Assembly: GCA_025054715.1 (NCBI GenBank)
Contig: JANWYH010000009.1
Coordinates: forward strand, 1-64,000
Source of the DNA: Pyrinomonadaceae bacterium
Lineage (GTDB): Bacteria > Acidobacteriota > Blastocatellia > Pyrinomonadales > Pyrinomonadaceae
Length of the DNA: 64,000 nucleotides
Direction: 5' to 3'
In this document: piece by piece, positions 1 to 64,000 of the stretch
How positions within the stretch are numbered: the first letter of the stretch is position 1
How the letters are laid out: each line of letters begins with the position of its first letter
Notes under the pieces: model-generated
What the model saw: the letters and a program-made list of their open reading frames with translations, nothing else
What the model was told of the DNA's origin: nothing
Database searches by the model: none
Program-made: the position numbers and the translations under genes

Positions 1-530
1 AAAACTTGGAGAACAATGAAACAATAGAAAGACCGACCTTACCGGAAGTAGCAAACCTAAATCTAATAGATGGTAATTTTTTGTCGTGTATTGGCGTGTT
101 TATTAGAAGGGACATAATTCTGAAGTATCCGTTCAACAAAAACAGAGATCTCTCAGGATCTGAAGACTATGAACTGTGGCTCAGATTAGCTAGTCGTTAC
201 CCACTGTACTGTGATAACGAAGTTGTTGCTACCCTCATCCATCATGACAATAGAAGTGTCATAAAAGTTGAGAAAGATAGATTAATCAAGCGCATAAAAG
301 TCCTAGAAGACTCTCTAAAACAAGACTCAGATTTTGTGAAGTTTTTCGGAAGATACTTTGGTCGCATAAAAGCATACAACCGTGCTTATATTGCCTTACA
401 TTTAGCTTTATCTCAACATAGCAAACTTGAGGTCTCAAAATACCTTGTAAGAGCTGTACTTTGTTCACCTACCATCCTTCGAAGAAGGATTTTCTATGGA
501 GCAATAAAGCGTTCCTTCATATCTATCTGA
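1..530 (+). CDS. Glycosyltransferase family 2, C-terminal part (5' truncated by window edge)
   Basis: The open frame runs off the left edge, so only the C-terminal ~175 residues are visible. The stretch GSEDYELWLRLA is the ED-x-W-L signature found near the end of the GT-A catalytic domain of family 2 glycosyltransferases, where the acidic pair contributes the catalytic base. It is followed by a basic, helix-rich tail ending RSFISI. Such enzymes transfer a sugar from a nucleotide-sugar donor during polysaccharide or O-antigen synthesis. Donor and acceptor cannot be read from this fragment. A TTG at position 6 could be taken as a start, but the catalytic domain would be missing, so upstream continuation is far more likely. 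The next gene is ~290 bp away and unrelated in function. Confidence 0.8.
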   Translation, partial: NLENNETIERPTLPEVANLNLIDGNFLSCIGVFIRRDIILKYPFNKNRDLSGSEDYELWLRLASRYPLYCDNEVVATLIHHDNRSVIKVEKDRLIKRIKVLEDSLKQDSDFVKFFGRYFGRIKAYNRAYIALHLALSQHSKLEVSKYLVRAVLCSPTILRRRIFYGAIKRSFISI

Positions 531-822
531 TAGATATTCAAGTCCTAAAACTGTGAAACTGAATCTGTTTATTAAGTATCTATGCCCCGAAAGCCTAATC
601 TTAAAAGTTACACAAGATGCTTAATGCCCCTTTGAATACCGTAAGATTTACAAATAAAAACGGCCAAAAGTAAAAGAAGATTGGCTTTATTAAGGAGCCT
701 AAAAGCTTTAAAAGAACTCAATTGTGATTTTCACAAAAAGAAAAAACTCTTGAAAAGATGTTTTGCTTTCGGTCAAAATAATTTTGGCTTGTCGAAAAAA
801 ATTCTCAGAAAAAGTGCGAAAA

Positions 823-2217
823 ATGAAGAAACTACTAGTTGTTGACGATGAGCAGAGCTATAGACAACTTTTAAGTCTTGTCTTTGAGTCCGAAGGTCAT
901 CAAGTTTATACGGCATCTTCAGGCGAAGAAGCTCTGAAAATATTGCGAAAAGAAAACGTTCAAGTCCTGATTTCGGATGTAAGACTTCCTGACATGGATG
1001 GGATACAGGTATTACGACTTTCACGACAAATATCACCCGATATAGGCGTAGTGATGATAACAGCCTTCGCAACTGTTGAAACGGCTCGGGAAGCTTTCAA
1101 ACTTGGTGCTGATGACTTTGTTCAAAAACCATTTGATATTGAAGAACTGAAAGTAATAGTCCGAAAAGTTATAGAAAAGCAAGCTCTAATTGATGAAAAT
1201 CGAGCATTCAAAAGAGCACAACGAGAGCGTGGACGCATAACTAACATCATCGGCAATTCGCCCAAAATGCAAGCAGTTTTTCAGATGATTGAAACTGTAG
1301 CCGAGGTTCAATCAACAGTTCTTATCACGGGTGAGTCAGGAACAGGAAAAGAATTAGTCGCCCGAGCAATCCATGAGCTGTCTTCAAGAGCCGAAAAACC
1401 TTTTATCTCGGTAAATTGTGGAGCGTTTACGGAAACGCTACTTGAGTCCGAGCTTTTTGGCTACGTAAAAGGAGCATTTACAGGAGCAACGACTAATCGT
1501 AAAGGTCTTTTTGAAGCGGCTAATAAAGGCACTATCTTTCTTGATGAAATAGGTGAGATGTCACCTGCGATGCAAGTAAAGCTTTTACGGGTGCTTCAAG
1601 AAAAACGAGTTCGTCCCGTAGGTGCGCATGAAGAGATTCCCATAGATACTAGAGTAATAGCAGCAACAAATCGAGATTTGCGCTCTTTAGTAGAAGAAGG
1701 TTCCTTCAGAGAAGACTTGTATTACCGAATCTCTGTGATTCCGATTAACCTCCCTCCACTCAGAGAAAGAAAAGAAGATATACCTCTTTTAGTAGAACAT
1801 TTCATCAAGAAATACTGTGAAATAACAGGAAAGAGTCTTTCTATAAGCAAAAAGGCAATGGAGATACTAGAAAACTACTCCTGGCACGGTAACGTTCGTG
1901 AACTCGAGCATACCATTGAAAGAGCTGTTGCGCTTGAGCGAAGCGATTCAATCCAGCCAGAATCTCTCCCAGAACACATAATCAACTATAATCCAGAAAG
2001 AATCAGAGCTGAATTCACGCTCCCTGATGAAGGTATAAACCTATTTGCTCACCTGGAAAATCTTGAAAGAACCTATGTTGTAGAAGCACTGAGGAAAACA
2101 GGTGGAAATCAAACAAAAGCAGCACAACTTCTACAAATGTCTGTTCGATCACTCAGGCATCTACTAGATAAGCACAACATCCGTTCATTATCAGCGAAAA
2201 TGCGAAACCTAGAATAA
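823..2217 (+). CDS. Sigma-54-dependent response regulator, NtrC/PilR type
   Basis: This is a two-component regulator that, when phosphorylated, would activate sigma-54 RNA polymerase. Counting from the ATG at 823, residues 1-120 form a receiver domain with acidic pocket D8/D9, phosphoacceptor D52 and K102. Residues ~138-375 form the AAA+ domain with Walker A GESGTGKE (170-177), the sigma-54 contact loop GAFTGA (217-222) and Walker B (TIFLDEIGE, 237-245). The C-terminus carries a Fis-type helix-turn-helix ([16 protein letters not shown]). The frame is open back to a TTG at 763, but the receiver domain begins exactly at the ATG used here. No histidine kinase is adjacent; the only one in the window is at 14.7 kb. 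Target genes are unknown. Confidence 0.93.
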
Positions 2218-2299
2218 GCATACAGGCTTGCGCTTTTTAATCTTTTGATTTAATATCTTTGTAAGCCCTTCCCTATTTCGTCCTCGAGGTCAAATTGAG

Positions 2300-5239
2300 A
2301 TGAGGCAATTAGTTTCTTTGTCTCTTATTTTCTTACTTTCCCATTACACCCTCGCCGGTCTTCTTATCCGAAAAGGAGATGGAGTTCGTTTTACTGGTGC
2401 AGATGGTGTTGAATATGTAGGTGTTAATGGCATTCGTTTTACAGGTGCTGATGGCCTTTTAGGCGCTGAACTAAACGGCGTTCGCTTCACAGGGGCTGAC
2501 GGAACTAGATTCACAGGGGCGGATGGTGTCCGTTTTACAGGTGCAGATGGAATTACCTATACCGGCACCAACGGTGTTAGATTCACAGGCGCAGATTCTA
2601 TTACATTCGCTTCGGCTAACTCTGTAAGAATTATAGCTCCTAACGGAGCAAGATTTACCGGCGCAGACGGTGTCGTTTACCAAGCAAACACGATTCTTCT
2701 AACGGAACCTCGAGGAATAAGGCTGACTAGGACAAATGGGATTGTCTTCATTGGCGTTGATGGCTTACGTTTTACTGGAGCAGACGCTGATTTTAACAAA
2801 GCAGACGGTGGGAGAATTCGTTCGACCGATGCCGTCAGATTTACCGGAGCTGATGTTGCAATAGGCTTTAATTCTGAAGGAGTAATTTTCAATTTGAGGT
2901 TTCCTCAAAACTTTTCTATAACTTCCCTTGACGAAAACTCAAAGATAGAAATTATTATAACAAAACCTGAATCCGGACTTTTTACAGGCATAGGTGAATA
3001 CACAATTACAGACGAGCTTTATGAAGCGGTTTCAACTGGGTTACAAAGTTTTGATCCTGATTTAGCCGTAAAACTAAATGAATTGACAGATGATAGTAGT
3101 ATCAACGCTGTAATTGTGTTCCATAATTATCCTTCTGAAGAAGACTTACAGTCTCTTATCAATATAGGAATCTTAGGCGGAACGCTTTACAAAATTTTGC
3201 CCATGATAGCCGTTAGCACTACGAAAGCCAAAATTATTCAAGCATCCCGGCTTCCAAATGTGCGCTCTATTTATGGCAATCGAACACTAAATTTTGATAA
3301 CGATCCATATCTGAGGCCCATTCAAATAAGCCGCTTAGCTTCCGATAGGTTCTTGCTACAAAGAAACGGTGGTACTCCCGTTTCAGGAAAAAACATTACC
3401 GTAGCCGTTCTTGACACCGGAGTAAACGGACTTCACAGTGACCTTGCAGGCAGAGTTGTTCAGAACGTTAAACTACTTGACAATCAAAGCATCGGAGTTG
3501 GATTTATCAATCCTAGACCAGTTGAAAATTTGCCAAATACAGACCCAATAAGCGGTCATGGAACATTTGTTGCGGGAATCATCGCCGGCAATGGAGCCAG
3601 CTCAGGCGGAAGATATAAAGGTGTTGCACCTTCGGCGAGAATCTTAGGTCTTAGTGCCGGCGAATTGAGTCTTTTTCATGTTTTATCAGGATTTGACTAC
3701 GTATTAGAAAAAGGTGCAGTCTATAATGTCAAAGTCATAAATTGCAGTTTTTCATCGGACTCAGTTTTTGATTTTAACGATCCTGTCAACATTGCGACAA
3801 AAATGCTAGTAGAGAAGGGTATAAGCGTAGTCTTTTCTGCTGGCAACACCGGACCAAGCAACGCTACCCTGAATCCTTACGCAGTTGCACCTTGGGTAAT
3901 AAGCGTTGGAGCTACGGATCAATTTGGAAAGCTGGCTAGTTTCTCTTCAAGAGGTGTGTTTGGCTCAAGGCTCTTTAGACCTTCACTCGTAGCGCCTGGT
4001 GTAAATCTAATAAGCCTTCGATCTACAACATCTCAAACAGGTATTCTTGGCATCGGCATCGGTGCAGACACCCAAAGACTAGCTCCTCTCGAAATTCCCT
4101 TTTATACAACGGCAAGTGGTACTTCCTTTTCCGCTCCTCAGGTTGCAGGAACGATCGCACTTATGCTCGAAGTAAACCCAAGTTTGACACCAGCCCAAAT
4201 AAAGGACATCTTACAACGTTCTGCAACTCCTCTTCCATTAAATTACGCCCACGAAGTCGGAGCTGGAATGCTGAATACATATGCTGCTGTTCTTGAAGCT
4301 GCAAATCCGGCTTTGAGAATGGGAGCATTTCGTTCTTCATTAGACCAAAATGTTACTTTTGTCAGCTCCAATACCGAAATTTTTGATTCAGTCGTAACAC
4401 CCGGAGAAACTTCCGTAACCGAAATAACATTGCCTGCAAACATCACTCAGATCAACGTTTCAGTTAACTGGGCAAACCCTCTCAATGATTTAAACCTTAA
4501 AATCTACGATGAAAACAATAATCTAGTAGGCATCTCAGATCGAATAAATTTACCCATAATAACTGGCAAAGTCGAAAAAGTGACCATTCAGAATCCTTCC
4601 TTTTCTCGAATAAAAATTGCTGTAAGTCATTCATCAGGAATAGGAGTAACAGAAAACTATTCCATAGTGATAAGCTTTACTTATCCTCAAACACCACAGA
4701 TAACTGATATCAGTTCCATATCTCCAGGCGACCTTCCTTTCGTATTAGAAAGTTTGCAAAAATTGTGCATTGAATTAAATGCAAATGAATTTAAGCCGAA
4801 CTTAAAGGTTTCCAAAGGTGAACTTGCAGAATCTATGCTTCGCTGCGGCGTCGTCCCTCAGTATCTTGCACCCGCGCCAATCTACCAAGATGCTTCAGAC
4901 TTAATAGGAAGAACTGCTGTGGAAAGCGTACAATTCAGTCCTTATGGTAAACTTATGCCTGACATCAACAATAGTAGATTTGGATATTTTGAACCAGCTA
5001 CAAAACTTATCTTAGCGGTAGCCTTAGTTAAAGCGAGTAATATGGAAGATCAAGCTGCATCCCTTACACTTTCGCCTACAGTTACAGATAGATTCTCCAT
5101 ACCAGCAGCATACCGTGGGCACGTTGCTTTTGCTCTACAAAAAGGCTGGCTTTCTCTGGAAAATAATCAATTCAATCCAAATAGAGCTATTGGGAGAGCA
5201 GAGTTAGCAAAAGCAATTATTAGGTTTCTAAAAACTTAA
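2300..5239 (+). CDS. Secreted subtilisin-like (S8) serine protease with octapeptide-repeat N-terminus and SLH-like C-terminus
   Basis: A 979-residue exported protease. A hydrophobic signal peptide (about residues 1-20) is followed by an array of octapeptides centred on GVRFTGAD (residues ~29-186). After a ~170-residue linker or prodomain comes the S8 catalytic domain (~360-665) with Asp372 (VLDTGVNG), His420 (SGHGTFVAG), oxyanion Asn516 (SAGNTGPSN) and nucleophile Ser609 (SGTSFSAPQ). A beta-rich pre-peptidase-like region follows (~700-810). The last ~170 residues contain two SLH-like segments (FKPNLKVSKGELAE and FNPNRAIGRAELAKA), which usually tether proteins to the cell envelope. The catalytic set is complete, so it should be active. 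The gene stands alone, with no inhibitor or secretion gene beside it. Function of the N-terminal repeats is unknown. Confidence 0.93.
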   Translation: MRQLVSLSLIFLLSHYTLAGLLIRKGDGVRFTGADGVEYVGVNGIRFTGADGLLGAELNGVRFTGADGTRFTGADGVRFTGADGITYTGTNGVRFTGADSITFASANSVRIIAPNGARFTGADGVVYQANTILLTEPRGIRLTRTNGIVFIGVDGLRFTGADADFNKADGGRIRSTDAVRFTGADVAIGFNSEGVIFNLRFPQNFSITSLDENSKIEIIITKPESGLFTGIGEYTITDELYEAVSTGLQSFDPDLAVKLNELTDDSSINAVIVFHNYPSEEDLQSLINIGILGGTLYKILPMIAVSTTKAKIIQASRLPNVRSIYGNRTLNFDNDPYLRPIQISRLASDRFLLQRNGGTPVSGKNITVAVLDTGVNGLHSDLAGRVVQNVKLLDNQSIGVGFINPRPVENLPNTDPISGHGTFVAGIIAGNGASSGGRYKGVAPSARILGLSAGELSLFHVLSGFDYVLEKGAVYNVKVINCSFSSDSVFDFNDPVNIATKMLVEKGISVVFSAGNTGPSNATLNPYAVAPWVISVGATDQFGKLASFSSRGVFGSRLFRPSLVAPGVNLISLRSTTSQTGILGIGIGADTQRLAPLEIPFYTTASGTSFSAPQVAGTIALMLEVNPSLTPAQIKDILQRSATPLPLNYAHEVGAGMLNTYAAVLEAANPALRMGAFRSSLDQNVTFVSSNTEIFDSVVTPGETSVTEITLPANITQINVSVNWANPLNDLNLKIYDENNNLVGISDRINLPIITGKVEKVTIQNPSFSRIKIAVSHSSGIGVTENYSIVISFTYPQTPQITDISSISPGDLPFVLESLQKLCIELNANEFKPNLKVSKGELAESMLRCGVVPQYLAPAPIYQDASDLIGRTAVESVQFSPYGKLMPDINNSRFGYFEPATKLILAVALVKASNMEDQAASLTLSPTVTDRFSIPAAYRGHVAFALQKGWLSLENNQFNPNRAIGRAELAKAIIRFLKT
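2387..2857 (+). repeat. In-frame 24-bp (octapeptide) repeat array encoding GVRFTGAD units
   Basis: Nine exact copies of the hexapeptide RFTGAD begin at protein residues 30, 46, 62, 70, 78, 94, 118, 157 and 180. Spacing is 8, 16 or 24 minus 1 residues, so the frame is an 8-residue unit with degenerate copies between the exact ones (for example EYVGVNG, TYTGTNG, VFIGVDG). Two steps of 23 residues show that single residues were lost. The DNA copies differ at synonymous sites, so selection appears to keep the peptide rather than recent duplication. Period and composition suggest a beta-solenoid or ligand-binding stack, which is inference. Confidence 0.9.
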
Positions 5240-5385
5240 TCTGAGATTAGAGAAAACAAAGACTAAACAACGCAAAACTGACAATCCTTCGAAAAGAAGG
5301 AAAACTCTATTTCTTTTCTGTCTTCAAAAACATGTTTTGCTGTAAAATATACTCTTAACTTTCTAGTGAAGGAAAAAAAGAAGAA

Positions 5386-8300
5386 ATGAGCCGAATAAAC
5401 ATAAGTGAATACATAGCAGAAAATTTTGGAGCAAATGCAAGTTACGTAGAAGCACTGCTAAATCGCTATAAATCAGACCCAAATCTAGTAGATGAGACGT
5501 GGCGAGAGTTTTTTTCTGATTTGCTCAGCAAATCTTCTCCTCTCGATAATGGACAGGAAGCAAGTTCAACAGAAGTGCCCATCACTGCGAAAACCATCTC
5601 CTCTGAAAAACAGAATACCTCAATAGCTCTTGAATCTGATGTCGAGGTAAAGCCTATAACAGGTGCCGCAAAAAAAATAGTCGAAAACATGGAGCAAAGC
5701 CTTACGGTTCCGACAGCAACTAGTTTCCGTGCCGTTCCGGTTAAGCTCCTCGAGGAAAACCGCAGAATCATAAATGAGTACCTTCAGACAAAAGGAAAAA
5801 CCAAAATATCCTTCACACACATAATTGCTTACGCAATCATTAAAGCAATAAAACATTATCCGCAGATGAATGCCACCTATGCCGTAATTAACGGCATTCC
5901 ATCAAGACTTCAGCACGACAGTGTAAACTTAGGCATAGCAGTTGATGTTGAAAGAAAAGACGGAACTAGAAATCTATTAGTTCCAAACATAAAAGCTGCT
6001 GACAAGATGAGTTTCGCTGAATTTGTCGAAGCATATAATCAACAGGTCGAGAAAGCAAGAAAGGGAAAACTCGAGTTAGAAGATTTTCAAGGAACAACAA
6101 TAACACTAACTAATCCAGGCACAATCGGCACTGTAGCCTCGAATCCACGTTTGATGGCTGGTCAAAGCGTCATAATCGCAACCGGAGCAATTGAGTATCC
6201 GGCTGAATACCAAGCAATGACCCCAGCAGCTCTTTCTCAACTCGGAATAAGTAAAGTAATGACTATAACCTCAACCTACGATCATCGAATAATTCAGGGA
6301 GCGGAAAGCGGTTTGTTCTTAGCAAAAATTCATGAGCTTCTCATTGGAAAAGAAAACTTCTACGAAGAAATTTTTTCTGCCTTAGAAATAAACTTCCCTC
6401 CTTTCCACTGGTCAGAAGACTATAACCCCTCGCTTTTTGGTTCCGATCGGATAAGAGAGCAGATTGAAAAACAAGCAAATGTTTTACAACTAATAAACGC
6501 CTACCGCACACGCGGACATCTTCTTGCTGATATTGATCCATTGAACATGACCTCTCACCACGCTACTGAACTAGAACTTGAAAATTTCGGTCTTACCATC
6601 TGGGACTTAGATAGAGAATTCATTACCGGTGGGCTTCACGGAGAAAAAACAGCAACTTTGCGACGAATACTCGAGATTCTACGAAAGGCATATTGCGGTA
6701 AAGTAGGCATAGAATACCGCCACATACAAAGTAAAGAAGAAAAAGAATGGATTCGAAGCCAAGTCCGTAAACACTTTGTTGATACAGAACCCTTACCTAC
6801 GGAAACGAAAAAGCAAATTTTACGCAAACTTATAGAAGCAGAGCAATTCGAGCAGTTTCTTCACAGAAAATACATTGGCCAGAAACGTTTTTCTGTTGAA
6901 GGATGCGAAACCATCATCCCGATGCTTGATCAATTAGTCGAATTGGCAGCAGAGCAAGGCGTGCAAGAAATTTTTATGGGAATGGCTCATAGAGGCAGAT
7001 TAAATGTCCTTTGTAACGTCGTTGATGAAAATATGACAGAAAGAATCCTCACAATGTTTGAGGGCACTTCTCACCCATATTTTCCCGCCGACGAAGGTGA
7101 CGTTAAATACCATCAAGGTGCAATCAGCAAAAGACAAACAAAAACCGGCAAAGAAATAACGATTAGACTAGCAAGTAATCCGTCACATCTTGAGTTTGTA
7201 AATCCTGTAGTTGAAGGAATGGCAAGAGCTAGGCAGGACGAGATTCGAAACGGACAAGGAAAGAGCCGCGAAGAAGCAATTGACCTTGTGCTGCCTGTCT
7301 TGATGCACGGCGATGCAGCTTTTGCAGGACAAGGAATAGTTATGGAAACTTTGCAACTTGCTAACCTAAAAGGCTATAGAACAGGTGGCACGATTCACAT
7401 TGTGATCAACAATCAGATCGGATTTACAACCTCACCAGAATCAGGCCGCAGTTCCATATATTCAACAGATGTAGCTCAAATGACTCAAATGCCGATTTTC
7501 CATATAAATGCCGACGATCCAGAAGCTGCTTATCGCGTCGTTCAGATTGCCCTCGCCTATAGACAAGAATTTAACAAAGACATAACGCTCGATTTAGTAG
7601 GCTTTCGTCGGCTAGGCCATAACGAAGGCGATGAACCTACCTACACGCAACCACTCATGTATGCAAAAGTTAAGTCTCATCCGGGCGTGCGACATCTTTA
7701 CGCTCAGCGCTTAATACTTGAAGGTGTAGTCACACAAGAAGAGCTCGATGAAATGATGCAACAAGTCATCAATAAGTATGAGAACACCTTCAAACGAGTG
7801 AAAAGCATAATTGAAGAAAAGCCCGTAAAAGCTGAAATTAAGCCAATAGTCGAAGAAGAAGATGGCTCAAATGTGATTGAAACATTCACAACGAAAGAAG
7901 TTGTTGAGATTGTCGGAAAGAAAATTTCCATTGTTCCTGAAGGTTTTCATGTAAATCCGAAAATGGTTGGGCAGCTCACTCGCCGTGCAAAAATGGCGTT
8001 GGGTGAAATTCCAATGGATTGGGGCTTTGCAGAAGCGATCGCCATTGGCTCGCTTGTTTTAGATGGCTTTGGTGTTCGACTAAGCGGACAGGATTCAGGG
8101 CGAGGAACATTTAGCCAACGGCATGCTTCAATGTATGATATTCAGACTGGCGCTCGCTGGTCACCTCTGACAGAACTTCGATCGGATAAAAATCCTGCTG
8201 CAAGATTTTATGTCTTCGATAGCCCGCTTTCTGAAGCAGGGGTTCTAGGTTTTGAGTATGGTTATTCAGTAATAGCTGAAAAAAGCCTTGTCATGTGGGA

Positions 8301-9075
8301 AGCTCAGTTTGGTGACTTTTCCAATGGTGCTCAAGTCATTATAGATCAATACATTTCGTCTTCAGAGGACAAATGGGGACAACGCTCAAGATTAACGTTG
8401 CTGCTTCCTCATGGTTACGAAGGACAAGGTCCTGAACATAGTTCAGCAAGGCTTGAAAGGTATCTCCAACTCTGTGCAGAAAATAATATGCAAGTTTGCT
8501 ACCCGACGACTCCAGCTCAATACTTTCACCTACTACGTCGCCAAATGATACAACCTCAAATTCGGCCTCTTATCGTAATGACACCGAAGAGCCTCTTGAG
8601 ACTTCCAGCTTCAACGTCCAAGCTTGAAGAAATCTTAAGTGGTGGCTTCAAACCTGTAATTGATGACGAGAAAATAACCGAAAAATCAAAAGTGAAACGA
8701 GTTATAGTTTGTTCAGGCAAAGTCTTCTATGATCTAGACGCTGCAAGGAATTCTTCAGAGCAGAAAATTGCAATCGTTCGGCTAGAACAATTCTATCCGT
8801 TTCCGAAATTCGCATTAAAAAACACATTAAATTCATACACGAAAGCAGATGAAGTTTTCTGGGTTCAAGAAGAACCAAAAAATATGGGCGGATGGACTTT
8901 CGTTAAAGAAAGAATTGAGGAAATTCTGCCTGAAAAAATAAAATTAAACTATATTGGTCGCCCTGCATCAGCGGCACCAGCTACAGGAAGTTACGCTGTC
9001 CATGAACTAGAACAGAAAAAGCTAGTAGAAGAGGCTCTTAAAATGAGCACTTCAGCGGTTGCCGAAAACCCATAA
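5386..9075 (+). CDS. kgd: Multifunctional 2-oxoglutarate metabolism enzyme (E2-E1 fusion, Kgd type)
   Basis: At 1229 residues this matches the mycobacterial/actinobacterial Kgd (SucA-like fusion) in length and order. A short E1-type N-terminal helix (residues ~5-45) and a linker lead into a dihydrolipoyl-succinyltransferase catalytic domain (~95-325) with the active-site motif DHRIIQG (His300). The thiamine-diphosphate E1 component follows, with EIFMGMAHRGRLNVL, the ThDP/Mg motif GDAAFAGQG (Asp643) and INNQIGFTT. It decarboxylates 2-oxoglutarate and, together with a lipoylated E2 and Lpd, yields succinyl-CoA in the TCA cycle. No lipoyl domain is present, as in the family. The start ATG at 5386 follows a purine-rich AGGAA stretch. 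No other TCA gene lies in the window. Confidence 0.95.
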   Translation: MSRINISEYIAENFGANASYVEALLNRYKSDPNLVDETWREFFSDLLSKSSPLDNGQEASSTEVPITAKTISSEKQNTSIALESDVEVKPITGAAKKIVENMEQSLTVPTATSFRAVPVKLLEENRRIINEYLQTKGKTKISFTHIIAYAIIKAIKHYPQMNATYAVINGIPSRLQHDSVNLGIAVDVERKDGTRNLLVPNIKAADKMSFAEFVEAYNQQVEKARKGKLELEDFQGTTITLTNPGTIGTVASNPRLMAGQSVIIATGAIEYPAEYQAMTPAALSQLGISKVMTITSTYDHRIIQGAESGLFLAKIHELLIGKENFYEEIFSALEINFPPFHWSEDYNPSLFGSDRIREQIEKQANVLQLINAYRTRGHLLADIDPLNMTSHHATELELENFGLTIWDLDREFITGGLHGEKTATLRRILEILRKAYCGKVGIEYRHIQSKEEKEWIRSQVRKHFVDTEPLPTETKKQILRKLIEAEQFEQFLHRKYIGQKRFSVEGCETIIPMLDQLVELAAEQGVQEIFMGMAHRGRLNVLCNVVDENMTERILTMFEGTSHPYFPADEGDVKYHQGAISKRQTKTGKEITIRLASNPSHLEFVNPVVEGMARARQDEIRNGQGKSREEAIDLVLPVLMHGDAAFAGQGIVMETLQLANLKGYRTGGTIHIVINNQIGFTTSPESGRSSIYSTDVAQMTQMPIFHINADDPEAAYRVVQIALAYRQEFNKDITLDLVGFRRLGHNEGDEPTYTQPLMYAKVKSHPGVRHLYAQRLILEGVVTQEELDEMMQQVINKYENTFKRVKSIIEEKPVKAEIKPIVEEEDGSNVIETFTTKEVVEIVGKKISIVPEGFHVNPKMVGQLTRRAKMALGEIPMDWGFAEAIAIGSLVLDGFGVRLSGQDSGRGTFSQRHASMYDIQTGARWSPLTELRSDKNPAARFYVFDSPLSEAGVLGFEYGYSVIAEKSLVMWEAQFGDFSNGAQVIIDQYISSSEDKWGQRSRLTLLLPHGYEGQGPEHSSARLERYLQLCAENNMQVCYPTTPAQYFHLLRRQMIQPQIRPLIVMTPKSLLRLPASTSKLEEILSGGFKPVIDDEKITEKSKVKRVIVCSGKVFYDLDAARNSSEQKIAIVRLEQFYPFPKFALKNTLNSYTKADEVFWVQEEPKNMGGWTFVKERIEEILPEKIKLNYIGRPASAAPATGSYAVHELEQKKLVEEALKMSTSAVAENP

Positions 9076-9099
9076 ACTACTAAAAGCATCATCATTAAT

Positions 9100-10197
9100 A
9101 TGAAAACTCTCGCTTTTTTTGCTTTTTTATTGACTGCATCTTGCCGAATAGGTGAAGATACCTCTTTGATAACTACTATTCAGACAACTCCTACGCCAAG
9201 TGTCGAAAAAAAGGATATTAGAATTACTATAGCCGCTGTTGGAGACATTATGCTTGGCTCTCCATTTCCTAATGAGTCGAGAATGCCTCCGAACGATGGC
9301 GCTGACCTACTAAAACCTGCTCATTATATTCTTCAATCCGTTGACATTGCTTTTGGCAATCTTGAAGGACCGCTTGCGGACGGTGGAATTTCGACAAAAT
9401 GTGGAAAAGGTCGACCCAGATGCTTTGCCTTTAGAATGCCGACCCGCTATGGCAGGTATCTAAAAGAAGCAGGCTTTGATGTTTTAAGCCTTGCTAATAA
9501 TCATGCGAACGATTTTGGCGAATCCGGAAGAGCATCAACGCGTAAAACTCTCGACGAACTCGGAATAAAACACGCCGGCAGTGATAAATTTCAATTCGCC
9601 TCAACCATAATTGAGGTAAAAGGCAAGAAAGTCAGCTTCATAGGCTTTGCACATAATAACATTTCTTTAAACGTAAACGACTTAGAAGCCGCAAAAGAAG
9701 CTGTATCCAAATTAAAAAAACAAGTTGATATAGTCGTAGTATCTTTCCATGGTGGAGCAGAAGGATCAGATCGACAAAGAGTTCCTAACCAAACAGAGTT
9801 TTTCTTCGGTGAACCGAGAGGCAATCTTCCACTGTTTGCCAGAACAGTAATTGACGCAGGTGCCGATTTAGTTCTCGGGCATGGACCTCATGTGCTACGC
9901 GGTATGGAAATTTACAAAAACCGTCTGATCGCTTATTCACTAGGAAATTTTGTAACCTATGGTTGGTTTCAGCTTGCTGGACCAACAGCAGAAACTATGG
10001 TTCTTGAGGTAGAAATAAACTCCGAAGGCGAATTCGTCAGAGGTAAAATCCATCCATTCAAACTTGAAGGTAGAGGCATACTAGTTAAGGACGATAAAAA
10101 CTCTGCCATTTTTACAGTTCGCCGACTTTCAGAACTGGATTTTCCAAACTCGGCACCGAAGATAAACGACGATGGAACGATTCTGCCTAAATTCTAG
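9100..10197 (+). CDS. CapA-family (PGA_cap) lipoprotein
   Basis: The N-terminus is a lipoprotein signal with lipobox LTAS-Cys15, so the protein should be acylated and face the periplasm or surface. The remainder is the CapA/PgsA metallophosphatase-like fold, with GDIMLG near residue 50, FGNLEGPL, SLANNHANDFG, VSFHGGAE and GHGPHVLRG followed by YSLGNFV. CapA proteins are needed for poly-gamma-glutamate capsule export or anchoring in Bacillus, but most relatives in other phyla are uncharacterised and no capB/capC genes lie nearby. The gene begins 24 bp after kgd, suggesting co-transcription. Its 3' end overlaps the convergent cmk by 11 bp. Confidence 0.88.
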   Translation: MKTLAFFAFLLTASCRIGEDTSLITTIQTTPTPSVEKKDIRITIAAVGDIMLGSPFPNESRMPPNDGADLLKPAHYILQSVDIAFGNLEGPLADGGISTKCGKGRPRCFAFRMPTRYGRYLKEAGFDVLSLANNHANDFGESGRASTRKTLDELGIKHAGSDKFQFASTIIEVKGKKVSFIGFAHNNISLNVNDLEAAKEAVSKLKKQVDIVVVSFHGGAEGSDRQRVPNQTEFFFGEPRGNLPLFARTVIDAGADLVLGHGPHVLRGMEIYKNRLIAYSLGNFVTYGWFQLAGPTAETMVLEVEINSEGEFVRGKIHPFKLEGRGILVKDDKNSAIFTVRRLSELDFPNSAPKINDDGTILPKF

Positions 10198-10867
10198 ATG
10201 TAGAAGTTTTTTTGCGAATAATCTCTAACATTCTTTCAAAAACCTCTTTTAGCCCCATTTCGCTGGTGTCTATTAAGATTGCGCCTTTTGGTATCCGAAG
10301 CGGTGAATCCTCGCGAGATGTATCACGAATGTCACGCTCTTTTATTTCGGCAAGCGTTTCTTCGTAAGTTGTAGTAATTCCTCTTTGTAAGTTTTCTTCG
10401 TATCTTCTTCGGGCTCTAGTTTCCGGATTTGCCGTAAGAAAAAACTTGAAGTCTGCATCTGGAAACACTACTGTTCCTATGTCTCTTCCATCGAGCACGC
10501 ATCCCTTTTCGGAAGAAAGCCCTATCTTTCTCTGCTTTTCAACTAAAATTCGACGCACTTCAGGAATAGATGAAACTATCGAAGCTATTTGACCGATTTC
10601 TGCCTTCCGTACCTGATCGGAAACATCTATATCGTTGAGAAATATCCTTAACTCACCGGCGATTTCTTTAAGCTCAATTTTAGTGTTTCTAACCACTTTT
10701 ACCACGCTGTCCGTATCTTCAGGTCCAATGCCAGCTTCTAAAACGGCTAACCCCACAGCACGATACATTGCACCCGTATCCAAATAAAGTAACCCTAGCT
10801 CTTTTGCAATCATTTTACCTAGCGTTGATTTCCCAGCTCCGGAAGGGCCATCAATGGATATTATCAT
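10187..10867 (-). CDS. cmk: Cytidylate kinase
   Basis: This 226-residue P-loop kinase phosphorylates CMP and dCMP in pyrimidine salvage and nucleotide balance. It starts with the Cmk signature [14 protein letters not shown] and [11 protein letters not shown], then has [23 protein letters not shown] in the CMP-binding/core region (positions ~125-148) and the lid segment RRRYEE. Length is normal for type I Cmk. The ATG at 10867 lies inside the end of the upstream threonine aldolase gene (17-bp overlap), which points to one operon and probably translational coupling. The last 11 bp are antisense to the end of the CapA gene. Confidence 0.95.
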
Positions 10868-11903
10868 TTAGGATTTCCTCCATAACTTGCAAAGTCCTCT
10901 CTATGTCTTGCCGAGAAATATCGTAGTGGGTAACCATTCTAATAAATTTTCCAAAGGCAATAGCTAGTATTCCTCTCTCTTTAAGAAGTGAACAAACTTC
11001 CAAAGATGTTTTTCCAGTATCAGAAACATCAAATATCACGATGTTTGTTTTCACTCTCTCAGGGTTTATTCTCACACCTTTTATATTTGCTAGACCTTCG
11101 GCGAGACGTTTTGCATTTTCATGATCAAGAAAAAGTCTTTTTGGCGATTCTTCCAAAGCCACAAGACCAGCTGCCGCAAGAACTCCAACTTGTCGCATTC
11201 CTCCACCAAGACGTTTACGCCAGATGCGTGCTTGCTCTATAAACTCGCTGGAACCAAGAAGAATGGAACCAACGGGTGCTCCTAGTCCTTTTGACAAACA
11301 GAACTGAACAGAATCTACGTAACGAGTAAGCTCTGCCACAGAGCTACCTAATGCTACCGAAGCATTAAAAATGCGAGCACCGTCTAAATGCACTGGAATA
11401 CCTAACTCGTGAGCCTTATGACATATTTCAGCCGTCTGTGTCGCTGTCATTACGCTTCCGCCACCAAAATTATGAGTATTTTCAAGACATATCAAGCCTG
11501 TCGGACAAGCGTAATAAGGTTGATTGACATGAATTTCAGGCTCAATCTCTTCCCAGCTCAAAATTCCTCCTTCATCCGAAGCTCGGATTGAGCGAATAAG
11601 AACTCCAGAAACAACACTGGGCGTCGCCATTTCATAATTAAGAATATGGCTTCTTGCTTCGGCTATGACCTCGTCACCCGGTTTAGTGTGAACTTTGATG
11701 GCTATCTGATTTCCCATCGAACCGGTCGGCACAAAAAGAGCTGCTTCCTTTTCGAAAATCTCAGCTGCCCGTTCTTGTAATCTATTGACGGTAGGGTCTT
11801 CGCCAAATACGTCATCACCTACTTCAGCTTCTGCCATTGCTCGACGCATAGCAGGTGTAGGCTTGGTTACGGTATCGCTTCTTAAGTCAATCACTGAAAA
11901 CAT
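10851..11903 (-). CDS. Low-specificity L-threonine aldolase family (PLP enzyme)
   Basis: A fold-type I PLP enzyme of 350 residues that would cleave L-threonine or allo-threonine to glycine and acetaldehyde. It opens with [16 protein letters not shown] and GDDVFGEDP, both diagnostic of the family, has [10 protein letters not shown] and [10 protein letters not shown] (cofactor-binding Asp), and the Schiff-base lysine Lys205 in CLSKGLGAP. The ATG at 11903 is preceded by AAGGAGAT, a close ribosome site. It overlaps the upstream GGCT-like gene by 13 bp and cmk downstream by 17 bp, so the three form one tightly packed operon. It might act on other beta-hydroxy amino acids. Confidence 0.93.
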
Positions 11904-12301
11904 ATCTCCTTGAAGTTAAGATATTTTTCAAAATCGCCCGATTCTATAAACTCAGCCTTCTCTACACTGCCATTGTATTCATAAACCCAGCTTTTCACGA
12001 CTTCACCGCTAGTAATATAAACCTTGCTGACTCTGCGAACGAAAAGACTGCCTTGATCGTTTGGATAAAAACCTTCGTAATAGTCAAACCAGGGCAAACA
12101 ACTTTCATCAGTTATCCTGAAAACTTCACCAAAAACCTTACCTTCACCATCTAGAATTATGCCCGGATAAATCCCTAAATAATACAACTTCCCGCAAACA
12201 TATCCCTTACCTACGAAAGTTAGGCTCTTATAAGCCTCAAATAGACACTCCGGAGCGTATTTTCTCATCAAGGTTCCGTAGAAAAATATGTGATTTACCA
12301 T
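11891..12301 (-). CDS. Gamma-glutamylcyclotransferase-like (AIG2/GGCT) protein
   Basis: The protein opens with [10 protein letters not shown], the FYGTLM motif of the AIG2/GGCT fold, followed by [18 protein letters not shown], the usual small-molecule pocket with G-x-YPG, and VFGEVFRI. Family members release 5-oxoproline from gamma-glutamyl amines or peptides, though many bacterial YtfP-type copies have no known substrate. The 136-residue length is typical. It is the first gene of the GGCT, threonine aldolase and cmk operon. The likely catalytic glutamate lies in the region [18 protein letters not shown] but cannot be assigned firmly by eye. Confidence 0.82.
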
Positions 12302-12546
12302 AGTGGGCGGTAGATAAAAAATGTTAACTTTTGATTTGCAATCAGACGTAGATTATAGCATACTGAACGAAGTTTGTTCTCGCGAAACCTAGGTAGGTTT
12401 CAGGTGGAAGTTTAGCGACGAATTTTTCCATCAAAGAGAAAGTTGACAATCTCCAAAAAGCCAGTTCCAAAGGGAACTAGAAAGAAGCAGTCGCAAGTTG
12501 TTCTTTCAAAAGGCTTTCATTGTGTTTCTAGGAAAGTAAAAAGTGT
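12302..12546. promoter_or_regulatory. Divergent intergenic region and hairpin-rich leader of the RRM gene
   Basis: This 245-bp region separates the GGCT-like operon from the RRM gene. A plausible promoter for the latter is TTGATT (12331) with TTATAG (12353), a 16-bp spacer. The transcript leader would then hold two inverted repeats: GAAACCTA/TAGGTTTC (12384-12391 and 12394-12401) and AGTTCC/GGAACT (12463-12468 and 12473-12478). Long structured leaders are typical of cold-shock RNA-binding proteins, so thermal or auto-regulation is plausible but inferred. Confidence 0.4.
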
Positions 12547-12828
12547 ATGAAGTTGTATGTAGGTAATTTATCGTTTCGCGTAACCAGTGATGATTTGTTT
12601 GAGTATTTTTCTCGCGTGGGAACGGTTGAATCGGCTAGAGTAGTGCTTGACAGAGAAACTGGCAGGTCTCGAGGATTTGGCTTTGTAGAAATGTCATCCG
12701 AAGAAGAAGCTTTAGCGGCTATCGCTAGACTTAACGGGAAGGAATATGAAGGTCGTCAAATGATTGTTAATGAGGCTCGTCCTCGTCCTGATGGATTTAA
12801 CAACAAACGTCAAAAACACCGATGGTAA
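12547..12828 (+). CDS. Small RNA-binding protein with a single RRM domain
   Basis: A 93-residue protein consisting of one RNA recognition motif. RNP2 is KLYVGNLS (residues 2-9) and RNP1 is RGFGFVEM (residues 42-49), with the aromatic positions Tyr4, Phe44 and Phe46 that stack on RNA bases. A short basic tail (NNKRQKHRW) follows. Bacterial proteins of this Rbp type, known best from cyanobacteria, are often cold-inducible RNA chaperones. The gene is monocistronic: it has its own leader with two hairpins and ends at a strong bidirectional terminator. Its target RNAs are unknown. Confidence 0.93.
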   Translation: MKLYVGNLSFRVTSDDLFEYFSRVGTVESARVVLDRETGRSRGFGFVEMSSEEEALAAIARLNGKEYEGRQMIVNEARPRPDGFNNKRQKHRW

Positions 12829-12832
12829 ATAA

Positions 12833-12860
12833 AAGCTTGTGCCAGAAAAGGCACAAGCTT
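12833..12860. terminator. Bidirectional intrinsic terminator
   Basis: A perfect 11-bp inverted repeat, AAGCTTGTGCC (12833-12843) and GGCACAAGCTT (12850-12860), encloses a 6-nt loop. T-rich sequence lies on both outer sides (ACTTTTCT to the right, and TTTATTTA on the minus strand to the left). It sits between the convergent RRM gene and the GrdB-like gene, whose stop codon overlaps the stem's last two bases. Confidence 0.85.
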
Positions 12861-13716
12861 ACTTTTCTCCTCTTTCCTTTTCTACTTCCGTCTCTAATTC
12901 TACAACTAGCTTTCTTATGCTCGGTTGATCAAGCGGCTCGATTAAACGTAACGATTCATCCAGGATGCGTAGCTGATATTCTTTCCAATTTGGTTTTCCT
13001 GCCACGCTTCCAAACTCACCTTCGTAATAAGCGGCACGCGGTGGACGGATTTTTTCCGTAATTTCTCGATCAACTGAAATAGTCATCGTGGGAATACCAC
13101 TTTGCTCGATCTTTCGAGCAATTATTGCGACTGTTTGATGACAAAGCCGTGAAGCAGGAATAAGAAGAGCTGCCTGAACGTTGTATCGGTGAAGCCTCTC
13201 AGCAATTTTCGGGGCTAGCTGCTCGGCTACAAGCCTAGCATTCGGAATAAAACCACACAGACTCCACCAAACTTCATTTAGCCTTCCAATAACCGCATTT
13301 TCCTCATATTCTATGAGTCTTTCTATAGGAATCTGCGCGTTTCTATCTTCTGTGACGGCTTTAGGGTCATAACCCCGCGCTGAATATGCTAGGTCCTTCG
13401 CTTCGACCTCTCTCGGAATCTCTCTAAAACTGACGTCCCCATCAACCGTAGCTGTGTCGAAAGGTTTTGTTCCATCAATGTAAGCACCTGCTGATGAAAT
13501 TAAACCTAAGTTTAACATTGGCAATGCTCTTCTGGCAGGCCTAAAAGGTGCATAGCGATTTTCCACAAAAGGATAACCCCTTAGCTCTTCATTAAAACGC
13601 CATCTTGAAAACCGAACTGTCCAAGATTCTAGGTTTTCTATAACTTCATTTTCAAAAGGTTTTTCTTCTTCCCTTTTTAATCCAACGACTTGCTTAATTG
13701 TTTCCAGCATATTCAT
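12859..13716 (-). CDS. Glycine/betaine/sarcosine or D-proline reductase B-like protein, non-selenocysteine
   Basis: The 285-residue protein carries the family signature LISSAGAYIDGTKPFD plus DGDVSFREIP (residues ~72-101) and a later LLIPASRLCHQTVAIIA (185-200), equivalent to the region holding the Sec or Cys residue of GrdB and PrdB. Here the position is Cys192-His193 and there is no in-frame UGA. Characterised relatives are subunits of Stickland reductases, but short homologues occur in aerobes without the partner subunits and have no assigned reaction. It overlaps the DUF4149 membrane gene by 23 bp, so the pair is probably co-translated. The reductase role is not claimed. Confidence 0.72.
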   Translation of the reverse strand: MNMLETIKQVVGLKREEEKPFENEVIENLESWTVRFSRWRFNEELRGYPFVENRYAPFRPARRALPMLNLGLISSAGAYIDGTKPFDTATVDGDVSFREIPREVEAKDLAYSARGYDPKAVTEDRNAQIPIERLIEYEENAVIGRLNEVWWSLCGFIPNARLVAEQLAPKIAERLHRYNVQAALLIPASRLCHQTVAIIARKIEQSGIPTMTISVDREITEKIRPPRAAYYEGEFGSVAGKPNWKEYQLRILDESLRLIEPLDQPSIRKLVVELETEVEKERGEK

Positions 13717-14284
13717 AACTTTTGCGAATTCTTCTAGTGATTAAAAAATAGGCTATAAGAGCAGCTGTCATCGCTATTGCTAAAAGAATGACTGAATAAT
13801 CATGTAACTCGGCAAACCCTTTCTTAAAAGGATCGTCAGCAGGAAGCTCATCTACTGGTTTATCAATCTGTTGCCTAAGTCCATGCATCCATGCAGAAAC
13901 AACAAATTGACTGAGAGCACAGCACAAGCTTAAAACCAAAAACATGGCTCTCTCTATCCAAACCATAAAATCTGTAGACTTAGAAAGAAAAGAGGTTAAA
14001 AGTAAGACAAAACCTATAACTAATCCTGAATAGTTTATTATTGTCAAGGTCTCATTTACAATCGCACCTGCCATCTGACTTGAAGGCAAGACAGCAAAAG
14101 CCGTCTGTGTAACAACAAAGCTAAAAAATAGCGCTGCCCCTAACCATGTAGAAAGAAAGAGCCCTCGGAAAGAGCCAACCAGAAATTCCCTCATAAAAGT
14201 TGATTCTGTCATAAAGGCAATAGCTTTATCAAATCGGAAACCCAAGTTACATGCCATAGAGCATAGAGATTTAGACTTCATCAA
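13694..14284 (-). CDS. DUF4149-like four-helix integral membrane protein
   Basis: Four hydrophobic segments (about residues 37-62, 80-100, 110-133 and 166-188) and the opening FLSTWLGAALFFSFVVTQTAFAVLP resemble the DUF4149/TMEM205-like family, in which a WLG-x2-FF segment is followed by a proline-ended loop. No catalytic motif is visible and no function is known for the bacterial family. The frame starts at 14284, but ATGs at 14212 and 14194 would start closer to the first membrane helix and are equally likely; none has a clear Shine-Dalgarno sequence. It is the upstream partner of the GrdB-like gene. Confidence 0.68.
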   Translation of the reverse strand: MMKSKSLCSMACNLGFRFDKAIAFMTESTFMREFLVGSFRGLFLSTWLGAALFFSFVVTQTAFAVLPSSQMAGAIVNETLTIINYSGLVIGFVLLLTSFLSKSTDFMVWIERAMFLVLSLCCALSQFVVSAWMHGLRQQIDKPVDELPADDPFKKGFAELHDYSVILLAIAMTAALIAYFLITRRIRKSYEYAGNN

Positions 14285-14714
14285 AGAAGTTTACACGTAA
14301 GTAGGACTACTTCATCCTTACAATGGCTATTTTCTTCCGTAAGCCTAGATCAACCTTTTGAGTTTTTGACCTACAATCCTTGAAGTAGATGAAAACTTCT
14401 TTCTTAAGTATCGTAAAAACACTCATTTCTTGATCTACTGTGTTCACATAATCCGAACAGTTAACTATCCTGTCTGAAAGCACACGGTCTCCAGTACAAT
14501 TAGAAGCAACTCTGATGCTTGTTAGAAAGTCTCGTATTTTGAGAAAATAGGTTTTTAGCAGCTTTAGCTTGCTTCCTTTCTTTTGTTTCTTTCACTTCGT
14601 ATGTAGAAAATAGAGCCTCATTAGATTAGATAAATGCTTGCTTTTACGGAATTACTTATTGCATAATTTGTTTGCTAAACATGTTGAAGGCACTCCAAAA
14701 GCTAACCTAACACT
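14285..14714. other. 430-bp intergenic region between divergent genes
   Basis: The region separates the start of the DUF4149 gene from the start of the histidine kinase. No open frame with a recognisable product, no tRNA and no long inverted repeat were seen. It must contain promoters for both flanking genes, but no clear -35/-10 pair with good spacing could be assigned. Confidence 0.5.
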
Positions 14715-16700
14715 ATGAAAACAAAGCAAATAGCTCTTCCCATTTTACTTTCCTCATCTTTAACCTTCAGCACCCTCCTAATGTTAGAACTAGTAGCTAA
14801 GATACTGCAGAAGTATTTCACCGACTATAGTCTGTTTGATCTAAATTGGTGGGAAGCAAGTGCCATATTTACCCTAGGAATTATCATGTGGTTTCTGACC
14901 GAAAAATTCGGAATCAGCAAGATCGTCCCACTCGCTATCTTCCTCACTTTAATATGGTTTGCCTTGAGCCTTATAGGAAAAAGAATATACGAAGTTGATT
15001 TTCATTTTACGCAATTTCTAATAGCTCTTTTCGTTCCCATAATCGGCTCTCATCTTATGAAATTAAAAAAGTTAGACGATGAGCTAACAGAAAACTTAAA
15101 ACTCCTATCTTCGTTTAGCTACCTTTTTCAATCGAAAACTGCAGAGCAAAGAATCGAAAGCACATTAAAGCTTCTAAAAGCTCTCTTGCCTATTTCAGAA
15201 GCTATAATCTTCTACCTTATAGACAGGGAACTTAAACCCGTTGGAAGAACTCGAAAGAACACCACTTCCACAGAACCACTCCCTACAAGGCAAGCCGCAT
15301 GGCGCGACATAGTTAACATGTGCGAAGAAGCTATAAGCTCAGGACAAACTAAACTGACGAAAAACGAAAATAAAACCTGCATTGCTGCTCCTCTGGTCAG
15401 TGAGGAAGAATACGTAGGTGTTTTTTATGTCGAAGTCCAAGCAAATTTAGAAGAAGAAGAAAAAAAACTTATAGAATCCGTAAGCGAACAGCTTGCTAGA
15501 AATTTCCAACGAAGAGAAGCCAAAAAGCTTACTCTCCCAAATCAATCCTGGTGGGGGTTTCTGTCAACACAGCTTTCAAGAAATAGAAACGAATTACTCA
15601 AAATCATAAGAAACAACATCAAGGAACAAGCATTCAGCATCCTAGCAACTTCTTTTCTAAAAGAAGCTTTCGCAGTCTCATATCTAGACGGAACTCTTGC
15701 ATACGCAAATCGCCAGATGCGACATCTTGCAAACTTAAAAAGCTCCGATCCGAGCGAAATTGACCTAACTACCTTACTTGATCGCTTCAAAACACGCACT
15801 TTCAACGAACCTCAACTAGCCCTTAGAAAAGTTCTGCAAACAGGCGAGTCATACGAAAATGAGCTTTTCTTCGAAGAAACAGGAAAAACTCTTAAAATTC
15901 AAATAACCCTCGTTGAAATCGCCTCAAATGAATCAATTCATGAGACCGGAATTTCGACAAAACCAGCATGTTTTCTGGTCGTCATAAGCGACATAACCGC
16001 AGTTAAAGAAAATGAAAAGTTAAGAAGCGATATGGTAAATCTAATGTCACATGAGATAAGAACACCTCTGACTAGCATTCAAGGCTTTGCTGAATTGCTA
16101 ATGCTTGATGATACGATTTCGCAAGAGAATAAGGAATTCATATCAACCATTTTCAAAGAATCTCAGCGCCTTGCGAGAATGCTTAATACCTTTCTTTCAA
16201 TAGCTAAGCTCGAGCAATCAGATAAACAAGAATTCCAAAAAATCCCTGTAAAACTAGACTCTCTTGTTAGCGAGGTCGTTCAAACCATGCAGGATAAAGC
16301 AAAGAGGAAACGGATCAGACTTATAGAAAAAGCTGATCCGAATATTCCTCCCATAGCTGCGGATAAAGGCTTAGTAGCAAAGGCAATATCTCATTTGATA
16401 GACAACGCCATTAAATATAGTCCTGAAAGAACATCGGTCATAATAACAACAGCCATAGAACCTGACTATCTTCGCGTGACGGTAGAAGATCGAGGATATG
16501 GAATACCTAAAGAAGAACAAGAAAAGATATGGCAGAAGTTTTACAGGATAGTCCGCGAAGGACAAGATAAAGAAGAAGAATCAACCGGTCTAGGTCTCGC
16601 TCTTGTAAAAGAAATAGTTGAAAGACACAATGGCTCGGTCGAAGTCGAATCAGAAGTCGGATTTGGCTCAAAATTCAGTATAAGGCTTCCACGCCTATAA
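14715..16700 (+). CDS. Membrane sensor histidine kinase with GAF and PAS domains
   Basis: A 661-residue hybrid-free sensor kinase. Four membrane segments occupy residues ~7-115, followed by a GAF-like domain (~125-255), a PAS-like domain (~310-435), the HisKA dimerisation helix with phosphoacceptor His446 in LMSHEIRTPLTSI, and a HATPase domain with N (LIDNAIKYSP), G1 (DRGYGIP) and G2 (STGLGLALVKEIV) boxes. Asp/Glu next to His446 supports phosphatase activity. The input is probably cytoplasmic or membrane-linked because no periplasmic domain is visible. No response regulator is adjacent, so it is an orphan kinase; the NtrC-type regulator at 0.8 kb has no demonstrated link. It abuts the convergent HAD gene with no gap. 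Confidence 0.94.
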   Translation: MKTKQIALPILLSSSLTFSTLLMLELVAKILQKYFTDYSLFDLNWWEASAIFTLGIIMWFLTEKFGISKIVPLAIFLTLIWFALSLIGKRIYEVDFHFTQFLIALFVPIIGSHLMKLKKLDDELTENLKLLSSFSYLFQSKTAEQRIESTLKLLKALLPISEAIIFYLIDRELKPVGRTRKNTTSTEPLPTRQAAWRDIVNMCEEAISSGQTKLTKNENKTCIAAPLVSEEEYVGVFYVEVQANLEEEEKKLIESVSEQLARNFQRREAKKLTLPNQSWWGFLSTQLSRNRNELLKIIRNNIKEQAFSILATSFLKEAFAVSYLDGTLAYANRQMRHLANLKSSDPSEIDLTTLLDRFKTRTFNEPQLALRKVLQTGESYENELFFEETGKTLKIQITLVEIASNESIHETGISTKPACFLVVISDITAVKENEKLRSDMVNLMSHEIRTPLTSIQGFAELLMLDDTISQENKEFISTIFKESQRLARMLNTFLSIAKLEQSDKQEFQKIPVKLDSLVSEVVQTMQDKAKRKRIRLIEKADPNIPPIAADKGLVAKAISHLIDNAIKYSPERTSVIITTAIEPDYLRVTVEDRGYGIPKEEQEKIWQKFYRIVREGQDKEEESTGLGLALVKEIVERHNGSVEVESEVGFGSKFSIRLPRL

Positions 16701-17435
16701 TTAGACATTTTGCAAAGTTTCAAGAAATTTTTCCGTATCACTTAAGTCATCAAAAACTGCATCAGGTTTATATCGAAGCAAGTCTTCATAACTGTATTTA
16801 CCAGTTGCTACTGAAATTACTTTTGCCCCGAAACTGCGAGCCGTCACAATGTCGTTCGGCGTATCGCCAATAATAATAAACTGCTGAGGAGAGAAGTTGA
16901 AATCATATTTATTCTGAAATAGCCCCGCAACATAAGAAGCTAAAACCTTTCTATCACAAGAAATCTCCCCAAAAGCATTCGGTGAGTCAGCAAAGTAATC
17001 CCAAAGCCCAACCGAACGGAGTTTTATTTCAGCAGCAACAGATAAATTACCTGTCAGCAGAGCATTTACAAAAACATCCTTGTAGAGAGAGGTTTTCTCT
17101 AAAGCCTCTCTTACACCATTCAGAACAAAAAAACCCTCAGCTTTACATTCGAGAACTTTCAACATCTCTTCACGAAAAACTCGTAAAAGCAGGCTTCTTT
17201 TCGATAGTATGTCCTCTGGTGTTAGATTCCGAGATTTCAAAGCCTCATACATTATTTGAGTATCGGTCATACCCGACGGCATCACAGAGTCTAATTCTCC
17301 GGCAGAGCCGAAGACTTTCTCCATCGTCGATGCAAAGTATCTTTTGTATGAACCGCTAACTTTTGATAAAAGGATAGTTCCGTCAATGTCCCAAAGCAGG
17401 ATTCTCAGTTTAGAAAGGCTCTCTGCTTCAAGCAT
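16701..17435 (-). CDS. HAD-superfamily hydrolase, phosphoglycolate-phosphatase-like
   Basis: Motif I is [10 protein letters not shown] with nucleophile Asp16 and acid/base Asp18. An alpha-helical cap (~25-110) follows, then motif II in LLTGN and motif III/IV in [19 protein letters not shown], where GDTPND binds magnesium. Length (244) and order match the Gph/subfamily IA phosphatases, which hydrolyse phosphoglycolate or other small phosphomonoesters; the substrate cannot be set from sequence. The start overlaps the end of ttcA by 8 bp, so the two are one operon, though no functional connection is evident. Its stop lies immediately next to the histidine kinase stop. Confidence 0.88.
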
Positions 17436-18312
17436 TTTGCAAAATAGGTAATGTCTTTTCTTCTAAATTAAGTTCCGAATGATCAAATACTTCATCCAAT
17501 TCTCGGCGAACCGATCCATGCCCAGGCGGTATTCGTTTTATTAAAGGCTCGAAGTTTTTGAAATCGTAAAGCCTGTTATCTAAAAGATGCGACGATATAA
17601 CGTTTGACAATGCCGTCATTATTGATGAACGAATAAAGGGAATTTCTCTTTCCAAATCACTTATGAGTTGCTTCATTCTGGCTCTTTTCAAATTCGGTTG
17701 CGAGCCACAAAGATTACAAGGAATAATTGGAAACTCCCGTTGTCTCGCATATTCCGCAATTTCAGACTCTAAACAATAAGCCAGCGGGCGAATAACTGTA
17801 TTTCTGCCGTCATCTGAGCGAAGAACTGGCGGCATCGCTTTAAGCTGACCGACATAGAAAACATTCAAAAGAAAAGTCGAAATTATGTCGTCAGCATGAT
17901 GCCCGAGAGCTATCTTGGTGCATTTCTCTTCAATCGCGGTTGAGTACAATATACCTCGCCTCAACCTAGAACAAAGCGAGCAGTAAGTTTTACCTTCAGG
18001 AATATGCGCTCGAACAACCGAATAAGTATCTTCTTCAATTATCCTATATTCAATTCCTATGCTCTCAAGATATCTCGGCAACACATCGGCAGGGAAACCT
18101 GGTTGTTTCTGATCAAGATTTACGGCAAACAGCTCGAACTTTACAGGTGAGTGTCGGCGTATCTCGAGCAAAAGGTCAAGCATAGTATAACTATCTTTGC
18201 CGCCAGACAAACAAACCATCACGCGGTCGCCCTCCTCAATCATCGAAAAGTCTCTAATTGCCCTGCCAACTTTGTTCAAAAGTTTAGCTTTCAATTTGCG
18301 ATTAACTGTCAT
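17428..18312 (-). CDS. ttcA: tRNA 2-thiocytidine(32) synthetase TtcA
   Basis: A 294-residue PP-loop ATPase with CLSGGKDS (residues 36-41 the core) that adenylates C32 of certain tRNAs before sulfur insertion. Two CxxC pairs, CSLC (in [12 protein letters not shown]) and CNLC (in IPCNLCGSQ), are the ligands of the TtcA iron-sulfur cluster, and LGHHADDI is the conserved middle motif. [14 protein letters not shown] and NVISSHLLD are also typical. It is divergent from the bactofilin gene and leads the ttcA-HAD operon. Confidence 0.95.
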
Positions 18313-18410
18313 AAGTCGCGAAATAAAAAATTACCATAAAAACTAGAAAAATCATAACCAAACTGTTAGAATGACGAAACTATAGCAAAATCAATTTTGG
18401 AGGAGAAAAA

Positions 18411-18935
18411 ATGATAAAAATAGGGCGTAGTTCTACAAAACCGACTCAGCCTGCTTTTTCTAAAGCAGAGTCAGTGGTTCAATCCGAAAAACAAGACTTT
18501 CAGGGCGCAAAAAACGATGCAATAGGTTACGAAATCAAAGAGGGTAGCCTCAGTAGTTACGTTGGTGAGGGCACAATTCTAACAGGCGAGACAAGCTTCA
18601 AAGCAATGATGAGAATTGATGGTCAATTCAAAGGAAAAATTAGTTCTCAAGAAGGAACACTTATAGTCGGCGTAAATGGTAAAGTAGAAGCAAACATCTG
18701 CGTTGGAACCGCAATAATAAATGGCACAGTAAACGGAGACATAATAGCATCTCAAAAAGTCGAACTCGGCAAAACCGCTCACGTTCTCGGAAATATACAA
18801 ACTCCGAGACTTAAAATCGAAGACGGAGCATTTTTTGAAGGAAATTGCACGATGCTAAAATCAAAAGAAACCTCCGAGAAAACAGAAAACAGTTCCTTCA
18901 CAAATTCAAATGAAGGCATCAATGAAATCATTTGA
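18411..18935 (+). CDS. Bactofilin (polymer-forming cytoskeletal protein)
   Basis: The central part (about residues 50-145) is a bactofilin right-handed beta-helix: it opens with GTILTGETSFKAMMRIDG, then shows repeating hydrophobic triplets (GTLIVGVNGKVEANI, GTAIINGTVNGDI, KVELGKTAHVLGNI). Unstructured charged tails flank it, as in the family. Bactofilins self-assemble without nucleotide into filaments that scaffold envelope enzymes, often for cell shape or polar assembly. A strong ribosome site (GGAGGAG, 18399-18405) precedes the ATG and a hairpin follows the stop, so the gene is probably monocistronic and well expressed. No peptidoglycan hydrolase partner is adjacent. Confidence 0.92.
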   Translation: MIKIGRSSTKPTQPAFSKAESVVQSEKQDFQGAKNDAIGYEIKEGSLSSYVGEGTILTGETSFKAMMRIDGQFKGKISSQEGTLIVGVNGKVEANICVGTAIINGTVNGDIIASQKVELGKTAHVLGNIQTPRLKIEDGAFFEGNCTMLKSKETSEKTENSSFTNSNEGINEII

Positions 18936-18938
18936 AAA

Positions 18939-18970
18939 GTTAGAGCGCCTTCTTTTTCCGGCGCTCTAAC
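18939..18970 (+). terminator. Hairpin downstream of the bactofilin gene
   Basis: A perfect 11-bp inverted repeat, GTTAGAGCGCC (18939-18949) and GGCGCTCTAAC (18960-18970), encloses a T-rich 10-nt loop just after the stop codon. The stem is strong, but no T tract follows it, so it may stabilise the 3' end rather than act as a classical intrinsic terminator. Confidence 0.6.
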
Positions 18971-19149
18971 ATCCTAGCCCAGAAGAAACTCGCAAGATCA
19001 CCCTGCCCCCACAGAAGACAATTACTCATTCAACAAGAAAACCTTAATGAACGCGGGTGATAAATTTCATACCGAAAGCTCATATCCTCTAGTCTATTGC
19101 AGAATCCCTCTACTACCAGCGATTAAGCCTTCAAAAAGCAATTTATTTA

Positions 19150-19168
19150 CTGTATTATAACTATACAG
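19150..19168. promoter_or_regulatory. 19-bp palindrome over a probable promoter
   Basis: CTGTAT and ATACAG face each other across 7 bp (TATAACT). The spacer overlaps a -10-like TATAAC ~35 bp before the TTG start of the Bpt-like gene. The dyad may be an operator for a dimeric repressor. The N11 gap between CTGT and ACAG is too long for a canonical SOS box. Confidence 0.35.
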
Positions 19169-19199
19169 CTAATTCTATAGCTTTTCTAAAAGGTGGAAC

Positions 19200-19877
19200 T
19201 TGTTGGCCAAAACTCAGGTAAATGAGGATTTTATAAGTTGCAAAGTTTCGCCTGAAGAGCTTGATGAGCTACTAGCAAAAGGTTGGCGACACTTCGGAAT
19301 ATATTTTTTTCGGTATAGTCTGGTTTATCACGAAAACAAACTTTATCATGTGCTACCACTCAGAATAAGACTTGAAAAATTTAAGCTATCTAAAAGCCTG
19401 CGTCGAATTCTCAGAAAAAATTCTGACTTAGAACATAAGATTCACCCAGTAAAAATAGGAAGTGAAGAAGTAGTTTTGTTCGAGCAGCATAAAACCCGTT
19501 TCAAAAGAAATCCGCCCAACTCGATTTATGACTTCATTTGCCCTATTTCTTCTGTTCCTTGTCAAGTAATGCAACTTTCTGTCTTCTTAAACAAAAAACT
19601 AGTTGCTTGCTCTTTCTTCGATGTAGGACTTGAGAGCGTGTCAAGCATCTACGCAATGTTTGATTTGAACCAATCAAAACGTAGCTTAGGAATATTTACG
19701 ATGCTTCTAGAAATAAACTTCGCTGTCGAATCAAAGAAAAAGTTTTTCTATCAAGGCTACGCATACAAAGAAAAATCCTTTTATGATTACAAAAAACGCT
19801 TCCATGCAGTAGAAGCTTATGACTGGAATAGCGGCGAATGGAAAGAACTAAATCAAAGAGAATTACTCGAGCTTTGA
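19200..19877 (+). CDS. Aspartate/glutamate leucyltransferase (Bpt) / arginyltransferase (ATE)-like protein
   Basis: Residues LLAKGWRHFGIYFFR, LPLRIRLEKFKLSKSLRRILRKN, MFDLNQSKRSLGIFTML and FYQGYAYKEKSFYDYKKRF follow the order of Bpt/ATE aminoacyl-tRNA-protein transferases, which attach Leu or Arg to protein N-termini as a degradation signal. The C-terminal GNAT-like fold appears complete. The N-terminal cysteine cluster and the later CxxC normally present in this family are absent: the stretch before LPLR reads YHENKLYHV instead. Translation begins at TTG (19200 or 19203) after AGGTGG (19191-19196); there is no upstream ATG. It is 71 bp ahead of the DUF1015 gene. Confidence 0.8.
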   Translation: MLAKTQVNEDFISCKVSPEELDELLAKGWRHFGIYFFRYSLVYHENKLYHVLPLRIRLEKFKLSKSLRRILRKNSDLEHKIHPVKIGSEEVVLFEQHKTRFKRNPPNSIYDFICPISSVPCQVMQLSVFLNKKLVACSFFDVGLESVSSIYAMFDLNQSKRSLGIFTMLLEINFAVESKKKFFYQGYAYKEKSFYDYKKRFHAVEAYDWNSGEWKELNQRELLEL

Positions 19878-19948
19878 AAATCATCGGAAATGCGGCGAAA
19901 ATGATAAATTTGATAACAGCCTTCAAGACGAAACGTTAAGGTGGTTAA

Positions 19949-21220
19949 ATGGTTACGATAAGACCCTTTAGAGCATTAAGACCCTTGCCAGAGATGGCTC
20001 CTGCTGTTGCCTCAGTTCCCTATGATGTAATCTCCACGCAAAAGGCACGTTCGATAATTTCGGAAAACCCTTTTAGCTTTCTCCGAGTTTCTGTTTCGGA
20101 AGCTGAATTTTCAGAAGATGAAAATCCTACTGAAGCAGAGGTTTTCAAGAAATCGCTTGAAAATTTACGTGACCTCATCGAAAAAGGGGTTTTTACTCAA
20201 GATCGAGAACCTTCTATCTACATCTATCGTTTATGCAGAAGCGGGAAAAGCCAGACAGGAATCGTAGCATGTTGCTCGCTTGACGAATATGAAGAAAGAA
20301 AAATAAAACCTCACGAAGATACTCGACCTGAAAAGGTTGAAAATCGAACCTCTCAAATGCTAGCTTTAAAAGCTCACACAGGCTTGATTTTTCTTGCTTT
20401 TCGCAGCCACTCACAGATAAAAAATCTGATTGCAAAGGCATCTGAAACAACGCCAATTTACGATTTCTACTGTGCAGACGGCGTGAGACAAATCATTTGG
20501 AAAATTCCACAAGTCGAAGAATTTACGGAAGCTTTCTTAAATGTTCCTGCTCTTTATATCGCAGACGGCCACCACAGAATTGAAAGCGCATTGCGCGTCC
20601 GTAAAATTCTAAGGAAGCAGAATCCAAAACAAATTTCAGAATGCGACTTCGTAATGGCAGGCATGTTTCCTTCAGATGAGCTTCAAATTCTACCCTACAA
20701 CCGATTGATAAGAGATTTGAAAGGCTTAACAGAAGAAAGACTGATTACACAGCTAAAAAAACACTTCTCGGTCAAAGAAACTAATCAAAAGACACCTTCT
20801 CGCAAGGGCGAATTTTGTATGTATCTAGGCAAAGGCAAATGGTACCTTTTGACATTCAAGGGCGAGTTCAAAAATCTAGACGTAGTTGAAAGGCTAGACG
20901 TAAGTATCCTTCAAAATTTTGTTTTATCGCCAATCTTGGGAATAAGTGATCCCAGAACCGATAAAAGAATAGATTTTCTCGGAGGAGCATGTGGAATTGA
21001 AGAGCTAGAAAGACAGGTTGATGATTTCGGTGCGCGCCTAGCGTTTTCAATGTTTCCCACATCAATCGAAGAGCTTTTTGAGGTTGCTGATGCGAGAAAA
21101 CTAATGCCACCAAAATCCACATGGTTCGAACCAAAATTAAAGGATGGTCTTCTGATTCATACTTTCGGAGAAACTTATGAAAGTAACACTAATCACCGGA
21201 GCTTCCAGCGGAATAGGTGA
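19949..21220 (+). CDS. DUF1015 family protein, possible serine-metabolism kinase
   Basis: A 423-residue member of DUF1015, recognised by the opening IRPFRALRPLPEMAPAVASVPYD (positions 4-26), HEDTRPEKVENR, and YIADGHHRIESALR with the core Asp206-Gly207-His208-His209-Arg210, then FVMAGMFPSDELQILPYNR. The DGHHR element recalls the ParB/Srx/SbnI fold that includes free-serine kinases, and the gene is co-directional with serC here. Function as a serine kinase or a related enzyme is therefore a reasonable inference, not shown. The ATG at 19949 follows AAGGTGG. The 3' end overlaps the next SDR gene by 44 bp, implying coupled translation. Confidence 0.85.
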   Translation: MVTIRPFRALRPLPEMAPAVASVPYDVISTQKARSIISENPFSFLRVSVSEAEFSEDENPTEAEVFKKSLENLRDLIEKGVFTQDREPSIYIYRLCRSGKSQTGIVACCSLDEYEERKIKPHEDTRPEKVENRTSQMLALKAHTGLIFLAFRSHSQIKNLIAKASETTPIYDFYCADGVRQIIWKIPQVEEFTEAFLNVPALYIADGHHRIESALRVRKILRKQNPKQISECDFVMAGMFPSDELQILPYNRLIRDLKGLTEERLITQLKKHFSVKETNQKTPSRKGEFCMYLGKGKWYLLTFKGEFKNLDVVERLDVSILQNFVLSPILGISDPRTDKRIDFLGGACGIEELERQVDDFGARLAFSMFPTSIEELFEVADARKLMPPKSTWFEPKLKDGLLIHTFGETYESNTNHRSFQRNR

Positions 21221-21959
21221 ATCCTTTGCCAAACGCCTTGCAAAGGAAAAGCACAATCTAGTTCTTGTAGCTAGATCAAGGGAAAGGCTTGAACGCTTAG
21301 CAAAAGAGCTTTCCTCTGAAGAAAACATAGTAGCTGATTACATTAGTGTCGATCTTTCGGAACCTAACGCTGATCTGAAAGTTTTTGAGTTTACCGAAAG
21401 TCGAGGATTCCAAGTAAATTGGCTAATAAACAATGCTGGTTTTGGCTCTTTCGGTTACTTTTCAGAGCTAGACTTACAGAGAGAATTACAGATGATCCGC
21501 CTAAATGTCGAGGCATTAGTTGCTTTAACACATCGCTACCTACAAAAAATGAGGCAAATGCGTGAAGGTGTCATAATTAACGTTTCTTCCGCAGCAGGTT
21601 TTCAGCCTGTTCCATTCATGGCTACTTATGCAGCAACAAAAGCGTTCGTAACTTCTTTTACCGCTGCAATCGCCGAAGAAAACCGCCCTCATGGAATCAT
21701 CATTCAGGCCCTTTGTCCGGGTGCAACTGAGACAAAATTTTTTGAAACTGCTAAGATGGACAGGCTCGTAGGAATAAAGGGCATGCAAACGCCAGAACAA
21801 GTCGTAGAAACAGCTCTTAAAGCTGTTCGCAAAAAAAAGGTTGTGCCCGTTTCGGGTTTTGCAAACTATTTAGTTTCAGTCATCGGCTCTATAACGCCTG
21901 AATGGTTGGTTACGCGAGCAGTCGCTAGCATAGTAAGACCAAAACTTGAAAAGAAATGA
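21177..21959 (+). CDS. Short-chain dehydrogenase/reductase (classical SDR, DltE-like)
   Basis: A 260-residue NAD(P)-dependent oxidoreductase with TGASSGIG at residues 7-14, the structural motif NNAG (in WLINNAGFGSFG), catalytic Ser in INVSSAAG and the YxxxK pair Tyr151/Lys155 in TYAATKAF. The DltE/YbbO-type tail (PEWLVTRAVASIVRP) suggests a membrane-associated or acyl/alcohol substrate, but substrate cannot be assigned. Its start lies 44 bp inside the DUF1015 gene and its TGA overlaps the serC ATG by 4 bp (ATGA). The tight packing makes DUF1015, SDR and serC one transcriptional unit. Confidence 0.9.
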   Translation: MKVTLITGASSGIGESFAKRLAKEKHNLVLVARSRERLERLAKELSSEENIVADYISVDLSEPNADLKVFEFTESRGFQVNWLINNAGFGSFGYFSELDLQRELQMIRLNVEALVALTHRYLQKMRQMREGVIINVSSAAGFQPVPFMATYAATKAFVTSFTAAIAEENRPHGIIIQALCPGATETKFFETAKMDRLVGIKGMQTPEQVVETALKAVRKKKVVPVSGFANYLVSVIGSITPEWLVTRAVASIVRPKLEKK

Positions 21960-23041
21960 AAGAGGAAAGAGTTTTTAACTTCAGCGCTGGTCCTGCAATC
22001 TTGCCGATAGAAGTCTTACAAAAGGCAAAGCAAGAAATGCTCTCACTAAAAAGGTCTGGCATGTCTGTAATGGAAATAAGTCATCGCTCAAAAGAATTCA
22101 AGGAAATACTTGAAAAAACAAAACTTTCCATAAAGCAACTCCTAAAAATCGGAGATGATTACGAAATCTTATTTTTCTCAGGAGGCGCAAGTCTTCAATT
22201 TGCTTTGATACCGCTAAACTTCCTTAACAAATCAGCAGACTTCGTAGTCACAGGACACTGGAGCATGAAAGCTTTTCAGGAAGCTAAGAAGCTTGGAGTG
22301 GTGAACTTGATTTACTCATCCGAAAAGGAAAATTTTTCTACTACTCCTCGTAAAAGTGATTTAAAGGCTAATCCATCGTCTGACTACGTTCATTACTGCT
22401 CAAATGAAACGATAGACGGCGTCGAATTCAAATATGATTTAGAGGTCGGCAACCTGCCGGTCGTCTGTGACGCCTCATCAAATATAATGTCAAAACCCAT
22501 TGACATAAAAAAGTATGCTCTTATTTACGCAGGTGCGCAAAAAAATTTAGGCCCTTCAGGTATAACTTTAGTCATTGTGCAAAAAGATTTTCTAAGCCGA
22601 GCTAAAAGCAACCTACCAACAATGCTAAGCTACAAGAGCTTTGCTGAACACGATTCGATGCCAAATACGCCTAACACATGGGGCATTTACTTAATAGGTC
22701 TTGTCTGTGATTGGCTGAGAGAAAAAGGCGGTCTAGAGCGAATAGCGGAGATTAACCTTGAAAAGGCAAAACTCATCTACAAGGAAATTGATGAAAGTAA
22801 CGGCTTTTATAGAAGTAAGGTGGAGCCATCTTCTCGTTCAACGATGAATGTTACCTTTAGTCTGCCATCAAAAGAGCTGGATGAAAAATTCTGCGCTAAG
22901 GCTGAAGAAATAGGACTAAGAAACTTGAAAGGACATCGCTCAGTTGGAGGTATTAGAGCATCTATCTACAACGCCTTTCCATTAGAAGGCGTTATAAGAT
23001 TGGTTGAATTTATGAGAGATTTCCGACGTAAATACTCATAA
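21956..23041 (+). CDS. serC: Phosphoserine aminotransferase
   Basis: SerC converts 3-phosphohydroxypyruvate and glutamate to phosphoserine in serine biosynthesis, and can also act in the pyridoxal phosphate pathway. The protein opens with FNFSAGPAILPIEVL, has GGASLQFALIPLN in the substrate/cofactor region, PLP lysine Lys196 in YAGAQKNLGPSG, and the C-terminal HRSVGGIRASIYNAFPLEGV. Length (361) is normal. No serA or serB is adjacent, though the DUF1015 protein two genes upstream may be involved in serine phosphorylation. The end overlaps the convergent FHA-kinase gene by 6 bp. Confidence 0.96.
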   Translation: MKEERVFNFSAGPAILPIEVLQKAKQEMLSLKRSGMSVMEISHRSKEFKEILEKTKLSIKQLLKIGDDYEILFFSGGASLQFALIPLNFLNKSADFVVTGHWSMKAFQEAKKLGVVNLIYSSEKENFSTTPRKSDLKANPSSDYVHYCSNETIDGVEFKYDLEVGNLPVVCDASSNIMSKPIDIKKYALIYAGAQKNLGPSGITLVIVQKDFLSRAKSNLPTMLSYKSFAEHDSMPNTPNTWGIYLIGLVCDWLREKGGLERIAEINLEKAKLIYKEIDESNGFYRSKVEPSSRSTMNVTFSLPSKELDEKFCAKAEEIGLRNLKGHRSVGGIRASIYNAFPLEGVIRLVEFMRDFRRKYS

Positions 23042-24337
23042 TCTAGCTGCCTCTAGAAGAGCCTGTCGCATTTGACCAGCCGTTTGCCACCGTTCTTTTG
23101 GTTTTTTTGATAACGCTTTTTCCACAACTTCTGCTACCTCTTGAGGCACATCCCGATCACGAACAGCAATCGGAACAATCGGCTTTTCAAGAACAGCTTT
23201 CACTATTTCAGAAATGCCAGCATTCCGACCTACGTCTAAAGCGTGACTTCCAGTCAATAAAACGTAAGCCGTCATCCCAGCCGCATAAATATCGGCAGTA
23301 GGAAGAACTTCTTTAAAATTCCTAATTTGCTCTGGAGGCATATAAATCACAGTCCCTGCAACGTCACCAACCATGGTGACACCACTCATCCCCGTTTGCT
23401 TAAAGCTCTTTGCAAGCCCGAAATCAGCAAGCTTTACTGAATAATTCGGATAATTACCACTAACTAGTATATTCCCTTCTTTTATATCCCGATGTATGTA
23501 TCCTTTCGAGTGAGCATAATCAAGTGCTGTTAAAACTTGCTCCATAATTATTACAACTTCTCGATAATCAAGCCTCCCACCCCTTTGTTTTGCAAGTTTT
23601 CCTGCATCAATGCCATTAACAAACTCAGAAATCAGATAAAAGGCTCCGTTATAAAATTTATGTTCGATATAATTGACGATATTTGGGTGTTTCAGACTTG
23701 CCAGCACTTCAATCTCACGTAGAAATCTTCTTTTTGACTGCTCATTCACTGCAACTTCAGGCAGCAAGGTTTTTATAGCAACCAACCTACCATCTTTAAC
23801 AGACTGAGCCAGAATAACACTACCCATGCCGCCCTGCCCTAAAATTCGAATCATCTGATAGCCTGGTAAAGTTTCAGGATTATTCTTCAGTTTTATGCGA
23901 CAAGACTCGCAAATGTAAGAAAGCCCAGCTTCAAAGCCAGAAACCTCAGCAGAAACTACCCGCCCGCAATTTACGCAGCCTACGTCAACTAACGCTGGCA
24001 AAGAAGAGGTTTTCTTACCTAACTTTTCATCTAAGCTTTCATCAAAAACCTCTACTTCTAAGACAGTCTTTCCACCTTGAATCCTATCGCCATTTTTCAA
24101 ATAGGCTGTTTTTACGCGTTCACCGTTTACGTAAGTTCCGTTTGTCGAATCTAAATCGCGGAGAAAAACTTGCGGCGGTGAGATTTCCAGCAAGCAGTGA
24201 TGACGAGAAAAATACGGGTCATCAGGTAAGCAGAGATGAGCTGTTTCAGACCTTCCAATCAAAAAAGTATCAGGCTGATCGAACGTAAAGGCTTTTCCTC
24301 GATGTGGTCCTTCTATTACTCGTAAAACTACCTTCAT
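23036..24337 (-). CDS. FHA domain Ser/Thr protein kinase with zinc ribbon
   Basis: The 433-residue soluble kinase has three modules. An FHA domain (residues ~25-98) carries the phosphothreonine-binding residues Arg29, Ser44/His46 and Asn66. A four-cysteine zinc ribbon (Cys121, Cys124, Cys143, Cys146) follows. A Hanks-type kinase domain (~160-430) has the glycine loop GQGGMGSV, Lys189, HRD at 282-284 and DFG at 305-307. All catalytic residues are present. An N-terminal FHA suggests recruitment to, or feedback from, threonine-phosphorylated partners. No membrane segment is seen. Its ATG overlaps the stop of the upstream zinc-ribbon protein by 4 bp, and another kinase lies one gene further up. 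Confidence 0.94.
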   Translation of the reverse strand: MKVVLRVIEGPHRGKAFTFDQPDTFLIGRSETAHLCLPDDPYFSRHHCLLEISPPQVFLRDLDSTNGTYVNGERVKTAYLKNGDRIQGGKTVLEVEVFDESLDEKLGKKTSSLPALVDVGCVNCGRVVSAEVSGFEAGLSYICESCRIKLKNNPETLPGYQMIRILGQGGMGSVILAQSVKDGRLVAIKTLLPEVAVNEQSKRRFLREIEVLASLKHPNIVNYIEHKFYNGAFYLISEFVNGIDAGKLAKQRGGRLDYREVVIIMEQVLTALDYAHSKGYIHRDIKEGNILVSGNYPNYSVKLADFGLAKSFKQTGMSGVTMVGDVAGTVIYMPPEQIRNFKEVLPTADIYAAGMTAYVLLTGSHALDVGRNAGISEIVKAVLEKPIVPIAVRDRDVPQEVAEVVEKALSKKPKERWQTAGQMRQALLEAARL

Positions 24338-25233
24338 TTAGTTCTAATTTCCAAACCTGAGAAAGCTATCGGCAAATCATCACTTACGTAAATTCCTACA
24401 ACTCCCTTCTTTATGCCAACATCGTCCGAATAGCTGGTCAAAATTTTTCTATTTACGTAAAATTTCATGTTACCGTTTTCATCAACTACTTCTAGAAGAT
24501 TTTCAGCAATACCCGGCTTTATAGCATCAGATTTTGACCAAGGAACCAGTGTTTCTTCTTGCCCGTCTCGATGTCTTACGACCCTGAATTTTTGAGAACT
24601 TGTATCAATCAAAAATGCATAATCTCTCTGCAAAGGTCTTTTCGGATCAGAATGAATCAAAATCCCAAATCCGTGTTTGGTTTCTTTTCCTGTAACGTTT
24701 CTAACAACTACTCTTGTCAAAGCGTTTTCAGTCCTAAAATTAGACTTTTGAGTTATTAAAACATAATAAAAGTCCTTTTTACCCTTCATCACTAATTCAT
24801 TATTTGAATAAGTCACTTCAGTTCCTTCTATACTTCGAGCTGGCACCCAATCAATAAGGCTATCCTTTAATGCTTTTTTATATTGGCTTATGTCTATAGT
24901 ATCTAACTCACGCGCAAAGTCCGAACTATTATTTTCCTCTACGGGAAGACTAGCCAGTAAACCCAAAAGAACAATGAAGCCACCAGAACAAATTAAAGCC
25001 ACACCTGCAAACACGCCCAGAACCCAAAGCCATGCCTTTGAACCTTTCTTTTTCCCAGTCTCTTTCCAACTATCTCCAACCGGCTCACCTACAGTTCTTG
25101 CGTCAGATGAGAAAGCTGCCGAAGAAATATCAATAGAAACGAGAGCTCCTCTATCATAGACACAAAAATTCATCTCATCTTCATATCTTCTGTTGCATAG
25201 AGGGCAAATCTTCATTCTTAATTCTCCCTTCAA
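24334..25233 (-). CDS. Membrane protein with N-terminal zinc ribbon and extracytoplasmic beta-sandwich-like domain
   Basis: Not assigned to a named family. The N-terminus has a zinc ribbon, CPLCNRRYEDEMNFC, then a low-complexity linker, one transmembrane helix (about residues 70-96) and a ~190-residue C-terminal domain. That domain contains WVPARSIEGTEV, a repeated beta-strand pattern and NGNMKFYVNRKILTSY, like the DUF1080/laminin-G-type folds that bind or hydrolyse glycans. The start is either the ATG at 25233 or the one at 25215 (MKICPLC). Lying between two Ser/Thr kinases with zinc ribbons and overlapping the second by 4 bp, it is a likely signalling partner or kinase substrate. Confidence 0.75.
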   Translation of the reverse strand: MKGELRMKICPLCNRRYEDEMNFCVYDRGALVSIDISSAAFSSDARTVGEPVGDSWKETGKKKGSKAWLWVLGVFAGVALICSGGFIVLLGLLASLPVEENNSSDFARELDTIDISQYKKALKDSLIDWVPARSIEGTEVTYSNNELVMKGKKDFYYVLITQKSNFRTENALTRVVVRNVTGKETKHGFGILIHSDPKRPLQRDYAFLIDTSSQKFRVVRHRDGQEETLVPWSKSDAIKPGIAENLLEVVDENGNMKFYVNRKILTSYSDDVGIKKGVVGIYVSDDLPIAFSGLEIRTK

Positions 25234-25280
25234 AAACCTTGGTCATACATAAAAGACAAAATCCATAACCTTATTATCTA

Positions 25281-26867
25281 CTATAAAGAGATACCGCAAC
25301 GACCACAAAATTTTGCGCTAGAAGCGTAAATTGCTCCACATCTTTTACAAACTCTTTGCTGCTGATAAAACCCCTTCTCAGGTGATAGAAATGGCACGTT
25401 CTGTGTTTGATAAGACACTGTATTCGTTACCACAGGCATTCCACAATTACCGCAGAATTTGGCACTTAAAGGAATAGAACTTCTGCAATTAAGACATTCT
25501 ATCTCAGAACTACCACCTTTCCCTGGAGCAACCAATTCGAAACTTGCATTTCCACACTTGCCGCAAAACTTGACTCCTTCGGCGAAACGTGCTCCGCACC
25601 TTTTACAAGCAACAATGCCTGGCAGAATAGTCTTTGAACTACCTTCTGCAAGTCCTTGCCGCTCGGCTAAATTCAGTGATTTTAATTGCGTCTGAATTAC
25701 CTGCTCTGCTACATCACCTCTGATTTCAATTTCTCTTTCATCATCCTTATGGCCTGCTTTTGAAACTCTTAAAACATGCCTTCCAATAGGAATTCCCCTT
25801 ATTATCAGCCTTCCTGTGCTTCCTACTGTTCCTCTTCTTTCATCATCAACGTACACCTCAGCCCCCTGCGGAGCAATTACAATGAGGCGAGTTTCACCTT
25901 CATTTCTCCGTTCCTTAGCTCCTTTAGCCGCTCTCTCTAACCTCTCAATCCATTCTTCTACACTTCTAGGTCTTTCCGCTCGGTCACGCCTTATCGCCCA
26001 CATCACTACGTTCTCCACTTCCTTAGGCACATCAACACCGAACGAACTTATCAATGGTGCCTCTCTAGTAATCTTCTTGACCATCAACTCATGAAAATTA
26101 CCTTCAAACGGCAACCGACCACTTAGCATAACATACCCTATCACCCCCAACGCATATATGTCCACTCGCTCATCCAATGTATCATTCCTCCCCTCAATTT
26201 GCTCAGGAGCCATATACTCAGGCGTTCCTAATATCCCCTGGGTCTCCTGTCCAACTCCTCCTTCCTTCAACTTCGCTAAACCGAAATCCCCTATCTTTAC
26301 ATGCCACTCCATCCTACCTACTCCAGACTCCAAAAACACATTCCCAGGCTTTAAATCTCTGTGTATTATCCCTTTTCTGTGTGCTTCTATTAACCCTTCG
26401 CTTATTTGTCCTAAAAGCCCCACCGCACGCTCCAAGCTTATACTGCCTTCTCTTTTCAATAAACTCTGCAACGTCTCCCCCTCCACATACTCCATCACCA
26501 TGTACGGCATCCCGACCTCGGTCTCTCCAAAATCTAATACCGACACTATATGCCGCCCTCGAAGCCTTGCTGCTAAATCTGCTTCCGTCCTGAATCTCTT
26601 CAAAATCTCCTCCTCACTCATACCACTAATACTAAATGCCTCAGGCTTTATGATCTTGACTGCTACCTTCCGCTCCGTAAATTTCTTGTCAAAACCCAAA
26701 TATACGTGCCCCATCCCACCACTACCTATCCGTTTTGTTAATTCATACCTCCCGCTTATCAATCTGCTTCCTACTATCACCTCCCGTGTTTGTATTCCTC
26801 CCTCAACACAACTGCATTCCATCACTCCATCATCGTAACATCTTTTGCATTTAATGCATTCTCTCAT
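25281..26867 (-). CDS. Ser/Thr protein kinase with PEGA domain and three C-terminal zinc ribbons
   Basis: A 528-residue kinase. A short cysteine-rich N-terminus (CIKCKRCYDDGVMECSC) precedes the Hanks-type domain (~40-312) with GSGGMGHVY, Lys71, HRD at 169-171, DFG and PEYMAPEQ. A PEGA domain follows (~325-395; VYVDDERRGTV). The C-terminus has three zinc ribbons, each of the form CxxC-x(12)-CGxC (CKRCGARF, CLNCRSSI, CKRCGAIY). PEGA is usually extracytoplasmic, yet no transmembrane helix is visible here, so it is probably cytosolic. It heads the kinase operon, 47 bp before the membrane zinc-ribbon gene. The kinase half favours G-ending codons (GAG, GGG, AGG) unlike its neighbours. Confidence 0.93.
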   Translation of the reverse strand: MRECIKCKRCYDDGVMECSCVEGGIQTREVIVGSRLISGRYELTKRIGSGGMGHVYLGFDKKFTERKVAVKIIKPEAFSISGMSEEEILKRFRTEADLAARLRGRHIVSVLDFGETEVGMPYMVMEYVEGETLQSLLKREGSISLERAVGLLGQISEGLIEAHRKGIIHRDLKPGNVFLESGVGRMEWHVKIGDFGLAKLKEGGVGQETQGILGTPEYMAPEQIEGRNDTLDERVDIYALGVIGYVMLSGRLPFEGNFHELMVKKITREAPLISSFGVDVPKEVENVVMWAIRRDRAERPRSVEEWIERLERAAKGAKERRNEGETRLIVIAPQGAEVYVDDERRGTVGSTGRLIIRGIPIGRHVLRVSKAGHKDDEREIEIRGDVAEQVIQTQLKSLNLAERQGLAEGSSKTILPGIVACKRCGARFAEGVKFCGKCGNASFELVAPGKGGSSEIECLNCRSSIPLSAKFCGNCGMPVVTNTVSYQTQNVPFLSPEKGFYQQQRVCKRCGAIYASSAKFCGRCGISL

Positions 26868-26940
26868 CGGTTATATTTTTATCCTAAAATAAAAGTTTTC
26901 AAAGCCTTTCTATTGAAAGTGTTCATAGTCGAATGCGAAT

Positions 26941-26969
26941 TTGCGACACTTCTTCTAAATTGCTATAAT
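26941..26969 (+). promoter_or_regulatory. Promoter of tRNA-Lys
   Basis: TTGCGA (26941-26946) and TATAAT (26964-26969) are separated by 17 bp, and the -10 has a TGC extension. Transcription would start at about 26976, directly before the mature 5' end at 26977, leaving almost no leader. Confidence 0.75.
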
Positions 26970-26976
26970 CAGAATC

Positions 26977-27049
26977 GGGTCGTTAGCTCAGTTGGTAGAG
27001 CAGGTGACTCTTAATCACCGGGCCGCAGGTTCGAGTCCTGCACGACCCA
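26977..27049 (+). tRNA. tRNA-Lys(CTT)
   Basis: A full cloverleaf can be drawn by eye. The acceptor stem is GGGTCGT (26977-26983) with ACGACCC (27042-27048), followed by discriminator A (27049). The D arm is GCTCAGTTGGTAGAGC, the anticodon stem GGTGA/TCACC encloses loop CTCTTAA with anticodon CTT, and the T arm is GCAGG-TTCGAGT-CCTGC. CCA is not encoded. The convergent SDR gene ends 4 bp downstream. No integrase or duplicated tRNA 3' end was noticed nearby. Confidence 0.97.
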
Positions 27050-27053
27050 AATT

Positions 27054-27839
27054 TCACCCACAAAGAACGCTTCCTCCGTTAATGTTCAAAATCTCGCCTG
27101 TAATGTGTCTTGCCCAATCGGAAAGTAAAAAGCATATAGAAAGAGCAATATCGTCTGCTGTTGCGACCCTCTTCAATGGTATTGATTCAATAACTTTTCT
27201 CTTGTAGCCCTCGTCTTGAAAAACAGGTCGTACCATAGCTGTTTCAATCCAGCCGGGAGCAACGGCATTTACTCTTATTTTCGGTGCAAGTTCTGTGGCA
27301 AGAGATTTTGTGAAGGAAATCTGCCCCCCTTTTGATGCTGCGTAACATGAGTATCCGGCTTCACCACGTTGACCCGCGGTTGAAGAAACTAAAACGATTG
27401 CTCCATTTTCTTGCTTCTTCATTTCAGGGACACAAGCTCTTGACATTGCCCAAGCCGATTTTAGGTTCACATCCAAAACCTCATCCCAAACTTCTTCAGA
27501 CATATCTTCTATAGGCGCACCTTTCCAGATTCCCGCATTTATAACCAGAAGATCTATTGAACCAAAGTTTTCAACAGCAACTCTTGCTATTTTATGTGCT
27601 TCGTCTAGAGACGAACAATCACCTTGAACAACAACGGCACCGACACCTTCACTTCGGCAAATACTCGCGACTTCTTCTGCCTTCTCTTTCTGTCTTAGAA
27701 AATTTATGACTACGTTTGCACCGCCTTCTGCAAGCCGAAGTGCAGTAGCCCGCCCCACACCACGACTTGCTCCTGTAACTATAGCAGTTTTGCCTCTAAA
27801 GAGCATGGATGGAAGTTTTATCCCTACCTTATCTAACAT
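27054..27839 (-). CDS. Short-chain dehydrogenase/reductase, FabG-like
   Basis: A 261-residue classical SDR: nucleotide-binding TGASRGVGR (residues 22-30), NAG in LLVINAGIWKG, catalytic Ser in VSSTAGQ, and Tyr166/Lys170 in CYAASKGG. The tail ITGEILNINGG is typical of FabG/glucose-dehydrogenase-like reductases (usually VTGQ-x2-x-VDGG). It may be a 3-oxoacyl-ACP reductase, but many SDRs with this pattern act on sugars or alcohols. The frame has ATG at 27839, though MLFRGKTAIV (27806) is an alternative start. It converges on tRNA-Lys with a 4-bp gap. Confidence 0.87.
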   Translation of the reverse strand: MLDKVGIKLPSMLFRGKTAIVTGASRGVGRATALRLAEGGANVVINFLRQKEKAEEVASICRSEGVGAVVVQGDCSSLDEAHKIARVAVENFGSIDLLVINAGIWKGAPIEDMSEEVWDEVLDVNLKSAWAMSRACVPEMKKQENGAIVLVSSTAGQRGEAGYSCYAASKGGQISFTKSLATELAPKIRVNAVAPGWIETAMVRPVFQDEGYKRKVIESIPLKRVATADDIALSICFLLSDWARHITGEILNINGGSVLCG

Positions 27840-27927
27840 AAAAACAGTCTAGCAAAACTTCGATCAGAAAACACGCCACTTGATTTAAAGTTATTTCAGC
27901 CTGATTTGTTATAATTTTGACTTCGTA

Positions 27928-28959
27928 ATGTTAAAAAGGTACATCCAAAAGCGGGAGCGCTTCCTCGCATTCTTAAACGATAACCGTAAAATTTATCCTT
28001 TTGAATGGGGTATAGAATTCGTTTCAGAAAAAGCATCAAACAGCCAAAATCCATACGAATTTCTTACAAGTTTTGCTCAGAAGGCTATTGCCAAAAGCGA
28101 TGAACTTTTTTCAATTCCTGAAATCAAAAAATACGAGCTAAATGATAATGTTCTTATTTGGAAAAGTGCAATAGAAACACCCTCAGTGCAAAACAACACC
28201 GTTTACGCAAGACTCTTTCCTTACAAAAAGGACAAAAGAGCAGCGGTTGTTGTTTTACCTCACTGGAACGCAAAGGCAGGTAGTTATTTTGACCTATGCA
28301 AGGTTTTTCAACGTGTCGGAGTATCTGCTCTTCGTTTGACACTGCCTTATCATGAGGAAAGAATGCCGCCAGAATTGGAGCGTGCTGATTATCTTGTCTC
28401 GCCAAACATAGGACGCACAATCCAATCGGTCCGCCAAGCCGTTCTTGACACCCGCTCAGCAGTCAGTTGGCTAAAGCTTCAAGGTTATGAGAACATAGGC
28501 ATTGTAGGAACAAGCATCGGTAGCTGTGTCGCCTTTCTGGCATTTGTTCATGATCAGGAAATAAAGGCAGGCGTGTTCAACCATGTCTCAGGACATTTTG
28601 CTGATGTTGTTTGGCGAGGAATTTCAACCTATCATGTTCGCGCTGGTTTAGACGGTAAGATAACTCTTGAAGAATTGAGAAATTGCTGGCTTCCCATTTC
28701 ACCAATCGTTTATCTTGAAAAATTAGCCAAACAACCTTATCGTCCACAACGCTATATCTACACGCTTTATGATTTAAGTTTTCCAGTTGATCTCTCAAAA
28801 AAGCTCATGAAAACATTGCAAGAATACGGCATAAAACATAGCGAAGTTAAACTGCCTTGTGGACATTACACTTTAGGCGAACCACCATGGGTTTATCTTG
28901 ATGGTTGGAAAATCGTAACCTTTTTAAGAAAACATCTTCGCTCTAAAAAAGCAACATGA
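27928..28959 (+). CDS. Alpha/beta hydrolase family protein (ABHD18/DUF2048-like)
   Basis: The 343-residue protein has a nucleophile elbow GTSIGS (in NIGIVGTSIGSCVAF), a preceding oxyanion segment VLPHWNAKAGSYFDL, and a late histidine in LPCGHYTLGEPPW, giving the Ser-His part of an alpha/beta hydrolase triad. The order and the RLTLPYHEERMP segment resemble the ABHD18/DUF2048-type subgroup, whose substrates are largely unknown. There is no signal peptide. It is 21 bp upstream of a methyltransferase-like gene, so the two are likely co-transcribed. Confidence 0.75.
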   Translation: MLKRYIQKRERFLAFLNDNRKIYPFEWGIEFVSEKASNSQNPYEFLTSFAQKAIAKSDELFSIPEIKKYELNDNVLIWKSAIETPSVQNNTVYARLFPYKKDKRAAVVVLPHWNAKAGSYFDLCKVFQRVGVSALRLTLPYHEERMPPELERADYLVSPNIGRTIQSVRQAVLDTRSAVSWLKLQGYENIGIVGTSIGSCVAFLAFVHDQEIKAGVFNHVSGHFADVVWRGISTYHVRAGLDGKITLEELRNCWLPISPIVYLEKLAKQPYRPQRYIYTLYDLSFPVDLSKKLMKTLQEYGIKHSEVKLPCGHYTLGEPPWVYLDGWKIVTFLRKHLRSKKAT

Positions 28960-28980
28960 GATAATAATTCTTTTAAGAAA

Positions 28981-29796
28981 ATGAGCGAAGTAGATACGAG
29001 AGAACTAGCTTTTCTAAGAGATTTATACGTAGAAACGGAATGGACTCAAAGATTTGCAGCCCTTTTCGACAAGTATTTCGATTATGACAAAAAAGACGGC
29101 AAAATCCTCTATGTAAATGCCGGAACAGGCAATCACGTATTTTCCATTCGAGAAAAACTTGATGAAAAAGTGCAAATCCACGCCGTCTGTGAAAACGAGC
29201 AAACTCTGAGAATTGCTCAAAGCAAGGCTTCCGTTCTTAAAGCAAACGTTCACTTTACGACTCAACTTAACCAAAACGAACGCTTTGATGCTGTTTTTGC
29301 TGACGCAAGTTTCGTTCATCCAGACGAACTGCAAAGCTTCGTCGAAAAAATCGCAGAAAAAGCAGAGCCAGGCGCACAGGTTTGTTTTTTTACAGTTACC
29401 TCGGGAAGTTTCGGTGAGATTTTCTCCTTTCTATGGGAGGTTCTCTTTAATGAGGGTTTAGGTGAAAGCGGAAAAGAAGCCGAAAAACTGATAACTTCGT
29501 TTTTGACTGTCTCTGAAGTGAAAGAAATTGCCAAGAAAGCTGGATTAGCTTCTGTCAAAGAGCATAGATCGAATGAAATCTTCGAATACGCAACTGCAAA
29601 GGAAATGGTGAATTCTGTTCTTATCTCTAGATTTCTTTTCCCTGAATGGCTCAAATTTTTAAGTGATGAACAGAAACAAGGCGTTATTCAAATGTTGACA
29701 AAAATCATTGATGAAGAATACAGAAATATGAGCTTCAGATTTAGCGTAAAGGCAACTCTTATTAAAGGTAAAAAGGCTCGAAATTCGATCGCTTAA
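28981..29796 (+). CDS. Class I SAM-dependent methyltransferase-like protein
   Basis: A Rossmann-like N-terminal half is visible: motif I as ILYVNAGTGNHVFSI (residues ~34-48; VNAGTG instead of the usual D/E-x-G-x-G-x-G), motif II acidic end HAVCENEQTL, and FDAVFADASF as motif IV. The C-terminal part is helical. Motif I is degenerate, so SAM binding is likely but activity is uncertain. No substrate can be predicted. It follows the hydrolase gene by 21 bp and precedes the molybdenum enzyme gene by 192 bp. Confidence 0.65.
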   Translation: MSEVDTRELAFLRDLYVETEWTQRFAALFDKYFDYDKKDGKILYVNAGTGNHVFSIREKLDEKVQIHAVCENEQTLRIAQSKASVLKANVHFTTQLNQNERFDAVFADASFVHPDELQSFVEKIAEKAEPGAQVCFFTVTSGSFGEIFSFLWEVLFNEGLGESGKEAEKLITSFLTVSEVKEIAKKAGLASVKEHRSNEIFEYATAKEMVNSVLISRFLFPEWLKFLSDEQKQGVIQMLTKIIDEEYRNMSFRFSVKATLIKGKKARNSIA

Positions 29797-29988
29797 GCGT
29801 GAATGTCCTCCCTTGCAAATCTAGTTTGATTTGAGTTCCCGACCTAACGCCTTTGTATCAGGTAGAACCTTCCCGAGTGTGCTCAGACAAGCGTTCGAAT
29901 TTCGCTCTATCTTGTTTGCAAATGATAATTGTAGCTTTTTTACCTAAGTTTGATAAAATTAAAACAAACTCTTCGAGGAGATTGACTG

Positions 29989-32142
29989 ATGAAATACATT
30001 GGGAAGGAAGTAAGTCGCGTTGATGGAGTGGCAAAAGTTACAGGCATGGCAAAATATGCTGCCGAATTCCAACTAAAGAACACAGCCTATGGCTACATTG
30101 TTCAAAGCACTTGTCCAAAAGGAACTATTTTGAAAATAGACACTTCGGAGGCAGAGAAACTGCCCGGGGTCTTGAAAATCTACACTCACCTCAACACTCC
30201 AAAATCGAAATCCCAAAGTGGCTTCGTAGCTTTACAATCTGACAGAATCTTATTCAACGGTCAACCTGTAGCCTTGGTGATTGCAGAAACTTTTGAGCAA
30301 GCTCGTTATGCAGCTCAACTAATTCAAATCGAATACAAAACCGAACCTTTCAACACAGAATTAGAAAAAGCAGAACCAAAACCTGCTCGCTCAGCAAAAG
30401 TTAGAGGCAATCCAAAAAAAGCCTTTGAAGAATCGCCTGTTAAGATTGTAGCCGAATACACAATCCCTATCGAGCATCACAATCCTATAGAACCTCATGC
30501 AGCAATAGCAGCCTGGGAAGGTGACTCACTTACGATTTTTGTCAAAACTCAAGGCGTAAAAGACATGCAAAACCACCTAGCTCAAAGCTTTGGCATTGCA
30601 AAAGAACAGGTTCATGTAATATCGCCTTTCGTTGGTGGTGCTTTCGGTTCAGCCTTGAATCCTCACTATTATCCGTTCCTTGCCGCTATGGCAGCACGAG
30701 ACTTAAAACGCCCTGTAAAGCTTTCTTACACTCGCCGACAGATGTTCACAGGACACGGCTATCGCCCTTACACATGGCAAAAGGTGTCTATCGGAGCGAC
30801 CGAAGATGGAAAACTGCAATCAATAATTCACGAAGCGATAACGAATTCCTCTAGCTTTGAAGACTTTATAGAAGCCTCAAATAACTATGGAAGAAGTCTT
30901 TACAACTGTCCAAACTACGATACTCCTTATCGCATAGCAAAATTAGACCTGCCGACGCCTACGTGGATGCGAGCACCGGGAATGGTCTCGGGAGCTTTTG
31001 CTCTTGAATGCGCATTGGACGAATTGGCTTACAAACTCAAAATCGATCCATTAGAACTCCGTCTTATAAATTATGCTGAAACCGATCCCGATACAGGAAA
31101 GCCCTTCTCAAGCAAGGCCTTGAGAGAGTGCTATATCAAAGGAGCAGAACTTTTTGGTTGGAAAAATAGAAAATTTGAACCTCGCTCAATGCGTGATGGG
31201 CGATGGCTCGTTGGCTGGGGAATGGCTACTGGCATATGGGGAGCTTTTATGCTTCCAGCTTCTGTTAAAATTACATACAAAGCTGATAACACAGCCTACG
31301 TAGAAAGCGCAACTTCAGACATCGGTCCTGGTACTTATACAGTTATCACAATCATTGCAGCAGAATTTCTCGGACTACCGATTGAAAAAGTAAAGTTTTC
31401 ACTTGGCGATAGTCAAATGCCGGATGCACCGCTACAAGGTGGTTCTTTCACAACCGCATCAGTCGGCACAGCTGCACAAGGCGCAGCTTTACAAATTAAA
31501 CAAAAATTTCTTGAACTAGCCCGCAAATCCGATCCCGTCTTTTCTAACATCAATCAAGAAGAAGTAGAAATGTCAGAAGGCTACCTGCGTTTAAAAACTG
31601 AACCCTCAAAAGCAATTTCAATTTCAGAATTGATGCAGAAAAATGGATTGAAAGAAATCACTGAAACTTACACGGCTCGCCCTTCATCAGAACGCCAAAA
31701 ATACACTACGATGGCTCACGGAGCACAGTTCGTAGAGGTAAAGGCTGATGAAGAGCTTGGTATCATAAAAGTTACACGCGTAGTTGAAACTACCGCTACA
31801 GGAAGAGTTATCAACAAAAAAACCTCACACTCACAAGAAATCGGCGGCGTAGTCTGGGGAATCGGAATGGCGCTTCAAGAAGCTACTGAAATTGACCATC
31901 GCTATGGAAGGATGATTACAACCGATCTTGCCACTTACCACTTCCCAGTAAACGCCGATATTCATGAAGTCATAACGGAATTTGTAGAAGAAAACGATAC
32001 AATCGTAAATCCTTTAGGCATTAAAGGAATGGGCGAACTCTGCATGGTAGGCATTCCAGCAGCTGTAGCAAATGCAGTCTTCCATGCAACAGGAAAGAGA
32101 ATTCGTCAATTGCCAATAACACCAGATAAACTCTTTGATTAG
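29989..32142 (+). CDS. Xanthine dehydrogenase family, molybdopterin-binding subunit (PaoC/CoxL-like)
   Basis: At 717 residues this is the large catalytic subunit of a molybdenum hydroxylase. It opens with GKEVSRVDGVAKVTGMAKYAAEF and AYGYIVQSTCPKG like PaoC (YagR), has the molybdopterin segments VGGAFGSALNP and QGGSFTTASVG, and ends with PLGIKGMGELCMVG, where Glu683 is the base that activates the Mo-OH group. Such enzymes oxidise aldehydes or N-heterocycles. The ribosome site GAGGAG (29975-29980) is 8 nt from the ATG. XdhC- and MocA-like maturation genes follow directly, but no 2Fe-2S or FAD subunit gene is next to it, unlike paoABC or xdhABC. Confidence 0.93.
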   Translation: MKYIGKEVSRVDGVAKVTGMAKYAAEFQLKNTAYGYIVQSTCPKGTILKIDTSEAEKLPGVLKIYTHLNTPKSKSQSGFVALQSDRILFNGQPVALVIAETFEQARYAAQLIQIEYKTEPFNTELEKAEPKPARSAKVRGNPKKAFEESPVKIVAEYTIPIEHHNPIEPHAAIAAWEGDSLTIFVKTQGVKDMQNHLAQSFGIAKEQVHVISPFVGGAFGSALNPHYYPFLAAMAARDLKRPVKLSYTRRQMFTGHGYRPYTWQKVSIGATEDGKLQSIIHEAITNSSSFEDFIEASNNYGRSLYNCPNYDTPYRIAKLDLPTPTWMRAPGMVSGAFALECALDELAYKLKIDPLELRLINYAETDPDTGKPFSSKALRECYIKGAELFGWKNRKFEPRSMRDGRWLVGWGMATGIWGAFMLPASVKITYKADNTAYVESATSDIGPGTYTVITIIAAEFLGLPIEKVKFSLGDSQMPDAPLQGGSFTTASVGTAAQGAALQIKQKFLELARKSDPVFSNINQEEVEMSEGYLRLKTEPSKAISISELMQKNGLKEITETYTARPSSERQKYTTMAHGAQFVEVKADEELGIIKVTRVVETTATGRVINKKTSHSQEIGGVVWGIGMALQEATEIDHRYGRMITTDLATYHFPVNADIHEVITEFVEENDTIVNPLGIKGMGELCMVGIPAAVANAVFHATGKRIRQLPITPDKLFD

Positions 32143-32144
32143 AG

Positions 32145-33227
32145 ATGAAAGAATTAAGAGAGATTATTAAAAAGATCGAGTCTTCCCCTTCAGAAGAAAA
32201 ACTACTACTTGCAACGGTTGTCGAAGTCGTTGGCTCAAGCTATCGTCTTCCCGGCGCAAAAATGCTGATTGATGCAAATGATAATACTTTTGGCATGATT
32301 TCAGGCGGATGCCTCGAAGCTGACATTTTAGAGCGTTCAAAAGAACTCCGAGAAAAAGGTAAACCTATCTTATTTCTCTACGACACAACAAAAGATGATG
32401 ACTCCATTTTTTCACTTAACATGGGCTGTAAGGGCGTAATCCGAATTTTCCTAGAACCGATTAACAAAAATTCTACTCTCTTCAACACGCTCAAAAACCT
32501 GATAAAGCAAAGAAAAAAGGTTTCTACGGCTACCGTCGTCTCTTCAACTAACGAAGCTCTTGTCGGAAAAAGACTCTTTTACGATGGAGATAGTTTCTTC
32601 GGCGATTTAGCTTCTGAAGAGCTTAAGAAAGAGCTAATAGACCTATTTTTAAGAAATCAAAAAAGTGAGCTTAAAAGACTAGAACAATTACAAAGCGAAA
32701 TCTTTTTTGAGAAAATCCTACCACCTCTGAAACTAGTAATTTTCGGAGCTGGCTATGATGCTATACCGCTTGCTGAAATCGCTCATTCGATTGGCTGGAG
32801 CGTTTCTATAGTCGATCATAGACCCGCGTTTGCTAATAAAGAGCGTTTCCCTTTTGCAGATGAAATTTTCGTCTCAAGGGCTGAAACTTTCAGCGACGAT
32901 ATTTTGCGAGGCGAAAATATAGCTTGCGTAATAATGACTCACAATTACGAGCAAGATCGCGTTATCTTGCTTCGCGCATTGAATGCTGACTGCTTTTATA
33001 TTGGTCTTCTTGGTCCTAGAAAAAGAGCCGAAAAACTACTCGAAAAATCAGGCATTAACCTTTTAGAGAAAATTAACCGCCTTTATTCACCTGTTGGACT
33101 CGATATAGGCGCTACTACACCCGAAACCATAGCTCTTTCAATCATTGCCGAAATCGAAGCAGTATCAAACGGACGTAATGGAGGATTTTTACGCAACCGA
33201 CAGGGTTCAATTTATGCACGTTCCTAA
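32145..33227 (+). CDS. XdhC/CoxI family molybdenum-hydroxylase maturation protein
   Basis: XdhC-type proteins bind the molybdenum cofactor, help add the terminal sulfido ligand and insert it into the apo-enzyme. The N-terminal CoxI domain has VEVVGSSYRLPGAKM and GMISGGCLEADI plus a Cys in NMGCKGVIRI. The C-terminal XdhC_C Rossmann domain begins KLVIFGAGYDAIPLAEIA and has VIMTHNYEQDR and GLLGPRKRAEKLL. Length (360) is normal for the two-domain form. It starts 2 bp after the molybdenum subunit gene, a classical pairing of enzyme and chaperone, and overlaps the MocA-like gene by 14 bp. Confidence 0.93.
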   Translation: MKELREIIKKIESSPSEEKLLLATVVEVVGSSYRLPGAKMLIDANDNTFGMISGGCLEADILERSKELREKGKPILFLYDTTKDDDSIFSLNMGCKGVIRIFLEPINKNSTLFNTLKNLIKQRKKVSTATVVSSTNEALVGKRLFYDGDSFFGDLASEELKKELIDLFLRNQKSELKRLEQLQSEIFFEKILPPLKLVIFGAGYDAIPLAEIAHSIGWSVSIVDHRPAFANKERFPFADEIFVSRAETFSDDILRGENIACVIMTHNYEQDRVILLRALNADCFYIGLLGPRKRAEKLLEKSGINLLEKINRLYSPVGLDIGATTPETIALSIIAEIEAVSNGRNGGFLRNRQGSIYARS

Positions 33228-33825
33228 GTTAGCTATCGTCATCCTTGCTGCTGGCGAATCAAAACGTTTCGGACAGCCAAAACAAATTGTTCGCTTTGAA
33301 GGTAAAACACTTCTTGAAAAGGCTATAAAAACTGCAACTAGCGCTTCGCTCGGCAGCGTATTCATTGTTCTTGGAGCGAATGCAGAAACAATCATAAGCA
33401 ATACAGATCTGTCCTGCACCGAAGTTGTCGTAAACCCAAACTGGCAATTAGGCATAGGTAGCTCACTTCAAGCAGGATTAAAAAAAGTGATAGAAAAAGA
33501 ACCGAAAACGGAAGGTATAATCGTCATGTTGTGCGATCAGCCTTTGATTAGCTCATCTTTAATCAAACTTCTAGCAGAAACTTTTATCAGCAAGAGCCCC
33601 CTAATTGTAGCAACCGAATATCTCGACACTGTCGGCGTTCCTGCTATCTTTTCTTCCAGTCTCTTTGATGAAATTTTTCAGATGAATCCAAAAACCGGGG
33701 CAAAAAGTTTAATAAAGAAATACGAAGCGCAAACAGAAAAAGTATATGCACCCGAAGCGGCTTTTGATATTGATACCCGCGAAGACTACGAATCCTTGCT
33801 TTTGTTACCAAAATCAGGTGGATAG
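33214..33825 (+). CDS. MobA/MocA-like nucleotidyltransferase (molybdenum cofactor cytidylyl- or guanylyltransferase)
   Basis: The opening ILAAGESKRFGQPKQ is the MocA/MobA nucleotide-binding loop. LCDQPLI supplies the metal-binding Asp, and PAIFSSSLFDE plus GAKSLI and the final DIDTREDY complete the family pattern. MocA transfers CMP to molybdopterin for the xanthine dehydrogenase class of enzymes, which fits the adjacent large subunit and XdhC. The open frame extends back to 33145, but the family core starts at the ATG at 33214, giving a 14-bp overlap with xdhC. The last 40 bp are antisense to the VOC gene. Confidence 0.9.
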   Translation: MHVPKLAIVILAAGESKRFGQPKQIVRFEGKTLLEKAIKTATSASLGSVFIVLGANAETIISNTDLSCTEVVVNPNWQLGIGSSLQAGLKKVIEKEPKTEGIIVMLCDQPLISSSLIKLLAETFISKSPLIVATEYLDTVGVPAIFSSSLFDEIFQMNPKTGAKSLIKKYEAQTEKVYAPEAAFDIDTREDYESLLLLPKSGG

Positions 33826-34160
33826 TAAACCAGTTCTATTATGTTTCCATCAACGCCTTTTGTGTAAAAGGAAAAAGTTCCATCGCGATGAGGCTTTATA
33901 GGTCTCCCTTCCAGCTTCGCAGCCCTTTCTAGCTCTTCCATTGTCTCAACTCTTAAACCTATATGAGGCGGATGCTTTGAATTTGGCGGAAGCAAAGCAA
34001 TTCCAAATCCTTTAGCATCACGCATCATTGCCCAATCTTCGTAAAGCGTTTCAACCATAAAGCCCATTTTCTTGTATTCCTCAACTGCCCTTTGCAAGTC
34101 CGAACACTTAACCGCCAGATGATCAACCGTTCCAGAAAATCTCAAACCGCTTTCGGACAT
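33786..34160 (-). CDS. VOC superfamily (glyoxalase/bleomycin-resistance-like) protein
   Basis: A 124-residue single-domain protein with the two beta-alpha-beta modules of the vicinal-oxygen-chelate fold. A metal-ligand histidine sits in TVDHLAVKCSDL and a glutamate in GNIIELVYYP; a second histidine is in HPPHIGLRV. This arrangement fits a small metal-dependent lyase, isomerase or dioxygenase, but substrate is unknown. It is a lone gene, convergent with the MocA-like gene, and its last 40 bp (including coding sequence for the C-terminal YPPDFGNKSKDS) overlap that gene on the other strand. Confidence 0.85.
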   Translation of the reverse strand: MSESGLRFSGTVDHLAVKCSDLQRAVEEYKKMGFMVETLYEDWAMMRDAKGFGIALLPPNSKHPPHIGLRVETMEELERAAKLEGRPIKPHRDGTFSFYTKGVDGNIIELVYYPPDFGNKSKDS

Positions 34161-34225
34161 AATCGCTCCTTTCTGAATAAAATTTTACCAAACTTAAGCA
34201 AGAAGTCTGAACGTTGATTTGGAAC

Positions 34226-34384
34226 ATGACACATGATAATCAGCGAAAAAAGAGATCGCCATCGAACAATAAAGTAAAACAAAAAAGACTAGCTCAAATT
34301 GATGAGACTTACTTTTTCAAAACACAAAAACTTTCAAGACGAACAAAACAAACACTTGAACGCATCCTCTCAGAAGCAAAATAG
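34226..34384 (+). CDS. Putative small basic protein (52 aa)
   Basis: An ATG-to-TAG frame of 52 codons opening MTHDNQRKKRSPSNNK. About a third of the residues are Lys or Arg, and the second half (RRTKQTLERILSEAK) could form an amphipathic helix. Coding status is uncertain: GGAA lies too close (1 nt) to the ATG to be a good ribosome site and no homologue is recognised. It is listed because it fills part of an unusually long gap and its basic composition resembles small nucleic-acid-binding proteins. No function is proposed. Confidence 0.25.
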   Translation: MTHDNQRKKRSPSNNKVKQKRLAQIDETYFFKTQKLSRRTKQTLERILSEAK

Positions 34385-35032
34385 CTAAAAAAGCAGGCTG
34401 TTTATTAACAAGACAGTTTCACAATTCGACGATATGAAGTCTCATTTAGAGCAAGAGATAGCCTTCAAGAAAGCGCAACCAGTTCTTTAGGCTTCCAAGT
34501 TAAGCAAGAGATAATAGAATCTGGTAAGAATGAAGGAAGACGATGAAAGGGCGAGAAGACTAAAACCAATAAACCTTACGCTTTCGCAACAAAAGCTTGT
34601 AAGAGCAAAGAAAAATTGTTTAATGGGAGAAAAGATGCAGCAAGCAAGGTGCTAGCTTTCTTCAAGCTATATCCTGAAGATTGCATTTCAGGATGACAAC
34701 ACAGAGGCATGAGAGGGACGGTCTTCAAAGTCGGTTCAATATTCGAGGGATAGAGGATTTGAAAGAAAGACTGCGTTTGAGTCCTTTTGCCATCTTCGCT
34801 GACTGTTTTAAACTAACTTTTCGGAAATGCTTTAATTGTGATGAAAACCATGCGCTTTCAAGCAGAGCAACTAACTTTCTGAATTGCATAAACACGGATA
34901 GAGTAAATGTCTGTCTGAAAATTCTCAAGAAGGTTTCATCCGCCTCAAGGACGTAGGTCAAGAAGTCGAACTAGGCTTATGCTAGAGAGTTTTACGCGGA
35001 TATTGGAAATTTCTAGTTGTGTGTAAACTTCC

Positions 35033-35060
35033 TTGACGAAGCAAGAAACCATACTATTAT
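35033..35060 (+). promoter_or_regulatory. Promoter upstream of the BtuF-like operon
   Basis: TTGACG (35033-35038) and TATTAT (35055-35060) are separated by 16 bp, ~40 bp before the ATG at 35100. The match to the sigma-70 consensus is good and the position fits transcription of the three-gene operon that follows. Confidence 0.6.
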
Positions 35061-35099
35061 TATGGAAGGTAGATTATAATCAATAGTTTTGAAAGAGAA

Positions 35100-36059
35100 A
35101 TGAGAAAAAAATTACGCATAGCATCGCTTCTTCCTTCTTCAACCGAAATAGTCTGCCTGCTCGGACTAGAGGAGAACTTAGTTGGGGTAACTCATGAATG
35201 CGATTTTCCCACTTCGGTTACAGGTAAGCCACAACTCACTAAAAGTCGAATATCACATCAAAGCATGACAAGCCGAGAGATTGACCATGCCGTCCGATCA
35301 CAGCTCGATGGACACGGCTCAATATATGACCTCAATACAGAAATGCTCGCTAATCTAAAACCTGACATAATCCTAACTCAAGAACTATGCGAGGTCTGCG
35401 CCGTAAGCTATCAAGTAGTCAAACAAGCTGCAAAACTTTATGTTGCTGACGCAAAAGTTGTATCACTTGAACCAAACACCATTTCTGATATTTTTCAAAA
35501 CATTCTCTTTGTCGGTGAAATCTGCGGCGTGAAAAACATAGCTGAAAAAGCCGTTTCTGAACTAAAAGATAGAATTTGTAGAATCAAGGAAAAGACTAAC
35601 TCGATAGCAAATCGTCCAAAATGCTTCATGATGGAGTGGCTCGAACCACCTTTTGCACCAGGTCATTGGGTTCCCGAACAAGTAGAAATTGCCGGCGGAA
35701 TATGCCTTCTTGGAAGAAAAGGTGAAAAAAGTGTAACTACGACTTACGAAGAAATCATAGAAGCAAAGCCCGAGGTTCTAGTCTTGATACCATGCGGTTA
35801 CTACATAGAAGACATATTTAAGCAACTGGAAAATACTGGTTTCCCTGAAGACTTTGCTAGTATTCCCGCCATTAAAAATGGCGAGGTATGGGCAGTTGAT
35901 GCCACTAGCTACTTCAGCCGCCCTGGACCTCGAGTAGTTGATGGAATAGAAATACTCGCGAAAATATTTCATCCAGAAATCTTTGGACGACCAGATGAAA
36001 GAGAAGCTAAAAAAGTTCCGAAAAACCTCATTCGCATTTTACGGGCAAACTCAGTATGA
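35100..36059 (+). CDS. Cobalamin-binding/BtuF-like periplasmic-binding-fold protein without signal peptide
   Basis: The opening RIASLLPSSTEIVCLLGL and GVTHECDFP, the later LKPDIILTQELCEVCAVS, and the TrpLEPPFAPGHWVPE-type segment (MEWLEPPFAPGHWVPE) identify the class III substrate-binding fold shared by BtuF and siderophore-binding proteins. Length is 319. No signal peptide is seen, so it would be cytoplasmic unless the start is misjudged, which is a recurring trait of this subgroup. No ABC permease (btuC) or ATPase (btuD) is adjacent. The stop overlaps the next start by 4 bp (ATGA), placing it with a disulfide-oxidoreductase fusion and a glutaminyl cyclase. Confidence 0.82.
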   Translation: MRKKLRIASLLPSSTEIVCLLGLEENLVGVTHECDFPTSVTGKPQLTKSRISHQSMTSREIDHAVRSQLDGHGSIYDLNTEMLANLKPDIILTQELCEVCAVSYQVVKQAAKLYVADAKVVSLEPNTISDIFQNILFVGEICGVKNIAEKAVSELKDRICRIKEKTNSIANRPKCFMMEWLEPPFAPGHWVPEQVEIAGGICLLGRKGEKSVTTTYEEIIEAKPEVLVLIPCGYYIEDIFKQLENTGFPEDFASIPAIKNGEVWAVDATSYFSRPGPRVVDGIEILAKIFHPEIFGRPDEREAKKVPKNLIRILRANSV

Positions 36060-37372
36060 AAACAATTCTTCTTACATTGATGGTCTTCTGTTTTATTCTT
36101 GCGAATTATTCGCAAGAATTGCCTCAAGTCATAGCTACAACTAGCCAGAAAAGCTATACCTTAGAAGACCTGTCACCAGAAGCTCTCGAGCAGGTAAGAC
36201 TAATGCCGGAAAGACTTAAAAAGTTACGGCTTAATCTACTAGAAGAAATGGTTTCAGAAATTCTGTTAGAGCAAGAAGCTAAATCTAAACAAACCAGCAA
36301 AGAAGCTTTGATTAGGGAAATCAAAAAGCAGGTAAAAAAGCCAACCGAAAACGAAATAAGAAAAGTTTATGAAGCAAATAAGAATCACTTCAATCAGAAA
36401 ACTTTTGAGGAAGCTAGACCCGAAATTATTGAATATTTAACTTCTCACGCCGAACAAGAAACCTTCAAAAAATACTTTGAAAAACTAAAAAGAAAGTTTC
36501 GAGTCATGTTAACCGACTTTGACTCCGACCTAAAACCTCAAAATTCAATAGCCAAAATCGGCTCAAGACACATCACACTTGCTGAATTTGAAGAAAAAAA
36601 TCAAACTCTCATAAGAGACGCTCAAGCCGAATTCTATGAATGGCTTTTCGGGGTAATAGAAGAAAAAATTTTTAATGACCTTGTAACTACTGAAGCGTCT
36701 GCTCGAGGAATTACCGCAAACGAACTAATCGCCCAAGAAATAACCGATAAAGCAAGTGATTTCTCTGAAGTGGAAACTGAGATTCTCTATGCAAGACTCC
36801 GCAAGAGCCTCTTTTCAAAATACAACGCAAGGATAGAACTTAAGGACATAGCTCCACGTCAGAAAATTCAAATTGACGAAAATCCTTCTAAAGGAAACCC
36901 AAATGCCTCTGTAATTTTGGTAATGTTTTCCGATTTTCAATGCCCAGCTTGTGCTACAGCACATCCTATACTTCAAGAGATTTTGAACAGATTTCCTAAT
37001 CAGGTGCGTTTAGTAGTTAAAAACTTTCCGCTAGAAAGACACAAAGAAGCATTTCTTGCAGCAAAAGCGGCAAAAGCAGCAGAAAGGCAAGGAAAATTCT
37101 TTGAGTACATCGAAATACTTTATAAAAACCAGCAATCACTTGACCCAAATTCACTTAAGTCTTATGCTGCGCTTCTCGACCTTGATATAAAAAAATTCGA
37201 GACTGATTTGAAAGATAAAAAAATAGCTGAAAGCATCGAAAAAGATATATCAGAAGGGAAAAAGCTTGCAGTAAGAGCTACCCCGACTATTTTCGTTAAT
37301 GGAACAAAAGTGTATAACCTAACAGTTCGCAATCTCGTAAGAGCCATAGAAAAGGCTTTGGAGAGTGTATGA
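36056..37372 (+). CDS. Secreted SurA-like/DsbA-like fusion protein
   Basis: A signal peptide (residues ~1-19) is followed by a helical N-terminal region (~25-150) with SurA/PpiD-type chaperone features (LLEEMVSEILLEQEAK, PTENEIRKVYEANK, FEEARPEIIEYL). A second helical segment follows, then a thioredoxin-4/DsbA domain (~275-438). That domain has the redox motif CPAC (Cys296 and Cys299) in MFSDFQCPACATAHP and the cis-Pro loop RATPTIFVNG. It would combine folding-helper and disulfide-forming roles in the periplasm. No PPIase domain is recognisable. It overlaps both neighbours by 4 bp, so it is the middle gene of a three-gene operon. Confidence 0.85.
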   Translation: MKTILLTLMVFCFILANYSQELPQVIATTSQKSYTLEDLSPEALEQVRLMPERLKKLRLNLLEEMVSEILLEQEAKSKQTSKEALIREIKKQVKKPTENEIRKVYEANKNHFNQKTFEEARPEIIEYLTSHAEQETFKKYFEKLKRKFRVMLTDFDSDLKPQNSIAKIGSRHITLAEFEEKNQTLIRDAQAEFYEWLFGVIEEKIFNDLVTTEASARGITANELIAQEITDKASDFSEVETEILYARLRKSLFSKYNARIELKDIAPRQKIQIDENPSKGNPNASVILVMFSDFQCPACATAHPILQEILNRFPNQVRLVVKNFPLERHKEAFLAAKAAKAAERQGKFFEYIEILYKNQQSLDPNSLKSYAALLDLDIKKFETDLKDKKIAESIEKDISEGKKLAVRATPTIFVNGTKVYNLTVRNLVRAIEKALESV

Positions 37373-38181
37373 AGTTAAAATTAGCATCTATTCTAATACT
37401 TGTGAATCTTCTCGGCGCTTGTGAAAAGGGCGGAGAATCAAAAAATCCTATTCGTAATACTGAAAAGCCTCGATCTTATGCATACGAAATTATCCGCGTT
37501 TACCCACATGATCCGAAAGCCTTCACGCAAGGGCTTGTCTATCACAAAGGCTTTCTTTATGAAGGCACGGGCGGCAGAAAAACCGATGATTTTCATTCTT
37601 CATTAAGAAAAGTCGAGCTTGAAACGGGGAAAATCTTACAAAAGGTTGAGCTGCAAGGCGATTACTTTGGCGAAGGCATCACTATTCTAAACGACAAAAT
37701 CTATCAGCTTACTTGGCAAGAAAATACTGCCTTTGTCTATGATTTGCAAAGCTTTAATCTGCTTAAAAAGTTTACTTACCCTGGAGAAGGCTGGGGATTA
37801 ACAACAGATGGAATAAACCTTTTTATGAGCGACGGCACTCATATAATTCGCGTCTTGAACCCAGAAAACTTTGAAACCATAAGAACTATAGTTGTCCTTG
37901 ACGAAAGCCGCAAACCCATAATGCGACTTAATGAACTTGAATACATAAAAGGCGAAATATGGGCAAATGTATGGCAAACTAGTCAAATCATAAGGATTGA
38001 TCCCTCAAACGGAAAGCTGCTTGGAAGAATTGATTTATCAAAACTTACAAATGAAATAGCAAGAGAAGACAAAGCAGCCGATGTTCTAAATGGCATAGCC
38101 TATGACCCTGAAGGCGACAGAATTTTCATAACAGGGAAAAAGTGGAGAAAACTCTTCGAGATAAGGGTTCTTGAAAAATAG
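37369..38181 (+). CDS. Glutaminyl-peptide cyclotransferase (plant/bacterial type)
   Basis: A lipoprotein signal with lipobox LLGA-Cys18 directs the protein to the membrane. The five-bladed-propeller Glu_cyclase_2 family is recognised from TQGLVYHKGFLYEGTG, LRKVELETGKIL, YFGEGITILNDKIYQLTW and LNELEYIKGEIWANVW. The family converts N-terminal glutamine of proteins to pyroglutamate, protecting them from aminopeptidases. It starts at the ATGA overlap with the SurA/DsbA fusion, consistent with a periplasmic protein-maturation operon. A 74-bp gap precedes the radical SAM gene. Confidence 0.92.
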   Translation: MKLKLASILILVNLLGACEKGGESKNPIRNTEKPRSYAYEIIRVYPHDPKAFTQGLVYHKGFLYEGTGGRKTDDFHSSLRKVELETGKILQKVELQGDYFGEGITILNDKIYQLTWQENTAFVYDLQSFNLLKKFTYPGEGWGLTTDGINLFMSDGTHIIRVLNPENFETIRTIVVLDESRKPIMRLNELEYIKGEIWANVWQTSQIIRIDPSNGKLLGRIDLSKLTNEIAREDKAADVLNGIAYDPEGDRIFITGKKWRKLFEIRVLEK

Positions 38182-38255
38182 GCTACAAAGAAGATACACT
38201 TGCACAGATGCCTTGAGAAAAGTTAAATTCTAAATTGAACTTAAGGGGTTAAAAA

Positions 38256-39413
38256 ATGGACTTTGCAACTAAAGAAATTCTAAAAAGATACGCAAAAATG
38301 ATGGTCGGCAAACCGATAACGCCGATTTTCTTAAACATACTAGTAACTAGCGTCTGCGACATGCGTTGCACGCATTGCTTTTTCACAGAAGAACTTAATG
38401 ATCGAGAGCGCAAAAAATTCCAGATGAAAACGGAAGAGATTATAAGAATCTCAGAAACTTTGGGTGGAAATCTTGGAGTGCTTGTCATTGCCGGAGGCGA
38501 ACCATTCACTCGTAAGGACTTGCCAGACATAGTGCGAGCCTTCTACGAAAACAACCATTTAGAATCGGTTTATCTTATGACAAATGGACAGATTCATCAA
38601 CGAATATTTCCTGATGTAACTAAAATTCTCGAAGAATGCCCTAACCTAAATGTTGCAGTTGCTATAGGTATTGATGGTCTTAAGGAAGCTCATGAGAAAA
38701 TTCGCCGCAAACCCGGCTCATGGGATAAAGCAATTCAAACAGCTAGAACTCTTCAGCAAATGAAACGTGAGCAATACCCGCAGCTTGACATTCAAACCTG
38801 CACCTGCGTCATGCGCTCCAATCAAGATACTATCTTTGAATGGTATGACTTTCTAAAAAATGAATTAAAACCCGACAAAGTAAACATAAACTACATCAGA
38901 CCACCATCAGCCGACCCGAGTGAGTTAGAATTCGACCATGAAATATACGCTAAACTATCGAAAATGATTCTCGAAGACACTAGAAACGCCGTAATTAAAA
39001 ACAGCTACGTTGGAAAAGCTGGGTTTTTCAAAGCAGCTGTTGACATATACATGCACGAAATTATAGCCAAAACAAAAGAAGAAAATCTCCCTCAGCTAAG
39101 ATGTTATGCCGGTAGCGCCGGCGCTGTTATTTATGATAACGGGGCTCTTTCTTCATGTGAAAATAAGCCTGACGTTTTGAATTTAAGGGACTTTGACTGG
39201 AACTTTCAAGCCGCATGGCAATCAGAGTTAATGAGAAACCGCAGAAAGGAAGTAGCCAACGGTTGCTTCTGCACTCATGAATCAAATTGCTATTATCCAA
39301 GCCTGCCTTTCAACATGAAGCATCTTGTTCAAATCAAAAGGCTTGAAAAACAAATGAAAAAAGCTGCTAAAAAACTAGAAAGAAATCTCATTACGCAAAC
39401 CATAGAGGCTTAA
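38256..39413 (+). CDS. Radical SAM/SPASM enzyme
   Basis: The 385-residue protein has the radical SAM cluster motif CDMRCTHC (Cys34, Cys38 and Cys41) followed by GGEPFTR, which binds SAM. The C-terminal ~130 residues hold a SPASM-like set of cysteines: LRCYAG, LSSCENK, and NGCFCTHESNCYYP. These are expected to bind one or two additional Fe-S clusters. Substrate is unknown. No precursor peptide gene was seen, so a RiPP role is not supported. The gene is followed after 1 bp by a GT28-type lipid glycosyltransferase, suggesting joint work on a lipid or cell-envelope product. Confidence 0.88.
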   Translation: MDFATKEILKRYAKMMVGKPITPIFLNILVTSVCDMRCTHCFFTEELNDRERKKFQMKTEEIIRISETLGGNLGVLVIAGGEPFTRKDLPDIVRAFYENNHLESVYLMTNGQIHQRIFPDVTKILEECPNLNVAVAIGIDGLKEAHEKIRRKPGSWDKAIQTARTLQQMKREQYPQLDIQTCTCVMRSNQDTIFEWYDFLKNELKPDKVNINYIRPPSADPSELEFDHEIYAKLSKMILEDTRNAVIKNSYVGKAGFFKAAVDIYMHEIIAKTKEENLPQLRCYAGSAGAVIYDNGALSSCENKPDVLNLRDFDWNFQAAWQSELMRNRRKEVANGCFCTHESNCYYPSLPFNMKHLVQIKRLEKQMKKAAKKLERNLITQTIEA

Positions 39414-39414
39414 G

Positions 39415-40602
39415 ATGATGAGAAAGAAACCACGAATACTTATAGTTTCTTCTGACACGGGCGGCGGACATCGCTCCGCAGCTAAAGCCGTTGCTGACGG
39501 TTTACAAAAGTTTTGGCAAAGTGATGCCTTAGCTGTAAGAATTATCAAAGGATTAGAAGAAGCTCATAAGATTACAGCAAGACTAGCAGACGTCTATAAT
39601 TGGTTGCTTCGCAACAGACAACAATGGGTAAAATACCTTTATTGGACAGTTAACAAAATCCGCCCCGAAAGAAGAGAGTTTTTCTATAATCTCTGTTACG
39701 ACTACGCAAAAAATCTTTTTGATAAATGGTGTCCAAACCTCATAATAAGTGTTCACCCACTTACACAACACTTTTTCGGAAGATTTTTGAAGGAATTAAA
39801 TCTTACTGAAAAAATTCCCTTGATCACAATAGTAACCGATCCTTGTTACGGATTTTGGAAAGGCTGGGCTTGCAAAGATGTTTCACTATATTTGGTTGCA
39901 AATGAAGAGGCTCAACGACAGCTTATCGACTATGGAATCAGTCCTCAGAAAATAAAAATCTCTGGAATGCCAGTTCATCCTAAGTTCCATGAAATTAGCA
40001 GCGAAAATGTAGCAAAAATAAGAAAATCACTCGGCTTAAATCCCAACAGATTCACGGTCTTCGTAAACGCTGGCTGGATCGGAGGAGGCAATATACCAAA
40101 GATTTTCCGCGAACTAATAAAAGCAAATCTAGACATTCAAGCCATATTCCTTGCCGGAAAAAACCAAAAATTAAAAGAAGAAGCAGAAAAGCTAAGTAGT
40201 AAAGCAAGTTTTCCAGTCAAGGTCTTCGGATACTCAGACGAAATAGAAAAATTGATGCAGGCATCAAGTGTTATGATAAGCAAACTCGGCGGTCTGACAA
40301 CTTTTGAAGCCTTAGCCTGTCGCTTGCCCATAATTGCCGACACAATAACCCCACCAATGCCTCAAGAAGCAGGCACAAGTAAATTAATTGCCCAAAAAGG
40401 CGCCGGAATTCTACTACACAAAGCTAGCGACATCGTTCCCATAATTAAAACTTTAATTCAATCACCTCAAAAATATAGCCTTATGAAAGCAGCAACATCT
40501 AGTCTTACTATTCCAAATTCTACGCAAAGGATAGTGGAAGAAATTTTATCGTTCCTTCCCGAAAATCGAAGTGCAAAACTCGTCAAGGGCTTAGCTTCCT
40601 GA
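39415..40602 (+). CDS. GT28-type glycosyltransferase, monogalactosyl/diacylglycerol-glucosyltransferase-like
   Basis: The N-terminus ILIVSSDTGGGHRSAAKAVADGL is that of MGDG synthase/UgtP-type enzymes (residues ~8-31), which transfer galactose or glucose from a UDP-sugar to diacylglycerol. The C-terminal half has AGWIGGGN, KVFGYSDEIEKLMQASSVMISKLGGLTTFEALA (~residues 270-302), and PQEAGTSKLIAQKGAG, the nucleotide-sugar site of family GT28 (as in MurG). Length (395) is normal. It lies 1 bp after the radical SAM gene. Product could be a glycolipid; lipid type is not determinable here. Confidence 0.88.
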   Translation: MMRKKPRILIVSSDTGGGHRSAAKAVADGLQKFWQSDALAVRIIKGLEEAHKITARLADVYNWLLRNRQQWVKYLYWTVNKIRPERREFFYNLCYDYAKNLFDKWCPNLIISVHPLTQHFFGRFLKELNLTEKIPLITIVTDPCYGFWKGWACKDVSLYLVANEEAQRQLIDYGISPQKIKISGMPVHPKFHEISSENVAKIRKSLGLNPNRFTVFVNAGWIGGGNIPKIFRELIKANLDIQAIFLAGKNQKLKEEAEKLSSKASFPVKVFGYSDEIEKLMQASSVMISKLGGLTTFEALACRLPIIADTITPPMPQEAGTSKLIAQKGAGILLHKASDIVPIIKTLIQSPQKYSLMKAATSSLTIPNSTQRIVEEILSFLPENRSAKLVKGLAS

Positions 40603-40624
40603 AACTGTAAATTGATGCAGAATT

Positions 40625-41197
40625 TTACAAAAACTTCTTTGAGTCCAAAATTTCCTGAATCAGATGACGGCAAGAACCACAACCTAAGCCAGCGCGACAA
40701 GCTTGGCTCACCTCATCTACTGTTTTTGCTTCTGACTCTTCAATGACTTTTTCGATAGTTTCTTCGGATACTCCGAAACAGGAACAAATTAAAGCAGATT
40801 CACCTTTGAACTCTTGAATTCTTTTTTTTCTCAACTCTGCAAAAGCTGAACGGAAGGCATCAACTGCCATCAAAACACAATGATTTCTGTCTTTCGGAAT
40901 CTGACCAATCTCCGCCTCAACTTCTTTCAAGAAGCACTCTAGCCCATAAAGCTCAGTAAGAAGCTTTCCCTTTATCTTCTCTGAAAGAATGTCTGAAAAA
41001 GCTACAGCGAACCCGCATCCATTACTTTGAAATTTGACTTCAAGAATCTTTTTGTTTTCCGAATCAACCTTCAGAAAAACTCGCACAAAAGTTCCACAAA
41101 TGAAAGATACTTCTACACCACAAGAGCTAAAACAATCTATCTTGCCGGCGTTTTTTAAGGTTTCTATTTTCCCGAAGACCCTTTCTGAATAAATCAT
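40625..41197 (-). CDS. NifU-like Fe-S scaffold protein: IscU-type domain plus BFD-like [2Fe-2S] domain
   Basis: Residues ~1-125 resemble IscU: Cys in DCFSSCG, GCGFAVAFSDILSEKIKG with the central Cys, and NHCVLMAVDAF with the third. Residues ~135-190 form a bacterioferritin-associated ferredoxin-like domain with ICSCFGVSEETI and GLGCGSCRHLI, four Cys for a [2Fe-2S] cluster. This is the N-terminal two-thirds of NifU; the Nfu domain is absent. It would assemble or store Fe-S clusters, though the nearest Fe-S user is the radical SAM gene on the opposite strand. No iscS is nearby. Confidence 0.82.
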   Translation of the reverse strand: MIYSERVFGKIETLKNAGKIDCFSSCGVEVSFICGTFVRVFLKVDSENKKILEVKFQSNGCGFAVAFSDILSEKIKGKLLTELYGLECFLKEVEAEIGQIPKDRNHCVLMAVDAFRSAFAELRKKRIQEFKGESALICSCFGVSEETIEKVIEESEAKTVDEVSQACRAGLGCGSCRHLIQEILDSKKFL

Positions 41198-41216
41198 TTG
41201 GTTTATCTATTCAGAA

Positions 41217-41248
41217 AAAAACGCAAGGTCAAAAGACCTTGCGTTTTT
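41217..41248 (-). terminator. Intrinsic terminator of the TonB-dependent receptor gene
   Basis: A 14-bp inverted repeat (41217-41230 and 41235-41248) encloses a 4-nt loop. On the minus strand the GC-rich core GACCTTGCG is followed by seven T residues (complement of 41215-41221). It lies 22 bp after the receptor stop codon and also has a T run on the plus strand. Confidence 0.88.
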
Positions 41249-41269
41249 ATTGACTTAAGTTCTCAATCT

Positions 41270-44200
41270 TTAGAACTGCAGTCTTATTCCAAGCTGCATC
41301 TGAAAGACTGGAGTTCTTGAGAAGTTTCCGCCACGCGGTGTTATGATATTACCGCTTGCATCACGGATCTGACGGAAAGTTGGGTTTGTAACTCCGTCAA
41401 GACCGCAGTTTACGTTTCTAACTGAGCAGTAGTTGGTTTGTGTTCCGCCAAACTGAATGTTGGCATTGTTGAAAAGATTGAAGAACTCAGTGGAAAATAC
41501 GATTCTTCTTCTTTCGCCAAAGCGGAAACCTTTTTGAACTCTCAAATCAACCAGATATTCGTTGCGGTTCCTAAACGCATTGCGCTTAATCGGAACGCCT
41601 GGAACCAGATATGGACGATCGTTGTTGATGGTATCGCCGTTAACGTCCGAGCCTATAATGGCATCCATAGGAAGTCCTGAACGCAAACGAATAGCGCTTG
41701 AAACTTCGAAGCCATAAGGTAAGAAGAAAATAGGGCTCGCAACGAATTGATGTGTTCTATCAAGTCTCGCTAGTCCCCATTCCGGAGTCAAATCGAAAGA
41801 GTTTTCATAGAAGATACCGGTAGCATTTCTTTCGTTATCGTCATCAGAAAGGCTACGGGACAAAGTGTAATAAGCATTTATGTTTGCCCATTTACGAACT
41901 AGCCTCATTCTAAAGGTAAGCGCTCTGAAAAGCGAGCTAGCCGAAGACTCTCTGATAACAAGTCGCCCTATCTGTGTAACAGGTCTCAAGCTTCTATTGA
42001 AGCAAGGTCTTTGTGCCAGATTACTTGTGCAATTTGCTGGACTTGGAACAGGTAGGTTAATATCGCGATTCCGCTGCAAATACACTGTCCTTACATGGCT
42101 ATAGTCTATACCAACGAAAAATCTAGGCAAAATTTCTCTTTCATAACCTAGTCCGAACTGATATGACTCGGGGTTATCGAAATCGTTTTGCATTGCAAGC
42201 AAATTAGCACCAAAACCCGGAGGAGGAGTCTGAACTCCCAGCGCAGAAGCAATCTGCTGCAATTGCTGAGCGGTCAAGGTTGGTAAATTACCCAAAGAAC
42301 GTGTATTCAAGTTAATACCCAGAATGGCAAACTGCCTGAAAACAGTGTTTGGCGTGCAAGAAGCGGGATTTGCTGTGCAGTTTGCTCCAGTTGCAGTCAT
42401 TATGGCAACATATTGCGGATTATTTGCAAGAAATGTGTTCAGATTAAATGTCGAAGGCAGTGTAAAGGGCAGTTGAACAGAAACATCACCTGGAGGAAGG
42501 CGGAAGTTATTCATCGGGCCAGCAAATAATAGTAAAGGCGTGCGGGCATAGTAAATACCTGTGAAACCTCTCAAGACGGACTTGCCATTGCCTTCAACAT
42601 CCCAAGCAAATCCAAGACGAGGTCCTAACTGCCATTTGCTATCTGGTATTACGGTTGGATCGAAGTTTCTACCGCCAAGCAATGGGAAAGAAGCACTCTT
42701 TATGATGTTGATCAGATCGCTGTTACCAAGTTCAGGAGATGGATTAAATTGCTTTTCTACTCTTAAACCATAATTGAGCGTGAATTTAGGAGTTACTCTC
42801 CAAGAATCTTGGCCGTAGAAGGCAAGTTCCTGAACACGGAATTGCGCAATCAAGTTTCCTATCTGTTGATTGTAAAAAGTGTTTCCATCAAAGCGACGAT
42901 CGTTCGGATTTGTCGGATCAAGCGATAGCACTTGAAGAGCCGTGTTGCCGACTACATTGAATGAATAGCTTCCAAATTGGTTAAATCCAAACTTTTGCCA
43001 AGTGTATAGATCGCTAAACTCGACACCAACCTTAAAGTTATGGTTACCTGAAGTTATCGAAAGAGCTTCCACAAACTGAATACGATTGTCATACTGATCG
43101 GTAGGCAAGAAGCTTCTGGTCCCGTAAATACCAACTTGAGAAACCGTAACCAGTGGCGTCAGAGCATTTGCCTCACGAGGACGCTCCCCACGAGCGTATT
43201 GGAACCGAAATTCATTGAAGAGCCTCGAGCTTATCGCACTTGTCCACTGCGAAACAAATACATAGTTTCGGTCCCTTTCTGTCCCTTCGTTCGATATGGC
43301 GGCGTCTATAACCGGATTAAAGAGAACGCCTGCATCTCCAACAGAAACGCTGTTTTTACCTTCACCTCTGTTTGCACTAAAGCGGAAATTAATAGTGTTC
43401 GCACTGTTAATGTTCCAGTCAATTCTACCGAGACCAGTTATGGCATCGTTCGTGAGCTGATAACCTGTTTCAAGTGATTTGAAGTAATCGTATGCTTCCT
43501 GATTAGCGGGAGTTCTAGTTATGTTTCCTAAGCTAAAAATCACGTTTCTATCAGCACGGAAACGCTGAGCTTCAAAAGAAGCAAAATAGAAAAGCTTGTT
43601 CTTGACAAAAGGTCCGCCTATGCTACCACCAAATTGCTGTTGAGTAGGCGCAGCAACTATCTTTAGATTATTCTCGCGCTCAATTGCCTTAACGAATTTG
43701 TGATTTACGGATAGCTGCTCGGGGCGAATTAAGTAAAACGCAGTCCCTCTAAACTGATTAGTCCCACTCTTTGTCACAACATTGATGATACCTCCTGAAG
43801 AACGCCCGAATTCGGCTGAATAGCCAGCAGCAACCACCTGAAACTCTTTTATTGATTCTTGCGGAATCGTCGGCGCGAAGTTTGATCTTTCACCACCGCG
43901 AATGCCACCAAAGAAGGGCTGATTATAGTCAACACCATCAACATTTATGTTTGCATTTATGCCACGTTGACCAGAAAGAGAAATCTGGTTTCTTTCAGTA
44001 TCTATTTGAGCCGTCGGAGTTAAGATAGCAAAATCCTGAAAACGACGACCATTAATTGGTAAATTCTCAATAGCTGTTTCGCTTAAAACAGCATCAGAAG
44101 TGCTTTGAGTAGTTTGTATGCTTTCAGCTGTAATTATAACTTCAGCCCCTACTTCAGCTACTCCTAAAACAAGATTTGCGTCAGTTATACGTCCAACTTG

Positions 44201-44494
44201 AACTTCCACTTTCAACTTATTTTCTTTGAAATTAGGGGCAGAGGCTGTAACCTCATACTCACCAGGTCTCAGCAATGTGAAATTATAAATTCCTTCACTG
44301 CTCGTTGTTGTTGTTATTTCTATCCCAGTAGCTACGTTTTTGGCCTTGACAGTCGCATTTGGTATGACTGCTCCTGTCGAGTCTGTAATAATTCCAGTGA
44401 TACCTCCAGTCCCTGCCTGAGCAAAAGCGTCAGCTACGCTCAGCATCAAGCAGAGAACAAGAGTTAAAACCAAACTTATTTTTTCCTTTCTCAT
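41270..44494 (-). CDS. TonB-dependent receptor with N-terminal carboxypeptidase regulatory-like domain (Oar-like)
   Basis: A 1074-residue outer membrane protein. A signal peptide (residues 1-25) is followed by a CarboxypepD_reg/Cna-B-like beta-sandwich (~28-115: GGITGIITDSTGAVIPNATV), a plug domain (~125-250; NLPINGRRFQDFAILTPT and SGGIINVVTKSGTNQFRG) and a long beta-barrel ending in the C-terminal Phe typical of outer membrane proteins (QLGIRLQF). This arrangement is abundant in Acidobacteriota, where ligands are mostly unknown carbohydrates or peptides. The minus-strand ATG is preceded by GAGGTGA, and a strong terminator follows, so the gene is monocistronic. No tonB or exbBD lies in the window. 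Confidence 0.94.
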   Translation of the reverse strand: MRKEKISLVLTLVLCLMLSVADAFAQAGTGGITGIITDSTGAVIPNATVKAKNVATGIEITTTTSSEGIYNFTLLRPGEYEVTASAPNFKENKLKVEVQVGRITDANLVLGVAEVGAEVIITAESIQTTQSTSDAVLSETAIENLPINGRRFQDFAILTPTAQIDTERNQISLSGQRGINANINVDGVDYNQPFFGGIRGGERSNFAPTIPQESIKEFQVVAAGYSAEFGRSSGGIINVVTKSGTNQFRGTAFYLIRPEQLSVNHKFVKAIERENNLKIVAAPTQQQFGGSIGGPFVKNKLFYFASFEAQRFRADRNVIFSLGNITRTPANQEAYDYFKSLETGYQLTNDAITGLGRIDWNINSANTINFRFSANRGEGKNSVSVGDAGVLFNPVIDAAISNEGTERDRNYVFVSQWTSAISSRLFNEFRFQYARGERPREANALTPLVTVSQVGIYGTRSFLPTDQYDNRIQFVEALSITSGNHNFKVGVEFSDLYTWQKFGFNQFGSYSFNVVGNTALQVLSLDPTNPNDRRFDGNTFYNQQIGNLIAQFRVQELAFYGQDSWRVTPKFTLNYGLRVEKQFNPSPELGNSDLINIIKSASFPLLGGRNFDPTVIPDSKWQLGPRLGFAWDVEGNGKSVLRGFTGIYYARTPLLLFAGPMNNFRLPPGDVSVQLPFTLPSTFNLNTFLANNPQYVAIMTATGANCTANPASCTPNTVFRQFAILGINLNTRSLGNLPTLTAQQLQQIASALGVQTPPPGFGANLLAMQNDFDNPESYQFGLGYEREILPRFFVGIDYSHVRTVYLQRNRDINLPVPSPANCTSNLAQRPCFNRSLRPVTQIGRLVIRESSASSLFRALTFRMRLVRKWANINAYYTLSRSLSDDDNERNATGIFYENSFDLTPEWGLARLDRTHQFVASPIFFLPYGFEVSSAIRLRSGLPMDAIIGSDVNGDTINNDRPYLVPGVPIKRNAFRNRNEYLVDLRVQKGFRFGERRRIVFSTEFFNLFNNANIQFGGTQTNYCSVRNVNCGLDGVTNPTFRQIRDASGNIITPRGGNFSRTPVFQMQLGIRLQF

Positions 44495-44830
44495 AAACCA
44501 TCACCTCAAAAATGAATTAGTTCTTTTCAAAAAGCTGTTTCCACCACCTGTATATAAAGGTGGCAGTTCTTTACTTTATAGTTGATGAAATTCCGAAAAG
44601 TCAACCAAAATTTTGGATTCTAAAGTCCCGACACAAAGGCTTCATAAATCAAAGCTTCCAGAAAAATGTAAAGCCTACCTACTCTCTCAAAAACAAAAGC
44701 CTAAAGACCACAAATTTTACGAAAATCTTCATTGAGACAAAGAATCTACAACTTTTCACTTAGCAATTCAAGTGCCTGAGTCAAGAAATAAACATTAAGT
44801 CCTTTATGTTAATTATATGTTAATCCCACC
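44495..44830. promoter_or_regulatory. 336-bp region upstream of the receptor gene
   Basis: This region is downstream of the DUF1906 gene and upstream of the receptor gene, both on the minus strand, and should hold the receptor promoter. A short inverted repeat CCACCT/AGGTGG (44544-44549 and 44558-44563) flanks an A+T-rich core, and TATAAA follows nearby on the minus strand; this could be an operator over the promoter. Otherwise nothing recognisable was seen. Confidence 0.35.
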
Positions 44831-47179
44831 CTAATTTTGCGAAAAATAAAATGACGGAATAGCTTTGTCTCCCGCAGCACCAAAACTTATAGAAGTATAG
44901 CCAGCAGAGCTTTGCAAGATATACCATACACCATTGCGAAAAACTGCTATATCTACACGCCCATCGCCGTCGTAATCGCCCGGAACAGGTACATCCGTAG
45001 ATACTCCAAATTGAAAACTTGAAAATCCTTGTTGGCTTTGCAATAAATACCAAAAGCCCTCACGATAAACCGCTATGTCTGACTTTCCATCTCCATCATA
45101 ATCGGCCGGCAATGGCACGTCTGAAGGCAAACCAAATTGAACTGCTGTAAACCCCTGCTGAGTTCTCATCAAATACCAAATTCCATTCCGAAAAACTGCT
45201 AAGTCTACTCGTCCATCACCATCGTAGTCAGCTGGCACGGGTTTATCGCCTTCTAGACCGAATTGCTCTGCTTGAAAAGGATTTGGACTTCCAGAGCTAT
45301 TCCATATAAACCAACTACCAGCTGAAGAACGAAAAACCGCAATATCTGCAAATCCATCGCCATTATAATCTGAAGCTACTGGTTTATCTTGACTTGCACC
45401 AAATTGCTGAGATCGAAACACTCTATTCAGGATATACCATGTCCCTTCAGAAGGTCGAAAAACAGCAAAATCAGTTTTTCCATCCCCGTCGTAATCTGCA
45501 GGAACAGGAACATCGGAGCTATTACCAAAGTTTACCACTTTTAAAGTCTGATTAGAGCTTTGCAAAATATACCATGTCCCTTCAGAAGGTCGGAAAACCG
45601 ATATATCAGTACGCCCATCACCGTCAAAATCAGCTATTTTGTTTCTACTCGCAGCCACACCTGCAACAGGACCTTCAGCTATATTACTGTCAATGTTGAA
45701 AGTAACACCACCCCACGTCTCATTATGTGGTCCTTGATATTGCTTGATTCTTTGACGATTATTCCAGACGTTTGTAGGAACTGCAGGAGAAGGCGAAGCA
45801 TAAATCCATACAGAAGCAATGTTATCCCACCGAGCCAACCAAACAGCATCCATTCGACTTTGTATAGGAATGTTAAGCCAATCATTGACAGCATTTGTAG
45901 GAGAGCCGTAAACTCCTGAAATATAACCTAGCTCTTTTAATCGGTCTGTCCAACCTTTCAAAAAAGCCTTTACAGCATTGCGACAGCCAGGAGTGCTAGT
46001 CGTTTCATCGTACCTTTCCATGTCATAATACAGAATCGTTCCTTGTGTAAGCCCTAAGTTATTCGCATCTGCAATAGCAATATCCGCTTCTCCCCGTCCC
46101 TGTTGCTCTGCCACTACAGGATCGGAACTATGTTTTGAACAGCTCGTGCAACTTGAGCAAGGAGCCTGATAGCCTACAACTGTCGGAATAAGTCCCCATC
46201 CCATAGCAGAAACTTGTTTCACCCAAGAAGCATTAAGCTGCGGCTGCGAACAGCCTCGATTCCGCCCCGATATGTATATGTTTGCGTCATAAAAGGGAGA
46301 GTAATTCCACCAAGTTTGCATCTGCGAAACCGTTGCAGCTGTGCACTTATCAAACCCCCTATTTAAGCTTGTTCTAACGGCTCCGCCCGGTTGTCCAGTA
46401 GCAAAAACAGACTTCTCTACTAGTAACCTTGCTCTTGTTTTCTCGATTTCTATCAGTCGAAGAATAGACGACGGCGTAACTTCCTCACCATTTACAAAAA
46501 TCCTTGTCTCTTGTAAGCAACCACTCTTGAAACCTGCACAAAATCCCTGCGTAACTATCTTCCATTCACCGTCCTTGATTTGAGAATCGACGTAAGGTTC
46601 ATCTGTTCGCACTTGCGAAACACTTTCCTGAAAAATCCAGCTTTGTCCTCCATCAAAGGTTCTATAGATAGAATAACGATCAAAATTCGAACTTGAAGGC
46701 AGTCTTAACTTTAGCTCTGCAGATTGAAAATCAAAAACTTCAAGCTCAACGTTGCTTAAGTCTGCTTCCTGTAGATCATCAAAACGAATCTTTATTAAAA
46801 ACTTGTTCAAAACCGTCCCCTTTTTATCCGTTCTCAAAAGCCATAAATTACTCAAATCAGTCACCACAAACCATCCATCATCTCTGCCACTAAAGCGAAC
46901 TGAACTTATTATCCGATTCTCAAAAGCCTTTATCGCACTCCAAGTTTTTCCCGAATCCTCGCTTAAATACACTTGCGTATCCGTATAAATTAACGCCTCT
47001 TTCTCGCTAAAACTTTGAAAGCCCTTTATGAACCAGGGTTTTTTAGCGACCTCAACATGCGGAATTTTTTCAAATAAAAAAGGCTCCTTCTGTAACCAGC
47101 CTTGAGAGTACAAAACTGCCTGAGAAAACATCGCTATTGAAAAAATAGTTAAACATTTTAGTCTCACCATCTTTATCAT
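44831..47179 (-). CDS. Secreted DUF1906 glycoside-hydrolase-like protein with FG-GAP/VCBS repeats
   Basis: A 782-residue exoprotein. A signal peptide is followed by a beta-propeller-like part with BNR-type LSEDSGKTWSA (~70-100). A DUF1906 (Rv2525c-like, TIM-barrel) domain follows (~272-485: RGFDKCTAATVSQMQTWW, YISGRNRGCSQPQ, ILYYDMERYD). The C-terminus is six VCBS/FG-GAP-type repeats (~510-780), each with a calcium-loop DxDGDG-x2-DI/LAVFR and WYIL. DUF1906 relatives are presumed peptidoglycan or glycan hydrolases, and the VCBS part is adhesive. The catalytic Asp/Glu (DMERYD) are present. The gene is on its own with a distant neighbour. Confidence 0.83.
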   Translation of the reverse strand: MIKMVRLKCLTIFSIAMFSQAVLYSQGWLQKEPFLFEKIPHVEVAKKPWFIKGFQSFSEKEALIYTDTQVYLSEDSGKTWSAIKAFENRIISSVRFSGRDDGWFVVTDLSNLWLLRTDKKGTVLNKFLIKIRFDDLQEADLSNVELEVFDFQSAELKLRLPSSSNFDRYSIYRTFDGGQSWIFQESVSQVRTDEPYVDSQIKDGEWKIVTQGFCAGFKSGCLQETRIFVNGEEVTPSSILRLIEIEKTRARLLVEKSVFATGQPGGAVRTSLNRGFDKCTAATVSQMQTWWNYSPFYDANIYISGRNRGCSQPQLNASWVKQVSAMGWGLIPTVVGYQAPCSSCTSCSKHSSDPVVAEQQGRGEADIAIADANNLGLTQGTILYYDMERYDETTSTPGCRNAVKAFLKGWTDRLKELGYISGVYGSPTNAVNDWLNIPIQSRMDAVWLARWDNIASVWIYASPSPAVPTNVWNNRQRIKQYQGPHNETWGGVTFNIDSNIAEGPVAGVAASRNKIADFDGDGRTDISVFRPSEGTWYILQSSNQTLKVVNFGNSSDVPVPADYDGDGKTDFAVFRPSEGTWYILNRVFRSQQFGASQDKPVASDYNGDGFADIAVFRSSAGSWFIWNSSGSPNPFQAEQFGLEGDKPVPADYDGDGRVDLAVFRNGIWYLMRTQQGFTAVQFGLPSDVPLPADYDGDGKSDIAVYREGFWYLLQSQQGFSSFQFGVSTDVPVPGDYDGDGRVDIAVFRNGVWYILQSSAGYTSISFGAAGDKAIPSFYFSQN

Positions 47180-47350
47180 TCCTTAACTCAATATTATAGT
47201 TTCCGCAAAAACTATAACATAAACAAATACTTTTTAAAATTCTGGAGTGTGTTTTTGCAACTTTTTTTAGTAAAATAACGTCTATTTAAGCGACCGACAA
47301 ATCATTCAGAAAAAATTTACAATTTGAGCGGTTTGTACGGTTTCTAAAAC

Positions 47351-47379
47351 TTGACTTTTTTGTAAATTTAGACTAAGTT
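47351..47379 (+). promoter_or_regulatory. Promoter upstream of the PilZ-like gene
   Basis: TTGACT (47351-47356) and TAAGTT (47374-47379) are separated by 17 bp. Transcription from here would give a leader of ~65 nt that includes the ribosome site GGGAGGG (47435-47441) 8 nt before the ATG at 47450. Confidence 0.5.
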
Positions 47380-47449
47380 TTCATTGCAGGCCTTAGAGTA
47401 TTTCGGGCTTGCGAAAAGAAAACTTAGCGAGAAAGGGAGGGTTTATAGT

Positions 47450-47851
47450 ATGGCAAAAATGGAATCATATAAAATCGGCAATAATCGTCCTCTTCATGAG
47501 AGAATAATGGCACAACTACGTGTTAGGGCAAGCTGGGTCGATAAGGTAACTGGGAAAAAAATCGAAGTTGAAGGGCTCACAGAGCACATAGGAGAAAAAA
47601 GTGCTCTTGTAAACTTCAACACTCTTCCCCCAGTTGGAAGTGAAGTTAATTTATGTGTACTTGATGAAGACAAACCACTAATCGAAGTTCCAACTGAGGT
47701 TATCCGAGTTGAAAGAGACCCGAGCAAGCCATTAGCTGCTCTTTCAATTGTAGAAAATCTAAAAAAATGGAAGAGCGTTGTTATGACAGCAGCTCAAGAA
47801 TGGGTCGCTCGTCAATGGAAGCTAAACTACGAAGAAGAATGGGCGAATTAG
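47450..47851 (+). CDS. PilZ-like domain protein
   Basis: A 133-residue protein that looks like a PilZ-type beta-barrel: residues VRASWVDKVTGKKIEVEGLTEHIGEKSALVNFNTLPPVGSEVNLCVL (the beta-rich core, ~24-70) and VPTEVIRVERDPSKPLAALSI. The canonical c-di-GMP motif (RxxxR and D/NxSxxG) is not clear; RVRASW and GLTEHIGEKS are the closest segments. c-di-GMP binding is therefore doubtful. The open frame extends back to 47384, but the ATG at 47450 has the ribosome site GGGAGGG and gives the usual length. A strong terminator follows within 21 bp of the stop. Confidence 0.65.
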   Translation: MAKMESYKIGNNRPLHERIMAQLRVRASWVDKVTGKKIEVEGLTEHIGEKSALVNFNTLPPVGSEVNLCVLDEDKPLIEVPTEVIRVERDPSKPLAALSIVENLKKWKSVVMTAAQEWVARQWKLNYEEEWAN

Positions 47852-48960
47852 CAGCAAAAAACACAAGCCAGAAAAACGAACGGACAAAGCTCCGTTCGTT
47901 TTTCTTTTTCAGCTTTTTCTTGAAAGTTCTGTTTTTAGTTTCTTTCGGTCTTTTTACATTTGCACAACAAGAACAGAAACCTCTGACTCAAGCCGAATAT
48001 GTGAAATTGCTATATGAACTAGAAAAAAACCCCAGAAAACGTGATGAAATCATCAACACAGTTCGCACTCGTGGAATAGACTTCGAACTAACCGACGGAA
48101 TTCGTGGTCTTACAGCTACAAAAAGCCGAAATGACTCTGAGTTAAGGCGTGTTCTCGAAGAAGTAGCAAGAAAACGTAAAAATCCGGAGCTAAGAAATCT
48201 TCCTGATGAAAAAGAAAGTGCTTTAATTTTAGAACAAACTCGGAAGGCTACTCTTGCTGCAATAGACGAGATGCCTGATTTCATTGTGAAACAAGTTATT
48301 CAGCGCTCAATTTCCTTTGCTGGAACCAACAATTTTCAAACTATAGATCGTTTAGTAGTTGCTGTAAGTTACAGAGCTAACGGATATGAAGAATACCGAG
48401 TCTTGAGCATAAATGGCGTTATACAAGATAATCCTAGACCAAAGCAAACTTATGAAGAAGTGGGCGGAACCAGCTCCACAGGAGAATTTGTAAGCGTTCT
48501 AGCAACGATCTTTAAGCCTGAAAGCAATACCCAGTTTAGATTGGTTGATAGCGACTCTATAGATGGTCGTCGTTCCCTAGTTTATGAATACTCAGTAGAA
48601 AAAGAAAAAGCTAGACAAAAGATAATTGCCTCCGGATATTTTTATGACACTGCAGTTACAGGAATGAAAGGGCGTATCTGGATAGATCGCGAAAATTTTA
48701 GAGTTCTAAGGTTAGAGTCAGAAGCGACAGAAATTCCCGCCGGCTTTCCAATCCGTGCAGCAAGCCGCAGAATAGATTATGACTGGGTTACCATTGCTGG
48801 AGAGAAATATTTACTGCCTGTGCTTGCTGACGTGCGACTTACTGTAAAGCAAGAAAAAGATCTTTTAGAATCCCGCAACCTGATCCGATTCAGAGAATAT
48901 CAAAAATTTGGAACAGAAGTGAGAATCCTAGAAGAAGACCTTGAAGAAAAGCCAAATTAA
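47839..48960 (+). CDS. Secreted protein of unknown function
   Basis: Not recognised. After a signal-like stretch (hydrophobic LKVLFLVSFGLFTFAQQ) a mostly soluble ~350-residue protein follows. It has a charged helical first part (QAEYVKLLYELEKNP; LRRVLEEVARKRKNPELR) and a beta-rich second part (LVYEYSVEKEKARQKI; GRIWIDRENFRVLRLE; ISYDW-like segments) that resembles LolA-type or outer-membrane lipoprotein-sorting folds, but no family was assigned. Start is uncertain: ATG at 47839, or a TTG at 47920 that opens directly at the hydrophobic segment. The strong hairpin at 47872-47903 lies between these, so the later start is worth considering. It converges on acpS with a 4-bp overlap. Confidence 0.75.
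   Translation: MGELAAKNTSQKNERTKLRSFFFFSFFLKVLFLVSFGLFTFAQQEQKPLTQAEYVKLLYELEKNPRKRDEIINTVRTRGIDFELTDGIRGLTATKSRNDSELRRVLEEVARKRKNPELRNLPDEKESALILEQTRKATLAAIDEMPDFIVKQVIQRSISFAGTNNFQTIDRLVVAVSYRANGYEEYRVLSINGVIQDNPRPKQTYEEVGGTSSTGEFVSVLATIFKPESNTQFRLVDSDSIDGRRSLVYEYSVEKEKARQKIIASGYFYDTAVTGMKGRIWIDRENFRVLRLESEATEIPAGFPIRAASRRIDYDWVTIAGEKYLLPVLADVRLTVKQEKDLLESRNLIRFREYQKFGTEVRILEEDLEEKPN
47872..47903 (+). terminator. Intrinsic terminator after the PilZ-like gene, inside the next frame
   Basis: A 13-bp inverted repeat AAAAACGAACGGA (47872-47884) and TCCGTTCGTTTTT (47891-47903) encloses a 6-nt loop and is followed by CTTTTT. It lies 20 bp beyond the PilZ-like stop codon, but also within the 5' part of the following frame if that gene begins at its ATG (47839). 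Confidence 0.82.
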
Positions 48961-49337
48961 ACCTTTTCCAGTATGACCGTTGCTACCGCATGTTCAGACG
49001 TGTGAGAAATTGAAAGGTGAATACTATTCGCTCCAATTTCTTTCAATGCCGCTTCAGCATTTCCGCTTACTTTCAAATATGGCATTCCGTCATCTTTTCT
49101 ACAAACTTCTATTTCCTGCCATTTTATCTGACCACGCCAGCCGGTTTTCAAAGCCTTCAGGAACGCTTCCTTTGCAGCAAATCTAGCCGCATAGGACTGA
49201 AAAATTCCTTTCCCCTTTTCCTGACAGTATTTCTTTTCTTGCTCGGTAAAGACACGCTCAACAAAACGAGGCGTTCTTTTAATTGCTTCTTCTATCCTGT
49301 AAACTTCAATTATGTCTATGCCAACCGAGACTATCAT
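48957..49337 (-). CDS. acpS: Holo-[acyl-carrier-protein] synthase
   Basis: AcpS transfers the phosphopantetheine arm from CoA to acyl carrier protein in fatty acid synthesis. The 126-residue product has the type I motif VGIDIIEVYRIE (magnesium-binding Asp8), FTEQEKKYC, and FAAKEAFLKAL, and ends with LSISHTSEHAVATVIL. The frame is open to 49397, but the family start is the ATG at 49337. This start is 26 bp inside the 5' end of the divergent pgeF frame. Convergent overlap with the upstream secreted-protein gene is 4 bp. Confidence 0.94.
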   Translation of the reverse strand: MIVSVGIDIIEVYRIEEAIKRTPRFVERVFTEQEKKYCQEKGKGIFQSYAARFAAKEAFLKALKTGWRGQIKWQEIEVCRKDDGMPYLKVSGNAEAALKEIGANSIHLSISHTSEHAVATVILEKV

Positions 49338-50205
49338 TTTCGATGAGCTGATAGAAAAAAATACACCACCGGAGATAGAAAAACAAATTCTTTCCAAGAG
49401 AGGATTCTATTGGTTAGAAGAAAAAGGATTGAAAATACTAGTCTGCCGGCGCTTGCAAGAGTTAGGTTTTCCAAATGGCTTTTCTACAAGGCTTGGCGGA
49501 GTGTCAGCATTTCCCGAAGACGCACTTAATCTTGCTGGATTCGATGAAGACTCGCAAGAAAATATACTAGAAAATAGAAGAAGATTTCTAGATGCTTTAA
49601 GTATAAACTTCACGCTTTCCACCGTTTGGCAAGTTCACAGCGATCAAATAAAAGTAATAAATTCTTTAGAACAGGCACTTAATGGTAATTCAAAAGCTGA
49701 TGCTATGATTTCAAACTTATCAGAGATTCTCCTTGCAATTAAAACTGCAGACTGTGTGCCCATCTTGCTTGCCGACCCAAAGCAACGCACTTTTGCTGCA
49801 ATACACGCCGGCTGGCGCGGAACTTTAGAAAGCATAACATCTAAAACAATAAGAAAAATGGAAAAAATATATGGCTCGACGCCAAGAGATTTGATCTGTG
49901 CCTTAGGTCCTGCAGCCGTTTCAAAATATGAAGTCAGCAGTGATGTTATCGAGAAATTTTACGAAAAATTCTCCGAAGTAGCCAAAAGCTTTTTTAGACC
50001 GTCTCAAAAAGAAGGACATGCTTTTCTAAATCTTCATCAGGCTAACGTAAATCAGTTACTAGATTCTGGCATTATGAAAGAAAACATTTTCGTAGCACCT
50101 TTTTGTACTATGCAGCGCACGGATTTATTTTTTTCGTATCGAATAGAGAAAGCTAAATACGGAAAAGTAGGACGCTTGCTTTCAGTAATAGGTAAACTCA
50201 ATTGA
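49312..50205 (+). CDS. pgeF: Polyphenol oxidase family/purine nucleoside phosphorylase PgeF (YfiH)
   Basis: A 297-residue protein of the YfiH/LACC1 family with the metal-site residues in WQVHSDQI, KTADCVPILLAD and AAIHAGWRGTLE. GFSTRLGGVS, LGPAAVSKYEVS and APFCTMQRTDLFFSYR complete the pattern. Members have purine nucleoside phosphorylase and multicopper-type oxidase activity and are involved in preventing peptidoglycan misincorporation of Ser for Ala in E. coli. Start is ATG 49312 or 49318; both overlap the divergent acpS start. A later start near the TTG at ~49430 would remove the overlap. Last 8 bp are antisense to the DsbD-like gene. Confidence 0.9.
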   Translation: MSMPTETIIFDELIEKNTPPEIEKQILSKRGFYWLEEKGLKILVCRRLQELGFPNGFSTRLGGVSAFPEDALNLAGFDEDSQENILENRRRFLDALSINFTLSTVWQVHSDQIKVINSLEQALNGNSKADAMISNLSEILLAIKTADCVPILLADPKQRTFAAIHAGWRGTLESITSKTIRKMEKIYGSTPRDLICALGPAAVSKYEVSSDVIEKFYEKFSEVAKSFFRPSQKEGHAFLNLHQANVNQLLDSGIMKENIFVAPFCTMQRTDLFFSYRIEKAKYGKVGRLLSVIGKLN

Positions 50206-50650
50206 CTTTTGCTGTTATAAGAATCTCTTTCTCGCGAGGTGGAAAGCAAACTTCACTGTTACAAGCCTGATAACGAACAGTGGCTCTGACTGTTACGCTC
50301 TTACCTCTGAAGTTTGAAGGCACTCTGATAGGAAAAGTAAACCTAACGCGACCTTCGTATATATTTATCGGCTCTTCATTAAAATTGAACTTTTTAGACT
50401 TTCCTTTTGGATATGAAACTTGTCCAAGAATTGCTCCATTTGACGAAACCTTTAGCACTGTCGGGATCGCATATCGGTTGTTTGGTTTATTGGCATTTAC
50501 ATGTAATCCCGGTGGTATGTCCATTATTACAACTCCTCGAACGCTGCTACCGCGCTTTACTGAACCATCACCTATAAAACCGCTTAATGTCTGTGATTTA
50601 ACATGAAAAAATAGAAACAGACTAAAAAATGCAACGAAAATCATCCTCAT
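50198..50650 (-). CDS. Secreted DsbD alpha-domain-like protein
   Basis: After a signal peptide (~1-19) the 150-residue protein is the N-terminal DsbD-alpha immunoglobulin-like domain, seen as PPGLHVNANKPNNRYAIPT and VRYQACNSEVCFPPREKE with Cys130 and Cys135 as the redox pair. In DsbD this domain receives electrons and passes them to DsbC, DsbE or CcmG. Here it stands alone, without the membrane and C-terminal domains, so it would need a separate donor such as a CcdA-type protein. No such gene is adjacent. Convergent with pgeF (8-bp overlap). Confidence 0.87.
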   Translation of the reverse strand: MRMIFVAFFSLFLFFHVKSQTLSGFIGDGSVKRGSSVRGVVIMDIPPGLHVNANKPNNRYAIPTVLKVSSNGAILGQVSYPKGKSKKFNFNEEPINIYEGRVRFTFPIRVPSNFRGKSVTVRATVRYQACNSEVCFPPREKEILITAKVN

Positions 50651-50937
50651 TACTTCAATGCTAAAAAATCTGCGGTAAAACGGTCAAGTCGCATATTCTG
50701 GAAAAAGCTGTCTTATTTCAACCGTCACCCGGGTAACTCTGTCAAGATGATTCATCAGAAGGCTTTTTTGCAATACCTGGTGAACAAACTTCCCTCTAGG
50801 CTTCTGAAAATGAAGTAGTTAGCTTTTCTTTGTTCTTACTTCTCAATCTGAAATCCTGTAAATCGGATAATTTTCGTTTAATTCGCCAAAATGTAATTAG
50901 ACGCTGACGTGATAGATACCAAAAAGATCGAATCAAA

Positions 50938-50966
50938 TTGAAAATGACTTTCATCTAGAGTAAAAT
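50938..50966 (+). promoter_or_regulatory. feoAB promoter
   Basis: TTGAAA (50938-50943) and TAAAAT (50961-50966) have exact 17-bp spacing. The start of transcription would be about 50973, and feoA's ATG is at 50976, so the mRNA would be leaderless or nearly so. The -35 overlaps a Fur-like palindrome. Confidence 0.65.
50939..50953. promoter_or_regulatory. Fur-box-like operator
   Basis: The 15-bp sequence TGAAAAT-G-ACTTTCA has the 7-1-7 layout of a Fur half-site pair. Half-sites are TGAAAAT and (complement) TGAAAGT; the consensus is TGATAAT, so there are one and two mismatches. It covers the -35 element of the feoA promoter, a position that would block RNA polymerase when iron is plentiful. The regulator is inferred. 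Confidence 0.55.
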
Positions 50967-50975
50967 TCAAAATTG

Positions 50976-51206
50976 ATGAGCAGAAGCAAGACTTTAGCTA
51001 CTTTGTCAGCTGGAGAAAGTGCAATTATAAAATCAATAAGAGAGGGCTCTACCATTTCCAAAAGATTGATGGAAATGGGACTGCTTCCCGGCGCATACGT
51101 TGAGGTTGTAAAAGAGGCACCTTTTGGTAGTCCTGTTCAGATAAGAATCAAAGGATACAATCTAGCTCTTAGAAAAAGTGAAGCTGAATTTGTAGAAGTT
51201 TATTAA
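50976..51206 (+). CDS. feoA: Ferrous iron transport protein FeoA
   Basis: A 76-residue SH3-like protein that supports the iron transporter FeoB. LATLSAGESAIIKSI and KRLMEMGLLPGAYVEVVKEAPFGSPVQIRI (the conserved core, residues ~28-57) and LALRKSEAEFVEV define the family. A TTG at 50973 extends the frame by one codon, but the ATG at 50976 is used here. The promoter spacing suggests a leaderless transcript. feoB follows after 2 bp. Confidence 0.93.
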   Translation: MSRSKTLATLSAGESAIIKSIREGSTISKRLMEMGLLPGAYVEVVKEAPFGSPVQIRIKGYNLALRKSEAEFVEVY

Positions 51207-51208
51207 AA

Positions 51209-53164
51209 GTGAAGGATTCGACTCATAAAACCGCTTCCAACAATGCCGAAATAACAATTGCTCTTGCTGGAAATCCAAATGCCGGTAAAACCACGCTCTT
51301 TAATGCATTGACTGGCTTGAGGCAAAAGGTAGCTAATTACCCTGGTGTAACGGTAGAGAAAAAGGAAGGTGTATGGAAAATCTCCAACCATACCTTTAGA
51401 GTCATTGATTTACCTGGATTATACAGCCTTGACGCAGCCTCTCTAGATGAAAAGATCGCTCTTGATGTTTTAAAAGGAAAGACAAAGGATCTACCGCGTC
51501 CAGATTTGATTGTTGTCGTAGTGGACTCGACAAACTTAGAAAGGAACTTATATCTAGCAATACAGATTCTTGAAATGGGAATGCCTATGGTTATTGCTCT
51601 CACAATGACCGACGAAGCTGAAAAGAACAATCTGAAGATTGATCTGGAAAGTTTAAGTGAGTCTCTTGGCGTTCCTGTAGTTGCTACTCCGAAAGGGCAT
51701 GGAATTGATGAGCTTTCAAAAGCTATATTGAAAGCTTTACAGTCTTCGCCGCAAATTCCTGCTGCGCTTATAAATGCTCAATCTGAAAACACCAAAATTT
51801 TCGAGCGCTATAAGTTCATAAATGATCTTGTTCAAAGAGCTGTTTCAACACCCGATCAAAAAAAGCAACAAAGACTCACAGACAAGATTGATAAGGTGTT
51901 GACTCACCGTTTTTGGGGATTGACAATCCTAGGGATCATAATCTTAGTTCTCTTTCACTCTATCTTCTATTGGGCAGCTGTCCCAATGGAGCTTCTAGAA
52001 AACATTTTCGGAACTTTTGGTGAGTTTGTCCGCTCTCAAATGCCCGAAGGAATGTTAGCAGATTTGATGGTTGATGGAGTTATCGCAGGTGTTGGCGCAG
52101 TTTTAGTTTTTCTGCCTCAGATTTTGCTCTTGTTCTTTTTTATCTCCATTTTGGAAGACACTGGCTACATGGCACGTGCCGCATTTTTGATGGATAAGAT
52201 AATGTCCAAATTTGGGCTACACGGAAAAGCCTTTCTACCACTCATTTCAAGCTTTGCTTGTGCGATACCAGGCATAATGGCAACCCGAACCATAGAAAAT
52301 CCACGTGATAGGTTAACAACGATACTTATAGCTCCATTTATGAGCTGTTCGGCTCGTCTTCCTGTTTATACTTTAATGATAGCTGCATTTTTTGCCGATC
52401 AGCTAATTTTCGGTTTTCTCTCTTTAGGTGCATTTCTGATGCTACTCATGTATCTATTGGGAATTTTGGTAGCTCTTCTCGTAGCCTCAACTCTAAAGAA
52501 AACCTTGTTAAAAGCTCCGCCACCACCATTTATAATGGAACTACCACCTTACAGGCTACCCTCTTTTAGAAATGTTCTGCAAAATATGTTTCTTCGCGCA
52601 TGGCTTTTCGTAAAACGGGCTGGAACAACTATTCTCCTAATTTCCATAATCCTCTGGGCGTTAGCTTATTTTCCAAGATACGAAAATAAAAACATGGAGC
52701 TGAGCGAAACAGAAAAAGCAAGTGAGCAGATAAAACACAGCTACGCCGGCAGACTTGGTCATTTGATTGAACCTGTAATTCAACCTTTAGGTTTCGATTG
52801 GCAAATAGGTATTGCCTTAATATCAAGTTTTGCTGCAAGAGAAGTTTTTGTTTCAACGCTAAGTATTATCTACAACGTCGGTAAAGACGCAAACGAAGAA
52901 AACCCAACATTAATTGAAGCAATACGCTCTGCAAAAAAAGAGGACGGCACACCAGTCTGGACTCCTCTAACTGCTCTTACGCTAATGGTTTTTTATGCCC
53001 TAGCAATACAATGTATGTCAACTGTTGCTGTGGTTCGGCGTGAGACCAATTCTTGGAAATGGACTTTTCTAATGATCGCATATATGACTTTATTGGCCTA
53101 TTTAGCAGCCTTTTTAACTTACCAAATTGGTAGCTTCCTTCTACACTTTGTTAGAACGGCGTGA
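51209..53164 (+). CDS. feoB: Ferrous iron transporter FeoB
   Basis: A 651-residue inner-membrane Fe(II) importer with an N-terminal G domain: G1 GNPNAGKT (residues 21-28), G3 DLPGLYSL and G4-like LTMTDEAEK (TMTD in place of NxxD). A helical spacer and about eight or more membrane helices follow, with the Gate motifs containing CAIPGIMATRTIENPRDRL and CSARLPVYTLM. The start is GTG at 51209, 2 bp after feoA. Both genes share the promoter at 50938-50966 and are presumably iron-repressed. Convergent with the TPR gene, overlap 14 bp. Confidence 0.95.
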   Translation: MKDSTHKTASNNAEITIALAGNPNAGKTTLFNALTGLRQKVANYPGVTVEKKEGVWKISNHTFRVIDLPGLYSLDAASLDEKIALDVLKGKTKDLPRPDLIVVVVDSTNLERNLYLAIQILEMGMPMVIALTMTDEAEKNNLKIDLESLSESLGVPVVATPKGHGIDELSKAILKALQSSPQIPAALINAQSENTKIFERYKFINDLVQRAVSTPDQKKQQRLTDKIDKVLTHRFWGLTILGIIILVLFHSIFYWAAVPMELLENIFGTFGEFVRSQMPEGMLADLMVDGVIAGVGAVLVFLPQILLLFFFISILEDTGYMARAAFLMDKIMSKFGLHGKAFLPLISSFACAIPGIMATRTIENPRDRLTTILIAPFMSCSARLPVYTLMIAAFFADQLIFGFLSLGAFLMLLMYLLGILVALLVASTLKKTLLKAPPPPFIMELPPYRLPSFRNVLQNMFLRAWLFVKRAGTTILLISIILWALAYFPRYENKNMELSETEKASEQIKHSYAGRLGHLIEPVIQPLGFDWQIGIALISSFAAREVFVSTLSIIYNVGKDANEENPTLIEAIRSAKKEDGTPVWTPLTALTLMVFYALAIQCMSTVAVVRRETNSWKWTFLMIAYMTLLAYLAAFLTYQIGSFLLHFVRTA

Positions 53165-53972
53165 AGCTAATTTGTCTTATTTCTTTCGCTCTTTCTGGGT
53201 CCAAAGCTTGAAGCTTTTCTTCTGCTTCTTTTGCTATCTGAGTCCTAGGGAGAGGACTTCCTTGCGCATCTTTCGCTTCGCTTGCTGCTTTTGCAATCCT
53301 ATAGTAAATTTCTGCTGCTTCCGCAGTTTTTCCTTGTTTCTCGTATACTTCTGCTAGATTGAAATTAAGCGTGTCTTTGGATAGGATCGGATCGCTAAGA
53401 CTTAAAAGCTCCTGATAGATGCTAACGGCTTCATCATACTTACCATCAACAACCTTTGCCTGAGCCAATGCATATTTAGACAAAATCCCTACTTCATCCT
53501 TTCTTGCTGAAAGACTTTGTAACTCAGAAATAGCAGCTTCTCGATCAATGTACAGCTTATTGACAGCTATAAAATACAAAGCCTTATCTCTGTAAGGACT
53601 GCCGTAAGTGCTGACTATTTTTTGAAATTCAGCAATAGCAGCCTCAGCTCTTTCTTTTTCATTCTTGAAAACCTTTTGGTCAAACCCAGCGGGAACTGGA
53701 TTCTCTGATATTATCGCCTCCGAAGTTTCTATAGCCTTTGTAAGAGCTAACTGTGCTGCTGAGTCAATTCGCTTCTCTCTAACGTGAAGAACTAGCAAAA
53801 CTATGGCAACGAGGACTATCGCTAATCCACCGTAAAGAATGAGATTTTTTTTTGTCGCTAATTTCTGAACGATCTCATTTAAGCGACGCTCTCCTTCTTG
53901 CTGAAAAGTATCTTTATAAACTTTCTGTCCCTTTGTAGCTAGTTGTTCTTGAAGCCTGCTTTTTCTTCTCAT
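53151..53972 (-). CDS. Membrane-anchored TPR protein
   Basis: A basic N-terminal segment is followed by a transmembrane helix (about residues 45-66: LILYGGLAIVLVAIVLLVLH, one segment) and a helical repeat region (~75-265). The repeats include DKALYFIAVNKLYIDREAAISEL, ALAQAKVVDGKYDEAVSIYQELL and FNLAEVYEKQGKTAEAAEIYYRI, three or four TPR-like pairs. This matches the YfgM/AncA-type architecture: one anchor, then a periplasmic TPR for holding other proteins, in outer-membrane assembly or secretion. No specific partner is evident. It stands between feoB (convergent) and the sigma factor gene (divergent). Confidence 0.82.
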   Translation of the reverse strand: MRRKSRLQEQLATKGQKVYKDTFQQEGERRLNEIVQKLATKKNLILYGGLAIVLVAIVLLVLHVREKRIDSAAQLALTKAIETSEAIISENPVPAGFDQKVFKNEKERAEAAIAEFQKIVSTYGSPYRDKALYFIAVNKLYIDREAAISELQSLSARKDEVGILSKYALAQAKVVDGKYDEAVSIYQELLSLSDPILSKDTLNFNLAEVYEKQGKTAEAAEIYYRIAKAASEAKDAQGSPLPRTQIAKEAEEKLQALDPERAKEIRQISFTPF

Positions 53973-54124
53973 TATGCTTTATTCCTTTCGGTAAGTAGAA
54001 AGAAATAATTTAACCTAAAAGCGCATCTCTAGCAAATTGCTCAACAAAAATGATCTTTTAGGGAACAAATGAATTAAAATTCTAATCTAAGTTCTTTGGG
54101 AATTTGAATGCGAGGCTTCGACTA

Positions 54125-54763
54125 ATGTTCAAATCCGTAACCATAAGCGAAGATTTGAAAGATTTAGAAGTAACGACTGATGGGCATACGGTCGAAGCTG
54201 AGTTCATTGAAAAGTTAAAAGCTGGCGACGCTGAGGCCTTTGACAAACTTGTAGTTAAACACATACAAGATATTTATAAGTTCCTACTACGAATAACTGG
54301 CGACAGTGAAGAAGCCTACGATCTAACTCAAGAAACTTTCCTTAAAGCAATAAAAGGTATTAAAAGCTTTAGAGGCGATGCTGACCTGAAGACATGGCTT
54401 TTTCGAATCGCGATAAACTTATCAAATAGCCGCTTTCGATGGCTACAAAAAAGAAAAAATTTTACCGTCTTGTCTTTTGATCAAGAAGATATTGATTGGA
54501 ATAATCTGGCTTCTAAAGAAACAGAAAATCCCGAAGAAAAAACTCTACAAAAAGAAAGAGAAAAAATTTTGCTCGAGGCACTAATGGCAATTCCTAAAAA
54601 CTTTCGAGAAGCCATAATTTTGCGAGATGTGGAAGGATTTAGCTACGAGGAGATTTCTGAGATTCTTCAGGTCAATCTTGGAACAGTAAAGTCGAGAATA
54701 GCAAGAGGTAGAGAAGAATTAAGAAAATATCTGTCAGATGCCAATTTTGACCGATCCCGATAA
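54125..54763 (+). CDS. ECF RNA polymerase sigma factor
   Basis: A 212-residue sigma-70 family protein with region 2 (DKLVVKHIQDIYKFLLRI, DLTQETFLKAIKGIKSF, LKTWLFRIAINLSNSRFR) and region 4 (IPKNFREAIILRDVEGFSYEEISEIL, GTVKSRIARGREELRKYL), the usual pattern of RpoE-like factors. The frame starts at a TTG (54104), but the ATG at 54125 is a more usual start. It is followed by a zinc-binding anti-sigma factor, so it is normally held inactive until a membrane or periplasmic signal releases it. The signal is unknown. Confidence 0.93.
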   Translation: MFKSVTISEDLKDLEVTTDGHTVEAEFIEKLKAGDAEAFDKLVVKHIQDIYKFLLRITGDSEEAYDLTQETFLKAIKGIKSFRGDADLKTWLFRIAINLSNSRFRWLQKRKNFTVLSFDQEDIDWNNLASKETENPEEKTLQKEREKILLEALMAIPKNFREAIILRDVEGFSYEEISEILQVNLGTVKSRIARGREELRKYLSDANFDRSR

Positions 54764-54823
54764 AACCAAAAAAGTGCCAACCAGAGAACTTTTGCGAGAT
54801 CGGTCATTTCTTAGGAGGAAAAA

Positions 54824-55600
54824 ATGAAATGTGAAACTCTTAAACTCGCTCTTTATGCAGATAACATCTTAGATGAGCAAGAAAATGAAGCTATCAAAAT
54901 ACACCTACAAGAATGCCCTCTATGCCGACACAAACTATCTCAGATTTCGGCTTTACGGCAAGAACTAAGACTTCTCCCTGCTTCTAAGCTACCAGACTTT
55001 TGCATCCAAAAAGTTAGAAGTGCTGTTTCTGCCAAAATAGAGAAGAAACAGTCTCTCAGGATTTTGAGTGAAAGGCTACAAACATGGCTTCAGTTTCGTT
55101 TCTTACCCTATTTTGTCGGAGTTTCGGCATCTTTAATTTTCTTCTCAGCTCTATGGATAAGTCTCTTTTCAACGAACAATGCACCCAAACAGTCAGAAAG
55201 CTCCCTTTCCTTAGGCAATGCCTCAACATCTTACAATAAAAACTTTGACTCTATTCTTTTAGAGTATGCAGCTTCTAGAAGAACCGTTTCAACTGAATCT
55301 CCTTCCTTGAACCCTTCAGGTGCTTTAATAAACCTAGTAAATCGCCAGAATCTAGGCAAAAAAGAAATGGTCGTGATTGCTGAAGTTTTAGGTAACGGAG
55401 TAGCAAAAATTTCCGAAGTGGTAACCCCATCTAACAATCAAGAATTGCTGGAAAAATTAGAAGAAGCGCTTGAACAAAAGCCAAGCCCATTTCTGCCTGC
55501 AAGTCTAGACAACCGCTCTGAAAACGTAAAGGTCGTCCTTAAAATTCGACATATAGACGTAATCGAACCAAAAAGGGAAGCCAAAAAACTTCGTAGGTAA
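54824..55600 (+). CDS. Membrane anti-sigma factor with zinc-finger (zf-HC2) domain
   Basis: The N-terminus has the anti-sigma zinc finger, Cys3 and H27-x3-C31-x2-C34 (in IHLQECPLC). A transmembrane segment (FLPYFVGVSASLIFFSALWI, about residues 95-118) and a periplasmic region (~120-255) rich in Ser and Thr follow. It should sequester the ECF sigma factor encoded just upstream; 60 bp separate the two, with the ribosome site AGGAGG (54813-54818) directly before the ATG. The final part (VLKIRHIDVIEPKREAKK) has no recognised function. Confidence 0.88.
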   Translation: MKCETLKLALYADNILDEQENEAIKIHLQECPLCRHKLSQISALRQELRLLPASKLPDFCIQKVRSAVSAKIEKKQSLRILSERLQTWLQFRFLPYFVGVSASLIFFSALWISLFSTNNAPKQSESSLSLGNASTSYNKNFDSILLEYAASRRTVSTESPSLNPSGALINLVNRQNLGKKEMVVIAEVLGNGVAKISEVVTPSNNQELLEKLEEALEQKPSPFLPASLDNRSENVKVVLKIRHIDVIEPKREAKKLRR

Positions 55601-55684
55601 AAACTGAAATATCCAACTAGCCTACATAAAACGGCAGATAACTACTTAAGCATAGGTGTTGCTCTGAATCTCGCTTAACTGAAT

Positions 55685-56272
55685 CTACCCGCTCTTTCTA
55701 AGCTCGGTTAGAACTTGCTTTGCAACAGCCTTAAGCGTTTCAAAGACTCCGATTCCTTCAGATGCCACAGCTTCGAAAACAGGCTCACCTTTGCGTTGAA
55801 GCTCCGCTTTCATTTCCTCAACTGGAACTATATTCGGTAAATCCCGCTTGTTAAGCTGAAGAACATAAGGTATTTTCATCAGATCATATCCTTGCTCTTT
55901 GAGGTTCTCTTCAAGATTGCAAAGCGATTCAATGTTAGCATCCATGCGCTCTTCTTGACTATCAGCAACGAAAACTATACCATCAACTCCTTTTAAAATC
56001 AGCTTTCTTGATGCGTCATAGTAAACTTGTCCCGGAACCGTGTAAAGATGAAATCTTGTCTTAAACCCTCTAATTGTGCCAAAATCAAGGGGCATGAAAT
56101 CAAAAAAGAGAGTTCTATCAGTTTCTGTGGCAAGACTTATCAGTTTTCCCTTGGCTTGTGGTGCGGTAGAGTCGTAAATATACTGTAAATTCGTTGTTTT
56201 ACCACCTAACCCTGGACCGTAATAAACTATTTTACAATTTATCTCCCGTGAAGCGTAATTTATAAAGGTCAT
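55685..56272 (-). CDS. mglA: MglA-like small GTPase
   Basis: A 195-residue Ras-like GTPase that, in Myxococcus and Thermus, sets cell polarity and drives gliding or type IV pili. The P-loop [15 protein letters not shown], the switch segment [19 protein letters not shown], the [11 protein letters not shown] region and [10 protein letters not shown] are those of MglA. Unlike many Ras proteins, the P-loop has Gly in place of Cys. It is encoded downstream of a roadblock-domain gene (MglB-like, its GAP), with a 194-bp gap. The 3' end faces the anti-sigma gene with an 84-bp gap. Confidence 0.93.
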
Positions 56273-56466
56273 ACTCTTCAGCTTTTATGAGATTTCGTTG
56301 AAATGATTAGAAAAATTATAGAAACAAATCTATACCAAAGCGTAGCTTATCCTATCGCCTGTTGTCAATTTAGCTCTTACAAAACTTCTCTTTGACTTAA
56401 TAGAAAATACTGCCTTGTAGCGAATGAATTCGCCTCTTTGAATCAAGCGAACTGGCGAAGAAGCTA

Positions 56467-56946
56467 TTAACTAAAGAGGCTGTCAATTTCTTCATCCGTA
56501 ATTTCGGCAAAGAATGAATTTTCTTCCTGAGATTTTTGAGACTCGCGTGCAATTTCTTCCAAAACAGCCATAATTTCATGACTTGCTCTTTTTGAGCGCA
56601 ATTTTACTAGACCCAAGGTCGAACGCTGATCAAAAACAACGACTAGAAGCGTTCTTCCAATAACACAAATATAGATGCTCTCTTGTTCACCTTCGTGAAC
56701 CACTGAAGGAAAAGCTTCCTCGCCAATCAATTTTGCCATTGAGCTCGTCGCCGCTACGTTACCAGCAGCAAGAGAAGCAAAGGAAGTCGTGTCCATGTTT
56801 CCTATATCACCATGAAATGCTATAGGTTGGCCATCTCTGTCAATTAAAAAGACAACTCTTGCCGCTGACTCAACGCAAAGACGTGCAAGCAAGTGCTTTA
56901 TTTTTTGATAATGTTGCTCGCTTATAATTATCGGTGTCTTTATCAT
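56467..56946 (-). CDS. mglB: Roadblock/LC7 domain protein, MglB-like GAP
   Basis: A 159-residue protein with a roadblock fold: LLARLCVESAARVVFLIDRDGQPIAFHGD (~18-46), SFASLAAGNVAATSSMAKLIGE, and ICVIGRTLLVVVFDQRSTLGLVKLRSKRA. MglB stimulates GTP hydrolysis by MglA and binds at the opposite pole. The C-terminus (EENSFFAEITDEEIDSLFS) is acidic and unusual. It is upstream of mglA on the same strand, so the order mglB-mglA is as in Myxococcus, but a 194-bp gap separates them. Confidence 0.88.
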   Translation of the reverse strand: MIKTPIIISEQHYQKIKHLLARLCVESAARVVFLIDRDGQPIAFHGDIGNMDTTSFASLAAGNVAATSSMAKLIGEEAFPSVVHEGEQESIYICVIGRTLLVVVFDQRSTLGLVKLRSKRASHEIMAVLEEIARESQKSQEENSFFAEITDEEIDSLFS

Positions 56947-57168
56947 GCGTCTTGCCTTCTTTTCCAGAATTCAGCGTGGTGAAATATTGACTTCCAAAAG
57001 AGGCAGGTTCTCATAGAAACCGCCGTCATCATAATTTAACACATGTAGAAATTAACTTCAAGATATTTTCAAAAAGTTTTAAAATAAAACAAAAGATTTT
57101 CTAATGGTTTCTATTACAGAAACCTTTGCTCTGGAAATCTATGGATGTTAAACTTTTCTAGGTTTGTG

Positions 57169-58128
57169 ATGATGAAGCCAGTCAATCTAGTTGCAATTGG
57201 AGGCGGAACGGGACTTTCGACATTACTCTCAGGTCTAAAGAAATTTGTAGGAAAAGAGATAGCAAGCCTAACAGCCGTTGTTACCGTCTCCGACGATGGT
57301 GGCAGTTCAGGAAGGTTGAGAAAAGAATTTCAGGTGCTTCCGCCGGGCGATATTCGCAATTGCATAGTAGCGCTTTCGGAGGATTCTCTTCTAATCTCAA
57401 AACTGTTTCAGCATCGTTTCAGCGGAAACGGCGAACTGGGTGGACACAGTTTTGGAAACCTTTTTCTGCTCGCTTTGACCGAACTAACGGGGGATTTTGC
57501 AAAAGCCATCAAACTATCTTCTGAAATCTTAGCGACCAAAGGGCACATTTATCCGGCTACTCTCTCTGACGTGAAATTGATTGCTGAGCTAGAAGATGGC
57601 TCAATAGTTGAAGGCGAAACGCAAGTTACGAAAGTAGGTAGCAAAGTAAAAAAACTAAATTTAAGTCCAGAGAATTGTTCTGCCTTTCCTGAAGCTGTAG
57701 AAGCCATAAAATCAGCAAACATAATAACGGTAGGACCCGGTTCGCTCTACACGAGCGTTATACCTCCACTTTTGATAAAACAGATCGCCGACGAAGTCGC
57801 AAGCTCAAAAGCCGTAAAGATTTTTATTTCAAACCTTATGACTCAGCCTGGTGAAACCGATGGCTACTCGATCGAAAGACATTTACAGGTCGTAAAGACT
57901 CACGCGCCTCAGATTAACTTCGATTATTTAATTTTGAATAATCGCAGAATTAGAAAAGATCAAGCCGAAGCTTACGCAAAAGAAGGAGCAGAGCAGATTG
58001 AATTTGAAAACGTTCACCTAGAAGGCATCAAAATAATAAAAGACGACTTGCTTGACGAAGGGGAAAAGGTTCGCCATAACCCTGAGAAGTTAGCCGAGAT
58101 AATCCTCTCTTGCCTTGAAGAAAGTTAA
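57169..58128 (+). CDS. glmR: Gluconeogenesis factor/GlmS-regulating protein YvcK (GlmR)
   Basis: A CofD-like Rossmann fold protein with LVAIGGGTGLSTLLSGLK, VVTVSDDGGSSGRLRKEF, LPPGDIRNCIVAL and VGPGSLYTSVIPPLL, the YvcK signature; length 319. In Bacillus and Listeria YvcK (GlmR) binds UDP-GlcNAc, controls GlmS activity and supports growth on gluconeogenic carbon. Here it is followed by glmU and glmS. The frame extends to 57145, but ATG 57169 has AGG six nucleotides before it. This gene does not have the neighbours whiA and rapZ seen in Gram-positive genomes. Confidence 0.92.
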   Translation: MMKPVNLVAIGGGTGLSTLLSGLKKFVGKEIASLTAVVTVSDDGGSSGRLRKEFQVLPPGDIRNCIVALSEDSLLISKLFQHRFSGNGELGGHSFGNLFLLALTELTGDFAKAIKLSSEILATKGHIYPATLSDVKLIAELEDGSIVEGETQVTKVGSKVKKLNLSPENCSAFPEAVEAIKSANIITVGPGSLYTSVIPPLLIKQIADEVASSKAVKIFISNLMTQPGETDGYSIERHLQVVKTHAPQINFDYLILNNRRIRKDQAEAYAKEGAEQIEFENVHLEGIKIIKDDLLDEGEKVRHNPEKLAEIILSCLEES

Positions 58129-58195
58129 GGCGAAATTTCCGTCTTTTTGTAAAAATCATTTCTTCAGAAGCAAGAATGTTGAGTATCATTAAGTT

Positions 58196-59620
58196 ATGGA
58201 ATTTGCTCAGATTCAAACAAACCTAAATGTATTGATTCTGGCGGCAGGTTTAGGAACTAGGATGCGTTCTAATGTTGCAAAAGTTCTTCACCCCGTTTGT
58301 GGCTTACCAATGATAACTCATGTTTGCAGAACTGCATCAGCCTTAATGCCAGAAAAAATCTATATTGTAATCGGCTATCAAGGGGAACGCGTAAAGCAAT
58401 TTGTGCTAGAAGAGCTCGATGAAAGCCAAGTAGAATTTCTTTGGCAACGCGAACAGCTCGGAACCGCACATGCTGTCAGCATGGCAAAAGAAGCATTAGC
58501 TGAAAAAGATTGCACTGTTTTGATTCTGTCTGGTGATGTTCCTTTAGTCCGCCCAACGACAATGGCAGCACTCATCCAAAAGCATCGTAGCCATAGAGGT
58601 AAAGGTGCGTCATGCACTATCTTATCCGTAAAGTTGGAAGATCCAACCGGATATGGCAGAATAATCCGAGATGAAACAGGTCTTTTTGAGAGAATCGTTG
58701 AACACAAGGACGCATCCGATGAAGAAAAGAAAGTCAAGGAGATAAACACAGGAATTTACTGTTTTGAATCTCGAAAGCTTTTTGAAGCTTTGTCAAAAGT
58801 AGATAATTCAAATGCTCAACGAGAGTTCTACCTTACAGACGTGCCAAGGATTTTAAGAGAGGAAGGCGAGGCAGTCGCTGTTTATCAGCACAATGATCCG
58901 AGAGAAGTTTCAGGAATAAACAATAGAATGGAGCTTGCTGAAGCAGAACAAATTTTACGTAAACGTATCGTAAAGAAAATGATGTTGGATTACGGCGTCA
59001 CTTTTATTGACCCAAACACTGCCTACATAAATGAATACGTTAACATAGGTCAAGATACGACCATTTATCCGAATGTTTCCATAGAAGGAGTAACTGAAAT
59101 TGGCGAAGGTTGTGTTATAAGGTCTGGGACGAGAATTTCTAACTCGCGTATCGGTCGCAACGTAGAAATACTGGATAATTGCCTTATAGTTGACTCCGAA
59201 ATTGCTGACGATTGCATCATCGGTCCAATGGCCCACATTCGAGGAAAAACCAAACTAGAAAGAAAAGTTAAAATTGGCAATTTCGTTGAATTAAAGAAGA
59301 CTACCATTGGAGAAGGCTCAAAAGCTAGTCACCTAAGTTATCTAGGTGATGCAACAATTGGCACTAACACAAATATTGGTGCAGGAACAATAACCTGCAA
59401 TTACGATGGACGGCAAAAGCATCCAACAATCATAGGGAATGACGTCAAGATAGGCTCAGATACGATGCTGGTCGCACCCGTCAAAGTTGGCGACGGAGCA
59501 GTAACTGGCGCTGGCAGTGTAGTTATAGAAGATGTTCCATCTGATTCGCTAGTCGTAGGGGTTCCGGCGAAAGTAAAGAAAAAATTAAAAAAGGAAGAGC
59601 TGATAGAGGTAAAAGAATAA
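58196..59620 (+). CDS. glmU: Bifunctional UDP-GlcNAc pyrophosphorylase/glucosamine-1-phosphate acetyltransferase
   Basis: A 474-residue protein with an N-terminal uridyltransferase ([21 protein letters not shown]) and a C-terminal left-handed beta-helix acetyltransferase with hexapeptide repeats ([19 protein letters not shown] and similar), ending in [11 protein letters not shown]. Key residues include GTAHAV and SGDVPLVRP in the uridyltransferase part and [14 protein letters not shown] and GTITCNYDG in the acetyltransferase part. It makes UDP-GlcNAc for peptidoglycan. It is 67 bp after glmR and 1 bp before glmS, so the three genes form a UDP-GlcNAc supply unit. Confidence 0.96.
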
Positions 59621-59621
59621 A

Positions 59622-61484
59622 ATGTGCGGAATTGTTGGTTATGTTGGCAATAAGCAAGTCGTTCCACTCATCTTAGAAGGACTAAAAAAGCTAGAATATC
59701 GAGGTTACGATTCAGCTGGCATTGCCGTTGTTGATGGCAACGGTCAGCTTTTTATTCGGCGTGCCGAAGGCAAACTTCGAAATTTAGAAGAGGCAATAAG
59801 ACTAAATCCGATCGAGGGCAACTACGGCATTGGACATACCAGATGGGCAACCCATGGAAGACCCACAGAAGAAAATGCTCATCCGCATCGAGACCAAACC
59901 GGTAAAGTCGTCGTCGTTCACAATGGCATAATTGAAAATTACATGAGCCTTAAGGAAAAGCTTAAAACACTCGGGAGCGAGTTCAAAACGGAAACTGACA
60001 CCGAGGTTATAGCTCATTTAGTTGGCTACTATAAGTATAGTGATAGTCTTTCACTTGAAGAAGCTGTCCGAAAGGCTGTTAAAGAACTTAGGGGAATTTT
60101 TGCACTTGCGATAATCTGTGCCGACGAGCCAGATACTATTGTTGCAGTAAGAGAGGGTGCTCCAGTCGTAATAGGTCTTGGTGATGGTGAGTTTTTTGTA
60201 GCTTCTGACATTCCGCCTATTTTGCAACATACACGCGACGTTTTCTACCTTGGTGACAAAGAAATGGCGGTGTTAACGAAAGATTCTGTCAAAGTCACGG
60301 ACTTTGACGGAAACTTAGTAGAACCGAAGCGACATAGAATCACATGGGATCCAATAGCTGCCGAAAAAGGTGGTTTCAAGCACTTCATGTTAAAGGAAAT
60401 TTACGAACAACCGCGCGCTATTCGTGATACGGTCCGCGGGCGAATATCTTTAGACACAGGAAAAATTTATCTAGATTCAATGAACATATCCGAGGAAGAA
60501 CTCATAAATATAAAGGCAATAAAGGCTGCGGCTTGTGGCACATCCTGGCATGCGGCACTCGCAGGAAAATATATGATTGAATCGCTTGCTCGTGTTCCCG
60601 TGGAGGTTGACTATGCGTCGGAATTTCGCTACAGAAACCCTGTCCTCGACGAAAACACCCTCATGCTCGTAATTTCGCAATCTGGAGAAACCGCTGATAC
60701 TATAGCTGCAATGCGCGAAGCAAAAAATGCTGGTTGCAAGGTCCTTTCAATCTGTAACGTTCAAGGTTCGATGATTGACAGAGAGTCCGACGGCACGATT
60801 TTAACCCACGCTGGTCCCGAAATAGGCGTTGCTTCGACTAAAGCCTTTACATCACAGATGATAGCTCTTTATTTATTTGCACTCTATCTTGCTCAGCTTC
60901 GAGGTAAAATTTCATCAGATGAGTCAAAAAATCACGCTCAAAAGATTGCAGAGCTTCCACTTAAAATCGAACACATATTAAATGATGCAGACTCGATCGA
61001 AGAATTATCTAAGGAATTTTTCCGCTCCCAGGATTTTCTATATCTTGGACGTGGGATTAATTTCCCAGTCGCTTTAGAAGGTGCATTAAAGCTTAAAGAA
61101 ATCTCATACATTCACGCAGAAGGTTATCCTGCAGGAGAAATGAAACACGGACCGAATGCCCTGATAGACGAGAAACTTCCTGTTGTTGTTATCAATACAA
61201 GAGAAAAAGGCAACGCTTCGTCAGAGTTAAGATATGAAAAAACACATTCAAACATCGTCGAAGTCAAGGCACGTGATGGGATTGTAATCTCAGTTTTAAC
61301 AGAAGGAGATGACATGAGTTCGAGAGTTTCTGACTACGTGATACAAGTTCCTGAAACAGCCGATCTATTATCTCCGATTCTTTCGATTGTGCCCTTACAG
61401 CTTCTAGCCTATCACATAGCAGTTCGACGCGGTTGCGATGTTGACCAGCCGAGAAACTTAGCAAAGTCCGTTACGGTTGAGTGA
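59622..61484 (+). CDS. glmS: Glutamine-fructose-6-phosphate aminotransferase (isomerizing)
   Basis: A 620-residue glutamine amidotransferase with catalytic Cys2 (MCGIVGYVG), GYDSAGIAV and the ammonia channel, then two SIS sugar isomerase domains ([66 protein letters not shown] around 485-520) and C-terminal [11 protein letters not shown]. It produces glucosamine-6-phosphate, the first step to UDP-GlcNAc. The gene starts 1 bp after glmU. No glmS ribozyme is possible in such a short gap, so control is likely by GlmR protein upstream. The 3' end is 2 bp from the convergent chaN gene. Confidence 0.97.
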
Positions 61485-61486
61485 TC

Positions 61487-62341
61487 TCAATTTGTTATAA
61501 TCACAAAATCGCCTAAATTTAGATGTTTTGATTTATCAAACTCTAGCGATTTGGTTTCTCGACGAATCGTTATCACCAAAAACTTTACATTTGGTAAGTA
61601 GCTTGCTAAATGTTCCGGTGCCCCTAATCTGTTTTCAGAATGAAAAGCTCCGTTTATATGAATTACAAGGGCTTTTGAGTTCGCCTTCAAAACTTCTGAA
61701 ATGGAAAATGCCATAGTAGCATCCCAGAGTGTTTGTGCTTCGAGAAGATTATTTGCAGACTGGTGCTCGTTTATCCCCATGATTTTACTAAACTTTTCTG
61801 CATACGCTTTCGAAGCTTCTTTATAAGGCAAAGGCGCAATCCAACGCCTCGCTTCTGGTGAAAGCATCTCAAGCAGGCTTTTGCCACGCCTCGATACCAT
61901 ATTTACATAACGACGCGGAGCATTAGACGCAATAACTTTTAACTTATTTTCCTTTGCAAATTCTACTAGCGGACGATAATCCGTTTTATAGTTATTCCAA
62001 GGTCTCGAACTAGAAAGAAAATGTGCTTCTGTAATTAAATCCTGTAAATACTCATCAATTATTACTTGCACATCCCTTTCAAACATTTCCATCGCCAAAA
62101 CGATCTGCTTTGATCTAATGCGGTCAAAAGCCGCTTTGAGCAATTCCAGCTGAAGCTTATGAGCCACCGCATCATCGTGGGATTCGCCGACAAAAACTAC
62201 ATCAACAAGCTTCATTGCTTCAATTACTTGCTCAAAACTTCTTCTTTCTCCTTTAGCATCATAAATTCTGAATTTTTCGTCATTTTGTGCCGTCACACTC
62301 AAAACCAATAGTGCGAATACGAAAATAAGCATTCTAGACAT
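61487..62341 (-). CDS. ChaN family (haem-regulated lipoprotein-type) protein
   Basis: The sequence VVFVGESHDDAVAHKLQLELL and VLAMEMFERDVQVIIDEYL, with PWNNYKTDYRPLVEFAKENKLKVIASNAPRRYV (~104-136), identify the ChaN/PhuW fold, which in Campylobacter binds two haems through a tyrosine. The exported protein has a signal peptide (MSRMLIFVFALLVLSVTAQ); no lipobox Cys is obvious. The track frame starts at 62359 but the ATG at 62341 or 62332 suits the signal peptide. No haem transporter is nearby; feoAB lies ~8 kb away. Function in iron acquisition is inferred. Confidence 0.84.
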   Translation of the reverse strand: MSRMLIFVFALLVLSVTAQNDEKFRIYDAKGERRSFEQVIEAMKLVDVVFVGESHDDAVAHKLQLELLKAAFDRIRSKQIVLAMEMFERDVQVIIDEYLQDLITEAHFLSSSRPWNNYKTDYRPLVEFAKENKLKVIASNAPRRYVNMVSRRGKSLLEMLSPEARRWIAPLPYKEASKAYAEKFSKIMGINEHQSANNLLEAQTLWDATMAFSISEVLKANSKALVIHINGAFHSENRLGAPEHLASYLPNVKFLVITIRRETKSLEFDKSKHLNLGDFVIITN

Positions 62342-62403
62342 ACAAAAACAACATAACACAGATAAACTTGCTTTTCGACCTGTCGTTCCCTAGTCTATTT
62401 TTC

Positions 62404-63027
62404 ATGAGAAAGGTATCGGAGATAATCAGAAGGTTAAAGCAAGCCTACCCAAATGTGCGAACAGGGCTTAAGCACTCAAATCCCTTTGAGCTTCTTGTCG
62501 CTACTATACTCTCAGCTCAATGCACCGACGAGAGAGTTAACCTCGTAACATCAAAACTCTTTCAGAAATATCGTAAGCCCGAAGATTATCTTGCGGTTTC
62601 TCAAGAAGAGCTAGCTCAAGACATCAGGTCAATAAATTTTTTCAACAACAAGGCTAGGAACATTCAAAAAACCGCGAAAAAAATAATTGAAAACTTCGGC
62701 GGAGAAGTCCCAAAAACGATGGAAGAGCTTTTGACGCTCGATGGAGTTGCTAGAAAAACAGCAAATGTAGTATTGGGTGATGCTTTCGGGATTGCTTCAG
62801 GAATCGTTGTTGACACACATGTTGCCCGTGTTAGTCAACGTCTTAAACTTACGGAAAACAAAGCTCCAGAAAAAATCGAAAAAGACCTAATGCAAGTGAT
62901 TCCAAGAGAATACTGGATTGAATTCTCACATTGGCTAATAAATCACGGTCGAAAAGTTTGCCAAGCAAGAAAACCTAAATGTAACGAATGCTTCTTGAGC
63001 GACCTGTGTCCTTCAGCTAAATCTTAA
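62404..63027 (+). CDS. nth: Endonuclease III
   Basis: A 207-residue base-excision-repair DNA glycosylase/AP-lyase. ATILSAQCTDERVNLVTSKLF, helix-hairpin-helix LLTLDGVARKTANVVLGDAFG with catalytic Lys (in ARKTANV) and VDTHVARVSQRL with Asp, and the [4Fe-4S] motif C-x6-C-x2-C-x5-C (CQARKPKCNECFLSDLC) are all present. The frame extends to 62368, but the ATG at 62404 begins the usual protein (MRKVSEIIRRL). Convergent with moaC, overlap 11 bp. Confidence 0.95.
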   Translation: MRKVSEIIRRLKQAYPNVRTGLKHSNPFELLVATILSAQCTDERVNLVTSKLFQKYRKPEDYLAVSQEELAQDIRSINFFNNKARNIQKTAKKIIENFGGEVPKTMEELLTLDGVARKTANVVLGDAFGIASGIVVDTHVARVSQRLKLTENKAPEKIEKDLMQVIPREYWIEFSHWLINHGRKVCQARKPKCNECFLSDLCPSAKS

Positions 63028-63496
63028 CTCCCCTACTAAACTCGCCACTTCTACCACCAGTTTTGAGCTCTAAACGAACTTCACCTATCTCGATGTCCTT
63101 TTGAAGCGCCTTACACATATCATAAACAGTCAAAGAAGCTACAGATACGGCCGTCAAAGCTTCCATTTCCACGCCTGTTTTTTCATTTGCTTTTACCTCG
63201 GCTTCAATATAAACACCGTAATCGCGTATCTCAGCTTGAATCTTAATACTGGAAAGATTTATCTGATGACACAAAGGAATGATTTCAAATGTTTTTTTTG
63301 CCGCCATTATGCCCGCAATTCTGGCTACTTCTAGAGGATCGCCCTTAGGATTTTGCCTTGAACGCAGAAGCTCAATCACTTCAGACTTCAAGAAAACCTT
63401 TGCAGATGCAATGGCAACTCTTTCCGAAACACTCTTGTCAGACACGTCAACCATTTTCACTTTTCCCTGTTCGTCTATATGTGAAAACTTCTTCAT
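63017..63496 (-). CDS. moaC: Cyclic pyranopterin monophosphate synthase MoaC
   Basis: A 159-residue protein with FSHIDEQGKVKMVDVSDK, PLCHQINL and GVEMEALTAVSVASLTVYDMCK and ends near LKTGGRSGEF. MoaC converts the GTP product of MoaA into cPMP, early in molybdenum cofactor synthesis. The frame opens at 63511, but the ATG at 63496 (MKKFSHID) is more usual. The only other molybdenum genes here are at ~30-34 kb; moaA is not in the window. lysS is directly upstream (8-bp gap or overlap, depending on start). Confidence 0.96.
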   Translation of the reverse strand: MKKFSHIDEQGKVKMVDVSDKSVSERVAIASAKVFLKSEVIELLRSRQNPKGDPLEVARIAGIMAAKKTFEIIPLCHQINLSSIKIQAEIRDYGVYIEAEVKANEKTGVEMEALTAVSVASLTVYDMCKALQKDIEIGEVRLELKTGGRSGEFSRGVKI

Positions 63497-63503
63497 CTCG
63501 GTT

Positions 63504-64000
<497 letters not shown>

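Follow-up and report, generated by a model that had tools for sequence, protein, structure and literature searches.

An octapeptide array with lineage-specific uniformity ahead of a secreted subtilisin in one class of Acidobacteriota

The stretch of DNA analyzed here (the window, 64,000 nucleotides of a contig from a Pyrinomonadaceae bacterium) encodes a secreted subtilisin preceded by an array of octapeptides. This repeat is conserved in related genomes, its variable residue pair is uniform within each protein and differs from one lineage to another, the synonymous codons of its copies are scrambled, and its gene is linked to that of a large regulator. The interpretation that we hold, with a confidence that only narrowly favours it, is that the array forms a beta-helix in the pro-region of a surface subtilisin that is anchored by SLH repeats and controlled by the regulator, and that it is uniform through selection on stacked side chains. 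An initial annotation had drawn attention to the octapeptides of the window protein; their lineage-specific uniformity, their position ahead of an I9-type propeptide and the conserved STAND-TPR-BTAD regulator had not been seen. The co-inheritance of the array protease and this regulator points to a surface protease module of one class of Acidobacteriota which is described neither in the family libraries nor in the open literature searched, and no description of the octapeptide motif was found in that literature.

The array and the protease that carries it

The features of the protease gene are the following (window coordinates):

2300..5239, forward strand: array-bearing S8/SLH protease, open reading frame of 979 aa
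2300..2356, forward strand: signal peptide, residues 1-19, ending ...YTLA before G (by-eye reading of the sequence)
2381..2854, forward strand: GhRFTGAD octapeptide array, residues 28-185 (nine exact RFTGAD cores and degenerate octads; orthologous arrays)
2855..3010, forward strand: degenerate end of the same predicted beta-solenoid (AlphaFold and ortholog comparison)
3038..3289, forward strand: I9/Tk-SP-like propeptide, LQSFDPDLAVKL ... VRSIYGNRTL (Tk-SP_N-pro below cut-off; 3afg, Tk-SP with its propeptide)
3386..4267, forward strand: S8 subtilisin catalytic domain (triad D372, H420 and S609, motifs intact)
4355..4690, forward strand: C-terminal beta domain, Tk-SP-like (structure model and structural match)
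4700..5236, forward strand: SLH region, likely cell-wall anchor (PF00395 above cut-off)

The repeated unit, G-h-x-x-T-G-A-D, is represented in the window protein by nine exact RFTGAD copies, as announced by the initial annotation, which start at residues 30, 46, 62, 70, 78, 94, 118, 157 and 180, extend over residues 30-185 and stand directly behind the signal peptide (MRQLVSLSLIFLLSHYTLAG). The steps between them are of 16, 16, 8, 8, 16, 24, 39 and 23 residues; those of 8, 16 or 23 initially reported do occur, and the list was incomplete for the steps of 24 and 39. Each of 20,000 shuffles yielded at most one RFTGAD copy. The synonymous differences previously remarked between copies were recovered, with a codon identity of 0.35 where the remainder of the gene predicts 0.37, and Tandem Repeats Finder returned nothing at the DNA level over the array, which is therefore a peptide repeat and not a DNA repeat. 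No second array of this kind occurs in the 2.45-Mb window genome (99% complete). In line with the initial impression of an unnamed repeat family, the window array exceeded the cut-off of no named family in family-library searches; a weak match to PCF11_RFEG_rpt (PF20844), with 26.5 bits under a gathering cut-off of 43, was read as an effect of composition.

The secreted subtilisin recognized behind the array has a signal peptide, whose A-G junction is almost invariant in 27 relatives, and an S8 domain (PF00082, 159 bits vs a cut-off of 21.8) with intact triad motifs at 370, 419 and 607. The putative propeptide scores 15.7 bits with Tk-SP_N-pro, under the cut-off of 26.5, and structural alignments begin at about residue 248 or 266. 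From the SLH match (PF00395, 30.0 bits vs a cut-off of 20.8), the window protein is likely an SLH-anchored surface protease. In the orthologs, the stretch matching window 2855..3010 retains GhxxTGAD units.

Immediately upstream of the protease, window 763-2217 encodes an NtrC-like response regulator (receiver, AAA and HTH, by eye), which is not a neighbour at the orthologous protease loci. Immediately downstream, window 5386-9075 is a single ORF of 1,229 aa whose product looks, by eye, like a Kgd-type fusion of an acyltransferase with a 2-oxoglutarate dehydrogenase E1.

Distribution and uniformity of the array

A search of 59 relatives recovered orthologs in 22 of them, at identities of about 40-58%, and others came from Acidobacteria MAGs, bringing the recurrence ahead of S8 proteases in related genomes that the initial annotation had called for. 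The array is present in each ortholog with a complete N-terminus, with interrupter units at matching positions between species. Conversely, the array-free S8 paralogs read in the same genomes pass from the signal peptide immediately to the propeptide, which indicates that a single orthologous group has gained the array as an extra domain. At a larger scale, the tandem TGAD pattern was detected in 49 of 162 genomes of the class, distributed in 23 of 53 genera, with zero matches of a reversed control pattern in the same 162 genomes, and GhxxTGAD arrays were confined to class members in a sample of 257 genomes from the phylum. Isolated pattern matches in two phylum genomes outside the class, one of them within an efflux-type protein, look like chance; seven viral contigs contain a single pattern match each, and phage and plasmid relatives were dismissed, their matches being only low-identity repeat look-alikes. 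The genomes are largely MAGs, some of them fragmentary, and one from the same genus as the window (G001) has neither protease nor regulator.

The variable residue pair, constant inside each protein, is RF in the window and TL, TF, TM, VM, TV, AT, AV, QV or SL elsewhere depending on the lineage, while TGAD is almost constant across arrays. Identity at position 3 reaches 93% in within-protein pairs, as compared to 45% when a given column is compared between species and 43.5% in unrelated pairs; the corresponding values at position 4 are 79%, 23% and 21%. At least 7 changes of position 3 are needed on the protease tree. Other positions have also changed array-wide, position 5 to S (G003, L011) and position 7 to V (L016), I (L027) or T (L113). 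Three arrays of one genus (L009, L055 and L052) have equal block sizes despite the switch of L052 from TL to TF. In part of the TL clade, a secreted protein of 263-305 aa with no Pfam match lies beside the array protease (L037:4940-5854, L036:5008-5868 and L087:9013-9801).

Codon identity among copies is close to that given by the codon usage of the gene itself in the window, L037, L070 (0.31 vs a baseline of 0.32), L076, L079, L026 and L028, and somewhat over the gene baseline in other arrays. A within-column shuffle test revealed an excess of identical 24-nt units in L008, L009, L013, L016, L037, L052 and others, and none in the window, L011, L017, L040, L070 and L079. As the synonymous codons are scrambled as usage predicts in many arrays, the uniformity is not accounted for by recent copying at the DNA level; as identical units are in excess in some arrays only, copying is occasional and selection on the peptide must keep the identity afterwards. 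The selection on the peptide initially proposed is thus supported in a stronger and odder form, the codons being at baseline where the peptide is uniform. Ordinary concerted evolution without function, in which a flexible spacer would be homogenized by neutral gene conversion, could invoke the identical 24-nt units in excess in a sizeable minority of arrays. It is already weakened by these codon tests, since peptides are uniform even where codons are at baseline, and has also to face the conservation of unit number and interrupters; we consider it very improbable.

One genome (G021) contains two modules homogenized to different octads, GITVTGAD and mostly GITATGTD (L088 and L113), indicating that the cause of uniformity is local to the gene; a genome-wide trans-acting cause is unlikely for this reason. 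The family represents a clean natural case of peptide-level uniformity, with about 10-20 copies, one lineage-specific residue pair and randomized codons, and makes it testable whether the identity between repeats is enforced by solenoid stacking, a ligand or a receptor.

Predicted fold and fate of the array

In the full-length AlphaFold model, strands of about 6 residues alternate with 2-residue turns at an 8-residue period, with a pLDDT of about 80-90 over most of residues ~100-230 and under 50 for residues 9-90; the N-terminal region modelled alone reached a mean pLDDT of only 56. The N-terminal model aligns with right-handed beta-helices over about 200 residues (Z 10-12, rmsd mostly 4-5), values which may reflect a generic arrangement in a repeat model, and Foldseek gave no hit below E 0.08. 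The 8-residue-period strands and the beta-helix alignments agree with the short beta-solenoid that was among the initial suggestions, and they support, without proving, a right-handed beta-helix-like solenoid. The recurrence of the array and its predicted solenoid depart from the picture of a disordered region missing from all homologues. Short Pfam matches of regular orthologs to DUF2345, NosD, YabP and DUF3060 were considered repeat-driven and not indicative of membership.

Three chains could also intertwine via their octapeptides into a triple-stranded beta-prism of the type of the T4 gp5 C-terminal domain and VgrG, producing a trimeric surface protease. The 8-residue period with a conserved Gly and an Asp/Asn pair is that of gp5 (PMC3004832), DUF2345 matches concern 13 of 27 members, tblastn retrieved VgrG and phage tail-fibre genes at low identity, and the best PDB profile hit is a tail-fibre chain (E 0.023); however, such scores are inflated by repeats. 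In gp5, G stands at position a and N/D at position b (PMC3004832), whereas the window unit reads D-G-h-x-h-T-G-A, with the reverse order D-G, differently placed hydrophobic residues and no Val at g, and so does not show the gp5-type pattern (Gly a, Asn/Asp b, Val g). The monomer is moreover predicted to be already closed as a solenoid, and we regard the trimer as rather improbable.

Under the preferred reading of a beta-helix pro-region, each GhxxTGAD unit would form one strand and one D-G turn, with probably three units per coil, position 3 of the octad probably constituting an outward-facing ladder and positions 2 and 4 probably the core. Because like units would be stacked on each other, a lineage would be held to one residue pair across all copies. 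A new pair would spread within the gene by occasional gene-conversion-like copying, after which purifying selection on the peptide would keep it while synonymous sites drift. Such side-chain ladders are the best fit to the lineage-specific uniformity, although in mixed arrays the identity between sites 24 residues apart (lag 24), the spacing that stacking should give, did not clearly exceed its permuted value (0.65 vs 0.58). An exposed ladder position filled by nine stacked Arg is not what a solenoid would usually show, and speaks against this fold.

The array precedes the putative I9-type propeptide, which would place it in the pro-region. Standard subtilisin maturation removes what precedes the protease along with the propeptide, and would therefore remove the array unless it remains bound. 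Once the precursor has cut itself at the propeptide/protease junction, the solenoid might depart with the propeptide or stay bound, in which case it could serve as a folding aid, a lid or a surface adhesin. Ladders of T-x-T (or R/V/A/Q/S-x-T) might also bind a repetitive surface (polysaccharide, mineral or ice, for instance) and thereby localize the protease to it, an explanation that we judge unlikely. T-x-T is found in most lineages, and many of the PDB beta-helix matches of the model are carbohydrate-active enzymes; against it, position 3 turns into R, Q, V or A between lineages, and a domain ahead of the propeptide would probably be lost at maturation.

The linked regulator and relations to known systems

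At the relatives' loci examined, the protease adjoins a protein of 1,078-1,158 aa (where complete) composed of a MalT-like STAND head, TPRs and a C-terminal BTAD, the BTAD and TPR being above cut-off; a TonB/Oar-receptor identity for this neighbour of about 1,100 aa was dropped, Pfam giving TPR-BTAD. A STAND-like ATPase of 230-310 aa is the usual further gene. At nine loci the regulator is upstream of the protease and co-oriented, with gaps of 56-401 bp. Among 60 genomes, 21 have both protease and regulator, 2 the protease only, 1 the regulator only and 36 neither. Among the 162 genomes of the class, the array occurs with the regulator in 46 and alone in 3, the regulator alone in 12 and neither in 101 (Fisher p 2e-25, which ignores ancestry and is a guide only); two of those counted as regulator only (G003 and G041) do have arrays in variant spelling. 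Protease and regulator distances are correlated (Mantel rho 0.66, p 0.0003, 14 pairs).

This genetic linkage suggests, without proving it, that protease expression is most likely under the control of the STAND-TPR-BTAD regulator and the small STAND ATPase; the regulator represents a genetic handle on what may be a regulated surface protease system. Against this, the genes are not linked in the genome from which the window comes: the module is spread there over three contigs, with the regulator (C16:153880-157074) and the ATPase (C22:71444-72058) apart from the protease. In that genome, the small STAND ATPase gene (L110:7382-8083) overlaps tail to tail with another S8 protease gene, which is array-free (L110:8069-9460). 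In G025, a single open frame of 2,144 aa (L112:1275-7706, reverse strand) spans both the regulator and the array protease, which are either naturally fused or have lost the stop codon between them, with a start inside the frame. In G044, a signal peptide, six GVVLTGAD units and the propeptide start are fused in frame to the winged-helix/BTAD end of the regulator, without protease (L115:7112-8302, reverse strand), probably as a deletion fusion or a module relic.

The same linkage bears on a multi-copy peptide signal, in which the lineage-specific octapeptide would be set free by the protease of its own chain or by a different one, then imported and recognized by the TPR part of the regulator. 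The uniform, lineage-specific peptide with scrambled codons, the presence of a protease within the secreted precursor itself, the strong co-occurrence with a TPR regulator and the two modules of G021, each with its own regulator and octapeptide variant, are in agreement with this scheme, which would account for uniformity and co-inheritance together; among the elements of RRNPP-like peptide signalling, only the secreted precursor and the linked TPR regulator are seen. We nevertheless lend it little credence, as the octads abut with no evident processing sites, TGAD is nearly constant, the conservation of interrupters from one species to another is what a folded domain would show, and STAND regulators also sense sugars and proteins. 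A broader and equally speculative conception is that of a three-gene surface-signalling module of Acidobacteriota, in which the octapeptide in 10-20 copies would itself be the information read by the STAND-TPR-BTAD regulator, as a released peptide or a solenoid ladder; copy uniformity would in that case reflect selection on a single signal word.

Returning to the pro-region reading, the parts of the window protein behind the array are shared with the Tk-SP type S8 subtilases, namely the S8 domain, the beta domain and, probably, the propeptide. Tk-SP of Thermococcus kodakarensis (3afg) is the best structural match (Z 30; phmmer E 9e-46), limited to these parts; it is archaeal and leaves the octapeptide array and the SLH region unmatched. 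The right-handed parallel beta-helix proteins (NosD, AlgE, tailspikes) resemble the array in predicted coil geometry (again Z 10-12) and differ from it by the lack of significant sequence homology; exact octapeptide uniformity is, to our knowledge, not typical of them. The beta-prism of T4 gp5 and VgrG (DUF2345) shares with the array a period of eight residues and the pairing of Gly with Asp/Asn, but is an intertwined trimer with another residue order and other core positions. The linked regulator matches the N-terminal part of MalT and the C-terminal part of AfsR/BTAD among the large regulators MalT and AfsR/SARP, while remaining below the equivalog cut-offs and differing by the combination of a MalT-like head with a SARP tail and by its linkage to a protease. 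Finally, the octapeptide is absent from the regulator and the ATPase, which distinguishes the present module from the HET-s/NWD2 system as outlined in PMC4344463; the likeness to these STAND and beta-solenoid pairs, which are genetic neighbours, resides in a beta-solenoid repeat gene near a STAND gene (PMC4344463).
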